A DNA stretch of 64,000 nt, taken from contig JABYQR010000134.1 of NCBI GenBank assembly GCA_022592445.1, positions 1 to 64,000 on the forward strand. Reading direction: 5' to 3'. Below the pieces are notes generated by a model, which was not told the DNA's origin, searched no databases, and saw only the letters and a program-made list of their open reading frames with translations. Positions 1 to 64,000 of the stretch are shown here, in pieces. The DNA is from Cytidiella melzeri (lineage: Eukaryota > Basidiomycota > Agaricomycetes > Polyporales > Irpicaceae). Every line of letters begins with the position of its first letter. The stretch's first letter is position 1. The position numbers were made by a program, and so were the translations under genes.

Positions 1-170
1 CCGCAGCAGAGCTCGTGACTGTTGGGAATACACCTTCTAACATCATGGCGGTGCGTAGAAGCCCTCGGCGCATCGATAAGTACCGTGAACCTACTAAACC
101 GGCGTCAGATCTGTTCAGCGTCGTTCGTTATGCGGCAGCAATAATAATATACATATAGCAACGAGCGAGG

Positions 171-3100
171 CTAAATCGAGTTCCTCCTCGCACTCCTGCC
201 CTTCGTTTTTGCCAATGGACCAGTCTGTTTCTCGCCAATATACGCTGACGGCAACGAGCCGTCATCATCCCATTTCTGGAGGATCTCCTTTGCCGCTTCA
301 TAACCCTTCCTCTGGATGTCGTCGAATTTGCTGAACTGCAGAGTCCCAAACTGCGCATATGCGTGTGAGGAGATCGCTGTAGCTCTGGATGTTACCACTA
401 CGTACCTCTTGCACGGGCATCTGAATGTACAAACATCCAGGGGAGATCTTCGCCTCTTCCAGCGTTCTGACGCTCGATACGCTGTGCTTTCATCAGCGAT
501 GTAGCTGCTGTCAATACCGCAGTTTACTCACTAAGCAAGACGGCTCTGGATTTCTGTGATTGCAGGAACGTTCCTGGCATTCGAGAATGGGTTCCATCTA
601 TTGACAAGGAGCCACCACCCTGAGACAGAGTCGCCAAAGCGGCGCGGAGAGTTGTCATCAATCTAGAGACGGATTAGCCGTGCGTTGCTCATGCATTGTC
701 CGGAATACTCACAGACCCAACGTCCGAGGCAATGACTGCGCTGGCGCCCATAGACATCATGGTCGCCACCTGGAACTCTTCAACGCACAATCAGGTTCAG
801 GAAGAAGACTATAACCGTACCGGAAGGTTGTCCACTAAACTCATAACTGATTTGAGTGATAGTCCGATCGATAAACTGTCAAAAACTTACGGTATCCTCC
901 ATCAACAAGCATCTGCCCATTGTCGGATATCGGTGGCAGCAGACCTACTAACGTCATGGAAGCACCTGCACGACTTGTCAGGTTACGGATCACTCATTTG
1001 CGTAGCCTCCACATACGTATGTAACGCCATGCGTAGCCCGTTTCATGGATCTCCATGCTCGAACTGTTAATGTTCGTGCTATTGCAGAAAAAGGGCAGCC
1101 ACATGTCCTCGATATGAACGTCGGAAAAGGACTGAGGTACAGAAAGAGATGGTTCAGCATAGCGTTGCGGTACCAGTCAGCAGTGCATTCTCACCTTCCA
1201 TATCGCTCGATTGAACTCATGACCCTAATACAACAGCCACGTTAACTGATGGCCAGAACGTGATGATGAGAGCGGTTGTTTTTACCGTGGTGTAGGCAAC
1301 TATCGGATAGGTAACATCAGAGAGCATCCGCCAAATATTACCCATTCTCCCACTAAATTGCTTTGCACGGCCAGCACTGGAAATGATATCTCCTTCGCGA
1401 GCGTACAGTCCTCCTACGAAGGCCCCGATACTCGTACCTATTTATCAATTGAGGTTCAAGTGCCATTCGAACTTATCATATCATACCTCCAATGTGATCA
1501 ACTGGGATCCCAAATTCATCCAGAGCTCGTAGAAGACCCTGGAGAGACGTAAGCTTTCTCTACTAACACAGCGAGAAACCGATCTCACCAAATGGGATAT
1601 GCCTCTGGCTCCTCCTCCGCCGAGAACGACTCCAATTGACTTTCCACATATGCGTCGCGCAAGCCGAGCGAAGTCGTTCGTATGAGGACCCCGTTGCGGG
1701 CGAGAGTCCGCAGCACCTCCGCGATATCTCTGTATACCGTTCTGAACCTTATCTTTAAGATTCTTGAAAGCTGTCAGCGCCGCTGGGTCTTGCGGAGCTG
1801 CAGAGGCTCGCGGAACACTGATAATGACGCCCTGATAGTACCTTGAGCAAGCTTTCGAAAAGTACGGGTACTTTGCGCGGGACTCACAGGAAGTTCGACG
1901 TGTAGGTGTTGATGAACCCATGGTCGGTTCTGACGCTCATTGTCAGTCAAAATTGTACGAATAGATGCAAAATCACCCGACCTTGAGCCACGCTCGAGTT
2001 GAGCCTGGAACAACCGACCGGTCAGGATGCAGCAATACCAATTCTTTCCTGGCAGTTGTCTTCATCGACAACAACAGTCGCTCGTATTCTCCAAGAGACG
2101 GATCTTCGCCCATGCCTACAACCATGACGTAGTCGGCCTATTCCTTCATAATCAGGTTCCAAGAAATCAGGCACAGCGTTAACGGCACGAACCTGACGTA
2201 TACAGGTCTGCGTCCAACTGCTCGTCACCGCAGAGTCAGCAACATACAACACGATTCGATACTTCTGCTCCTGCTCAGCGAGCCAACCTGCCGCCTTCAG
2301 CTTCCCCATTCGCGTGAATGCATGTCGCCCAAGGTGATCCGAGACAGAAGAATGGTTGAGGTAGAATGTCGGAGCGCCGATGCTTTCCAGCGCAGCAAAC
2401 AGTTTACGGCCGAATGCCTCTGCTGGAACGTGGCGAGAAGACGGCAAAATTGCCACTGTCTTGAGGTTGACGTTGCTGCTCCGGGGTGACTCTGTCGGGC
2501 GAAGACGCGTGGAAGAATCAACTTCACTCCGCACGCGCGATGCTATCATCCGAAGAAGCCTGAAAAAATTATGAGTTGACCGCGTGGCATCTGGGTGTGG
2601 GTCTCAAAAGCTCACTGGGCTGTCGTTCCTGGATTTCTACAACAGTTATAATCAGCCTTTCTGTATGAAGGGACGCATGCCATCGACATACCGTGAAGAG
2701 ATAGCGTTGAACAACGTCTGGGGCATCCTGATGAGTTCAGTGTCACGAATGGCATGAACAGTTGTCCGTCGCGGTGAGCTCGTAATAACATCCAGCTCGC
2801 CAACAGTATCGCCTTGACCGTATTCAGCAACAATGGAAACACCTCCACCATCTTTATCGGTGAGAGAGCGCAAACGACCGTTGATCACGATGTAGAAGCT
2901 ATCGCTGACATCGTTAGGACGCCATAGAACTTGACCAGCGTTTACCTGCACCCAGTCTAACGAACCATCGATATGCAAAACTGTAATGAAAACACATTCG
3001 TTTCAGCTTGCTTGCTCGACGAAATCTGGGATTGGATTCACCCAGTGGCGATAGGAGAGAGATCAAACGCTTCGCAAGCGTCAGCAAAACTATAGGACGT

Positions 3101-5759
3101 TTCTCCAGCAGCCGCTCAAGGGCATGTGACGGAAGGAATCCTACGTAGGTATCTGTCTTGGCAATGATATCTACATACGACGCCGTATTGCAGAGAGAGG
3201 CTATGAAAGATGTCAGTTCCACGTTTACAGTCGAGGGATGAACGTGTCTCTCACACAGATACCCAGCAATACCGCCCGGCCTTACCGTGAAGAGGGGCTT
3301 AGCAGGCTTCCCCTTGCTTTCGCTGTTTTGATTCGGAACGTGACGCTCATATGTCGCGCTCTCTGTACTGGCAAATGGAGTGCGAATAGTGGAAAGCGTT
3401 GGTTTAGGCTGAGGTGCGGTGCTCGCCGGGGGAGAGGGTTCCGGCAGGACAATGTCTAAAAAACCTTCTATAACGTAGAAAAGCCCTAAGCAGCATAGTT
3501 AGATATTGCGCACAGTCTAATATACGCAAATTGAGTACTTGCCAGTATTCATGTCACCTGCCTTCGCCAAGACAGATCCAACCGGGAAGAACAATATTTC
3601 TACCTCGTTGTCTAGTCCACTCAGGTAGTCGCCCGTGCCCGTAGAAGACGCCGTCACCTCTGACAATGCATCGTCACCCATGCCCAATAACGTTAATGAC
3701 CCAAGAGACGACCCAAACGTCTGACTGGCATGTCGTGATCGACCACCTTCGCTTGGTGGAAATGCCGGCGACGCCTCCACTGACTCCTCGCCGCTGAGTG
3801 GTGGTTGCAATAGTCCGATAGACTTAGCTATGCAAGACATTACCTCGTCTTTGAGATCAAAATCGACCGTAGTAAGCCGCTGTGCGCCGTTGCGATGTGG
3901 AGGATCTGGCGGAGGGATCGGAGTATAGAGGGAACTGCGCGAACGAGCTTGCGGCCTCATGCCCTCGCCGGACTGCGTCGTTGAGCTGTGTAGATCTCCC
4001 GCTTGCACTTGTTGACGTGCAGAGTTCCCCCTGAATGGAGTTGGCGATCCGCGTTTTTCGTTTACTGATTGCACGTCTGGTCTCCCTTTGGGAGCTTGTC
4101 TGAGGTCTGGCTTCTGGAATGGCAGGCTGTTACTGGACGAGTTTCGTGATGATGTTTTGGACGCCGGGAAGCTGAAGTAGTCGCTGTCGTGATCAGTGTC
4201 CGAACCGCTTGTAGAGACTGCGTCGAAGCGCTGTCTTAAATGCCGTAGTCCACCCCCCTCGTAGAAAGAAGATGGAAGTGGATGACATGCTATGTCGTTG
4301 ATAGATTTCTCAGTTCGCAGGACTTCTGTGGTAAGCCCAAGGTAGTTATGCGCAGCGTTGAAAGTGACACGGGAAAATCTCGTCAATATCACTGGATCAC
4401 CATGAGTGTCTGGTTGATGGTGCCATGCTGAACCCAACACACCTTGAACGATATGTGCAGCAGCCTTAGGGAACTTCTTAGTAAGTCTTCGAAACGCCTC
4501 AGCAGGGATTACGGCTAATGTGCTGTCTTCAGTAGCACGAGCGACCACACCGTATGAATGCGTATTGCTGTCAAATACAGGTGTCCGTCTATATGTTTCC
4601 GCGGAGCGGGAAGACATTCCAGACACCGAAGGTGCTTGCGAGATGGAACCGTGAATCAGAGGAGATGCTATGTCTGCCTGATGTATAGTTGACCCAGATG
4701 AGACTGACGCTCCGCGGCCTCGAGGTCGAGGGGACATAGGCTGTGGCGACTTGGTCAAGTCTAGATGCATGCTAGAGACGTCTGAGTTGGATCGTTGGGC
4801 CCTCGGACGAGTCGACCGGTGGGTACTTGCCTCACTAGGAGCTACGGAGTCAAGCTCACTCCCAGCATCGGCATACACCGAGGCTTCATCATCTTGCCAG
4901 CTGATTTTGACATTCTCCGTAAAGAGACTTAGAATGGTGAATAGGCTGGAGAGTGTCCCACCAGTGCCAACCTCGTTCAAAAGCTGGTACCCATTCATGT
5001 CTTCTTCATCCCAGGTGCCGCTCCTCGAGTGTGTTGCTGCTGCCGACTTGTCGCTTCGAGCAAATAGTTGCACCGTGCCATCGACAACACAGTAGAAGCT
5101 CTTGTCCTGATCGAGGGACAAGCTGTCGCCGGCTATGAGCCGCCTAGTTTGCAGATGTCTAGCAAGTTCGTGAAAGACCTGTGATCATGAGCGTCGAGCG
5201 GGATAATTGCACAATCCAACCTACTGGTTTTTCCAAAAACCCGAACACTCGCACAGCCTGCAAGAACTCGTCTAAATAATTGTGGAATGCTGGAGATGGT
5301 TCGGGTGTGTTGACATCAGGATGCAGTTCTTGCGCATCTGCCTTGACCAACGGCACTTCGTTCAATTCGGTGTACTTGTTGAGGTAGCGAAACCGGATGA
5401 AGTAATTGAGTGTAATCAGCGAGAGCCCGAACATGATCGCGAATGACCAAAAGTTGAGCTGTTCTCTTCGTGAGTACACACTCTGCGCAGAGAATGCCAG
5501 TCCTTCCGTACCGTCAACGTCATCGAGTAGGATAGAATCGTGTAAATGGACGTTGGTATAGAGATCGTGACAAAGGCAACCAGAGCCTTGACCCAGGACA
5601 ACATCCACACTAACAAGCTCCTGGTGAGCAGTATACTTGATTATAAGCAAAAGGGTACGCACATATAACCCAGAAGAATGCAGACAGGAATATGATCAGT
5701 GGGTGCCCTCTGTCCGCCTTGTCGACGGCGAGCGTGGCACTGTTTGCGCTCACGTCCAT
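171..5759 (-). CDS. NTE1: Lysophospholipase NTE1 (neuropathy target esterase homologue)
   Basis: Large ER-membrane serine esterase that deacylates phosphatidylcholine and lysophosphatidylcholine to glycerophosphocholine. The N-terminus has hydrophobic segments (about 5640-5755 and 5390-5460), followed by a conserved [18 protein letters not shown] stretch. Cyclic-nucleotide-binding-like domains follow: one near 5121-4300 with a long Ser-rich insert, others near 3220-2650. The patatin domain has the oxyanion motif [11 protein letters not shown] at about 1595-1630. The nucleophile motif GTSIG is rebuilt across an intron near 1425-1490. The second dyad motif DGGY-LDNLP is rebuilt across an intron near 818-900. 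The C-terminus ends RRNSI, as in yeast Nte1. Many short introns break the frame, but every catalytic motif survives splicing, so the gene looks intact. The start at 5759 ([10 protein letters not shown]) is my choice; the frame is open upstream to 6050, so an earlier start cannot be excluded. It is divergent from ATP23. Confidence 0.9.
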
Positions 5760-6032
5760 GGTGGCGGTCGAAAACAAGTTCAGGACGTTGTTCGCATGAA
5801 TACCGCGACCGGTCTTGACCACGTGAGCAAAAGCTAAGCTGCTGAGCAAACGAGCACAGAGGATGAGAGGACCACAGAGAACGTGCGCGAAGGTGCTGAG
5901 CGCGACTTGTGGCGTGACATCACTGATCGAGAAGCAGCGTCTATTATTTGATGCGCCGTCTAGCTGACGCCACGAAGTTCGCGCTCGGTCGCCATTCCGT
6001 TTAGTTTGCGCCTTGGGACCGCGGCCACGACT

Positions 6033-6961
6033 ATGGCGAGCGACTCTCAACCTCTGCCCTCTACATCTTCCCCAACTTCAACGGAGAACAAAGGCTTCCA
6101 GTCATGGCAGCGGAGATTCAGCTTGATGACCGGTCTCGGTTTGTCGAAGGAGGAGAAGGCGGAACAAGTCATCGAGGCGCAGCGTAAACAGTGCGAAAAG
6201 TGGAAGTTTGATTTGCTACATTACAGTCAGTATCAAGTGGTTGGTACTGTCTCATATACGCCTGCAGTAACACATTGCTACAACACTTGCCACATATTGC
6301 TAGGTCCCGCTGTGGTCTTCATGTTCCAGCGACTGAAGACGATTGGGGCCAACGTCACACCCGACCATCTCGTTTGCATGCCCTGTGCAAAGACGCAAGC
6401 TGGCGGTTTCAACCCGTCACTAGGCGTGATATCTCTGTGCCAGGGTCTTTTCCTCCACAAAAAACACATGGAGACCACCATTGTACACGAACTCGTCCAC
6501 ATGTATGATCAGTGCAAGTTCGAGGCTGACTGGAGCAATTTGCGACACCATGCCTGCAGCGAGGCATGTGTGCGTTTCCCGCGCTGTGTCAGTGCGGTAC
6601 TGACCCAGAGCGCAGATCCGGGCCAATAGTCTGAGCGGCGACTGCCACTGGTCTCGAGAATTCTTTGACCGATTTCAAACTGGCTTTTCTAAGCAGCATC
6701 AGGCGAGTTTGTGCCAGGCGCAGCATTGTTGCGCATGTGAACATACGTTTGACAATACTCTGTAGGTCTGCATTCGCCGAAGGGCAATTCAGTCCGTCGC
6801 AGCCAACCCTCGGTGCCCAGATCCCGCTGCTGCGGAACGCGCCGTGAATGAGGTATGGGAGAGTTGCTTCAACGACACCAGGCCGTTTGATGAGGTGAGC
6901 AAAAACTCATGCAGCTGGGAAACTGTAGCTGAGACTGCTTACCCGCGTGCAGATTTACTAG
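6033..6961 (+). CDS. ATP23: Mitochondrial inner membrane protease ATP23
   Basis: Metalloprotease of the mitochondrial intermembrane space; in yeast it processes Atp6 and helps assemble the F0 sector. I rebuilt five exons: 6033-6225, 6304-6563, 6616-6702, 6766-6894 and 6953-6961, which give 225 residues, the usual family length. The zinc motif HELVH is seen at about 6490-6504. Family landmarks include [30 protein letters not shown] and the C-terminal [11 protein letters not shown]. Introns 6564-6615 and 6703-6765 both appear to begin with GC rather than GT, because only GC-AG removal joins the conserved peptides in frame. The intermembrane-space localisation is from family knowledge. The start codon sits 273 bp from the divergent NTE1 start. 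Confidence 0.92.
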
Positions 6962-7410
6962 AGAGCAATACAATATTAGGACTTCTGTTACCCCCACGTG
7001 ATTAATTGTCTACTGTGACAGGCGGCGTGTCTGTGATACGCCTGTTCGGTATGTCATGTTGATGTAAGCTGAGCTAGGTCTTGAGCTGGGCAGGGACCAT
7101 TGCTGACTGTACACACCCTCAGCTTTAAGAGCATTGCTGGCTGCAGGTTTACAGTCAGCGTTTTGGTATATACGGAGGGTAAGCTCGTTGTATTGGCCGA
7201 CGCGCAAACAGCCGCGAAGCTATTCACAGCTTCTGAGCTTCTGTGACGTCCTAAACATAGCCTGGGAAGGTTCTCGACGACTCGGCCACGTGATCGGCCT
7301 ACATAAAACCCCAGAGAAGACGTGGTTCAACAGTTGTTGCCCACGACTTTTCGTCCACCACCTTCACTAGCCCCGCAGCACCCTCCCCGTCCTCGAGAAG
7401 TATATCCATA
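6962..7410. other. Intergenic region between ATP23 and the GPI-type protein gene
   Basis: About 450 bp with no supportable gene. It must hold the ATP23 3' end and the promoter of the downstream secreted protein. A CACGTG core (7288-7293, in gccacgtgatcgg) and a TATA-like acataaaacc near 7300 are the only visible sites. Confidence 0.4.
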
Positions 7411-8244
7411 ATGAAGTCCTTTGTCCTGTGAGTGATCAGTTTTGCTCTCTGTTGTCACTGTCATCTTACATGTGCACCAGCGCAGCCGCATTTTTGGCAT
7501 CGGTCGCCAATGCTATCACGTTCACCACTCCCACTGATGTTCATAGTGCCAGCCCTGTCACCATTTCGTGGACTCAGGACTCGAGCGACCCCAGTACTTG
7601 GTCGCTGTATTTGGTGAACGAAGCATTCCATAACAGCTTTGCCATCTTCAACCCTGTCAATGGCTCTGCCGGGTCAGTGAATCTCACGCTACCTACGGTC
7701 CCCATCGGGTACGCCTTTACTGTCCTCGCAACAACGCAAAAGCTGACTAAGGGCCTGACAGCGACGGATACACCCTGGAGGCTACTCAGATAGGGTAAGC
7801 TGCTCTGCGATGCTCGACCCTTATACCGCATCTCATACATTCGGGCTCATAGGAACATCACCGCCGTTATCGGCACATCCAGCACCTTCTCGGTTGCTGC
7901 ACCAGTTAGTTCGACATCTTCCTCCGCTACATCTACCACTGCCAGTGCCTCTGGCTCCACTGTGCCCGTGGCTTCAACTGCGCTGTTGTCTTCCACGTAC
8001 GTTGTCATATACTGTACTCTTTGCATCGTTCTAACAATACGTGAGCAGCTCTGTATCTGGCAGTTCTCCTTCCACCTCTGTTTCTAGTGGATCTTCAGTT
8101 CCTGTCTCCGGCTCGAGCTCTAGCGCCCCAAGTCCGAGCGCGTTTGGCGGTTCTGGCAGCGGTGCGATGTCGATGACTAGCAGCGTGAGCTCTTGGCTTG
8201 CTGCATTCCTCGCCGTAGCTGCGGGAGGTGCAATCGCTCTCTGA
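7411..8244 (+). CDS. Kre9/Knh1-like Ser/Thr-rich GPI-anchored surface protein
   Basis: Secreted cell-surface protein of the Kre9/Knh1 N-terminal-like family, widespread and little characterised in Agaricomycetes. The first exon encodes MKSFVL, and splicing gives the signal peptide MKSFVLAAAFLASVANA. A single Ig-like domain follows, with ITFTTPTDVHSASPVTISW, TVPIGDGYTLEATQIG (rebuilt across an intron near 7708-7760) and NITAVIGTSSTFSVAAP. Then comes a long Ser/Thr-rich linker and a C-terminal hydrophobic tail (SSWLAAFLAVAAGGAIAL) that fits a GPI-attachment signal. At least four short introns are needed. The domain call rests on the sequence pattern; a role in the wall is inferred from the family. 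Confidence 0.75.
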
Positions 8245-8652
8245 GCGTTGGAGAATATACCTTCCCTAGGTGTCTTATACGTAACGGACTACTACCTTTT
8301 TCTTCAAAAGGACACGTTGTGGCATTGTTAAGCACATGGACCCTGCCATTCTTGTTTTACTCTGTCAAAAACTACTTGCCTCGAACGTGATCCTGTTCTC
8401 CATGTTGTATTCTCATTAAACTTCAGGTTTAGCTCATTGTCTTGTAATTTGGACAGTTTAGCGCATAGTTCACGCGTCGTACGCCAAATGAACTTTCTAG
8501 CAGCAGGGCATGTAGAACACAGTTTTGTACGTAGGTGGCATATTTCTACTCGCTCCTCGTAACCCGGGCCTTGGATGCATGCTCGTGTGTTAGCGCATCT
8601 CATCGCAACTTTCACTCAACTCCGTGCTTGGGGTCAACGGTGTCTTTGATTG
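8245..8652. other. Convergent 3' intergenic region
   Basis: About 400 bp between two convergent genes. Open frames here are short and unsupported; I see only 3' flanking sequence. Confidence 0.4.
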
Positions 8653-8941
8653 CTATGCAACGACGACGAAATCGGAGTAGCCCATCTTCACAAGATCTCT
8701 TCCGGTTGGTTTGTCAAGGCTACGCCTGTCCTCCACTTCTTCTGGCAGAGGGTCATCCCTCGCTGGCATCCGCCTGCGTCCCCAGAATTTCCATGCTTCC
8801 ATGACGTCCTACGATGCATGACTGATTATCAAAAGAGATAGTAAAGCGTGGGAGAGCACAAACCATTGTCGTGCCAAAGATGAGAAACGTCGCCAAGGGC
8901 ACTGTCAGGATACGGTCAGCCGCTGGATTTACTCTTCTCCA

Positions 8942-8977
<36 letters not shown>

Positions 8978-10072
8978 AAACAGGGGGGAGGCAGAAATGT
9001 GTGAGAAAACGTACTCAATGCTTCGTATGCGATGGGGATGATGTGTGTCACAGCGGCGCCGACGAAGAAGTCTAATGCGAGCAAACTGCGGGTTTTGCCT
9101 CGTGTTAATAGCAAGTCAAAATAAGTTGACGAGCGCAACGCAGCTCACCAGATGTAGAAGAGCTGCGTACACGTAAAGCCGAGCAGACGGATCACAAGAG
9201 CGGTGCTGAGGCCGGTCTGAGCTAGACGAGAGCCTTCCTTGGCACCACTCCAAATTTGGCGATATCGAACGAGCATGAACAGTTCGAGGGCGATGGTTGA
9301 AACGACGACGACGGCGTTGAGGATGTCAATGCCGCGACAGCTGCAATAAAATGTATGCGTGAGATTGTGCGCAGGGGGGAAGTAGGATGGGGCTTACAAG
9401 GCGACGTATGCCACGGTACAGTAAAGCTGGTTTGGCTGGTGCTTGACCATGGACGGGTTGGTTGTTCCCAGCTGGCAACAAGCTCTGTAAGCATCGCGTT
9501 CCAACACCGTCGATGGTTGATGTACGCACTATGAGAGCCCAAAAGAAGAAGACGAAGAAGACGAAATAGGGCAAGGCAACGAGAAGAGCAATGCGGATAG
9601 GACGATGAATTCGGATGTCTAAGAGGTGCGTCTCCACGAGCAGCTCGATAATCAGGGCAAGGGACGCGAAAATAAACATCGGTTCTGAACCATGCTCAAA
9701 AATTGCCTGCACTAAACATAATCCGAAAGGAGGATCCGGGTTGAGAGCATGTCCTGAGTAATATCTGTGCAAACGCAATAAATTACCACACGCAGGGGAG
9801 TGTAGGTTGCAGCACACTCACAGGATGGCAGGGGGTACGGAGACAAAGACAGTCAAGAAGAGCAAGTTGAGTAAAGTGGCGTTCCTGCTCCGGACGTACG
9901 GCGAGAACATCAGTGTTCCGAGCAGCAGTACGAGGGAGACTTGTCCGAGCATAACGAGTACGAAGTCGGCATTGATTAGCGCGACTGGGTCGGGTCCTAG
10001 GAGAGGATATATGATTTTAGCCTCGTCCACCAGCTCATTGGCACGAGTGGCAAGCCTTGATAGATATTGCAT
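8653..10072 (-). CDS. Orphan multi-pass (7-8 TM) membrane protein
   Basis: Not recognised by name. Hydrophobic segments appear in order: DFVLVMLGQVSLVLLLGTLM, ATLLNLLFLTVFVSVPPAIL, MFIFASLALIIELLVE, IALLVALPYFVFFVFFFWAL, GIDILNAVVVVSTIALELFM, TGLSTALVIRLLGFTC, DFFVGAAVTHIIPIAYEAL and TVPLATFLIFGTTM. A charged tail of about 45 residues follows (from DVMEAWKFWGRRR) and ends at 8653. This resembles an orphan receptor-like or transporter-like protein with a cytoplasmic tail; I assign no function. The intron at 8932-9014 carries a dinucleotide repeat next to its 3' splice site. The start at 10072 gives MQYLSRLATR; a further 5' exon starting near 10251 (MSSLISLSPHF) could be spliced on and add an outside N-terminus. 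Confidence 0.6.
8941..8976. repeat. (AC)9(AG)9 compound microsatellite inside an intron
   Basis: On the plus strand nine AC units are followed by nine AG units. On the coding (minus) strand it reads as CT then GT repeats and lies 9-44 nt upstream of the 3' splice site of intron 8932-9014 of the membrane protein gene. Confidence 0.95.
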
Positions 10073-11119
10073 ATTCGAGGAAGCCAGCTTTCAAAGGATA
10101 AAGACAGTCAAGTGCTGCCAGAGCTGAAGTTGAAGCAACCGGGCCAGCAGTCGTAGGTCACAAAGGATCCAGTCCAGGGAGAGGTAGTGGAGAGGAAAGG
10201 GGCGGTAAGGACGTCCGTGAAATGGGGTGAGAGCGATATTAGAGAAGACATTTTGGAATCAGCTGCAGTTGATAGTTGTCGTCGAGTTGACAGTGCCCGT
10301 GGACATGCAGCCGTCAGAACCGGTGCAACCGCATTGACTCCAAGCTTCGTCCAACGTTGGAAACCGCCGTAGCACTCTTCACTCTTTGCTAAATGAACAA
10401 ACAACCACGACTATCACCGTCCCAGTACAACGAGCAACGACGACAGCGCCAAAACAGAACTCACAAGGTGCCAAGTGCCGCGGCGAGGGAATTTGGGAGT
10501 ATTGCCACTACGCAGAGAGGATGCGTATCAGAAAAGATGATCAGGGCACAGCAACACCGCACCGTGACGGTGGGGAAAGGAGGAGGAACACATCCCAGTA
10601 ACCTGCCAATCCAACGTTACAGGATTAGACGAAGCGCGTCGACTCGGACAGCAAAACATCTAGTGATGATTGACATGTTTTTTGGAACAATATGTGGAGA
10701 AGGATAATCGATAAATGGCTGGAGTGTTCGCCGTCCTGGCGAGAGCAGGTTTCAAGCTGAAGAGTGTTTCAAGCGTGGGAATGATGAGTTTCCTTTTATG
10801 GCAGCTGAGACAGCGAGGTTGTCTTTAGAGTTACATATCGTGCTCGACCTCCATCCCCTCCTCCACAACGGTCGCACTACCGGCACCAATCCTGCGCTGG
10901 GACATTGCGTCGGTGTGCGGAAAAAAGGTCTTTTTTACCCCGAATTCTTCGCGCCGACATCACAATACATTGGTTTTTTCGGATAGTAAAGATCTCTCCC
11001 AGGTGCGCGAGAGTCAGAATATAATATCGCCAGCGACGACATTGACAGTGGCTCAAGCTACAGGACTCATGCTTAATCTGTATATCCCACTTCGTTTGAA
11101 CTAACCCTTGTCACTCTCT
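10073..11119. other. Divergent promoter region, about 1 kb
   Basis: This lies between the divergent starts of the membrane protein gene and the large unknown protein. Small frames occur (for example 10386-10707) but have no recognisable features. A possible 5' exon of the minus-strand gene lies at about 10175-10251. Confidence 0.4.
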
Positions 11120-14100
11120 ATGAACATTATGCCTAAAACGAACCGCACCAACACAAGCAGCTCTTCACACCTATCACCGGGTTCTCCCCAGCCAGCATGG
11201 GCTCCTCCTCGCTCGCCACTACCACCGCATCGACTGGCGAAACTTGCCAACGTTCTGGGTGTACCCACCCCGATTCCTGCTACTCATGCTCACGCCTTCT
11301 CGGTATCACCTCCTCCGGTGGGCTCGCCGAGCCCATCCCCGTCACCTCTCCCTCACGAAATGTTCAGGCGGTCTCCGACCCCTTCTTCCGCCTCTTCGCA
11401 AGCAGTCCATGCGCTTACATCAAGATACATGCTTCACGTTATCCCGCCCACGTCTCTACCACACGATTCCGACGACTGCGATCTAACGCCTCTACCACCG
11501 ACCGCTTCAGGCTACCATTCGCAATTCCACCGCGGAGTCTTGGTGCCATTGTATTCTACTTTGCAGTCTCAACTCAGCGCTATCGCCAGGGAATACGCTC
11601 TACCAAGTACAGTTGGTTTAGAACTGTTCCTTGCATCATCTCTCAATACCGATGAATCGAGCGAACCCGGAGCAAGACTGTCAGAGCTTATCTGGAAGCA
11701 TTTGTGGACGCGCGTAATAAAGTTCGAAAAAGACGAATTAACCTCGCCGGGTCACAAGCCGTTAGGATTAGGTATGAACTATGGCCTGGCCAGCCAATCG
11801 AGTCCGACCCTTCTGCAGGATGTCGCTTCGTCGAGCACTACATCCCTGCGCTCCGTGATACCATCTCGCTCGACAGAAACGGCGCAGTCGTCTGTGTCGA
11901 CTGTGGATCCTTCGTCTTCGACACCCTCTCAGTCTGTGTACACCTCCCAAAGCGAAATTGACACTCCGGAATCAGCTTCATCAATTGAGCCTCCAAATGG
12001 CGCCGATATGCTATCCTTGCCAGGCTTGGGATCAAATTCGCTAATACCCGTGCTAGCGAAGGTGGAGTTTGAGATTGACAAGCGAAAAGCGAGATGGTAT
12101 GACGCGTGGATTAAGAGTAGGAAGAACAACTATGCGAAGCGCGCAGAGAGTAGGCAGAGTGGAAGGAATGGTAGTCGGTCTGAGCAAGAGGAAGAGGGTG
12201 AGGGGACGAGGAAAGCACCTATTGACCTGGCATTGGTTGGGAAGATGAACGGGATCAGTCCTAGTCTGAACTTGTTCGTGACCAGCGAAACTTCCGCTGA
12301 ACCAGAGGAGTTGGTGATGGACGACGATGAATACCAGCAATTGGATGAAGAGGAGGCCGAAATTGAAGAGGATCTGACAGCACGTCATGGTGGACAGGAC
12401 CCTCTAGAAGACGTTTTCGGCAATGATGCGGATACATGGGATAGCATGCACAGTTCAGGCGAGAAGACGCGACATACGGATCCGAATGTCGTCGACCTCG
12501 CTTTAGACGCCTTCTCAATTTCGAATCTACCGAATGACCTCGAAGCAGATGACCTTCAGCTACCTCCAAAAGATTTTGAAGCTGATGAAGCTGAAGTCTC
12601 CGACCTTCTCGAGAAGATAGGCAGGCCTGAATTGTCAGTCGCAATACCCACACTATCGTCTTCGCCAGGGAAGCGACAATCCTCCCCTACTACAGCCAGG
12701 CGTCATGTTCCACCCCCCATCGCCATCATACGCCCAGGAGCTCATAACGATTTGATTGTTCCTGAACAGCCCCTTACCGGCAGTATTGCAGGCGAAAGGC
12801 TCGCGTACCTGTCGACACCAACTGATAGCCCTGAGAAGCAAAGCTCGGACGAGGAGTTGGATGATGAGGCATTGACGAAGAAGATGAGGAGTCCTGAAGA
12901 TGACAAGAGGGCGGGTGTGTTCTACGACGATCTAGACCTTGGTTTGGACCCGTCACTTACTGCTGAAGGCGAGGTAAGTTCAAGATTTTGTTGCTCTTTT
13001 TATGGGCTAACTTTCCGCTCAGTACGACGAGTCCGATCCTTATGACCGTCGAAAGAGTCAATATATCTTTGCAGCTCAGCTGGACGAGCTCGAAAAGGTG
13101 GGTGAGACATGTAACTAATCATATTCTACCTTTTAACACCTTCACAGAACCTCGCTTCACTCTCCCCTCGGAGATTACAATCTGTGGAGCTCAAGCCTGA
13201 AGATATGTCACCAAGCCTTGGTGCACAGGTTATTTCACCGCGTTCGCCTTCCATTGCCAGCCTCTTGACACCCCGAAAGGATGATATCGATGGCACACCC
13301 ACTAAGTAAGTTGCATTTCCCGCTGAAAAAAGGTAGTGTTTAACAACACCCGCTTTAGGAGTCCTATCAACGCTTCATGGCCTGCAGTCCCGTATTCGAG
13401 CATCAACGGTATCGAGTTAAGCGATGGAGAGAGCAGACCACCTTCACCACCCACGTTTGCCTTCAATGGCATCTCGACCGAGCCACCAAAGCCGTTCAAG
13501 AGACAGAAGGAAAACCCTAATGTGATATCCAATGAGACGCTTGCAAGGCAGAGAGCGTTGCAGGAAGACAATGGACTGTACCCTCCACTTGTCCCTCCTT
13601 CAGCGCTGGCTGTCAATCGGCACGCCGAATCGCCCGTAATCCCATTGTCCCCAGACCCGTTCGGGCGGTTCCCTTCCGAACCGGAAGCCTCTCAGCTGGC
13701 ACGAGATTCTTATTATGGCACCGAGCCTATGGATGACCCATTGGACAGAGGCTCATCCTTGGGAGCACCGGCGGTGATACTCAGCGAGCCCCGGCCGCCA
13801 TCCCATACACCTTCCAGTAGATTCTCAATAGACTCTGTGACATCTGAGGAAGCCGCAGGGTCAGGTCCTGCCGAAAAGGCGTCGGCTTCAAGGCCGCTCT
13901 CGAAGAGCATTCGGCGGCTTTGGAGGAGAAGTGAGAGCAAGAGGACTTCTATCTCGTCGGTAACCCAACCACCCCCTAGTGCCATATCGCACACTGCACT
14001 TCCGCAGAATGGTCAAGCAGGGCGAGCGAGGGCGAAGTCGATATCGAAGACACCCCTTATGCCGTTATCTGCCGTGGCTGAAGCGCCGTCAAGCCCCCTA

Positions 14101-14859
14101 CCAATACCCAGTATGCCTTCGCGAGAACCTTCGAAGGAGTCACTGCTTCAGCCTAGAGACCATGGTCTGCCGTCACTGCGATTTGACCAGGAATCCCCTT
14201 ATCCTATCCATCCCAGTCGAGCCAGCACGATTCGATCACCCTCCCCACCTTCAATGTCGAGACCACCGTCACAGCAGGCGAATCAATACCCTTCTGTTAC
14301 CCAGCAAGCGCCACCTGGCCCTTCGCAGGAGAGGAGTAGCGTTCGTAAGTCAATTCTCAAGTCTTGGAAGTCGGCAAGCGGCCTTTCTGCTAGTTCCAGC
14401 AAGGGAGCAAAAAATGCCTCGACGTCGTCTACGCCTAGGTCAAGTGCGGAGCAGTTGCCGGAGACAGCAAAGAAGCGTAGGCCAAGTGTCATCGACCTCG
14501 CTACAGGCACGACGCGTGGCGCACCTGTTCTTGGGGAGTTACCTCCGAGTCCAGCGTTACCTGAACAGTTTGCATCTCAAATGCGTTCGTCGAGTCGGCA
14601 GTCTCAACTTTCGCACACCAATGGCAAGCCGAGCGTCTCGTCGTTATCGACGTCGTCTCCGCCGCGATTGCGCTCTCCTCTGATGGCAGTTGGCTCACCG
14701 CCACGCAACGGTCTGACCGCCCAGCCGAGGGCGTCGATAGATTCATTCGAGAGTCGACCTAGCTTTGACGTCTCGCAATTTGAGATGGTGTCGCCACCCC
14801 ATAATGCGTTGACGTACCCGTACCACGGATTGGACACGTCGTTGACTTCTCACGAGTAA
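11120..14859 (+). CDS. Conserved-type hypothetical protein, 1,195 residues, largely disordered
   Basis: Not recognised. I rebuilt four exons, 11120-12973, 13023-13097, 13148-13305 and 13359-14859, which join in frame to 1,195 residues. A more ordered N-terminal block (about residues 140-210) reads GVLVPLYSTLQSQLSAIAREY, then LELFLASS and ELIWKHLWTRVIKFEKDEL. The rest is Ser/Pro-rich with acidic patches (MDDDEYQQLDEEEAEIEEDL) and basic segments such as KSIRRLWRRSESKR and RKSILKSWKSASG. The composition suggests a scaffold or regulatory protein with many phosphosites, but that is inference. MPKTNRT at 11129 is an alternative start. All splice sites are canonical GT-AG. Confidence 0.7.
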
Positions 14860-15663
14860 AGTGCGGCGATGGTGTCGTGCGTTGAGCCGTTTTTCAGATT
14901 TATAACCATATATATTTATGTAGCTACTTACACATACTTTTAGTTTGATACCTGTGTCATACATTCATTTGTCGTTCCAACTTGTTGCTCTGAACGCGCC
15001 AACGCTCCGCTCTTGCTGATTCAAGCTTGTCAACATTCGCTATTTACTGGGAGTTGGCTGTATTTGATATAGGGCTGCTTCCAATATTCTACTTTTGTTC
15101 CATGCCACATTCGACCATAGCTTTCCCCCTTGCGTCTTCATGCTTTCCCAACGGCAACATTGAGGTGTGTTTACGTTGTTGTACATATCATTGTTCTCCT
15201 GGTACATGGATTTAAGGGCACACAACTACTGGTTTGGAGCAACGGCAGACCAACCACCAAAATACGGGTAGTCCGTGATTCGCGGTCTAAAACGTATGCT
15301 CCGTCGAGTCCTTTCCTACTGATGACGTGCTTGACGAGCCTGCAGAGACCGTACTAAGGATCCGGTCGATATAGTTAGCACCGCTCCTGCATAATGTATG
15401 AGAAAATGAACAGCGATATGAAATGCACGGACGGCGCACCATTTTTGATGTGTCAAAACATCACAGCCCAGTTCTTTTTCTTTTTTCTGAACAAGTTCGA
15501 CGTAGGCAAGCATCCCCTCCGTCTTGAATCGAGAGGCAAGCTCAAGGGTAGCTGCCGCATTCGAGTGGAGTCCGGCGAGGGATATTAGCTGCAGGACGAA
15601 ACTGTGTAGTTTGTCATAAAAAGATCAATGTATTGCATGTAGAGGCATGTTATAGTACCACTC
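14860..15663. other. Convergent intergenic region
   Basis: About 800 bp between the 3' ends of two genes. No coding frame, RNA gene or repeat is supportable. It presumably holds both 3' UTRs. Confidence 0.4.
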
Positions 15664-17410
15664 TTACCCTTCCTTGCCAAGCTCCCACACGAAGTTCTTG
15701 AGGCCTTCGGTAGTGAAGCCAGCACTGAGCCAGTTGAAGCTCGGGCTGAGGTTGTACACGAACATCCTGTCGGGATGTTTCTCTCTGATCTTCCGGGCGA
15801 AATACCTTGCTTGGTTCAGATCAGGTAGTTTCGTCTCTAGCCATGTCATGTCAGAGTAAGGTGCGAAGGCAAGAGAACGTTTGATGGCGGCTTCGATACC
15901 GCCGGTGTAGTGATAATAGCCTTCACGTGTTTTAGGTGCTTGAAGCCACAAACCCACCATTAGAGTGAGCGCGATACAAGAAGTGAAGTACATACAGTCC
16001 CAGTCCCAGCGTATCCTCTCACCGAGGATGTCAGCTGCAATGTCTCGCGCCTCCGTATTAGACACACCCTCAGCTGCCGCCAAGTAATGCTTAAGAGCAG
16101 ACACTTTTGCGCCGGGTGCAAGAATTGACGACTTCTCTATTGCTCTTTCAACGGCTATAAGTCCATAACTATGTCAAACGACCTGAACTCGATACTTCGA
16201 ATCATACCTTCATTGAATGTGCACAGGGGATGTTCTTCGAGCCAGTGTTGTTCAATCTTGTTCACGTCTGCTCCTGACGCACCACGAGCTTCTGCTTCTT
16301 GTATAACCTCTGCAAGTCCCTTGCCCGTTACGGTAGTACCACTGCACCGGATAATCTGTCAGTATTCGGTTGTAACTGAAACGAATATGCATCCGCATAC
16401 CGAATGAATTCGTGGTCCAGAATGTCAACAGTCGATGACAATAGCTTCGCAGACTCAGCGTCGGTACGAGCAATAAGCAGCATCGTGTTATAAAGCATGT
16501 CGAGTTGGAACCGAGAAGCGATCAATCTTGAGGTATGTGTGGATGCAGGGACGAGCACTTTTCCCGCAAGGTGACCGCATTTCTTGCCACCGACAAGCTG
16601 ATCCTCCAGATGGACTGCAGCAGCACCCTGATAGCCATGTGAGAATCTTCAACTATCCATTTACTAGACGCACCGATTCGGCGAACAACTTGATGAGCTT
16701 CATGACTGTCGAAGGTCCACCGTGCCTGCATTGGTATGACAATTCTGACCTACATCCAGTTGTATCAGTACTTACCCCATATCTGCGTCGGCAATTATTG
16801 GCCGCAAATAGTCTATGTAGGGCAATGATGCACGCTCTTCTTGTGAAACTGTCATGCGTGCATCGTAATGTTTCTTGTCGTGAAGTTGTTGAGCTCGGAA
16901 TATACGTTGTACTTGGTTCGGGACCGTGGTATATGGATAGTCACTACCAAAACGTAAGGTCGACTTTCAAAGGATAAGAAAGGGACTAACTCACCCAATG
17001 TCCGGCCCAACCTCATTGTTGCAAGTAGTCAATAAACTAGAAGCGGCCCAGCCGCTGACGTAGACAACCTCCTGGTATGCCGCCATTTGTGTCATCTGAG
17101 CTGGATCAATCGCACCCATGGTGTGCACAGGCTTTCCTTGTGCCCGATTCTCTTTGAACAGCCGCCACAGCTTGTCGGCGAGTAAAGTGGACTGCGAAGG
17201 TAGAACCGGGAGGGACCCTTGTTTCGATACAATATCTTCCGCAGAGTAAGATCGAGTGAGGGACGAGAATCTTGGCTGGTTCAAGAACGCCTTGATTTCC
17301 TTTACACGGGCTTGAAACTGTGCCTCTTCTGCGGAGACTGAAGGAGCGGCCAAGGGGAGAGTAGGAAGAGTGGCAAATGCACGAGTCGCGGGAAGAAAGC
17401 GAGCACTCAT
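15664..17410 (-). CDS. 2-methylisocitrate lyase, mitochondrial (isocitrate lyase family)
   Basis: Cleaves 2-methylisocitrate to pyruvate and succinate, the last step of the methylcitrate cycle that removes propionyl-CoA. The N-terminus [18 protein letters not shown] is Arg-rich and unacidic, typical of a mitochondrial presequence. Then follow [31 protein letters not shown] and [15 protein letters not shown]. The catalytic KKCGH motif is at about 16570-16585 ([18 protein letters not shown]). The C-terminal half includes [40 protein letters not shown] and YNLSPSFNW. The HTMGAIDP region and the presequence favour methylisocitrate lyase over peroxisomal isocitrate lyase; that distinction is less certain than the family. 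An upstream start at 17440 (MPHFLFKNAS) is possible. It is divergent from SKI2, with 283 bp between starts. Confidence 0.85.
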
Positions 17411-17693
17411 GCTTGCGTTCTTGAAGAGAAAATGAGGCATTGACACAGGCGACATGTTGTAGTACACAACACAACTCGAAGTTGCGTAGTAGAACTACAA
17501 GACTAAGTACCCGGAGTGTGCCAGTGGGGGAAGCCGATCAAGTCCGAGAAACATGAGGCACCGTGATAATCACGTGCCTGTGGGTAGAGGTCCCAAACAG
17601 GAAGGCGCCCATCTTTGTGGCGAGTCGAATCTAGCGCTGAGATCAGTGAGATCTCTCTCTTCTCGCCACCCTGAGCCCTAGGCTGATGCGCAA

Positions 17694-20600
17694 ATGTCTT
17701 CTTTATATGCAGATATCCTACACAAGATATTCGAGCCGGACAGAGAAAAGGCAGAGGACCTACTTGCAGAACTTGGACTGAATGGCCTTTCTACTCCCGA
17801 GGTTATATACAGCGAGATTGAACGAAAACTCCTTCTACCGCCAGACAAATTCCCAGAACATTGGCTACCTCATCTTCAAAAGTAAGGAGTAAATTTCCTC
17901 AACAACATGTTTGACTCACATCTAAACAGGGACTGGGACCAGGAACTCTCAACACCATCGCTTTTGACACTTGAACCGTCACCGCCACCGACGAGTCTAG
18001 CATTCGTCCGAAGCGGGCTAAGTGGACGCGTCACCGGCTACACAGAGGTGTGTTGACGCGCCCAATAATTTACTAGCTTGTTGGAACATATCACAGGTAT
18101 CAAATCCTCGTGCCAGCACTGGTCTCACATCAACATCGCTTGATCGAGCACCTGCTCCAAGTAGTAATTTCGTCCGAGGAAAATCTGGATACGTACCATT
18201 TTGGCCAGGAGGTCTTGATGATATTGCAAAGGAGGCTTTTAGTCTCAAAGACCTCGACGAAAGCTCAAAAGGTCTCAAGAGTATACCGCCTGGGTTCACA
18301 CGAGGATTACGTCTTCCAGGCGACCCCGACGAAGTAGACGATGATATCTTACGGGGGATCAGCGTAGAAGAGCAAGTTCTTGGCGAAGTAAATACGACCA
18401 TCAAAATTAAGCTGAGATACTGACTTCCTTGTATAGCATGCTGACTCTCACTGTGATGCAGCAGATGCGCTGATTCGAGAGCAAATTGGCGTGTCAGAAA
18501 TAGATGACTTGCTCCCAGTGTCTGTGAGTTTTTTTCGGAGCTTTATCATTGGTGTGACTGAATGTTCTACAGAGATCCAACCTCAATCCTCTAACTACTA
18601 CAAAGACCTCACGGCGAAATGCAATTGTGCAGAAGCGAGATTGGGCTCATGAGGTGGATGTGAACAAGCCGATGAGAAACTTCCATGAGTTGGTACCAGA
18701 TATGGCGCACAAGGTGAGAAGAGCTTGTTATACTGTTCAAGGCGACATATTTATAGGATCTCCAGTATCCTTTCGAGCTTGACACGTTTCAAAAAGAAGC
18801 AGTGTACCACTTAGAAATGGGAGACTCTGTCTTTGTTGCCGCCCATACTTCAGCCGGAAAGACAGTGGTGGCAGAATATGCGATTTCTCTTGCAGGAAAA
18901 CATATGACACGGTAGGCAACCAATGTCCCCTGAATATACTGCTGCTGACTTCGTTGCTAGAGCAATATATACCTCACCCATTAAAGCCCTCTCTAATCAA
19001 AAATATCGCGACTTTAAGCAGACGTTCTCGGCCTCTTCAGTAGGCATTCTTACTGGAGACGTGCAAATCAATCCGGAAGCCAATTGCTTGATCATGACTA
19101 CGGAAATTCTTCGCAGTATGTTGTACAAAGGTGCTGACCTCATTCGAGATGTGGAGTTTGTGATATTCGATGAAGTTCACTATGTGAACGATGCTGAGGT
19201 ATCTCTTCTCTTCGATAGATCCCGTAACGATTTTCACTCCTGTCTCCTAGCGAGGTGTTGTGTGGGAAGAAGTCATTATCATGCTCCCTGAGCACGTCAA
19301 TATCATTCTACTCTCAGCCACGGTCCCCAACACTAAGGAGTTCGCCGACTGGGTCGGGTACGTCTCTTCATCGTGACCCTCTGCAACTTGCTCAAATGTC
19401 TTTAGACGTACTAAGAAGAAGGACATCTATGTCATTTCAACTGCGAAACGTCCTGTCCCTCTTGAGCACTTTCTTTATGCTGGAAGAGCTCTCCACAAGA
19501 TTGTGGACGCTGATCGCAGGTTTATAGGTGAAGGGTCTGTCTAGAGGTTTCTCGTTACTTCTTCTCCCGATTCACGGTGCCATCCAATTTTAGTTACAAG
19601 GAGGCTGGGGAAGCATTACGTAGAAAACAAGACAAAGAGCGCGAAGCAGCAGGTCTTCCACCTGTTCAACGACTAGGTGCCCGCGCAGCAGCCCCGCAAA
19701 GAGGCGGCCGCGGCGGTCCGCCTGCTCGGGGTGCTCAGCGAAGTGGCGCACCAGCTGCAAGCCGAGGCGGCTCCTCGAGGACCTTCCACCAACCTGACAA
19801 AAACCTCTACGTTCATCTCGTCGGGAATTTACGCAAGTTGAATTTACTGCCCGTCGTTGTCTTTACGTTCTCAAAAAAGAGATGTGAGGAGAATGCTGGT
19901 ACGCTCACGAACGCTGACCTTTGTACGGCATCTGAGAAGAGCGAGATCCACGTTGTCATTGAGAAGGCTCTGTCAAGGTTGAAAGGTACGTTGGCGTTTG
20001 GGGAACCCTAATCGTTTTCTTATTGAACAGTACAGATGTGGACAAAAAACTCCCTCAGATTCGACGGATGCGAGATTTGCTTTCTCGTGGCATTGGAGTC
20101 CATCATGGAGGACTGTTGCCTATTGTCAAAGAGGTTGTTGAGCTGCTCTTCGGTCGCGGGCTTGTCAAAGTGCTGTTTGCTACTGAGACATTTGCCATGG
20201 TGAGGAGGGACGTTTTGTGCTAATTTGGCTTTGGGCTTAAATTGAGCAGGGTGTCAACATGCCGACGAGATGTGTTGTATTCTCACACATTCGTAAGCAC
20301 GATGGTCGGACGTTCAGGGAGATCCTTCCTGGAGAGTACACGCAGATGGCGGGTCGTGCTGGTCGTAGAGGCCTTGACGCTACGGGGACCGTGATTATTG
20401 TTGCAAATGACGAATTGCCAGAGGTATGTCTACATGCCCCTCATACATCTCCGACTAACGATTGTCATGAAGCAAACAACCTTGAGTACTATGATCTTGG
20501 GAACGCCGACGCGGCTGCAATCACAGTTCCGACTCACTTACAACATGATCCTAAACTTGCTGCGCGTAGAGGCACTCAGAGTGGAAGAGATGATAAAACG

Positions 20601-22438
20601 TAGCTTTTCGGAGAACGCTTCTCAGCGCTTGGTGCCTGCTCAGCAGAAAAAGGTTATCGACGTAAGTGTACATATAGAGGGGCGTTCCTCTAATCAGTGC
20701 TGACATAACGTCTTTACAGAGCGAGAAAGCCTTGACATCTCTTAGAAAGCTCGAATGCGACGTGTGTATGCCAAGTATAGAGCGGTACTACGATGACGTC
20801 GCAAATATAACAGATTGGAGCACGCAACTGTTGACTCTCGACGACAATCACTGGGCGAAAGGAACGAAGCAGCTACTGCCAAGCAGAGTCGTTGTCCTTC
20901 GTGACAGTGTACGTGGATGCTGTGCATGAGACACTTCCCCGCTGAGCATAATCCCTGCAGCATTTTAGGTGCAATATTGGCGTAGCTCTCAAGCTGTCGC
21001 CCGTGATAGCTGCAGGCGCCGGAGTCCAAGAGAAACAGCGCATGTACTTGGTCCTCGGAGTTGTGGACCCTGACACCAAAACTGGCATCCACGGTATTGA
21101 TTGTTCAGCGCAGACCTCTCCTCATGCTGACTAGTATGGTTTAGACGTTGATGCGGAGACCCTTCCTCCGATATGGCCTATCAAGCCTGCGACGCTTGTA
21201 GTCGAAGAGGCTGTGTACGACGTCAAAGCCGTTCCTCTGACCAGCATAGTCATGGTCACCGATCGTGTACTCAAAGTGAGTTTTACATGCGCACATTTTT
21301 GCTGACTTGTCCTTATGTCGGAATAGATTGATATTGACGCAATTACCTACCAACACAAAATCGCCGCCATGAACAATGCGAAAGACGCTCTTATGGAAGT
21401 CCTCAGCGACTGGACTATTCAAGGTTCAATCTCAGAAGTAAATTGGATATCTAGAAATCGGGCCTTAGATTTTCAAGAACTACTCCGGACACGCAATGAG
21501 ACCGTTAAGCGGCTTCCTACGTACAAGTGCAAAGACTGCCCTGATTTCGACGATCATGTGAATTTTCACTGTTGATTTTTCGTTTTGACGAAAGGGTTGG
21601 ACTGACTCCGGTTTAGTACACTGTCCTTCATAGCGAAAAGGTTCTCCGGGCGAAAATAGCACATTTGAGGATGGCAATCTCAGATCAAAATTTAGAATTG
21701 ATACCCGACTACGAACAAAGAGTCGATGTCCTCAAGGAGCTCAAATTCATCGACGCGAACTCCACTGTGCTGCTGAAAGGAAGAGTCGCTTGCGAAGTAG
21801 GGATTCTTCCACGCTCCTGAGGTTCAATCTTAACGTCTTGCATCATAGATCAACTCCGCCAACGAGCTGGTCCTGACGGAGCTAGTTTTGGAGAACACGC
21901 TCGCGGTATACGATCCTGAAGAGGTCGTAGCCCTTCTGTCATGCTTCATCTTCCAAGAAAAGACAGACGTTGAACCTGTGATTCCACCGAAATTAGAGGA
22001 AGGTCGCGACGCCATCATCGCCATCGCTGACCGCGTAGAGCGCGTTCAAGACTCTCACAAGGTCCCTGGCGAGCAGTTCAGAGCTTTGAAATTCGGGCTG
22101 ATGGAGGTAGTATACGAGTGGGCGAAAGGCATGGTACGTGTTCGTTTAGGAGATATTATGCAGGACGAATCTCACACATCTCCACTTAGCCGTTCGAGCA
22201 GATCACAGCTCTGACGGATGTCGCAGAAGGTACGATTGTCAGGTGTATCACTCGTTTGGACGAGACGTGTCGGGAGGTGAGGGACGCGGCTCGAGTCATC
22301 GGTGACGCAGAATTATTCAAGAAGATGGAAGAGGCGCAGATGAAGATCAAACGAGACAGTGAGTGGGATTCTGCGCTCTAGGCCGATCGCTACTGACCCC
22401 ATTGGACAGTTGTATTCGCAGCAAGCTTGTATTTTTAA
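17694..22438 (+). CDS. SKI2: SKI2 family RNA helicase (Ski complex)
   Basis: DExH helicase of the cytoplasmic Ski complex that feeds RNA to the exosome for 3'-5' decay. The protein begins [20 protein letters not shown]. Helicase motifs in order are [14 protein letters not shown] (motif I, about 18840), [33 protein letters not shown] (DEVH box, about 19165), [24 protein letters not shown] and [11 protein letters not shown] (motif VI, about 20350). A Gly/Arg-rich insert lies at about 19680-19790 ([14 protein letters not shown]). The C-terminal arch and helical region ends IVFAASLYF after an intron, with stop at 22438. At least a dozen short introns are present and I see no disabled motif. Confidence 0.93.
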
Positions 22439-22685
22439 AGGCTAGCAAATTGACTCTCGACTACATTGTATCAAATCCTATTCGTCCGGACGCGCGATCA
22501 ATCTATGTTGACTGAGAGGTCATACTGATCTATCGCTGACGACGCAACACTGTACCTGAATCGTAAAACACTTCTGAGGAATCTGAGCTGAAGGACAATG
22601 ATCAATCTGAACAACGAATTGGGGAAAAAACTGCGGCAAACCAAAGCAAGCTACGTTGACTGACACTTACGAGCATCAAGGATAG
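22439..22685. other. Intergenic spacer after SKI2
   Basis: About 250 bp of 3' flank with no supportable feature, leading into a degraded transposon fragment. Confidence 0.35.
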
Positions 22686-23005
22686 ACCCACGCCGGCACT
22701 GGTAGTGAATTCTCCTTCCCTGGTGGAGATGCAGATATCTTTGCAGAGGTACAGGACATGCTCAAGCCACCCACGGCCATAGACGACAGCGACAACGATG
22801 GGCCAGAAGAGGATAAATGTTGGTTTCGGCTGCTATCGACGTGTGCAGAATGATGGAACGGCTCTGTATTGAGCACGTCTGTGCTGACGGGGTTAATCCA
22901 TTGGTGTTGCAAGGGCAAGTGAGACGTCTTCGTGGTCATCTTTACCGCGAGAACACCTCTCGTCAACAGCAGACTACTTTAGATGCATTTTTTAGTGTAC
23001 CGTAG
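22686..23005 (+). pseudogene. Degraded C-terminal fragment of a pogo/Tigger-like transposase
   Basis: One frame reads an acidic stretch (GGDADIFAEVQDMLKPP, then AIDDSDNDGPEED). It switches by -1 near 22817 to AAIDVCRMMERLCIEHVCAD and RLRGHLYRENTSRQQQ, then TTLDAFFSVP and stop. An acidic linker, a short helical block and a terminal QTTLDAFF-type tail resemble the C-termini of fungal pogo/Tigger DDE transposases. No catalytic region is present, so this is a relic. The family call is from pattern memory only. Confidence 0.45.
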
Positions 23006-23102
23006 CACTACGTGACAAAGCGTGACAGGCTATATAGTACAGAGTAACACAGTGTCCCAATATGTCACAAATGTCACAAATATGCTACTGCATAAGACGT
23101 CG

Positions 23103-23140
23103 TAATGCATAACAGGATGGGGGACGGACGTTATGCATTA
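23103..23140. repeat. Perfect 11-bp inverted repeat with 16-nt loop
   Basis: TAATGCATAAC (23103-23113) is followed by its exact reverse complement GTTATGCATTA (23130-23140). It lies about 100 bp after the pogo-like relic and may be part of the relic element's terminal region. Confidence 0.8.
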
Positions 23141-23646
23141 TGAGATAGTCGACTGTACTGCCTATTGATGGGCTTGCCACGCTCAGCAAAAAAGCTAATT
23201 CACCCGCCGAGGTCCCGGTACCCCGCCATCAGCCCGCGGTTAGCGTGCTGACAATCCAGTTGGAGACTACATAACGTGTTGACAACATAAGTAAATTGTT
23301 ACATAGCATGTTTGCCCGCTCGAAATGACATGCACTCCCAGTGCCAACATGTGTTCGCTCCGTCTAGGCTCGTCTCCAGCTGTTCGCGCGTGGCAGCTTG
23401 GGACCGGACTGGCTGGCGAGTCTATCATGCAATCGTGCACCGAACTCACACTGGCAGCTACATCCCTTATATGACCATTAAATTGCATTGCTCCAGGCTC
23501 ATGACGTCCTGGAACACACAATCATAGCAGCAAGATGCTGCGTAAATCAATCACATATGTTGCACCATAGTAAAGCAGATTGACAAAACATGACTACAAT
23601 TACGAACTAAGAACCCGTGGTATCAGACCTCGCCAACACAATACTT
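23141..23646. other. Intergenic region before calnexin 3' end
   Basis: About 500 bp. Overlapping short frames on both strands have no recognisable content. It likely holds relic transposon flank and the calnexin 3' UTR. Confidence 0.35.
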
Positions 23647-25722
23647 TTACTTGCGTTTCTTGATAGCCGATTCTGCCTTCTCACCACCTGCAGCTGCTGA
23701 AGGCTCAGCTTCAGTCTTGGCCTTGGCGACCTTGTCGTCGGCGGATGGAGCGTCAGTCTTCTTCACCGACTGTAGAGTTCAAACATCAGCCATGTTATCG
23801 TAGCCGGGTTTGAGGCATCACTTACCTTGGTAACCCGCTTCTGCTGACCACCAATCAGGCCCAAGAGAGTACCCATCAAACCAAAGAACGTGGTCAGGGC
23901 AAGAACGAGAGCAGCGCCAGTCTCAGGCTGAGACTTGAAAGCGAGAACGGGGTCGACCTTAGCGATGTCAACGAACTTGAAGGCCTTGCCGCGAACGAAA
24001 GCAACAGGGTCTTCCTTCCACGAAACCTCGGAGGTCTCATCCTTGTCCTCAACAATTGCTGCCTTCTTGGCCTCGGCCTCAACAGCCTTCTTCACCTCAT
24101 AGGTCTCCTGTGCGAGAGCCTGAGCATCCTCGAGGGAATGACCAACATAAATGTTGTCGAAGAGTATGTCCTCGGTCATAGTCCAGAGCTCGATACCAAC
24201 ACCACCCTACGCATAACTCCGTTCACATCAAAGTTAACATGCGCTGGGAGAGTGAACTTACGATGGGCTTAAGGCTCTTGACTGGAGTAGAGTCCTCGAA
24301 ATAAGCAGGGTTGGGAATCTTGCGAGGAGCCCATTCACCCTTGTACGCAGGATTGTCAATCATGGGAGCATACCACTTGCCCCTGTAAGCAGGGTTTGGT
24401 TTATAAGGGCTACACAAAGAAAATGTTAGCAAAAGAGCATTGCCTACACTTCTTGCCATACCGCTTCCACTCGCCGCACCCAGGTGCCTCGTCACACTTC
24501 GGGTTATGGACAGTCGGGGCAATCCAATCACCGTCTTCCTCATCATCCCACTCCTCGGGCTTCTCGGCATCTAGCATGAGGAATAAGTGCATGTGCTGCA
24601 ATTGATCTGACCATACTTACCGGGATCAGGGATAGTCTCGGGCTCATCGTCAAGCCAGCCCTCGGGCTTCTCAGCTTCCTCATCAGGAATCTCGTAAGGA
24701 GCATCCTCATCCCAATCCTCGGGCTGGCATGCATGTCAGCACAAACTTAAGTCGCTCGTTCAAGAGAAAACGAACCTTGGTAGCATCGGGGTCTGAAATC
24801 CTCTTAGTGTCGACCCAATCCTCAGGCTTCGAGTCCTCGGGATCGTCAATTTCGCTTGGGGGATTGACTGCGGGAGTGAAGTCCTCCAATAAGTTCCCCC
24901 TGTTGTGACTCTCGCCGTTGAAGAGTACGTCATAAGTGTTGTTGGGGCTAAAGCAAGTTCAATACGGGTCTATAGAGACTAGGTGATGATGACGACTTAC
25001 AACAGAGCGAGCGTGAAAAGGTTAGTGTTCTTCTCGAATGCGGGCTTAGGAGGAAGTGTGAGATGCTTCTCCTCGAATTCTCCTGTGACTGGGTTCTGGT
25101 GGCGGAAGATGAAGTGAATCTAGGAGAGATAACGCGTTATGAGTGGCCCCAGGCTATGATCTTACATGCTTCGTACCTTCGTTCCAGGACAAGTCAAATC
25201 AGGGCCAAACATGACTGTCCAAGGAGTCTTGTCAGAGAACTCCTTGCCAGCCGTTTGGAACCCGTCTTCAAGCAGCTTGAGGTAACCACCACCACAATTG
25301 CCACCCTTTTGGTACTTGACCTCATACTGAACAACGAGGGGCTTGTCGCTGAAGTCCAGAGACTGCTCGAACGGCGCAGAGATGGCATGATGGGCGGCCT
25401 TGCTCTTGGCAACAAGACCCTTGTCGCCGTCAATGAGCACGGGCTCAGCGTCCTCGACCTCCCAATTGCCAACGTAGCTGAAGGTCTCTCCACCGACGGG
25501 AGTCTTTTTGGTGGCCTCGGAAGGTGTCCACCTCTCGGTCCAGTCGTCGGTGAATTGTTCAAGAAAAGGTGCTTTGATGGAGGTGGGCTGCATAGCTCTG
25601 GTCAGGTGGCTGTATCTCAAGCAACCGTTAGGACATACCTTGAAGACAGGCTTGGATTCTTCCGCGTTTGTCGCGCTTGTGGCGGCGACAACCAGAAGGG
25701 CAGAGAGCGCTACGCTTCGCAT
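23647..25722 (-). CDS. Calnexin (ER lectin chaperone)
   Basis: Membrane-bound ER chaperone that binds monoglucosylated glycoproteins. It starts with the signal peptide [20 protein letters not shown]. The lectin domain includes [30 protein letters not shown] and [12 protein letters not shown]. The P-domain repeats (about 24880-24290) alternate IPDP..KPEDW-type and GEW-type units, with the cysteine pair in [10 protein letters not shown]. One transmembrane segment, [22 protein letters not shown], is followed by a charged cytosolic tail ending KRK. The tail is Lys/Ala/Glu-rich, as in fungal calnexins. Several short introns are present. A cluster of ACGTGG motifs lies upstream and suggests unfolded-protein-response control. 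Confidence 0.93.
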
Positions 25723-26087
25723 TGTGTACGAAGGACCGTGACGGGGTTGGACAGAGTGGAACGAGAGTGAGAGGTGGTGAAGGTGAGGAAGTAAAGTGAG
25801 GTTTCGCTTGAGACCAAGACTTAATAATGTGGGCGTCCGGTGATGACTGCCACGTAGGCACACTTTCCACGTCTTTCCACGTTCCCACGGCGCTACTCAG
25901 GTTGGTCCCACCGCACGCGGCCGTTCAGACGTTCAACTTCTGGTCCCCGTCTTTTCTCACTCGACACGGCTCAGACGTATGCACATGCATGTCAGAAACA
26001 GATCTATTACAGCACAGCATGCTCGATACATAGTATGGATGGCAGAGGCTGATTACAGCAGTACAGCGGCACAGACCACGTCACCGT
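25723..26087. other. Calnexin promoter region and SNU114 3' flank
   Basis: A 365-bp spacer between two minus-strand genes. The promoter motifs are listed separately; no gene is seen. Confidence 0.5.
25850..25889 (-). promoter_or_regulatory. Cluster of ACGTGG (UPRE/ERSE-like) motifs upstream of calnexin
   Basis: CCACGT occurs at 25850-25855, 25867-25872 and 25877-25882, and CCACG again at 25885-25889, 128-167 bp upstream of the calnexin ATG. Read on the coding strand these are ACGTGG cores. The middle one is in AGACGTGG, one base from the yeast UPRE core TGACGTGG. No CCAAT partner is visible. Confidence 0.5.
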
Positions 26088-29000
26088 TCAGCCCAGCAGA
26101 TCTGCATGGCCAGAGGCAGATAGAGCGAGCTGCAAAGCCACAAATCGTCAGACCATGAAAGACACACCAACGCATACCGTGGGACTTACCACGAACTCAT
26201 CATCCAGGTATTTTGACACCGCTATCTGGTCACCGAGCCCTTTCCGCCTTCTGGTCTTGAGCACGAGATCTCTGGCGAGAGCCTGTCCTGACGCCGGTTC
26301 CAGTGGCCGAAGCTTTATACTCGTGTCGGTGGGATCACCTGGTTAGTCATACACTCAGTTACAGATTACCGTTTGATCTAATCAGGCAAGATCATACCGG
26401 GTACTATTGACCAATGGTCAAATACTTGCAAGCAGAACGCTTGACCTTGTGTCGCCGTCCTCAGATCGGTCTCGAAACCATTGGCATCGATTACGGGAAT
26501 CAGGGCCTTGACGGTGTAGAGTGGCGATCCTGCTTTGGGTATGTCTTGAGTCACGTGCCCACGTCGTCTCGCAAGGACGGTGTATACTGCAGAAATGCAG
26601 TCCGCAGGAGCTTGAACTTCGACGTAATAGACAGGTTCCATCAGTCGTGGCGTGGCCTGTGTGAAGAACGCTGATTCAGATAGGTTGGAAATGTGTTCTA
26701 CGAGTGGTACGCACCATCAGGAAGGACGAGTAGCACACGCGCCGGGCTGTCGGCACAATCTGTCCACCTCCTCGGAAGATTGGCTCTTGAGCTAGACTCG
26801 CGTCCAGAATACGGAACTTCACATTCCTCATAGCTACATTTGTGCAGTGAATTAGTGACACGCGATGTGTGAACAGAATAGTACTAACGTTCATCGCAGA
26901 GTGGACCTTCACGCGCCCCCCACTGGAAGCCCTGTTTTATATGCTCCTTCACCGAGCTGAGCAGCTTCTTGTCAATCTGGAAAAAATCAAGTCAATAACC
27001 ACAAGAGAACGAGCAAACATGTCCACTCAACTTGCGACGGTAGTGTGTCGTCCAGGAGAATGTTCGCGCCGGACTCGTCGGGACCGAACGCCCATATAGA
27101 TCGCGACGCGAGCAAATCCCACTGGTATTTCTCTTCAAAAAACTTTCCTCTCTCCTTTGCAGATATCCGCATGGTAACCCTACCAGTCTCAATGTCTTCT
27201 GCGATGCCGCGTTCCAACGGTTCTGCAATCATGGTGACTTTGTTCCTAAATTCAGTGTCATTAGCACAGACTTCGATAGGCCGACGGTATGCACTGACTT
27301 CTTGTTGGGAGTATCCGCATAACATTTCAACGCACTCGTTTCCAGCACAGTCTCGCAGAACTTTGTCACTGGGTCTGAGACCTTGATCTCAATTTCGGAG
27401 AACAGTCGACGGAGATCGTGCATGACACAGTCCAAGTAAAGTTCGCCAGTTCCAATGAGCACATGTTCACCACTCTCCTCAACTTTCGTTCCGACAAGAG
27501 GATACGATTTGTTGATGCTGCGGAGACCAGACAACATCTTGGGCAACTCTGAAGGAGCTATTGGTTCTATGGCGATCTTCAACACCGATTGTGTCATGTG
27601 CTTGATAGGACGGAAAATGTACAGGTCGTCGTCTGCGTCTGCCGATGCAATAGTAGCGGTCTTAGATATTGAGGCATCGACGCCACCAAGAAGGACCAGA
27701 TTGCCTGCAGTGACTTCCTCTGTAGGGATATAGTATCTGAAAAGCAATCAGCGGAAAAAGACGCAGACGAGCACATACAGAACATGCTTACCGCGCTTCG
27801 TTGATCCAAATATCCTCGACGTAAGCCTTGACCATATCTTCTTCGTCCTCGGGCGAGTACCCTTCTCCGAGAACCTTGACATCCATACCTTTGCGAAGTG
27901 TACCGCTGAGTACCCGACCGAATGTACGGAAAGACTGTGCATCCGTAGTCTGGTAGAGCTTTGTGATATTGATCATCAACGGCCCTTCAGGATCGCAATT
28001 TTGCATCGCAATGGCTCGTTCAGAGGACATTGACCCAGAGTACGTGCGTTCGACCTGTAAACATTAAACATGAGAGTGACCTACGGGCGGACATGTGCAC
28101 GACGCACTTTGCGAGAGGCTCCCTCCAGTGGTGAGGGTATATGCTCAGTTATCATATCCACCAACCCAACAGAAGGGCCAAAGAACTGGTCCAAGACAGC
28201 CTTCAGTAATGGCCTGACATCCATCTTGTACATGATCGGCTTCAAGCTTATACCGAGGCCACGTAGAGTCGCTTTCAATGAGTCCGTCTCCTCACTAAGC
28301 ACATGGGTATAGAGCTTATACAACGGTTCCAGGATGAAGTGCACGAAGGTTCGATTTTGTTCTGGATCAGTTTGCTTGCGCGTGAACTTGCGAGTTTCTT
28401 CATTGAAGTACACGTCCCCCCATAGTCTGTCAGCGAAACCATGAACATCAAGGGAGCCTGGCAAAGAGGTCAGGAAATGAAACTGCGAGACTGAAAGACG
28501 AGCTTACCGTAAGTGTCAGCATACATCTGAGCAAATGATCGAAGCGTGAAGCACCAGTGCATGTCAGCACTTGCGAACGCCACATTGCCTTTCTCCGGGC
28601 TCAGATGGAATTCAGGGTCAGGAGTAAGACCGCTACTCCATTGTCAGTCGTTGAGCCGTCGTCAATACTAGAAACATACCCAATGAACGTGTTGACCTCC
28701 TCAATAGTATGCTTAATCTTGTAGAATGCATCAGCGGGTTTGACTCTGAGCTCGAGGATTAAGCGGTCAATCTTGTTCACGACAAGGGTAATTTTCACGC
28801 CCTCCAGAATCGCATGACGAATGATGGCTTCCGTGTTGCACATAACCTACGGCGAGTCAGTGGATACAGAAGCGTAGGAATGAAACAACGTACTCCTTCA
28901 ATCACATCAACCACAAGCACTATACCGTCAACAAGTCTGATTGCCGAAGCTACTTCGTCCACGAAGTTGACGTGACCTGGCGTGTCGATGAAATGCACTA

Positions 29001-29777
29001 AATGGGACTTCCCGTAGCTATTTTGCAGGACTAGCGACATAGGCGAAGACTTGATTGAGATGCGGCGCTCTCTTGAGAGAACGTGAGTGTCCGTGTATCG
29101 GGTCTATCACAGACGTCATGACTATTCGATATGGTGCAGCATCTCAACTGACCTGGTTGTCCGAGTCCCAAACCATTTTGTGCGTCTCGAAAACAAGCAT
29201 ATCCATTAATGCCGTCTTACCGTGATGCAGGTGGCCGACGACAGCGACATTTCGTATGTGGTCAGGGAACGAGGTCATGTTCAGAAGAAAGCTAGTCCCA
29301 TGTTAATTGGACAACAGGCAGGACGTAAGGTTGCGAACTCACCCCTTATCGTATCGAGTTTCTGGCATATCCTTTTCTTCCACGTTCCATTTCCGCACCT
29401 TTACTGGAGCAATGATGGGCTCTGTAAGGGGCTGTGCATCTTCCTCCTGAACCAAGGTTTCAACATCTGCGCCGTAAACCTGCTCAGCCGAAGGATAGTA
29501 CTGCTTGTCCTCATGAAGGATCACAGCGTTATGTACAGGCTCTGTAAGCCACCTATCAGTTCTTGTGAGAGAGTCTGACAGACTGTTCCATACCGTCAAC
29601 CTGCATTAATGCTCCATCCCCCGTTTCCTCCATAGGCTCGTCGTCAAACCCTTCCAGTGGCCGAGTGGAAGCTGCCTGGGGAGCAAAATCATCACGGGGA
29701 ATAGCATCTTCGTCGTCTGAGTCCAAGTCAGCACCGATATAATTGCCAAACTCGTCATAATCCTCGAAAGAAGCCAT
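26088..29777 (-). CDS. SNU114: U5 snRNP GTPase Snu114 (EFTUD2 homologue)
   Basis: EF-2-like GTPase that controls spliceosome activation and disassembly with Brr2 and Prp8. The acidic N-terminus [21 protein letters not shown] is diagnostic of this branch. The GTPase domain has the G1 region GHLHHGKT (about 29210-29240), [20 protein letters not shown] (G3, about 28940-29000) and [12 protein letters not shown] (G4, about 28740-28780). Domain II and the EF-G-like C-terminal domains follow ([39 protein letters not shown]). The C-terminal exon reads [14 protein letters not shown], then [20 protein letters not shown] and, after a last intron, a short tail ending DLLG at 26088. About twelve introns of usual size. 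It is divergent from PFD1, with 254 bp between starts. Confidence 0.94.
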
Positions 29778-30031
29778 ATTTTGAGGTATGAATGTTTGTT
29801 ATGGGCGAGCGGTTGTGAGTGTTGCCCAACAGCAAGACCACCAAGCACAGCAATCACAAAAAAAGCGAGAGAAGCAGAGCTTTATGCAACCGTACAGCAG
29901 CCAAGCAGTACGACCGGTGTGAGGTGTGAGGATAGGATGGGTGGTAATGGAGGTCGCCAGACGAGTAACGCGTATAGCAAGCGCTTCGACGCGTTCAGAA
30001 GCGCCCCTGGGCACACTCAGCAGCATCCACC

Positions 30032-30600
30032 ATGGCCACATTATCTGACGATACTCTACGAAAGGTATTCATTCGTGGCTACAAAGTCCTGGAAATGGAC
30101 TCATTTATTGTCCCTCCAGATTCTTGTCCAAATTCAACAGACTGCCATACAATCACAGCGTGCACTGAGCATCTCCCGCCAACAACTTGCTGCGAAGGAG
30201 CGGGAAAGGCGCATCCTTCAGCTTACGATAGAGGAGATCAAGCCTCTCGGACAGGATGTAAACCTTTACAAAGGTGTAGGAAAGATGTGAGTGGGATTTC
30301 TACTGTGTCGAATTTGTCTCATCTTTGCGCAGGTTCATGCAAGTACCTCGCCCGGTCATGGACAAGGATTTACAAACGGAAGAAAAATCGCTAACAGATG
30401 ATATAAACAATTTGACGAAGAAGGTCCAAGTTTTGCTCTTGAGTGGCAATCTGAACTGACCACGCCTCTTAGTCCAAATACTTGGAGAAACAATTTAATG
30501 ATGCCCAGGCGCAACTTCGCGATATTGTGAGTGTTCGATATCGTCACTGAGCTGAACTGATACTATTCTAAAGTTCCACAATGCACCCAATCGATCCTGA
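30032..30600 (+). CDS. PFD1: Prefoldin subunit 1
   Basis: Beta-type subunit of the hexameric prefoldin chaperone that delivers actin and tubulin chains to the CCT chaperonin. Splicing joins MATLSDDTLRK to ILVQIQQTAIQSQRALSISR, QQLAAKERERRILQLTIEEI, LYKGVGKM, FMQVPRPVMDKDLQTEEKSL, KKSKYLEKQFNDAQAQLRDI and FHNAPNRS, with stop at 30600. The two heptad-rich helices joined by the central beta hairpin (LYKGVGKMFMQVPR) match the family, as does the length of about 120 residues. Four short GT-AG introns are present. Confidence 0.93.
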
Positions 30601-30919
30601 AATTGCTGAGAGCTGTTACCAGCCGACGAGTACACGCAGAAGCAGAACTAGAGATCAGCACCGAGGCTCTTCATGCTATTGGCCTTTGTGGACAGGTCGC
30701 CAACCATTGTATAGGGCCAACATCACGCTCTAAACTCAGTCGATGGATGGATGGCCATTCTAGAGAAATCCTAGATTATGGGGGTACGATAAAATGAACT
30801 ATTTTACTCGTTGTGCTTATGTATGTTCATGCGACTGCCGATTCTATGAATGAGTATTGTAGATCTAGAGCAGGATACGAAGCGAAACGCAGGTGCCATA
30901 GAAGCACTGCGGCATGCTC
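30601..30919. other. Convergent 3' intergenic region
   Basis: A 319-bp stretch between the stops of PFD1 and the ABC transporter. A short plus-strand open frame (30603-30797) has no recognisable content and is likely PFD1 3' UTR. Confidence 0.45.
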
Positions 30920-33900
30920 TTAACGTTTGGCATAACGAAGCAGGCGTGATGCAACTGGAAAGGAAGGCTGAGTCAGTATCACTACAAACTCTGTGTGAGG
31001 TGCTCACCAATGGTAACAATAAAATTGAAAACTGTGGCCCATCGTCAATATCTACGCAGTAAATGAGAGGACGAGAGGACTCACCAAAGAAGCAGAACAC
31101 TATCCAAACGTCCCTCCAACGATTTGAGTACTCGATGTTGAGCGGTGTGAAGTACTGGTCTCCGACCTATCGTATGAACAAGTATTAGTGACCTATCGCT
31201 GTGCAAGTCTCATGGACAACTTACTGTATATTGACAGTAACGGCAGTCAGAGGTGTCCGAAGGGTTGTCTAAATAACCTCCAGCTTCGCGAATGAAGTCT
31301 CCTGCCCAGTCGATACACGTCTGGCCAGACGGCGGATTGAAACGGGAGAACTCTTCTGATTGGCACGTAACGCTCAAGCCACTAGAAACGGATGTCAGAC
31401 AGGATTCGCAGTGTTTGACGGATATTTGGACTAACTGCAACTCAGTGGAAAGCATAGAGCTCAACACACGGGTGTATGGATCGAGCTGGTAAAGCCATGA
31501 TCGCCAGAAGCTCTCCATCGTCGGGAATGGGATAGTGACACCACAGAACGTCGTCAAAATCAACCCAATGAACGGATTGAAGAGCGCAGCGGTCTGAATC
31601 ATGAATCAATACGATGAACTATGCCTGACGCGTGAGACAGTACAAACCTGGATATTCGGAGAGACTGCGCCGATGAACTGGCCCAGAGTGACTGTACATC
31701 GCTGTCAGCACGTATATGTGGCCGGATGATAGCTAGCACACAAACCTCCAAATAATTCAACGAACAGTATGACGAGGAACTGGAAGCCGTTGCCGTTGCT
31801 TCCCGCAGAGCCTTGACCAAAGCCCATCGGCCAGACCATCAGAATCCAGTATACGAAGGCGCACATGATCGAGTACGGAATCTCTCCGATGAGCTGGCCG
31901 ATTGCGAAAACGTACGGAGAGTAGATTCTACTGGAAGACTCTCGGATGAAAACCCCTTGAAAGAGACTCTGTTTAGCCACATAAACAGAGTGATTATCAA
32001 TAATGGACGCACTCCTATTGAAGATCCACAGCGGCTCGATCTGTGCCATGACAATCATCGGCAAAATAGTTGCCCAGAACCTGAAAAACGACCCAATGTC
32101 AGCGTCAAGAGCACTCACGTCAAAAGAAGAACCGACATTGCGAATACACGGTATTGAAGATCGCGCAGAGTATGTCCAAGTTGCAAGAAGCACAATGATA
32201 TCTGGAGAGAGATGAAGGCGTGAATGAACAGCCTGCTGAATACGTAATCCGGAGACCGCCAGAGTGCCAAATTGTTCCGCCTGACAACCTCCCTGAGCTG
32301 GACCCAGAAGGGAGTAGCATCTGTTCAGGCGGGTGAGCGTCATGCATCATGTGTTTCGGATGAGAAACTCACATGTTGTCTCGCCCTTCTTTTCCGGAAC
32401 GGGAAGAGAGAGTCCCTGCTGCTTGATCTTCTCGATGTCGTCTCTCATCACCTGGTATTCTGGAGAGTCGCGCCAGATGTCTGCCCAATCACGATCTCCA
32501 ATACGCGGCGCAAGACCAGCACCTATCGCATCCAGCATATACTACATACAAAGCGTTAGTCACTGCGTGAGGCCTGACACTGGGGAGAGATGTACCTCGG
32601 CAGGATTAACATTAGCAGGGCACATAGCACCGTAACGAGCAAAATACTCCCGCAGGACGCTCGAATCAGGACCAATATCGCCAAAGTACACCGTCTCGCC
32701 ACCCGTTTCAAGGAGCAACAATCGATCGAAGCTTTCGAAGAGCAGAGACGAAGGCTGGTGAATGGTGCACAAAATGGCCTGACCGGACCTAGCCAGTTTC
32801 TTCAAAAAACGGACCAGATTCCACGCGCTCTGGCCGTCCAAACCGGATGTCGGCTCGTCAAGGAACAGCAGCAGTTCGGGTTTGCTGGCGAGTTCGACAC
32901 CGATGGTTAATCGCTTCCTTGCCTCGACGCCCAAGCTAAAAACAAGAGCATCGGAAAGTCCTTGGAGCTCCAGCAGCTCGATCATCTCCTCAACATACGC
33001 ATCCTTCTCTTCGACTGGCACGTGAGCAGGTTGACGAAGACGAGCAGAGAATTGCATCGCCTCCCTAACAGTCGCCGTGCCTTCGTGCACGTCCATCTGT
33101 TCAGCTGAAATTGCGAGTCGTCACATTTGAGTGATGTACAGATATGTACTGAAAGTACGAACCGTATGCAGTGCCACGAGCAAAATCGCCGCCGATGGGA
33201 CGGCCGTCCACCAACATACTACCAGTGATAACACCGATATTCTTTCGCTGGGCAAGCACGTCCAGGCAAGTCGTCTTCCCTGCACCTGAAGAGCCCATCA
33301 GAGCCGTGAGAGTACCGGGCTTTACATATCCGTAAACGTCGTGAAGAAGCCTACGTTGGCCGCCCGGGACTGGAACAGTATAATTGATAGCCTCCCACGT
33401 GAACGTCCTACGGCGGATTGCTACGTCCCTGCGATTACAATGTACAATCAACACACAAAAGCCAGCAGACGGGAAAAATACGTACCTGTCTTCATTCTTC
33501 ACGTCAGACTTCTCCAAATCCGACTTCTCATCAAATTCCTGGTCCTCCTTAGAAATGCCGCGAAGAGCCTTTCGCTCATTGAGCTTCGCGTTGAGGTCAA
33601 GAACCTTCTGAGTGGGTTTCGCATAAATGATGGTCCCAGCTTGGCCGTGGTATTGCTATTCAAACCCAAAATGGAATCAATTTCCACTGAATTGTATACC
33701 GCCAATTCGGGAGGGAGACGTACGGGATAAAACTCAATTAGCACAATTTGTGAGATCTGGAACGCGATGAAGAAGCCCAAGAGAACGAGGAAATTACGCC
33801 TCCAGATATCGTCAATGTTCAGTGAGTATCCAGCCTGAATGTAGCTGGCCCCGGTGACCGTCGTGCTGCCTGGGGAAGAGCCGATCAATGTGCACACTTG

Positions 33901-36547
33901 ATTTGGCCCAAGAGTATCGCTGCTCAGCACGAGCAAGTCAGGACTTGTGATCGGCAAGCACGACTGAAAGACGTACGGGTATTTATCGATACCAGGGAGA
34001 TTTCGGGGTACGACATAGTTGCCGTCACATTCAAGCTGAATAGCAACTAATTAGCGGCGGAAATATTTGGTAGATGAATCCAGTCACTTACCGTGATGCG
34101 TCCAAACTCGTTCTCCAGTACGCCTGAGAACGCGTATCCGAGAGGATTGATGTAGTACTGCAGTCACAATGTGAGGACACAAGCCAAGAGAAAATGCAGC
34201 CGCGACGATGCCACGCACGATCCAAAAGAGCCACCTCTTCATCTGCTGCACCGGGATAGTGTATCCAATATACTGGACCATGTTGGGCACGAAGAACACC
34301 GAGAGCCGGAAAGCCGAGTCAAAGTTCGTGCACATCAGTCCAAATGTCCGGAAGAAGCCCTGCATTGCCAAGAACGCCAGGTACGAAAACAGCTCCCACG
34401 TGAAGAATGCGCCGCCGTTACGGTCAAGGTTCGCCATAAAATATATGATGATGTTATAGATCGTGATGCGGATGAAGGAGAAGGGCATGTCGGCGATGGT
34501 GTTGGCGATGACGGTGGCAGATGGGCGATAGAAGCTGTAGCTGGTTTGTTTCTTCAAGATGGGCCGACCGAGCATTTGCGCGGGGAGCTCAGAGAAGGTT
34601 TCGAGACAGGACGTTAACATGGCAGCAAACATGACGGATCCACGCGTGAAGGCTCCAGCGGCGTTCAAAGGTTGATTGAAGTAAGCACCGCCGATGACGA
34701 GGGCGAGGATCTGTAGAAAGTCGGGTCAGCAGCGTATATGTCTAGATATGGTGATCAGACTCGCCGTGTCTAAAGTGTAACTGGTCGTCAATTGGAACTT
34801 GTCCTGCATCCTCATCTGGAAATTCCTCTTCACGAGCGCCTTGACCTGCCCGAAGAATCCAACAGTGTAAGGACTCTTTTTTGACACACCGCGCTTCTTG
34901 TCGGCCACGACTGCATCTCTGAACGCAATCTGGTCCTGGTTCTCCGTCTCCATGGTAATCTTGTACTCTTCCAGGCAAAGATGCATATCGTTCGCGTAAG
35001 AAGACTTCAGGAAAGCCTTTTCTAGGGCTTCTGGTGTCGCTGGCACATCTGAAGCAGAGCGACCGGGAGCAAAAAGACGCTCGTTCGGGTCGGTGCAACC
35101 TGTGAGGTAGTCTGCAGTGCTTTGACGGGGGAGAGACCTGTATCCCAGATTTTCAAAGTACGCTCGGGCTTCCGAGGGAGGACCGAAGAAGACCTGGCGG
35201 CCCTTGTCGATGACAAGGACTTTGTCAAAGAGTTCGTAGATACCTTCTCCGGCCTGGTACCTAGTTCATAGGCGGAGCGCAATGAACCTCTGTAGACTAC
35301 CACTAGCACGACCAGACTCACAAAGTTGCGAACGTCGTTTGTCCCAATATATCCGTCATCGCACGCATCGCCTTGATAAAGTCAAGCGCGGTACTGGCAT
35401 CGAGACCTCTTGTCGAATTATCGAAACAGAGCACGTGCGCACGGGTAGCCATCATTTCCGCGATCGACACTCGCTTACGCTCGCCACCGGAGACCCCGCG
35501 GACGAACTCGTCGCCGACGTACGTCTGCTTGGTGTGCGAGATGTTGAGCATGCGAAGGAGCATGTCTTCGATTTTTTCGTTGAATTCATGTCGCGAAAGA
35601 CCTGGGAGACGACCGTTAGGTCCAGGGGTCTTAGTGGAAAGTGCGAAGTCCAAAGTCTGGCCGACGGTGAGTGTAGAAATGTGAATGTCGTCTGTCGCAA
35701 AGGTGAATTTAGCACAAAAAAGGTACAGAGACTGGCGGGCTCCTACCTTCTTGATTGTATGCGACCTCGCCTTTGTACATTTTGGCCATTTCGGCAGCGT
35801 CGATACCGGCGTAACGTACGTCACCGCGTACCTGGGCGTACTCATGACGTTCATTCGCGATAGTTTTCAGAAACGTTGTGCACCCGGCGCCAGGGCAGCC
35901 TAGGACTAGACACATTTCTCCGGGTTTCAAGACCCCAGATTGCCTGTATAGCGGCCACATCAGCTCGTTCTATCGTGGCATGCAAATAAATCCCACTCAC
36001 TGGTGCAGAATGGTCCGCTTGGGCATTTCAGTGCGCTTGATGTGAAGCATGGACAGCAAAAGTTGCCAGATATAAAAGATAGGATACATGAAGAAATTAA
36101 AGATGGCGGCTGAACAGGTAGAATGAGATTTGGTTCGCTGTGGCTTCTATATTACACTTACCTCCAAACGTAGGCATATAAATCTGCGCGAATTCGTTAG
36201 CAGTTGTACTTGTCGCACTGAGACCACAGTACACGTACTTTGAAATCCGCGCCACCGAAGACGTCGACCTCAAGATCTTCCCAAGTCACACCAACGTGCT
36301 TGTGCTTGATACCAGCGCTCTGATTTGCGTCGTTAGAAGACTGCAGGAAGTCACGCAGGTTGAAGTGCCCTTCATCGCCAGCGGACTCTAACTTCTCCAA
36401 GTCTTTGCCATGGTCGGCGAAACTAGCGGTCCTTGTTCTGCTAGGTTCCCCGTCGGACCTCCTGGACAGCTCTCTCTCGAGCTGGTGAAAGATGTCCTCG
36501 GCACGTTGCACGTCGACGTGGTGATAGCCATCGACGTCTCCACTCAT
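30920..36547 (-). CDS. PDR-type full-size ABC transporter (ABC-G, Pdr5/Cdr1/Snq2-like)
   Basis: Plasma-membrane drug or lipid pump with the order NBD1-TMD1-NBD2-TMD2. NBD1 has the degenerate Walker [13 protein letters not shown] (Cys in place of Lys, normal for this family; about 35900), signature [16 protein letters not shown] (about 35480) and [12 protein letters not shown]1 spans about 34670-33500 ([37 protein letters not shown]). NBD2 has a canonical Walker [19 protein letters not shown] (about 33270), [15 protein letters not shown] and [17 protein letters not shown]2 spans about 32340-31600, and a Cys-bearing extracellular loop (CRYCQYT) follows near 31240. I rebuilt the C-terminus across introns as [29 protein letters not shown] and [11 protein letters not shown], with stop at 30920. 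About 1,450 residues and apparently intact. The substrate cannot be told from sequence. Confidence 0.92.
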
Positions 36548-37744
36548 GGTGCGAAGATGATGCTGGAGGGGAACAAGAACGCAAACTCAACCCCTGCCGT
36601 TATATATCATCCTGCTTATCGCGTCAGCATTGTTGCCGTGTTGCGGAATTCACAATTCTCACGTTTTGGAGGGTGCCCACTTGCCCTAGCACAAGATTTA
36701 TAATCGTGGAACTTTGCACTTGCCCAGTACAAGATTTATAATCCTGCAACTTTTGGCAGTCCGACACATCGAGATTTCACCGGCGCGTCAATCACGGCCC
36801 GAGAATGTTTCGATAGCCGCGACTTGATACTTTCACATTCACGGTCACTCTGGCCTTGCTTGAGCCTCGCTGTCTCATATCCTCAAGGAAATTCTTCTGC
36901 GGGTGTTGCGCAAGGGCAGTGGCACACGTTTCCGTTTCGTGGAGGAGAAAGTGTACGAGTCCGACAGCGGCACCTCAATGCCGAAGATTTTCAAGTTATA
37001 CACAATATCCGAGTCAGGGATTCAATTTTTCTACGCTGTTCGGTACCGTTTTGACCGCCGATTTCTTGGAAAAGCCACAGCCACTGTGATTGGTCCGACG
37101 AAACGGAGATCGGACATGGCGGCAGCGGCACAACGCTCACGAATTGCTACGCAGCGTTGGACGTAGATGGGCTGAGGGCGTTCTCGCGGCAATGGGAGCT
37201 CTGCAGGCAGCCCTGAGGATGGCTAGGCCACCGAGTCTCACCTTACACATTTCCCGAAAAGTCGGCAATCCGAAAATATGCTCTATGACCACTATCGACC
37301 ACCTTGCGGGCTATTGCTTCCGTTTGACCGCAATCTAATGTCTTAGGGTAAGCTCGAGGCAGTTCAGCAACTGGAAGATTGCTCTCCCTTAGATCCGTAC
37401 AATGTTGTCCCTTGAGAAGGAAAATCATGTCTCTACTACTCATCATACTCGTACCTTTGAGCGAGTGCTTACTGAGTTGGCCTACGACCGTTCGAAAAGA
37501 TATGGTTCAGGATTACTGATTTTGTCCACAATGCGTCGCATCTCGAATTTGGAACTCCGCCGTGATTTCATTATTCTAATTCAATCATTATAGGCACTTC
37601 TTCTACACCTGCCATATGTGATTCTACTCCATCAATCCGGAGAAGGCCGAGCTCACTGGTCGCGACGTGTCTAAGCGCCAGATCCTATGTCCAGTGGCTC
37701 TCTTGCTCGAAGGAACCAGCTCTTCAACGTCGCGGACAACAGCC
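36548..37744. other. Divergent promoter region, about 1.2 kb
   Basis: This lies between the starts of the ABC transporter and the Ssp120-like gene. Apart from the tandem TATA-bearing repeat near 36680-36754, I see only unsupported short frames (for example 36903-37166, which I could not assign). Confidence 0.4.
36679..36754 (-). repeat. Imperfect tandem repeat carrying two TATAAAT boxes upstream of the ABC transporter
   Basis: Two copies of about 37 bp (36679-36715 and 36717-36754) share CACTTGCCC, ACAAGATTTATAATC and AACTTT. On the transporter strand each copy contains GATTATAAATCTTGT. The copies lie 132-207 bp upstream of the transporter ATG, so both TATA-like boxes are placed plausibly for promoter use. 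Confidence 0.7.
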
Positions 37745-39104
37745 ATGCAGCTTCTAGCAAGTCTCCTTCTCGTGTCTGGCGTGCATCTGGCGCGAGCGCA
37801 TGGCGAGCATGGCAGTGACCGTGTGCCTGGTGAGACGATTCAACAGTATGCACAAAGACATGTACGTTGTGTAGACCATACTCTCTTAGCTTACGGATTC
37901 ACTAACTGAATGCTTCAGATGTCTTCTGAGCATCACATGTACGTCGAATCTGCTGTTATAGACCATCAATTTTGTCTAATTTGAGGCAAAAAAGCGACAA
38001 TTTTGACGTTGGATCCTTCTTCCAGCTTCACGACTTGAACCGGTGCGCTTTGTTGACATCCGCAGCTACTTTCTCCATCTCATCTCAGCGCAACATGAAG
38101 GGATGGATATTGGGATAGGGAGGAGATTGAAGCAGTATATGGCGTGCATCATATATACTCGCAAAAGAAGTCAAAGGTACTTACGTCTCTTGTCCTTGGC
38201 AGCGTTCTTCAGTGGATTCACCACGCATGCATTAACAATAGGACGACGTTGAGCATCAAAAGAAGGCTGACCACATCGTAGACACCGTACTTTCTTTGAT
38301 GGACAAGGACGGAGACGGCAAGATTGTGTTAGGCGAGCTCGATCTTGACGCACTGCCCAACTTTGGAGATCCAACGGCGGAGGGACATCATTATGATATT
38401 GAGAGTGGTACGCAAGTCTCAAGGCTCTATTCACAACCTCGAGCGATATTGACATTTTCTGCCAGAATTCTTCTTGCACCACGAAGGTCTGTCACCATTT
38501 GTGCACAAAACCTCACCCATCTGAACACTTTACCACATCGCACAGAACAATTCCACTCAACACCAGAGACCCAGACCGACGAATCCTACACACACCCAGA
38601 AGACATCGAGCACTTCGCGCATCACGAAGCCATTGAACACAAAGAAGCCGAGCGCGAAGCAAAGTTCCAAGGCATCACCGTCGAAGAGGCTCTCAAGCAA
38701 CACGAGTTTGTTGCCCCTCCTCCGTCGTCACAGCAGCTAGAAGGACAGGCTGAGGTGCCCAAGGACGACACCTTTGGCGGCGAGCATATCGCAGTGGACA
38801 TGACGATCGGCAGCGCTCCCCCTGCCTCCAAGCCCACGCGTCAGGCGGATCCGGCGAAAGAGGACCCGATTGAGCGGTTTAAGAAGGCGAAGGCGATGAG
38901 TGAGGAACATGCAGACCACGGATATGGTCAAGGCGAGGATGGGTACAAGGCTCCGAGGGGCGTTGACGATAAGCTCAAGAACAGGAAGAACCTGCCGTAC
39001 AAGGTAAGTGGCCCCTTAGTTGTTGTTTGAATTGCCATATGTGAAAACTGACGAGTCAGGATCGTCTACAGTACAAGTTCCGTCGTGCGTGGGGCGATTT
39101 TTAG
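37745..39104 (+). CDS. EF-hand secretory-pathway protein, Ssp120-like
   Basis: Soluble calcium-binding cargo of the early secretory pathway, related to yeast Ssp120. The signal peptide is MQLLASLLLVSGVHLARA. Rebuilt exons give QYAQRHMSSEHHIDNFDVGS, then FFQLHDLNRDGYWDREEIEA (EF-hand 1, complete Asp/Asn/Glu ligand set) and TVLSLMDKDGDGKIVLGELD (EF-hand 2, complete). His/Glu-rich helices follow (HPEDIEHFAHHEAIEHKEAE) as in Ssp120. The C-terminus ends KYKFRRAWGDF after a last intron. About 270 residues with about seven introns. It is convergent with DOP1, with about 200 bp between stops. Confidence 0.82.
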
Positions 39105-39309
39105 TCTGTCAGCATAGTAATACATTCTTGTGTTGGTTGGTCCGATCTCTGTCGCTTTGTTGCCCTCTCGCAGTTGGTTATAACTATGTATATCATTCTC
39201 GTCGTTGACTCTCGCGCACGCAAAAGCATCTTTGGGTGAGAGAACGCGTGATAATTGTAGCGTATCTAAGTGATGAGGCAGAAAACAGAACATATCCAGT
39301 GGAGCAGCG

Positions 39310-42300
39310 CTACCGTCCGTCAAACATATCCTGGTACAACCCATCTTCTACCGCATCCCAGTCAATGACACCTCCACTGCTATATACGCTCTCGTACGAA
39401 GTCATGCTCGCTTGAGAAAAGAACGGCACCAAGTCGCGTATGCTGTCAATTTGGTGGACTGTTTGTAGTAAAGGCCGCCGCATGGGTCTTGTGTCTACTA
39501 ACGGTGTATCCACCGGTGTATGCTGCAAGTGCTTACTCGTCTATCAAGTAAATAGCATGAGAGACCGATGAGGGAGTAATCGAGAGATGACTTGCCTCTT
39601 CGCTCGGTAGAGCACCTACGATTTCAGCGAGACGATCGAAAAGTGCAACTGGTATCCAGCGGTCTGGTGGGAAAATGGCATCTACAGTGTCGGTGATGAA
39701 GATCCATTGGTGGCTACGCAGTCGTCAGTAAATCCGAAATTAACTGTCTTTCCTAGCAAACTCACATCTGGAACTCCTCGGTCTGAAGCACGAGAAGGAG
39801 GTCCAATAGTTTGGTAGCTGCCAGAATCAGACCCAACTCTTCTGATCCGTCAGATGGCAGCGTAATGAGAACTTGTTCGAACACCCGGTACTGTGCGGAA
39901 CGTTGGTCAAATACCGCACTTGAAAAGGAGACACGGCAAGAACTCACCAACTCTGTCAGAATAACCGGCCAGAAGCTTGATAGATTATGAGGTGACAACC
40001 GACACAACAAGATCCGCACACAGAGGTAAACCTCACTCTGCACGACGGGTGCTGTGATATTGCGCAAAGTATCCACGAGCTTCTCTTGGATGGTCGGAAG
40101 CTGTATGAGACATTGGTTCTTCTCGCCAGTGAGGATCACATATGACAGTCGACGGAGGTTCAGAGAGCGCAGAAGCATTTCATACTCCTTGTTAGCGAAA
40201 ATGTTGGCCGAAGGTGCTGTTGTGATGCGACCTACAAGCGATCGCGACTATTATGAGAAGAAGGGAACTGATCGGAGCGAGTAACGCACCAAGCAATTCT
40301 GTCATTGCCGTCTTGTCTGTCTCAAAAAGCTGCTTCACCAATTGCTTCCACTCCTTTCCGGCACCCGGGGATGAGTTGAAGCACCTGTTGTCGTTCAGCA
40401 TGTCGATTATAGGTGCCTTCCAAGCTTTGATCGCCGCAGGTATCCGTGAGGTTTCCCGCAAGATCGCAAGGACGGACGACTCGACGTCGAGTGGCTTCGC
40501 TCGGCTCTTCAAAGCTGGAGCCACCACAGTGCTGACAATACCACTGCAGGCTGCAGAAATTTTGTCAGGTTCAACAAGGAACCTTCGCGTGTTCGGTATG
40601 ACGTGAGAGGCGAGATACAAGTTGACCTGATCCACTATGTCGACGTTGTTCGAAGTCTTGGGTCCGTCGACAAGTGAACTTGAGCTAGCGTTCATCTTCT
40701 CGTCAATCCCCAACGCGGAGCGACCTGCAAACATGTTTCCATTACCGCAGAAGAATCGAGAAGCGACTACTTACTACGAGGTACAGGTGAATCCCTCCCA
40801 GGACCGTTGGCCGTTTGACCTCGACGGATCCAGCTAGATGGATCATTGGATCGTACAGCCAGAAGAGTAACATCGACAAGTTTGGTAAAGGTGTCCTATC
40901 AAATACAGTCAGAAAAACATATGTAGTAGCGAATTAACAAGCAACATACCTGCAACTCTTTGCGAACACGCTTATCCTCCACTATTTGCGTTTGCGTCAG
41001 CTTGTCAGCCAGTATAACGAAGCATCTGCAAATAGCGTTAGCAGGGCTGGTACGGTCAACATAGGTCTTACCGTAGTGAGCTGAATATCTGCAACTTGAA
41101 TTCTCTGGAAGCTCCTGCGAAGTCCTTGCACAATTGCATCAAGCGAGACCAGACTTGGATCGCTAATGGGCCCTCCAAACGGTGAAGGTACTGTTCGAGG
41201 AATTCAAACAACGTAATGTCCACCCTAAACAGCGTTAGTAAGGATTGGAGTGGATATGGTGTGGACCTACAACGTAGGACATAGCGAGTGCCGTCTCAGT
41301 CGGTCTGATACGCCAGGACTACGTACTGAGATACAGTCGTAGAGCATCGCCACTACGTTTTGTGCGTTAGACGTCAAGACATCGATGAGCTCAAAGGCTG
41401 ACGATTCATCTCGCTGCACAAAAGTTTCAGCGTGTAGTACAATCCCGGCAGAACACACACACACCCTTCGTGTCCGACTCCAGCAGTCGATGACAGACTC
41501 TATCACTTCGAGCGGGTGAGCACGAAATAGGTGCTCGAGTACTCGGCGACAGCGGGTTCTTGTCCGGACGTAAATCAAAGACAGCGACTCCTCTTGAGAT
41601 TCCCACTGCGGGTGCGGTGGTATTATAAGTTGATCCCAGACAGCATATAAAACGCGGATGGCTTCGTTCAAGGCACGACTGTCGGCGAATTTAGCCTATG
41701 GAGTTCGATATGAGCCTTGCCCTAGAGTGATGACAGTATGCCTACCGGTAATTGTTCGTCCGCAGATACGGCAGCTAAGTCCGAGCCGAACACATTCGAC
41801 ATGTATCCAAGCAATCCGCTGCTCTCCTGAGCCGACTTCTCATTCAAGCCATCGTCCTCCAAGGGGTTCAGCTGCTGATAATGCGATAGGCTGAGCAGTA
41901 CCAATCGCTCGACTGCATTCAGTAACATAACGAAATCTGCATCTGTAGTATATGCAATGACATCTGCTGTTCTTGTCCGTGAGTGAGAAGCAGAGGTGAT
42001 CTCGCCGAGAGAAGATTTGAGTTGCTTGCAAACGCACTCGTTGAGAGGAAGAATAGCCGATTGAAGCATCTCATGGAACTGAGGGATAGTCATAAGGATG
42101 AAGTCTAGCCAATGCTGAATAATAGGTCGATTGGAAGCGATCGATATGCCATCAACCAATGTCTGAATGAGGAGGGGATTGGCGGAATATGAGGAGGTCG
42201 GAAGCGCATGGGTTTTCGAACTATCGACAACTTGTTCTCCTTGCGAATTCCTGGTGGACTTTTGCATTTCAAGGTCGATTTGCCCGTGCAGTGCGGATAT

Positions 42301-45300
42301 GATTGAATGTAGGAGGTGCAGAAGCTTGTTCTGAAGATCCAAACGGCCTGTGTGGACGCATGCGTAGAGTTTGCTAATGACGACTGACTCTGCACTCTGC
42401 AGAGCAATTATATCGATTTCGCCGCGTGCGAAAATCGTTTGAAGAAGGTCGACTGCCGATGACTGCGCGGACTCATTGAAAGGCCCCAACACGTGTGTCA
42501 ACTGTGCGGTAGGCTCTGACTGTAGATATCTAGTGTAAGCGTAAGTAGCAGCCAGGGGTAAAACTATTTTTGCGTATTCACCGAAGCAGGACTGCGACAA
42601 GTATATCCATGTATGTGGCCTCGTTGACGCTACCGCCGACTGGCAGTAGATGAGCACGATGTGGAACAGCGCCAGTAGAAACTCACAATCTCGAGTACGC
42701 TCTGCAAGTCCGGTAAATAGGGAGCGGCTGATCAACGTAGTACGGGTGATTTTGGTAAATCCTTGGCCTCCGAATTTGACCACAGAAAGCAATATTCCCA
42801 GAAGGTGTATAACGTAACGCTGATCGAATGGCCGGACGTACGAAAAGCCCTGTACCTGCCTGCCATGCAATTGCAAGGGTGCTTGCATTCTACGTATTTC
42901 AGGATCACATAGATCATGCAGTAGGGGATCCAGGACCCTGGGGCAGAGCAAGTAAATACTGAATCCTGTACGAAAGATGTAAGTTCCTCACCGAAGATAC
43001 GATTTAAGGCTGCATCGCATCCAAGTTTCACCGATACGGCGCAAATTCGGGTCGTCGCTCCTCAGTGTATCTAGAACGATCATCATGGGTATCTTCAATC
43101 GGTGTCCAGGTAGTAGAGAATCATCTGGTTGGGCATAAGAAGTGAGGAAGCGAAGGCATGTGTTGTACATACCTGTGAGTCGCCATAGCACTCCGAAGGC
43201 ATCACATGCCTCTCGCATGTGCTGCGGGTCTTTGCATGTAAGGCTCTGGGAGACCACTGATACGACTTGCGGATACCGAGCACTGCTCTCCAACTGCCAG
43301 ATTAAGCTCACTGCACGAAAGTGGTATGACGCCCAGGGAGGCCGCAAATAATTTAGCAGCTATAGAAATATTATGAGATGGTACATAAATAATGACAGAA
43401 AACAGCGCACAGAGTTGGTGAAAGTAGCCATGGTTTGCCTTTGATCAATGTTAAGCCTAGGCTGGAGCTGTGAAGTCGCTTGCAGTTGAATTGCCGTCGA
43501 GATGACATTATCCACCACTGAAAACGACGAATTCTATATGGGTCATTCCTTTGATTCCTAACACATAAAATTTAGACATACCTTGCTCTCAAGACATTGT
43601 AGCACCACTGACAGCCACTCAGTAGGTTTCCATGTAACCAGCAGGGACGGGTCGGCTATGCCTTGCAGTTGCTGCATAAAATTTGACAACAGTCGGAGTG
43701 AGTGAACGAACGATTCTCGAGCTATCGGTAATTGAGAGCGTGAGCTAAGCACTGCCAGTGCTAAAGACACAGTCAGAGATGAGAGGTGCTCAAAACAGGC
43801 GGCTACGGGTGAACGAGACGGATTTGAAAGCTCAGTGGAGGCCGATTTGTTGACGATCCCATAGAACGTGCAGGCATATGACAAAGCCCCTGGCGCAGAG
43901 CCACTTGCGGCAATTTCATCGGCTATTTGAGGTTGATTCTTCAGGTAGGCAAGCCGCATATGCTTCCAAATCTCATGGAGCAGCGATAGGGTTTCACGGA
44001 TTGTACTCTCATGAAGTCGTTTCACGTTTATCTGAGTACAACGCATGTGAAACTTGTTCTTGAGTGCTTCACAAGCAGCGCAATGACCTACGTTCAGCAT
44101 CTCCAATATCGAGGCGAATGCAATTGGAAAATGAATGGACTCAATCTCCTCGTCGCGCGTGTGGTACGCTGCAAGTACATATTGAACCATCCGAATGCCC
44201 TACGGACTCACGTTTTTGAGATTTCGAATTGTTCATCTAAGAGGAATGCAGACCGTACCTCGCAATTTGTCTTCTCAGTGACAATGTCGGTCAGTACCGC
44301 GCCCACAAGTTCTTTCCATAGTGATTGCGGCTCCACCGCCTCATAGAGCGTGTTTGCGGTTATCCTCATCTGGCTCATGAGGTCAGTGTAGCAATAATGT
44401 GAGGAGAGTCACACACCTCTTCGCCTAGTTCTGTCTCGGATTCAATAGCAATTTTCAACGCCTTGAACGCGTCAAACGCCAGCTTCTCTGTCAGCGGTAA
44501 ACCAATCTCGTCTTTGTCCAAGAGAGAGATGAAAATCTTGAAGGGACGGGAAGGGGAGTATTCAGAGGTTGGCTTGAACATTTCCTCCTACGCAAAACCT
44601 TCAGCAAGTTGACATTCCTAACTTCGAAATATGACTGACCTTCAGAGTAGAAGTGAGTAAGCCGAGAGCATTGTTCTTGAGATAGACCACTTGCTGCTGA
44701 CTGGTTTCTTCCGTTCCTAACAGCCAAGTATAGAGCCTCCGATTTAGTGCAAGGTCTCTCCGCAGAACAACACTCGTAGCTGCTCGCATAAGTATGGAAC
44801 GGTCTTCCGTCGAGGCTTTCTTCACCGCCACACTGTCGACCGGTAATGATTGCAGCAATATGTCCAAAGCACTCCGACGAACGAGTGAGTCATCATCTTC
44901 GAGTGCTGCAGATATCGCCCTGATCATAAGTCCCACGTCGCGTCCGACAATGGCCGTGATATCTGGCCAGTGTCAACACGAACGAATAACATGCAGGAGA
45001 AATACGGGGACAGTACCTTCGTCAGCCTTGAGCCGCGGCAACCTCCGGGATAGGAAGTTGAGGGCCGTTCCCCGTGCTGACGGCGAGGTCAACATGATCA
45101 ACCACATATTTTGAAGAAGGAATGATGGCGCGACAGTTCCGGATAGACGGTCAAGAATACCCATGACCTAAACGCTGCTATCAGGCTCTATGGGACAATC
45201 AGGACAGCAGTGCTTACTTGCCTTATCAAAGAATTCACCTGTCTCCTCCTCCAAGCCAGGCAGTAATGCAAGTATAAACGACTTCATGACGGGCCTTAGG

Positions 45301-45976
45301 TATGCTTGTAGAGGTAGATAGTGTGTCTCAAGAAGGTTCAGGAGTAATGGCTGATCGAATGTTATGAGGTTGTAATTGTCCAGTGGAAATTTGCTCACCT
45401 TCACTGAAGTAGCAGCATACTCAAAGAATGGAAACAACCCTGACGACCATAATGCAAGATCTCTGATCAGCCCTTCTGACTGATAGAGCAACATAAGGGA
45501 TGAGAAGCAGACAAACTACTAAGGATCAAACGCACCCCGAGCACAGCCAATATATGAGCATATACATCCAGAGCTCGCTGGTGGACACCAGTAGGTAAAG
45601 CGGGATTCAGGCACTGGGATAACCGCTTCGCTACGATAACTTTGCGTGGTATTTCCTTGAACTGCACGTACGCTTGGAATGTCTACGTTCGACACCGTCA
45701 GCATGAATGGCCAACTCTAATACTAGAACTGCGCACCTTCAGCAGCTGTTTCAGGAACGATATGAAGTCCGCCCATTCGTGCACACTATCGAATGAACTG
45801 AGGCATTTCTCCACCTGCTGTGAGTACTTTTTGAACTTTGGATCGTTGGCATACGCGGGAGGGACTGTTGCAGAGACTGTCCCTGATGTCAAAACGCAAA
45901 GGTGGCATATGGATGCTGCAGACTCACCCCAAGCTCCCCTCTTCAGCTCTGCATCAGTCGGCTCGCTGCCAGACAT
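39310..45976 (-). CDS. DOP1: Dopey family protein DOP1
   Basis: Very large leucine-zipper-like and helical-repeat protein that works with the flippase Neo1 and with Mon2 at Golgi and endosome membranes. The N-terminus MSGSEPTDAELKRGAWG leads into the Dopey N-terminal domain: DPKFKKYSQQVEKCLSSFDS, WADFISFLKQLLK, FKEIPRKVIVAKRLSQCLNP and GVHQRALDVYAHILAVLG. The long middle region is rich in Leu helices (for example 41722-42951, PYKLQ-type segments). The C-terminus ends SIRDLVPFFSQASMTSYESV...YQDMFDGR at 39310. The frame is cut by roughly twenty short introns; I did not define each one. No break in conserved segments was seen. Function is by family. Confidence 0.88.
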
Positions 45977-46440
45977 TCCGCGCCTTTGTGTTCAATTTGC
46001 CAGAGTCGAGACAGCAGCTCCTGAATAATCTGTGGCAAGCAAGTAGGGCCCCACGCAAAACAAGGAGTCAGAGTACAAGTTTGGAAGATCGAAGGTGGCT
46101 GCTCGCGAATCGCGACTATGCGAACATGAACGAAGTCGTACACGTGCACGTGCAGATTGCGCTCAGTGCTAACTCTGCGGTGCGGCGGCGCAGTTTGGTT
46201 GTGAGTGTCAATATGCTGTGAGCTGCAGCAAAATCAAAGCGTATGTTTAGTAGGTAGGTAAACCGATGAACGTCGTTGCATGCAAGGTATAAATAGTCGC
46301 ACAATATCATTACAGAGCTTCGCTGACCGTACAATAATATCACATCATAATTACCAGAAAGTAACACCGAGATACGCGACAGAGAAAGAGAGAGCACTTA
46401 TGACTGCGAAGAAGACAAACGCACCAGCGGTAGCGTCGCA
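45977..46440. other. Intergenic region upstream of DOP1
   Basis: About 460 bp between two minus-strand genes, AT-richer than the flanks, with no supportable gene. It presumably holds the DOP1 promoter. Confidence 0.4.
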
Positions 46441-47842
46441 TTAACCAACAGGAGCGGAAACGGCTGTTGTCTCTACACCTGACATTTGAGAATTCGTGCG
46501 CTTTTTCGGTACCATCGTGGATATAGACTCGATAGACTGCGCGCGGGACGAAGGGTTTGTAAAGACATCGCCTTTGGGCATTTTCGGGCGACCTCTACCC
46601 ACACCTGAGATGGTTACGCCTGGCAACCTTGGTATGGGCAGTGGACCTAATCCCGATGCACTGTCTTGAATATTTCCAGGCGCAATGGCCTGCATAGCGG
46701 CCGCGGTCGCAGCAGCTGCAGTCGCATAGGCGGATTCCTTGTCGCCTACCCATGACTTGGCAAACCAACGCCCACCTGCGATGCCTCTAATCTCTCGATT
46801 AGCTGGCCTCCAATGACGTACACGCTTCGCAGTCTTGTCGAGAGGAATGGTAGGAGCAAAGCCACCACCTATCTTGGGCGGTGGATGGACAGGGAATGGT
46901 CTCGATGGCAGAGGATAGCTGGGCAAAGGAACACCCTCCAAATTCACATCTTCGAGATTCGGGAGTGCTGATACTGGAACAGTTGGCCCGGGTAGGAGTA
47001 CATCGTGCGTAACCGGACTCTGGTCATCGTGGGGAGCAGGAGAAGATGCTGCTGTACCAGCATACGCTGCTCAAAATCAGAATCAGATGGAGAGACCACA
47101 AACTCGGACCAGCTAAGTGGAGATGTACCTTCGCTAATACTCCCGGCATCATCTCGCATGTGTAGCGGAACAGCTGCAGCTTGTCTGAAGTAAAGCATTG
47201 GTAAAGACAATGCTGAATAGGACGGCCCACGTACTTCGTAGAACCGCGTTTCTTGGGGCCACCTCTAGTTGAACCTGCCTTGGCACCACCTCTCTTCTTC
47301 GGAGTCCCGCCAAGCGGAACAGAAACACTACCTCCAGCTGTTCCTGCTGTAGCAATGCTGTCAATGCTTGCTGACGCTGCCAGAGCTGGAGCAGCATCTA
47401 CAAACATACGTAAGGACTCCGAAGGTCACACAAGAGTGCCATACATACCTGCACGACCGGGTTTACCGCCTCTGCTACCACGACCCCGACCTCGCCCTCT
47501 CCCTGCCATGCTCCCTCCACGTTTTGGGACGGCCGTCTTCTTCTCCACCATCGGAGGTGCTGACACTACAGCCGCAGGTAGCACTGCCTTCGGCTCCTCC
47601 TCTTCATCGTCGTCAATTAGTTGGTCTTCTTCGTCATCTTCCTCTTCATCATCACTACGAGCAATATATGGTACTTTCTGAGCAGTGACCGTCGCAGAGC
47701 CAGCTCTTTTGCCTTCACCCACTAAAAGCTTGACACGGAACTTCGGCGTCCGTGAACGGCTCTGGGCTGGCTGTGGCTCCGGTGTGTCCTCTTCTCGAAG
47801 TGTAGAGATCTGAGGGGCATCCATTTCTATGTCGTCTGCCAT
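46441..47842 (-). CDS. Acidic, RG-rich nuclear-type protein, possibly INO80 subunit Ies4-like
   Basis: The N-terminus MADDIEMDAPQISTLREEDT is followed by KFRVKLLVGEGKR, an acidic run (ARSDDEEEDDEEDQLIDDDE), an RG-rich patch (AGRGRGRGRGSRGGKPGR) and Lys/Gly-rich segments (GGTPKKRGGAKAG). A compact C-terminal block reads KRVRHWRPANREIRGIAGGR then WFAKSWVGDKES. The RVKLLV start plus the W..REIRG..GGRWF..SWVG block vaguely resembles the Ies4 subunit of INO80, but I hold this as a weak guess. The composition clearly fits a chromatin or nucleic-acid-associated protein. Three or four introns; stop at 46441. Confidence 0.55.
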
Positions 47843-48336
47843 GGTGCGTTGTAAGTGGAAGAGTGAGTGTTTCCAAGACAGAATCTACGAGTGAAACTGT
47901 GAATGCCAGGTTGTTGCGTGAACCAAATCAACACAGCGTGCCACCCTGTAGTCAGAGTGACCGAAGTCTTGGAAGCCGTATGGTAATCGCTGTGGTCTTC
48001 ATTCACTACACCATGAGCTCGAGGAGGAAGCTGTATGTGGAAGCTGCTGGGGGCAGCAATGGTGGCAACCTCAGTAAGCTCAGGCGCAATCAGGTCGTAA
48101 ACTACAGCTTGCACGTGACTGCATTTTTGGGTGACCCGGGTTTCCCGCTACCTTCCAGCGAGCTCACCTCTCACCGAACGGACATTATTTCCTCGCCATC
48201 TCCAAGCACCTGTAAGCGGCATTTTCACGCAAGCATCACCCTTTTATTTGTTCGTTTACGATGCGCGTTGCCCCCATAGACAACCCTCTCTGAGCTCGAT
48301 TGACCACGTTAAGTTCGGGATCAAGCAGGTGAAGAA
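47843..48336. other. Divergent promoter region
   Basis: About 490 bp between the starts of the acidic nuclear-type protein gene and ATP synthase subunit e. An open frame here (from 48013) lacks recognisable content and was not called. Confidence 0.4.
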
Positions 48337-48758
48337 ATGGCCTCCTCAACTGTGAACGTAGGTCATGGAAGCTGGACGCGTAAGACATGAAAGAGCTGAA
48401 GTTATGCGCCGCGTATTAGGTCGTCAGGTATACTGCTCTGTTGTCCGGCGTATTTTATGGCATCGCGCACCGGCGCACACTTCAAAAGGAGCACGACCAT
48501 GAGAAAAAGATCCACGCAATACATGAGAGGGAACACCTCATAGCAGAGGCTAAGGAGGCTTGGAAGAAGAAACAAGAGGGCTCGAAAAAGGACAGCAGTG
48601 CGTGTCTAGTTCGTGAGACTCACGACCGGAAATGTTTCTTCATGGTCATGTAAGGAGGACGTATGCTGAATTCTTTGATTACAGTCGTTACAGATCCTGA
48701 AGACCCTAAATTTGACCTTGAAAAGCTAATGGAGAAGTGGGAGAAGGACGCGAAATAG
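48337..48758 (+). CDS. TIM11: ATP synthase subunit e (dimerisation subunit)
   Basis: Small inner-membrane subunit that helps F1F0 dimers form and shape cristae. Three exons join: MASSTVN, then VVRYTALLSGVFYGIAHRRT and LQKEHDHEKKIHAIHEREHL, then DSIVTDPEDPKFDLEKLMEK ending WEKDAK at 48758. The single membrane helix contains the GxxxG motif (GVFYG) used in dimerisation, followed by a basic coiled-coil region. About 90 residues, normal for the family. Introns are about 48358-48419 and 48600-48686, both GT-AG. Confidence 0.88.
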
Positions 48759-49082
48759 GCTGGACGCAGGCATATCCTTTAGCGTTTCCCCTCATAGACT
48801 CATGTAGGACTTGTCCTAGCTCCCAGTATACTATCTAATAGCTCTGTACCTTCCCCTGCCCCGAGATTTTGGGTACGACCCTATGCAAAGGTCTGTTGCA
48901 GTGAAATGTTTTGCTGTAAGTATGTAATGAAACGCGTGAGACAAAGCGAAGCATGCATCGCGTCCGAGACGCGTCCAAGTCCCGAGCCTCCATTCATCCC
49001 ACTACCGCTGCTACAGAGTTCGCCTTTCGTACAACCACTACCTGGTATCCAGCCTATTTTGGAGCACTTTACATCTTCCTCA
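48759..49082. other. Intergenic region, tandem genes
   Basis: 324 bp between subunit e and the WD40 gene on the same strand. The downstream reading frame is open from 48906, but conserved sequence starts only near 49083. Confidence 0.4.
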
Positions 49083-50950
<1,868 letters not shown>

Positions 50951-51029
50951 ACAAGGATGTGTTCCAATAGGATGACTATGGCGAGTAAGATCTGTTATAC
51001 AATGCGCATCCCATCCATCCAGCCTCATA

Positions 51030-51333
51030 TTACAAGAAAATCAGTCGTACGAGCTCAAAGAGCACTGTGTAGGCTGGATCAGGTATCGTTTCCGCTATAG
51101 CATTATCATACGCACCTCCTCCCACGACCACAAATATGACAGCCCCTAGTGCCCACAAGCTAATAGGACTGCGCTTTGCAAGCCTTTCTTGACGTGATTT
51201 TTTGACGGGATTCTTTCCCGCTTTAACTCTGTTGGCGAATTGTGCGTTCTTCTGGCGAAGTTCGAATTCGGTCGGCTACAACGCTCCAGTAAGTTCTGGT
51301 GTTTGAGAAAGCCAGGTATCAATGACATACCAT
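51030..51333 (-). CDS. YSY6: RAMP4/SERP/Ysy6-type stress-associated ER protein
   Basis: Tail-anchored protein of the ER translocon. The coding ATG (51331-51333) stands alone before an intron (51276-51330). Splicing gives 68 residues: MPTEFELRQKNAQFANRVKA, GKNPVKKSRQERLAKRSPIS, LWALGAVIFVVVGGAYTVLF and ELVRLIFL. The basic cytosolic half and single C-terminal membrane helix fit the family. A second intron splits the VGG-AY codon. Stop at 51030. It is divergent from BMT5, with 224 bp between starts. Confidence 0.88.
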
Positions 51334-51557
51334 TGTGAGTGGATATTGTGAGAAAGATGAAAGGAGTGACTAGGTGCAAAGTAGCAGTAATGGTCGAGGT
51401 GAGACGTGTGCTGTAGTAGAGACGCCTTTACACGCCACGTCTCATTACGATGTTTGTTCGAGATGCCTATTTCGGCCGCTTGTTTACCGAAGGCTTCCCG
51501 ATAGATCTGACTGATCACGAACTAATGAGATTTCCCCTCACGTCTTCAACGACGGCC

Positions 51558-52612
51558 ATGGGCAAAAAGTCATCTCTCAAGGCTGCACTTTCTTCACATC
51601 AAGCAAGGACCAAGAAAAAGCAGGACGCTAAACAGGCTGCTCTGGTTGCCGAACAGAAAGGCAAGAAACCTCTGCAGAGCAAGGCCAAAGGCAGAGCACT
51701 CGCATCAACCACCATCCCGTTCAAACCGACCGACAAGATCCTTCTCATTGGGGAAGGAAACTTTTCCTTTGCGCGCGCCCTGCTATTTCATCCTCCCGTA
51801 TCGTTACAACACCTTCCACCTTGCAATGTTATTGCCACAGCATATGATTCTGAGATTCAATGCTATGACAAGTATCCGGAAGCCGTGGAGATTGTGAAAG
51901 ACCTTCGCACACAAGGCGCCGAAATATTGTTCAGAGTCGATGCGACTAAACTCGAAAAACATCCGTCGTTGAGGGGCAGAAAGTTCGACAAGATTATGTG
52001 GAACTTCCCACATGCAGGTGATTCACTTTGAGTCAAATACGCTACTCTTCAATACCGACTTATTCAGTATTCTCGCTCAAAAGGCAAAGGACTCGCAGAC
52101 CAAGATAGAAATATCTTGGCGAACCAAATGCTATTGCTTGGTTTTCTGAGCTCAGTACCCCATGTCCTTCAAACGGGCGCAATCCCTTTCGCTCAAGCAC
52201 GTCGCAAGCGCATGCGCAAGGGGCCTGGGGAAGACCCGGATGATGCTGAGCATGATTCTGCCTCAGAGACAGAAGATGTCACCCAGGACATTAACAGTAG
52301 AGGCACTGTCCTTATCACTCTCCGAAATGTTGCTCCATACACGATGTGGTAAGTAGCTCGTGCATGGTAGTGTTGCATAGCTGACCGTAGTCGATTAGGG
52401 ACCTCCCAAAGTTGGCCAAGAGTCCACCACCGCCCTCAAAATCAGGTAGCCCTCCGAATCCCCGTTACGTCCAATTGCGCTCATTTGCGTTCCATCGCAA
52501 CATGTGGAAGGGCTACGAGCACCGAATGACGAAAGGCGAGAGAGCGCATGGAAAGGGGACTACTGGTGTGGGTGGGGAGGACAGGACATGGGAATTCTAT
52601 CTCAAAGACTGA
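51558..52612 (+). CDS. BMT5: 25S rRNA (uridine-N3)-methyltransferase BMT5-like
   Basis: Rossmann-fold methyltransferase of the Bmt5 family (formerly DUF2431), acting on 25S rRNA in the nucleolus. The N-terminus is Lys-rich (MGKKSSLKAALSSHQARTKK), fitting nucleolar import. The SAM-binding motif is KILLIGEGNFSFARALLFHP (about 51737-51795). Then follow ATAYDSEIQCYDKYPEAVE, FRVDATKLEKHP, KFDKIMWNFPHAG and, after an intron, LADQDRNILANQMLLLGFL. The C-terminus reads RGTVLITLRNVAPYTMWDLP, LRSFAFHRNMWKGYEHRMTK and ends EFYLKD at 52612. Two introns; no damage seen. Confidence 0.9.
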
Positions 52613-52975
52613 CGTTACGTTTATTGCCGCAATGCTGCAGTCGTACATTCGCGTGTTTCGTTTTCCTATTATCTACCGCTGCCGTCTCGCTTTATGTGCG
52701 GCAACAACATTTGCTCTTGACCATCACCTCCTTCCTGTTGACGCTTGGTCATGACTGTCACTCGCGCTCTTGTTTGCAAAGCCGAACAACATCTCGTTCT
52801 CACTGTCTGAAGCAGCGATGGCCTGTTGTTCGAGGGTCTCTGATTTTCGACCAGCTGTTATGCCGGGCGTTACCATATGACACACGGGTTATGGACCATG
52901 GCATAGCCGGTTCCGCCACTGTTTGAATACCTCTGCAGGGCGCAGAAGTGACTCTGTCCACCTTTGCAGCGAACT
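52613..52975. other. Intergenic region before the enoyl-CoA hydratase gene
   Basis: About 360 bp with no supported gene; presumably BMT5 3' flank and the next promoter. Confidence 0.4.
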
Positions 52976-54126
52976 ATGGGGCACACCGCGCACTACCAGG
53001 CCCCCCCTCACACAAACGAGATCAAAGTCTCCTTCCCTGTCGAGCATGTCCTGCTCATTACGTTCAATCGCCCAAAGTCGTTGAATGCAATGACCCCTGA
53101 AATGGACGACAGTATAGGGAAGGTGTTGGATTGGTTTGACAACGAGCCTAGCCTTTGGTATGTCCGAGCAACTACTGCAGAGATGTTGTGACATTCTGAC
53201 CTTCTCGTTGCAATCAGGGTCGTGATAGTAACAGGTGAAGGCCGCGCTTTTTGTGCAGGCGCTGACCTCCTCGCGTACGTCCTTGATATACGTCAGAGCA
53301 AGACCCTCGTCAACTCACTGAAAGAGCTCTTATATGTTCGTTAGTTGGAACAAGCGTGCCAATTCAACCAAGACCCCCGAGAGCGAGTGCAAGGATGCCG
53401 AGCTCAAAGTGAACGGTTTTGGGTCCATTTCCCGCCGCCAAACCTCAGTAAAGCCTATGATTGCAGCAGTGAATGGCGGATCCTTTGGTGGTGGCACAGA
53501 AATGCTCGTCAACTGCGACCTCGTCATCGCCGCCGAGGATGCCACGATTGCAACCCCTGAAGTCAAACGCGGAGTCGTTGCTATTATGGGTGCCATCCCT
53601 CGCATCTCCCGCATTGCTGGGCACCAATTCGCCTCCGAGATGCTGCTCCTGGGCAGGAACCTCACAGCGCAGGAAGCCGCTCGCTTCGGATTGTGGGTTC
53701 TTTGTTGTTGAGTTATCCTTTAGTTTGATACTTACATCTCATTCTCCTCCATAGCGTGAACAAGGTCGTCCCAAAGGCTGAGGTCCTACCAACAGCCATC
53801 AACTGGGCAAAGCAGCTCTGCCAAAATTCTCCTGACGCCGTACAATCTACAAAGAGGGCATTACTACTCTCTCAACAACTAGCTGACGTAGAAGACGTAG
53901 TTGTGGCGCATACACGCTCGAAGGAGACACTGCGAACGTATGCAGGTCAAAATCTCAAGGCACGTCATTGACCTATATTTTCTACACGATGCAGGCTAAT
54001 TGGTGTCCGCAGGATGGCTTGAAAGCGTTCGCAGAGGTATTTGTCCGCCTGCGTACCCTCAATTCATTAATCTGATAAATGCTGTAGAAACGCAAGCCAG
54101 TTTGGTCTAACCCTGCCAAATTATGA
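52976..54126 (+). CDS. Enoyl-CoA hydratase/isomerase with peroxisomal signal
   Basis: Crotonase-fold enzyme of fatty acyl-CoA metabolism. It begins MGHTAHYQAPPHTNEIKVSF. Then HVLLITFNRPKSLNAMTPEM, VVIVTGEGRAFCAGADLLAW (CoA and oxyanion loop), VKPMIAAVNGGSFGGGTEML (first Glu region) and ATIATPEVKRGVVAIMGAIP (second Glu region) fit the crotonase pattern. Later segments are LGRNLTAQEAARFGL-VNKVV and KETLRTYAGQNLK. After the last introns the protein ends KRKPVWSNPAKL; the final AKL is a PTS1-type peroxisomal signal. Both candidate catalytic glutamates are present, so hydratase activity is possible; the exact substrate is unknown. Confidence 0.88.
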
Positions 54127-54408
54127 AACCCTGCCGCCGCTTCACAGCGCAGTGGGACCACACGTCTATTCACATATCTCATCATGTGCTCTCGTTCCTA
54201 CCATTCATTTCCTGGGAAGAACACGCCAGCTCGCTATCACATGACGCAAATTCGAAGAGGGCAAGGCGGGTATACGGAAAATACAGCCCACGAACATATA
54301 TACATATATCTCCACAAATATGAGTGACATGCACCAAAGATCCGGCAATGGTACACGAGCATGGAGCGACTGAGACAGAGGAAACAATCAATATCGCGAA
54401 AATGCGAA

Positions 54409-57400
54409 TCATTGGCCGAATAGTCGAAGAATGAGATACAGGAGGGATCCCATGAAGCGCATGGCGGACATGCCAGCCCTGCGAAATAATTATGTCAATA
54501 AGAGCGCGTTCACGTAAAGACAGAATACGTACATGGCAAAGAAGAGGAATGTGAGGTAGGGGTTGAATGATGTGTCCTCGGTGGTTTCAACGTGCTTCTT
54601 GATGAAGTTCGTGAACGCCGACGAGGTGAACACAAGGATCATGAGCCTAGGTCACAAGTCGCGTGAGCAAGATCGAATAGAGTCCTTGGCACCGGTGCAG
54701 ACGTACATGTTGGTGCCAACCCATGCTAGGACAACGTTTGTCCTACTGTTACGGTCACGATCCGCCTGCTTCGTGGCAGCGTCGCGGTGCTCCTTCTCCG
54801 CAGGTGGCTTGTGAGCCAGTGAAGAGCGAGCAGCCGCCCAGACTTTATCGACGTCTTCTCGCGCAGTTGGAACCTCGACTTCCATGACTTCATTGCCATT
54901 AGAGTCCTTTGATTTCTTGGCACTGCCTAGATCCTTAGCAGCACCGTTGTCACCCTTCGTACCCCTAGAATTGGAATGCGTATGAGAGCGTGTCCGCGCA
55001 GGTCTTCCGCAAGAACACGCACCAGGTAACATCGTGCAAGTTGCACATAGAATACATCACTGAGGCTCTCATAAGCTTGGGACCTTGCGACGTTCATTGC
55101 ACTCACTCAAAATGTTGATATCTAGCATGAGGGTCGATGAGCGGCAAGTAACGGCATGTGTAAGGAACTGAACTCACAACTTGGTTGAAGGAACAAATAT
55201 TGAATGAACGAAGTGAACATGTGCCAAGGTTCGAGGTGCATGAACGAACCGATCAGATAAAGGCCGTAGGTCGCGACGAGGGAGATGACAATATCACGGA
55301 AGGTAGGGTTGGTTTTGATGATTCTGTGAATCGTTAGCAGAAGCGCACTGAGAACTTTGCGAAGTCTTACTGAGGGAGGTTTTGCCAGCCAGCCAAAGTG
55401 TGTGGCACTGCGAGATAGACTGTGTACCCAGCGCACCAGAGGGTGATGATGGCGCAAAGACCGAACAAGATGATACATAGGGAGTAGGTCCATTTCGATC
55501 CCTTTGTCTCAACTGAGCATACACAAAGGCTTAGGCAAGCCGTGAGACTGACCTGAGGACGATTACCGAGAGAGCATACCGTAACCACGAACAGAAGGGC
55601 GATGTAAAGCTACTCGCCGTACATTAGCATATACCCAAACAAGATGATGAGACGCGATGTACCTTTAGGAAGACTTCAAATACTGCATTTCCGGCTCCCT
55701 CGCTTAAGAAGTTGAAGGCGTCAGTCTCAGGGGATGACGTTGCTGAGGAGACTAACTGTAAATTAACTGGTGAGTCATAACCTGGCAAGCAAAAGCTTCG
55801 ATGACGTACGAAGAAGAAGGCCAAGTAAAAGTTTGCGAGCGAGGTCCAGGTGAAGAGCAATTGAACGGCATTGTATATGAATTCAATCTTGAGCAGGAAG
55901 ATGATCAGTCTTAACTTGTCAAAAATGTAGTGACACATACCTGAAGCAGAATCTTGCGGAAGAAATTCTGGCCTGACGACCAAATCCTGAAAAAGAATAC
56001 GGTCGCATGTAGCGAGGCGAAGAGAGAACCATTAAGCCAACGACGACGTTGCGATATGAATTCTGCGACCTGTAGCTGTATCAGCGATGACGACGACAGA
56101 TGAAAATGATTGCGCCATACAGTGGTCGGTACGTCGGTTGCTGCTTTCGCACTCTTCACGTATTTCAATCTGGAAGGTGTGTTGTCATTTAGCTATCTTC
56201 AGCCGCGTAAAATCTTGACTTACACCCATGCTTCCCGCTTCTTCGCAACAATCTCGAAACAGAGGATACGATCTTCGGCAAGGTACATATTGCGCTCTAT
56301 CATTCAAGGTCAGCTGAATGCGTCAACTGTTCGAGCACTGCAAGACTCACCAAATAATCCGGCGTTACTTGAGCCACCGTGCATCGTTTCCCCTTTGAAA
56401 TAGGAAGCAAGGGGACCTTTGCCATCCGGACCGTTCTGTAAAGCTCGATAGCGGTATGCACTGAAAGCACCGGGGAGAACGCTAATATACCCGAAGACAC
56501 TCTACACAAGTATGTCAGCTATAGCTATCAGATTATCCGTATATCCTATCAACCAACCTCAAGAGGCTTATCGAGGATGTTCGACATCTTATACTGTTGA
56601 TAACGAGAGCGATGAGTATGCTGCGCGCTACTTTAGTGGCTGCTGCCTACCTCGAAGTTCTGAGAGGCCGCAAGAGGGCTTGTGAGCAGCAGGGAGCAAC
56701 CTCTGCCTGTGTCGACACAGATCCTGGTATGCCTGGTAAACATAAGCAGTAGTGCGAGATGGGCGACTCACTCTCCACATGCGCCACCGACGTTAGAATG
56801 CCTGTCAAAGCCTGTCCTTCTCGTGAGAGGGTGCTACGCTGGCTGAGATACACGACTCACATTTCCAGAGCTCGTAAATAGATGTACCGGTAGGCTTTGT
56901 GCCGACATCAAGAAGGATGCACACTATTCATGGGTCAGAAGATACTGTACATCAGTGTCCCGCATTTCCTTACCGTTCGGTTTCACTAAGGGACCAAAAG
57001 CGTTGAAAAACCACCTGTGGCTATTCAATTTCTTCTTGTTCTGCTCTTTGAGACAGAAGATGATCTGGACAGGGCAAGCACCCTGTGAGACTTCACCGCT
57101 GTCCGTGACGATGACATGCGAAGTGTATCTTGAGGGAAGGTGAATAACATTGACTACTGATAAGGACAATGACTACATACTCGAATATGTGTGCCGTAAC
57201 GTCCTTGCCACCTACCGTGTCTTTAGCGACACCGTCTTGGTAGCAGCCCATCTAACCACGATGAATGTGACACCGAACATATACCGTATACATAAAACTT
57301 ACAAGAGTCAAGACTTGCAACGTTCGTTTATTGATCTTGCTGCGACCATCGGAGACGATGCAGACAACTACCTTCTTCCAGCCTTCGGGACCCCACATCT

Positions 57401-58155
57401 TTGACTTGTTACGGCCGCAAAGATGCGCAATATTCTTGATCACGCTTTAGCCAGCGTGAGATTCAGCGACAGTATGGGCAGCTCCAATTTACTCACGCGT
57501 TCATGGTCTTGGTGAAGAGGACCTCATCTTCGTTGTACATGGTCATCACAATGAACAGCTCCGTGTGTCGGCCATGAAGGTAAGGTCGCAGCGAATACTT
57601 GGATCTCATGAAGTCGTCAGGATCGCATGTAGCAGCGGTGTACCTCATCCTGGACATCTCCTCCACATTTCCCATTCCTGACGGGACAATGTGGCTCGGG
57701 ACGGGCATTTCCAGTACCAAGTTACCCTGCTGAAGCTCTACCTGTCGTACGGACCTTCGCTTCATGAGCTTATCGCGTGCGTCCGACCACCCGTTGCTCG
57801 CTCCCCTCATCATCCCAGGTCGCTGCGTAGGCGCAAGGTGCTGTTGCTGTTGCGGCGGATACTGTTGATATAAAACTGTCGGCATAGGAGGGTTGCTAAT
57901 TTGTGACATCTCATGCTGGGGATTGAGGTGGACTTGAGAATCGGCGAACTCGCTGCGATAGGACTTGGTCGACTTGTTATCCCATGGCTCATGCTCTGCG
58001 TAATAGTCTTGATGAGGTTGAGTAACGTAGTCTTGAGGATTGTATCCCTGTCCCGGAGAGGCGATGTGCTGTGGCTGGTGCAGTGGTGGGTATGCTGGAT
58101 CATAGTAGTTGTTGTTCTGGTTGTTGTGGTAAGGAGAGTGCTGGTGATACGCCAT
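54409..58155 (-). CDS. Chitin synthase (division I, class I-III type)
   Basis: Processive membrane glycosyltransferase making cell-wall chitin from UDP-GlcNAc. The N-terminus is Gln/Tyr/Pro-rich ([20 protein letters not shown]). The chitin synthase N-terminal region follows ([20 protein letters not shown]). The catalytic domain reads [60 protein letters not shown] and [10 protein letters not shown], with the processive [20 protein letters not shown] motif near 56030. Several C-terminal membrane helices follow, ending [19 protein letters not shown] at 54409. About fourteen short introns. A Tc1 transposon lies 198 bp upstream of the ATG, so the native promoter is interrupted or displaced. Confidence 0.92.
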
Positions 58156-58352
58156 GTTCAACGAATTAAGAGGACTGGACTCAAAGAGAGCAGATAAAAC
58201 GAATGTCGGTGCTGTCCAGCAGAATACTCGCGATGGATGGTGCCGGTAACGAACGAGGAAAGGGTAGCTATAGGAAGGAGGTGTTTCAACGAGGGCTTGT
58301 TTGCGTTGCAACACGATCCCGATTTGGACAGGCGCCTGTGAATTTCGACATA

Positions 58353-58388
58353 CAGTAGCGGCAAAAAGTCTTGCGACACCGCAAGCGC
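58353..58388 (+). repeat. Left terminal inverted repeat of the Tc1 element
   Basis: 36 bp identical to the inverted right end. Similarity continues imperfectly with a 2-nt gap to an inner shared block GTTTGAGCTCA, giving an imperfect repeat of about 65 bp. The inner block could be a second transposase-binding site. Confidence 0.92.
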
Positions 58389-58663
58389 ACAACTCTTTGC
58401 TCTCCGTTTGAGCTCAACACTGCTTATTATATTCAATCATTTTTTTTCACATTGAGTATTGCATGTATAGAATATTTTTACAATGAAATCAAAAGAGTCT
58501 TCCTCGTATATAATACATTGTGCACAATCCGCGCTGTCGCGACGCTAGGCGCCCGTCACGCGCACGACCACTATTTGGGTTTGTTTTGTTTTTCGATCTC
58601 TCCACTTCACCACTATCGTGCTTTTTTCAATACCACCCACTCTCCCAACTCTAGACCACACAT

Positions 58664-59680
58664 ATGGTGCAGTGTACCCCTACTAAAAAGGCCCAAATTT
58701 GGACTCTGCATAATGAAGGTGTCAGTGTGCCTGACATTCGCAAGAAAGTCCCCGTCCACTGGTCCACCATCTATTGCACCATCCAAAACCTAATCCACAA
58801 TCCTGACTTCTGTGCAAACAAACCCAAGACAGGTTGCCCTTGCATTCTACAAGACTGCGATCTCCGTCACGCCTCTTTACTCCTGGCACGACAAGAGGCC
58901 CGCAACGCTACGGACGTGCAGCGCAAGGCAATCCCACAAGTGGCTGCCCAAACAATGCGTCACAACCTTGCAGAGATTGGGCTGAAGGGATATGTGCGTC
59001 GACAAAAGCCGTTTCTGTCTGTAGCTCATAAGAAGAAGCGCAAGTGGTGGGCTGGACATGCGACCAGATGGGGGCAGAAAGAGTGGGGGGTAATGGTGTT
59101 CTCAGATGAGTCCAAATTTAATTTATTTGGCTCAGATGGGAGGGAATACTGCCGAAGAAGACAGGGCGAGGAGTTTTTGGACTGGAATGTGCAGAAGACA
59201 GTGAAGCACGGGGGTGGGAGTATCATGGTGTGGGGATGCATCACTTTGAAGGGAAAAGGAAGGCTACACCGCATTGATGGGAAGATGGATGCAAAGCTTT
59301 ACTGCTCCATCCTATCAGAGTCTCTTCTGGGCACATTGACAGACCAAGATTTGACCTGCCAACAGATCATTTTCCAACAGGACAATGATCCAAAGCACAC
59401 GTCAAAGCTTGCTACAGCTTGGTTCAAGGAGAACAAGATCACTGTATTGCCCTGGCCTCCAAATTCACCAGATATGAATATTCTGGAGAATGTCTGGGAC
59501 CATCTAGACCACAAATTACAGGCTTGCAAGCAGCAACCGTTGAATAAGGAGGAGTTGTGGGAGGCATTGCAGGAGGAGTGGGCAAATTTGGATGATGAGT
59601 ATATCAAGGGATTGTATGAGTCTCTCCCCACTCGTGCAACAGAGCTTATGCGGGCAAAGGGGTCCTATACTAGGTACTAA
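58664..59680 (+). CDS. Tc1-type DD34E transposase, 338 residues
   Basis: Cut-and-paste DDE transposase. The N-terminal helix-turn-helix region (KKAQIWTLHNEGVSVPDIRK and VHWSTIYCTI) is followed by a second DNA-binding part ending near GLKGYVRRQKPFLS. Catalytic residues are D148 (FSDESKF), D240 (FQQDNDPKHTS) and E275 (MNILENVWDHL); 34 residues lie between D240 and E275, the DD34E spacing of Tc1 proper. GGGSIMVWGC and PWPPNSPDMN are typical family motifs. The frame has no intron, stop or frameshift, and the length is normal, so the enzyme may be active. Confidence 0.95.
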   Translation: MVQCTPTKKAQIWTLHNEGVSVPDIRKKVPVHWSTIYCTIQNLIHNPDFCANKPKTGCPCILQDCDLRHASLLLARQEARNATDVQRKAIPQVAAQTMRHNLAEIGLKGYVRRQKPFLSVAHKKKRKWWAGHATRWGQKEWGVMVFSDESKFNLFGSDGREYCRRRQGEEFLDWNVQKTVKHGGGSIMVWGCITLKGKGRLHRIDGKMDAKLYCSILSESLLGTLTDQDLTCQQIIFQQDNDPKHTSKLATAWFKENKITVLPWPPNSPDMNILENVWDHLDHKLQACKQQPLNKEELWEALQEEWANLDDEYIKGLYESLPTRATELMRAKGSYTRY

Positions 59681-59920
59681 TTTTACCAGAATTTTTTGAC
59701 AAATTTTTACATAGAATAGTCAAGAAGATGTGCAATAGTAGTAGTGTAACATGTCGGCGCCTAATACATTTTTTGCGCGGATTGTACGTAGTTCCTCGCG
59801 CACAACGTCGATCAGCCTTTTTTTACTAAAGACACAATTTTTACATCATAATGAATGTGTGAGAACTGTAACCCAAAACTATATGCAAAAAATGAGCTCA
59901 AACGATGAGAAAAATTGTGC

Positions 59921-59956
59921 GCGCTTGCGGTGTCGCAAGACTTTTTGCCGCTACTG
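59921..59956 (-). repeat. Right terminal inverted repeat of the Tc1 element
   Basis: Reverse complement of the left end over 36 bp, ending GCCGCTACTG before the TA at 59957-59958. Confidence 0.92.
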
Positions 59957-59958
59957 TA

Positions 59959-60654
59959 CTGCTGTGGCTGTAATGTTTATCAGAACATACACGACATTGG
60001 ACTCGAGCACATGGGAAGTATGATGGTGGTAGAGAGTGTTTTAAACTTACAATTGCTCAGTCCGCAGATACATGACAGGCAATATAATTAACTTGGTCGT
60101 GATGCATAACTACTGGAGGCTTGTGTCACAGTGCCAGTCAAACATAATTCCCTATGCTGATAAGAAGGGCAGAGCAGAGTTCAGTAGCACTTTTGAACAC
60201 GTTTCAGCTGACGGGTCAGAATGTTTTCCCATTTAATGTCTCAGCCAGATATTGTTGCTACTAGGCGTGGTCAATTCTTAGGTGGTTTATCAATTCGCTG
60301 GTTCATCGAGTTCGTCGCCACCTTTGGTGACGTTTCCAGGGGCATGCTGGGCATGCCAAGAATCAGCAGAGATCTCGGACGTGCGCCCTCTCCGCTGGCC
60401 ATCCCGCCATTATGCCAAAAGTGTAAAGGCTGTCAGGACTGTCATCAGTATACTACAGCACAAAGATTGAGTAGTATACTGTACTTTAATCTATAAAATA
60501 CATTGTAGTCGGAATTATGCACACTTGCGCGCACCTCCCGCTCTAGACGCCTAGGATTTCCCACGAGAGCTGACGCAGACGCAACTTGCACGGTTTCTTT
60601 CATTCTATCTATTCATACTATTCTCTACGACTTACTCAAGAGTGTTGGACTGGG
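59959..60654. other. Unassigned spacer between two mobile elements
   Basis: About 700 bp. A 91-codon plus-strand frame (60221-60496) has a Cys-rich end (CQKCKGCQDCHQY) but no recognisable family. A 10-bp inverted repeat lies at 60446-60481. It may include the displaced upstream region of chitin synthase. Confidence 0.35.
60446..60481. repeat. Perfect 10-bp inverted repeat with 16-nt loop
   Basis: CAGTATACTA (60446-60455) and its exact reverse complement TAGTATACTG (60472-60481) are separated by 16 nt. They could form a hairpin or be a protein-binding palindrome. Confidence 0.8.
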
Positions 60655-61012
60655 ATGTCCAGCTATGGCTGGGGTGCAGTGGGGTAAGTCTTTGCCACTT
60701 GTCAGTTTCAACTCTGTTGCTGATTTATTCCCGGCCTTGCGAGCAGAATCCCGAATATACCTGCGGGAGGGCTATTGGACTACCTTCGGGATAACTCTGT
60801 GGGCACGGGTGTAAATTCATCTGAGGTAAAGTGCTCACGCAGATGACTCAAGCAGTAGACTTACCCAGTTAGCAGGACAACCGTACTGTTTTCCCTTTGC
60901 CCAATACACACCTCGCACTGACATGGATAGTCCAACAGAGACCGGATTTTTCCAACAATGTCACAAGTTTACAGCCTTAGGCGCCTATCTAGAGCGCTTA
61001 TTTTCCGGCTAG
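60655..61012 (+). CDS. Candidate small spliced gene (83 residues), ends next to the LTR element
   Basis: Not recognised. Three exons, 60655-60683, 60747-60825 and 60869-61012, join in frame through canonical sites: donor GTAAGT with acceptor GAGCAG, then donor GTAAAG with acceptor ACCCAG. They give MSSYGWGAVGIPNIPAGGLL, DYLRDNSVGTGVNSSELAGQ, PYCFPFAQYTPRTDMDSPTE and TGFFQQCHKFTALGAYLERL, ending FSG. The composition looks protein-like. The stop is only 3 bp before the putative LTR start at 61016. It may be a short gene, or the 5' part of a longer one cut by the retrotransposon. Confidence 0.4.
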
Positions 61013-61124
61013 GAGTGTTACCGGACCTAACCCTAACCCAGGTCACGTGACATCCTGCCTTATTTATCAATAGTCCAGACCCAAACCCTAGACTCAATCT
61101 GGAGCGGTTCCAGATCAACCTAGG

Positions 61125-61373
61125 CTATTGTTCTATTGTTCAACTTCCATTGATAGGGATTCCCCAGGGATTTCCCAGGGATTCCCCCAGGTCTTATTGT
61201 TCTATTGTCTTTCGACTATTGTCTTCTATCTATTGTTAGGGATTCCCCAGGGATTCCCCCAGTTTCTATTGTTCTATTGTTCTATTGTTCTAGCTCTATT
61301 GTTCTACGTACCCTGGTCCTTGACAGTTACTCAGGTCCTTGACAGTTACCCTGATCCCTTATTGTTCTATTGT
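61125..61373 (+). repeat. Short tandem and interspersed repeats in the putative U3
   Basis: TATTGTTC units recur at about 61126-61141, 61186-61208, 61266-61305 and 61359-61373. GGGATTCCCCAGG-type blocks recur between 61158 and 61261. A 16-bp unit (GGTCCTTGACAGTTAC) repeats exactly at 61315-61330 and 61334-61349. Confidence 0.85.
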
Positions 61374-61439
61374 TACTCCAGCCCCACAGTTACTCCAGTC
61401 CCTAGTGTGGGAACTGGTGCACAGACCACCCAGACACAG

Positions 61440-61447
61440 TATATATA
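61440..61447 (+). promoter_or_regulatory. Putative TATA box of the retrotransposon
   Basis: TATATATA followed by a pyrimidine-rich stretch, placed just downstream of the repeat array. Transcription would be expected to begin about 25-40 nt later, upstream of the splice-donor-like site at 61505. Confidence 0.55.
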
Positions 61448-61483
61448 GTACCCCTTACCCTCCCTGGTTCTGCATCTTGACCT

Positions 61484-61565
61484 CTTCGTCATTTGCACTG
61501 CCAGGTGAGTTACTCAATGTAACCTAGTATTAGTCTGATATTAACTTCGTCATTTGCACTGCCAG
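61484..61565 (+). repeat. Exact 21-bp direct repeats bordering an intron-like segment
   Basis: The 21 bp ending in TTTGCACTGCCAG occur at 61484-61504 and again at 61545-61565. The first copy is followed directly by GTGAGT (donor consensus). The second ends in CCAG (acceptor consensus) after a TTAAC branch-like site, so 61505-61565 reads as a 61-nt intron. It contains the ATGTAA at 61517-61522. Confidence 0.7.
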
Positions 61566-61866
61566 TATCCGGCCTCAGAGCCTGCTTGCCTGCTCATCAT
61601 CGACTTTGACCTCGTTGTCGTCGTTGGAGATCCACCTCCCTTCCTCTCTACTACACTCCCTTTTTAGGGTTATCAGCATAGCAGCAGTCGCTCCGCGACA
61701 TTAGGTCAAGATACCACACAGCTACCGGCACGACTGCCCTTAGCTCGGATCAAGCCTTCCTGTCCCCCCAGTTTTAAAAAGTTTAGTCCCCCCTACGTTT
61801 GAGAGTAAGCCATCGCCGTCCGTCTTGACGTGCTTAATCGCTAACTCGTTCACTTTCCGTGGTTGA

Positions 61867-62631
61867 TTCTTAGTGCCGAAAGAATCCCACTCCCGTTTCA
61901 CCGCTCGTCCAGATCCTTTGCACAAGGATCTGAATCAAGCACGTCGAGAAGTCCAGATCCATCGCGCCTTACCTCAGGCGGTGTTTGATCAACTCGACGC
62001 AGAGCACGCACGTGGCCAGAGTCACAAATACACGGAGAAGGAACTCAAGGCTGTTGCCTCCTACGTCGGTCGTTGTAAACCCAAGGGTTCTGCCCTCACA
62101 CACAGATTTCCCACAGCAGAGGAGTTTGAAAAACTCCGCGCCGAGTCCAAAGAGTTTGCCGCCCGCACCGCACGCGAACGAGCACAGGCTCTAGCAGATC
62201 TTCCTAAGAAACCCTCATTAGCAGAACGCTTCACAGCCCGGCCTACTACCAATCCTAGCGCGGCCCTCATAGCAGCAAAGCCGACTCTCATCGACTTCCG
62301 TAAGCACACTCCAGAAGACCTTCGAGGCATCTTCACCCCAAAGCTCACCGCCACACTCCAACGCTTGTCGATTCTCCCCACCATCGACAAATACCACCAG
62401 CTTCACAAAGACACGAAGCTTCATTTCGAGCAGGTGAAACAGAAGTTAGAAAAGCTTTTGGAAGAGCTACCAACCCGAGCCTTTGTCATCACTCATCGTG
62501 AGTGGCAGCTGCTGGATTGGGGATTAAAGGCAATTGGGAGAATTAGTTTTACGGGTCTAAGAAGAAATTACGAACAGGTGTTCAAAGCTTTAGACAACGT
62601 TTGGGCAGACGAGTACTTCATCTCGTTCTAG
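61867..62631 (+). CDS. Methionine-free leader ORF upstream of gag (no ATG)
   Basis: Open frame of about 254 codons from after TGA (61864-61866) to TAG (62629-62631), with not one Met codon. The product looks like a real soluble helical protein: HKDLNQARREVQIHRALPQA, FDQLDAEHARGQSHKYTEKE, LKAVASYVGRCKPKG, TAEEFEKLRAESKEFAARTA, TLIDFRKHTPEDLRGIFTPK and ITHREWQLLDWGLKAIGRIS. It matches no family I know. Its start is unclear: GTG at 61873, CTG at 61930 (purine at -3) or a spliced upstream start are options, as 61871-61873 is also a good 3' splice site with a CTAAC upstream. The frame is the same as gag. Confidence 0.55.
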   Translation, partial: FLVPKESHSRFTARPDPLHKDLNQARREVQIHRALPQAVFDQLDAEHARGQSHKYTEKELKAVASYVGRCKPKGSALTHRFPTAEEFEKLRAESKEFAARTARERAQALADLPKKPSLAERFTARPTTNPSAALIAAKPTLIDFRKHTPEDLRGIFTPKLTATLQRLSILPTIDKYHQLHKDTKLHFEQVKQKLEKLLEELPTRAFVITHREWQLLDWGLKAIGRISFTGLRRNYEQVFKALDNVWADEYFISF

Positions 62632-62946
62632 GTAGAATACAGGGTGGCTTCCCAAAGTCCTGAGAGTAGCATTTGGTCTAGAGATCATCTTCCCTGCGAA
62701 AATTATCCACACGCCTTCAACCAACAAACCCTCAGAGACGAGTGTTACGACTCAGACGAAGGACATCAAGTTTGTGAAGTACAACTGTGTCCCAATCGCT
62801 ACAACAGAATAGAATATCCTGGTCGTTACGCAAACCAGTATCGACCCATCCATCACTGGCAAGAAAGTCGCATTCTTGAATCTCTCCCACCTCTGCCCGA
62901 ACCTGAAGAAGACTTTGATCGAACCTTCACGCAGGAACAGTATCAG

Positions 62947-64000
62947 ATGGACTCCACCAACGTTTCCCAGCATGCATCCAGCGTGCCCACCCCAGCCCCT
63001 GTACAAGAGCCATCGTCTCCTCCTTCTGCAGAACAATTGCTGCAAGCCCTGCTCCTTGGTCAGCAACAGCTGACACAAGCCATCACAGCGCTGATTCAGA
63101 ATCAGCAACCGGTCAACAACCGATCAAGGGAAAGGGTTGTGGAAAAACCTGCCAGTTTCAAAGGCAATGCTAGCAGCGATGCACGCCGCTTCTTAGCAGC
63201 CTTTTCCATGTACGCACAATTCAACGAGAAGCTGTCTCCGTACAATGCCCAAGGTGGTCAGACCCGGTTGGACCACCTCTGGATCTCATCAGCCCTGTCA
63301 TTCATGACAGAAGATGCAGCAGTTTGGGCTACGCCCCACATGGACCTGATTGCTAGTCATCAGGCAGCCTTCAACGGTGACTGGGACGACTTTAGAACTG
63401 CGTTTAAAGCACGATTTGAGCCGGTCGATGAAATGGTAGACGCTAAAGCCAAGCTCAGGGAGCTATGGCAAGGCAAGAAAACGGTTCCGGAGTACACGGC
63501 TCGATTCAGGGAGATTATGGATAGGACTGGCTACTCGACACAAGACCTTCGTGATCGGTACTACGAACACCTGAGTACTACCATCAAGGATGAACTGGTT
63601 CACACCGCAAGGCCACACGTCACTCTCGTAGATCTGATCAATGTTGCTACCGACATTGACAATCGTCTTCGTGTTCGAGCTCAAGAGAAAGCTCGTGAAC
63701 AAGGTCGAACGGTCCCCAATCTGTTCAAAACCACACCGGTCTCCACCTCGTCCCCAGCTCCCTTTGTCCAAGCACCTTGTGACTCCAATGCCATGGAAAT
63801 CGATGCTACCAAAGTAGGACCCAACGGAAAAACACGCGCCGACTTCATGAAGGCCATGAACGGCAGATGTTACGGATGCGGATCAAAGGATCACCAAAAG
63901 AAGGATGGAAAACACGATTGTGAACTGTGCGGACATTGTGGTGGCAACCATCAGACGCAAGTTTGCCAAAGCTGGTTCCTTGGATACCCACCCAGGCAAC
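62947..64000 (+). CDS. Retrotransposon Gag, 3' end outside window
   Basis: First ATG after the ATG-free leader. The frame is also open upstream, from 62632 to 62946 (105 codons, no Met). The N-terminus is Pro/Gln-rich (EQLLQALLLGQQQLTQAITA). A retrotransposon gag domain follows: KPASFKGNASSDARRFLAAF, DDFRTAFKARFEPVDEMVDA, KAKLRELWQGKKTVPEYTAR and FREIMDRTGYSTQDLRDRYY. Near the window end are Cys/His knuckles, CYGCGSKDH and CGHCGGNHQTQVC (C-x2-C-x3-H-x4-C). No stop up to 64000. The gag start context has C at -3 and G at +4, only moderate. Confidence 0.85.
   Translation, partial: MDSTNVSQHASSVPTPAPVQEPSSPPSAEQLLQALLLGQQQLTQAITALIQNQQPVNNRSRERVVEKPASFKGNASSDARRFLAAFSMYAQFNEKLSPYNAQGGQTRLDHLWISSALSFMTEDAAVWATPHMDLIASHQAAFNGDWDDFRTAFKARFEPVDEMVDAKAKLRELWQGKKTVPEYTARFREIMDRTGYSTQDLRDRYYEHLSTTIKDELVHTARPHVTLVDLINVATDIDNRLRVRAQEKAREQGRTVPNLFKTTPVSTSSPAPFVQAPCDSNAMEIDATKVGPNGKTRADFMKAMNGRCYGCGSKDHQKKDGKHDCELCGHCGGNHQTQVCQSWFLGYPPRQ

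Follow-up and report, generated by a model that had tools for sequence, protein, structure and literature searches.

Retroelements must keep a single RNA both translatable and copyable, and a locus in the basidiomycete Cytidiella melzeri raises the question of why one of them should be free of ATG, on one strand only, over the 1.4 kb ahead of gag. The window (the whole stretch of DNA analysed, 64,000 nucleotides of contig JABYQR010000134.1) has a plus-strand ATG at 61517 and the next at 62947, with none between by exact count. In the ATG-free stretch so delimited (61520..62946, plus strand), ATG is the sole absent triplet of the 64, while CAT occurs 22 times; the zero and the 22 reported in an earlier note on this DNA are therefore exact. 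Dinucleotide frequencies predict 10.1 ATGs in this interval and single-base frequencies 18.2, and among 2000 dinucleotide shuffles the number of ATGs ranged from 2 to 19 (mean 10.1), zero never being reached. Chance absence is thus excluded in practice, as the note had held, but its estimate of e^-20 is too strong in view of the dinucleotide expectation and the range of the shuffles.

The element and the copies of its leader

The ATG-free stretch is part of the leader of a 7.9-kb element whose 5' LTR (60919..61700, plus strand) begins with TG and ends with CA, directly behind the target site duplication CGCAC (60914-60918); both the LTR ends and the duplication were read in the sequence. The 3' LTR lies beyond the window (contig C40:68028-68796), and the two LTRs match at 98.1%. 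The pol frame of this copy is broken, with Pfam matches to protease, RT, RNase H, integrase and a chromodomain distributed over four separate open pieces. These matches identify the element as a Ty3/gypsy chromovirus, in keeping with its TG...CA LTRs, its short duplication and a pol domain order in which integrase comes after RNase H, together with the chromodomain. The U3 part of the LTR (61125-61402) abounds in short CTATTGTT and AGGGATTCCCC repeats.

Past the leader, gag runs on the plus strand from its first AUG (MDSTN...) at 62947 to 64000 and beyond the end of the window, with a Pfam match to Retrotrans_gag (PF03732, 7e-13). In three other copies (L013, L016 and L022) the end of gag overlaps with a long pol frame in -1 register (..GATTTTTAG), where a -1 frameshift is possible. 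Beside two more (L006 and L007) there is a second gag part, at 89%, in opposite orientation and at equal distance from the main copy (C513:13319-14431 and C219:27097-28209), which suggests one duplicated arrangement.

A search of the host assembly (49.7 Mb, 731 contigs) with the leader and gag found at least 51 places; as only the best 40 of 737 candidates were scored, these copy counts are lower bounds. The family-1 alignment consists of 30 copies, the window copy and 29 others, with identity down to 88%. ATG is absent from 61566-62946 in 22 of the 30 and occurs once or more in the remaining 8. Ten positions carry ATG in some family-1 copy, and six of the ten read ACG in the window, from which the change to ATG is a common form of decay. 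Of the 184 sites that are one step from ATG, 2 have gained it in at least two copies, the figure for CTG, GTG and TTG combined being 58 of 468 (Fisher P 5e-7, kinship of copies ignored); gains of ACG, a triplet lost by the same decay, are equally low (2 of 181 one-step sites). Among nine further family-1 loci (the ninth, L048, is described below), L055, L056, L057 and L059 have no ATG from intron 1 (see below) to the gag AUG, and L058, L060, L061 and L062 have 3, 1, 2 and 8, respectively. In family 2, a second and abundant family, seven of the 12 measured leaders (1062-1274 nt; a thirteenth, L045, is outside the count) lack ATG, and ATGs other than the assembled one described below occur once each in L037, L044 and L047 and twice in L046. 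The absence of ATG is thus kept in those 22 copies and recurs as the same desert in a second family, whereas several ATGs, which the earlier note had named as the finding that would tell against it, are seen in a few decayed copies, with a maximum of eight in L062. Selection against AUG in the leader, as proposed there, is real.

Two coding stretches and a predicted split start codon

Over the 30 copies, variable sites are distributed by codon position as 22/20/22 in 61566-61866 (a non-coding pattern), as 42/18/108 in 61867-62628 (ORF0) and as 22/10/63 in 62632-62946 (segment X). In ORF0, 90 codons vary only synonymously and 46 change the amino acid, shifted frames giving the opposite; in X the numbers are 44 and 28, against 4/67 and 7/63 in the other frames. 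The ORF0 stop (62629-62631, plus strand) is always a stop although its type varies (TAG in 13, TAA in 11 and TGA in 6 of the 30), an exchange that shows that stopping matters. The codon-position patterns and the conserved stop between them therefore define two coding stretches, ORF0 and then X continuing into gag; the single long protein-like open frame of the earlier note is coding, as was thought, but is divided in two. Stops or frame changes occur in ORF0 or X of some copies, as expected for old copies.

Read from its assembled AUG, ORF0 (61874..62631, plus strand) encodes 252 amino acids and has 19 homologues at 32-40% identity. It has no Pfam match at E <=0.01 (two weak hints at E 0.03 fall far below the cut-off) and no sequence match in the PDB; its predicted structure is mostly helical (mean pLDDT 71.7), and the model has no fold match at E <=0.001 in the PDB or BFVD. 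Searches of viral contigs, prokaryotic genome contigs and plasmids gave no relatives. The product lacks the marks of an Env, given that it precedes gag and has no Pfam, PDB or fold match, and it is most likely an accessory protein of the element. The rice LTR retrotransposon Retrosat2 also has an extra ORF of unknown function named ORF0 (PMC3485330); it is a plant element with LTRs over 3 kb, and the likeness is by name and description only.

The start codon of ORF0 is predicted to be split (61804..61875, plus strand), with A61804 joined to T61874 and G61875 by removal of a 69-nt intron, intron 2 (61805..61873, plus strand; GTAAGC ... CTRAC ... TTCTTAG), which is predicted from its signals and is missing, to the nucleotide, from L048 and seven family-2 copies. 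Across the predicted intron, GAG A / TG CCG AAA would be joined as GAG ATG CCG AAA. The donor GAGA/GTAAGC and the acceptor TTCTTAG/TG are kept in all 30 aligned copies, TTCTTAG resembling a fungal acceptor, and the branch reads CTAAC in 23 of them and CTGAC in 7. In their general appearance the predicted introns are fungal. The junction CGTTTGAGATGCCGAAAGAATC was predicted from the window first and then sought in the 49.7-Mb assembly at up to 3 mismatches; it occurs at one place, in C591, with 0 mismatches, in a copy whose alignment lacks exactly the 69 nt of 61805-61873. The unspliced family-1 donor site is found at 153 places. The leader of L048 contains the assembled ATG and one other.

Family 2, whose ORF0 is 39-42% identical to that of the window (seven loci compared), has the same split codon. 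One family-2 copy, L036, reads ..TTTGACGATGCCTAAGG, where other copies have the intron between A and TG, and the assembled ATG is the only one in its leader. L036 was the first family-2 intron-less copy seen, and its junction was then used as a search pattern: at up to 3 mismatches it gave 8 places, of which seven (L036 included) are true junctions and the eighth, with 3 mismatches, has no ATG. Unspliced family-2 donors number 296 at up to 2 mismatches (10 in a reversed-pattern control). In all seven intron-less copies the boundaries are exact, and as any two of them have 23-45 mismatches over some 260 bases, apart from L050 and L051 (4), several separate intron losses are likely. At the DNA level the assembled AUG is present in eight exact intron-less copies from two families, and from these copies and the splice signals we infer that intron 2 is spliced. 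Gene finders would miss a protein of this type, since genomic DNA does not contain its start codon in one piece.

Segment X (62632..62946, plus strand), recognized by its codon-position variation, extends over 105 codons from the ORF0 stop onwards, in frame with gag, and has no AUG. It was found in at least 150 places scored among 377 candidates in the host assembly, and for the first 200 residues of the X-gag frame no homologue was found in the protein database at E <=0.001 among 376 candidates. In family 2, gag starts with MDPNQ..., matching MDSTN at 62947 of the window, at the first AUG past ORF0 in 12 of 13 loci (not found in L045); the distance from the ORF0 stop to this AUG is 41-123 nt in the 12 loci, in differing frames, and X therefore looks like an addition of family 1. 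A splice removing the ORF0 stop in frame was sought by eye near 62578-62642 and none was seen, AG at the stop being absent from copies with TAA or TGA. A second splice-assembled AUG, for X, was likewise rejected after a few AG/TG sites had been checked by eye, the frames being unfit.

A putative splicing switch and its alternatives

The absence of ATG, the coding evolution of ORF0 and X, the conserved splice signals and the exact intron-less copies in two families can be read directly from the DNA. The interpretation that we favour, with a probability of roughly 0.7, is that the leader acts as a splicing switch, in which removal of intron 2 would assemble the only usable AUG and give ORF0, and unspliced RNA would give Gag from 62947. 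In unspliced RNA the sole AUG ahead of Gag would be an AUG-UAA within intron 1, a predicted intron in the LTR, and ribosomes could scan about 1.4 kb to reach 62947. In RNA without introns 1 and 2 the leader ATG at 61517 (followed by TAA) would have been removed together with intron 1, leaving a single leader AUG, with G at -3, to start ORF0. One transcript would in this way yield either ORF0 or Gag by partial splicing, and the need to scan the unspliced RNA would forbid AUG even in the frame of ORF0 itself. It is this avoidance within ORF0 that points to scanning, since a Met codon would be harmless in a translated ORF and harmful on a scanned RNA. Partial splicing, scanning over ~1.4 kb to Gag and scanning as the cause of the ban on AUG are what we infer from the sequence, and scanning of the leader towards gag, which the earlier note had suggested, is the best reading of it. 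Which of the two proteins is made would seem to depend on a start codon that splicing alone brings into being, at the apparent cost of avoiding AUG over 1.4 kb, even in a protein's own codons.

Several points stand against the splicing switch. Eight of the 30 copies have one or more ATGs, and decayed copies such as L062 (8) have more. X is coding without an AUG, and the switch alone does not express it; nor does it account for the in-frame position of X, which the exchange of ORF0 stops leaves unexplained. If scanning of spliced RNA were leaky, unspliced RNA would be unneeded for Gag. Copies without intron 2 are also few.

It is hardly credible that base composition and choice of amino acids have emptied the stretch of ATG as a side effect. 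In 5000 synonymous shuffles per segment with amino acids fixed, the ORF0 part (61867-62628) is expected to have 2.7 ATGs and has zero in 1.9%, a chance that gives this view what support it has; the corresponding figures for X (62632-62946) are 4.1 and 0.12%. For the whole interval, however, none of the 2000 shuffles gave zero, the avoidance is one-sided (CAT being present 22 times), and the desert recurs in a family whose ORF0 is only 40% identical. Methionine is itself nearly absent from the homologues, with 3 internal Met in 4529 residues of the 19, a scarcity that does not amount to 19 independent tests since 13 of them look like one close group; in the window there is none in the ORF0 frame past its start or in X, against 9 in 351 gag codons. 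A start of ORF0 in unspliced RNA, with no intron, at the conserved GTG at 61873 or at another non-AUG codon is improbable too. GTG is present at 61873-61875 in all 30 aligned copies and protein-database gene calls start many homologues at V, but other homologues begin M-P, two families include copies that lack exactly the intron and read ATG across the join, and such a start gives no reason to keep the donor and branch signals. Most homologues begin MPK, MPA or VPR; M-P-K opens the assembled frame, V-P-K is read in the window (..TTCTTAG TG CCG AAA) and FLVPR in the homologue P0007. The aligned homologue starts sit some residues further in than the assembled start because the N-terminal stretch varies in length, and we take them as a lead to the M-P-K start and not as proof. 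The non-AUG start earlier considered for the long open frame thus gives way to an AUG split by the predicted 69-nt intron and whole in the intron-less copies.

Two further alternatives concern Gag. Spliced RNA could be its source, through leaky scanning or reinitiation downstream of ORF0, with unspliced RNA serving as genome only; this we consider unlikely, although ORF0 ends 41-123 nt ahead of the gag AUG in the 12 family-2 loci and leaky scanning would likewise forbid AUGs within ORF0. With G at -3, the assembled AUG should arrest the majority of scanning ribosomes, and reinitiation would not forbid Met in ORF0, from which it is nevertheless absent. We are more doubtful still about a longer Gag with X as its N-terminal part, reached via GTG 62644 or by readthrough of the ORF0 stop, a product that the AUG-free leader would mainly serve. 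The glyco-Gag of murine leukaemia virus is an extended Gag with a non-AUG start, and X resembles it in being an in-frame coding extension ahead of the Gag AUG for which a non-AUG start is possible; unlike glyco-Gag, X follows the conserved stop of another ORF, and its start is a candidate only. That candidate, GTG at 62644..62646 (plus strand), with A at -3 and G at +4, is present in 33 of 33 copies and has this context in the 30 tallied. Coding constraint on X in the gag frame also favours the extension, as does the keeping of the frame in a subfamily (L055-L057) with a 3-nt deletion after the stop. All three stops and several following triplets occur, however, unlike a fixed readthrough signal, and the 12 family-2 loci without X still have the same desert, so that X cannot be its general reason. 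A non-AUG start in the manner of glyco-Gag, as the earlier note envisaged, is thus possible for X and unsupported for ORF0.

The splicing switch has partial counterparts in other elements. In Drosophila endogenous retroviruses of the springer subclade (Ty3/gypsy), the env exon is described as spliced 'from an AU dinucleotide' (PMC12992720), which appears to complete an AUG, so that another Ty3/gypsy element apparently builds a start codon by splicing. There, however, it is the env exon; here the ORF lies ahead of gag, the intron is of 69 nt, the codon is split as A/UG and the leader is cleared of AUG. In BARE1 and copia, splicing gives rise to RNAs with distinct products from a single transcript (PMC3735527); there it leaves a Gag-only RNA, whereas here it would make the start codon of a pre-gag protein. 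A literature search, the coverage of which left out most subscription journals, found no fungal LTR element with a splice-made start codon, and the pre-gag place, the short intron, the accompanying AUG-free leader and the LTR intron with its repeat are apparently undescribed.

A predicted intron within the LTR

From the sequence of the LTR promoter a TATA box is predicted at 61440..61447 (plus strand), and its distance, together with the self-primer pairing that begins there, predicts the RNA start at A61474. Nucleotides 1-10 of the predicted RNA (ATCTTGACCT, 61474..61483, plus strand) would be a self-primer, being a perfect 10-bp complement to a predicted primer-binding site (PBS) 2 nt past the LTR (AGGTCAAGAT, 61703..61712, plus strand). 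Primer and PBS pair perfectly over 10 nt in 55 of 57 cases from two families, only PBSs that differ from the expected string by at most one substitution being counted; in family 2, relative to family 1, a compensatory change has replaced T-A by C-G. Such complementarity is the sequence signature of Tf1-type self-priming, the predicted mode of priming here. In Tf1, Tf2 and Tj1 of fission yeasts the RNA 5' end is likewise complementary to a PBS beside the LTR (PMC4600332, PMC7175516); the pairing there is of 11 nt and not 10, and a predicted intron with a duplicated exon end directly behind the primer and repeat sets the present element apart.

Behind the primer, the rest of exon 1 is a 21-nt repeat (repeat a, 61484..61504, plus strand), followed by the predicted intron 1 (61505..61565, plus strand; 61 nt, GTGAGT...TTAAC...CAG), the last 21 nt of which (repeat b, 61545..61565, plus strand) are identical to repeat a. 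The sole leader ATG (61517-61519) is inside this predicted intron, with TAA directly after it. Among 60 matches, repeats a and b agree fully in 48, differ by one mismatch in 9 and by more in 3, among which L010 represents a failed match of the second repeat. The repeat sequence varies between and within families (seven strings, of three main types), and family 2 (for example, L037) has the same layout, with intron 1 again closing on a duplicate of the exon 1 end. Repeats a and b change together between families, as if one were copied onto the other each cycle. The 61 nt of intron 1 are missing in 4 of the 29 other copies (L008, L010, L012 and L017); recombination between repeats a and b could also delete them, for which reason intron 1 is less firm than intron 2.

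Tentatively, and at rather less than even odds, we propose that the leader contains two splicing devices, intron 2 choosing between ORF0 and Gag, and intron 1 in the LTR being restored at reverse transcription via the 21-nt repeat. On a spliced template, synthesis of strong-stop cDNA would stop precisely at that repeat, and the cDNA could pair with the second repeat of the 3' LTR, which would restore intron 1 and overwrite repeat b with repeat a. As a model, such strand transfer of strong-stop cDNA from spliced RNA would explain both ends of the repeat and the concerted change. Six of the eight copies without intron 2 keep intron 1 (L036, L048, L050, L051, L053 and L054), it is missing from L052, and L049 has a rearrangement at this place, a pattern that fits the restoration of intron 1 and would equally fit separate splicing of the two introns. 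If this restoration is true, a retroelement regenerates an intron every cycle, and the question of how an LTR element can splice within its own LTR and yet keep the intron is answered.

Upstream of the element, the window also contains a Tc1/mariner-like element at about 58360-59955, with inverted ends read by eye and an open transposase frame (58655-59677) with Pfam matches to DDE_3 and HTH; it lies directly upstream of a minus-strand ORF (57493-58155) that matches PF08407 (Chitin_synth_1N, the N-terminal part of chitin synthase).
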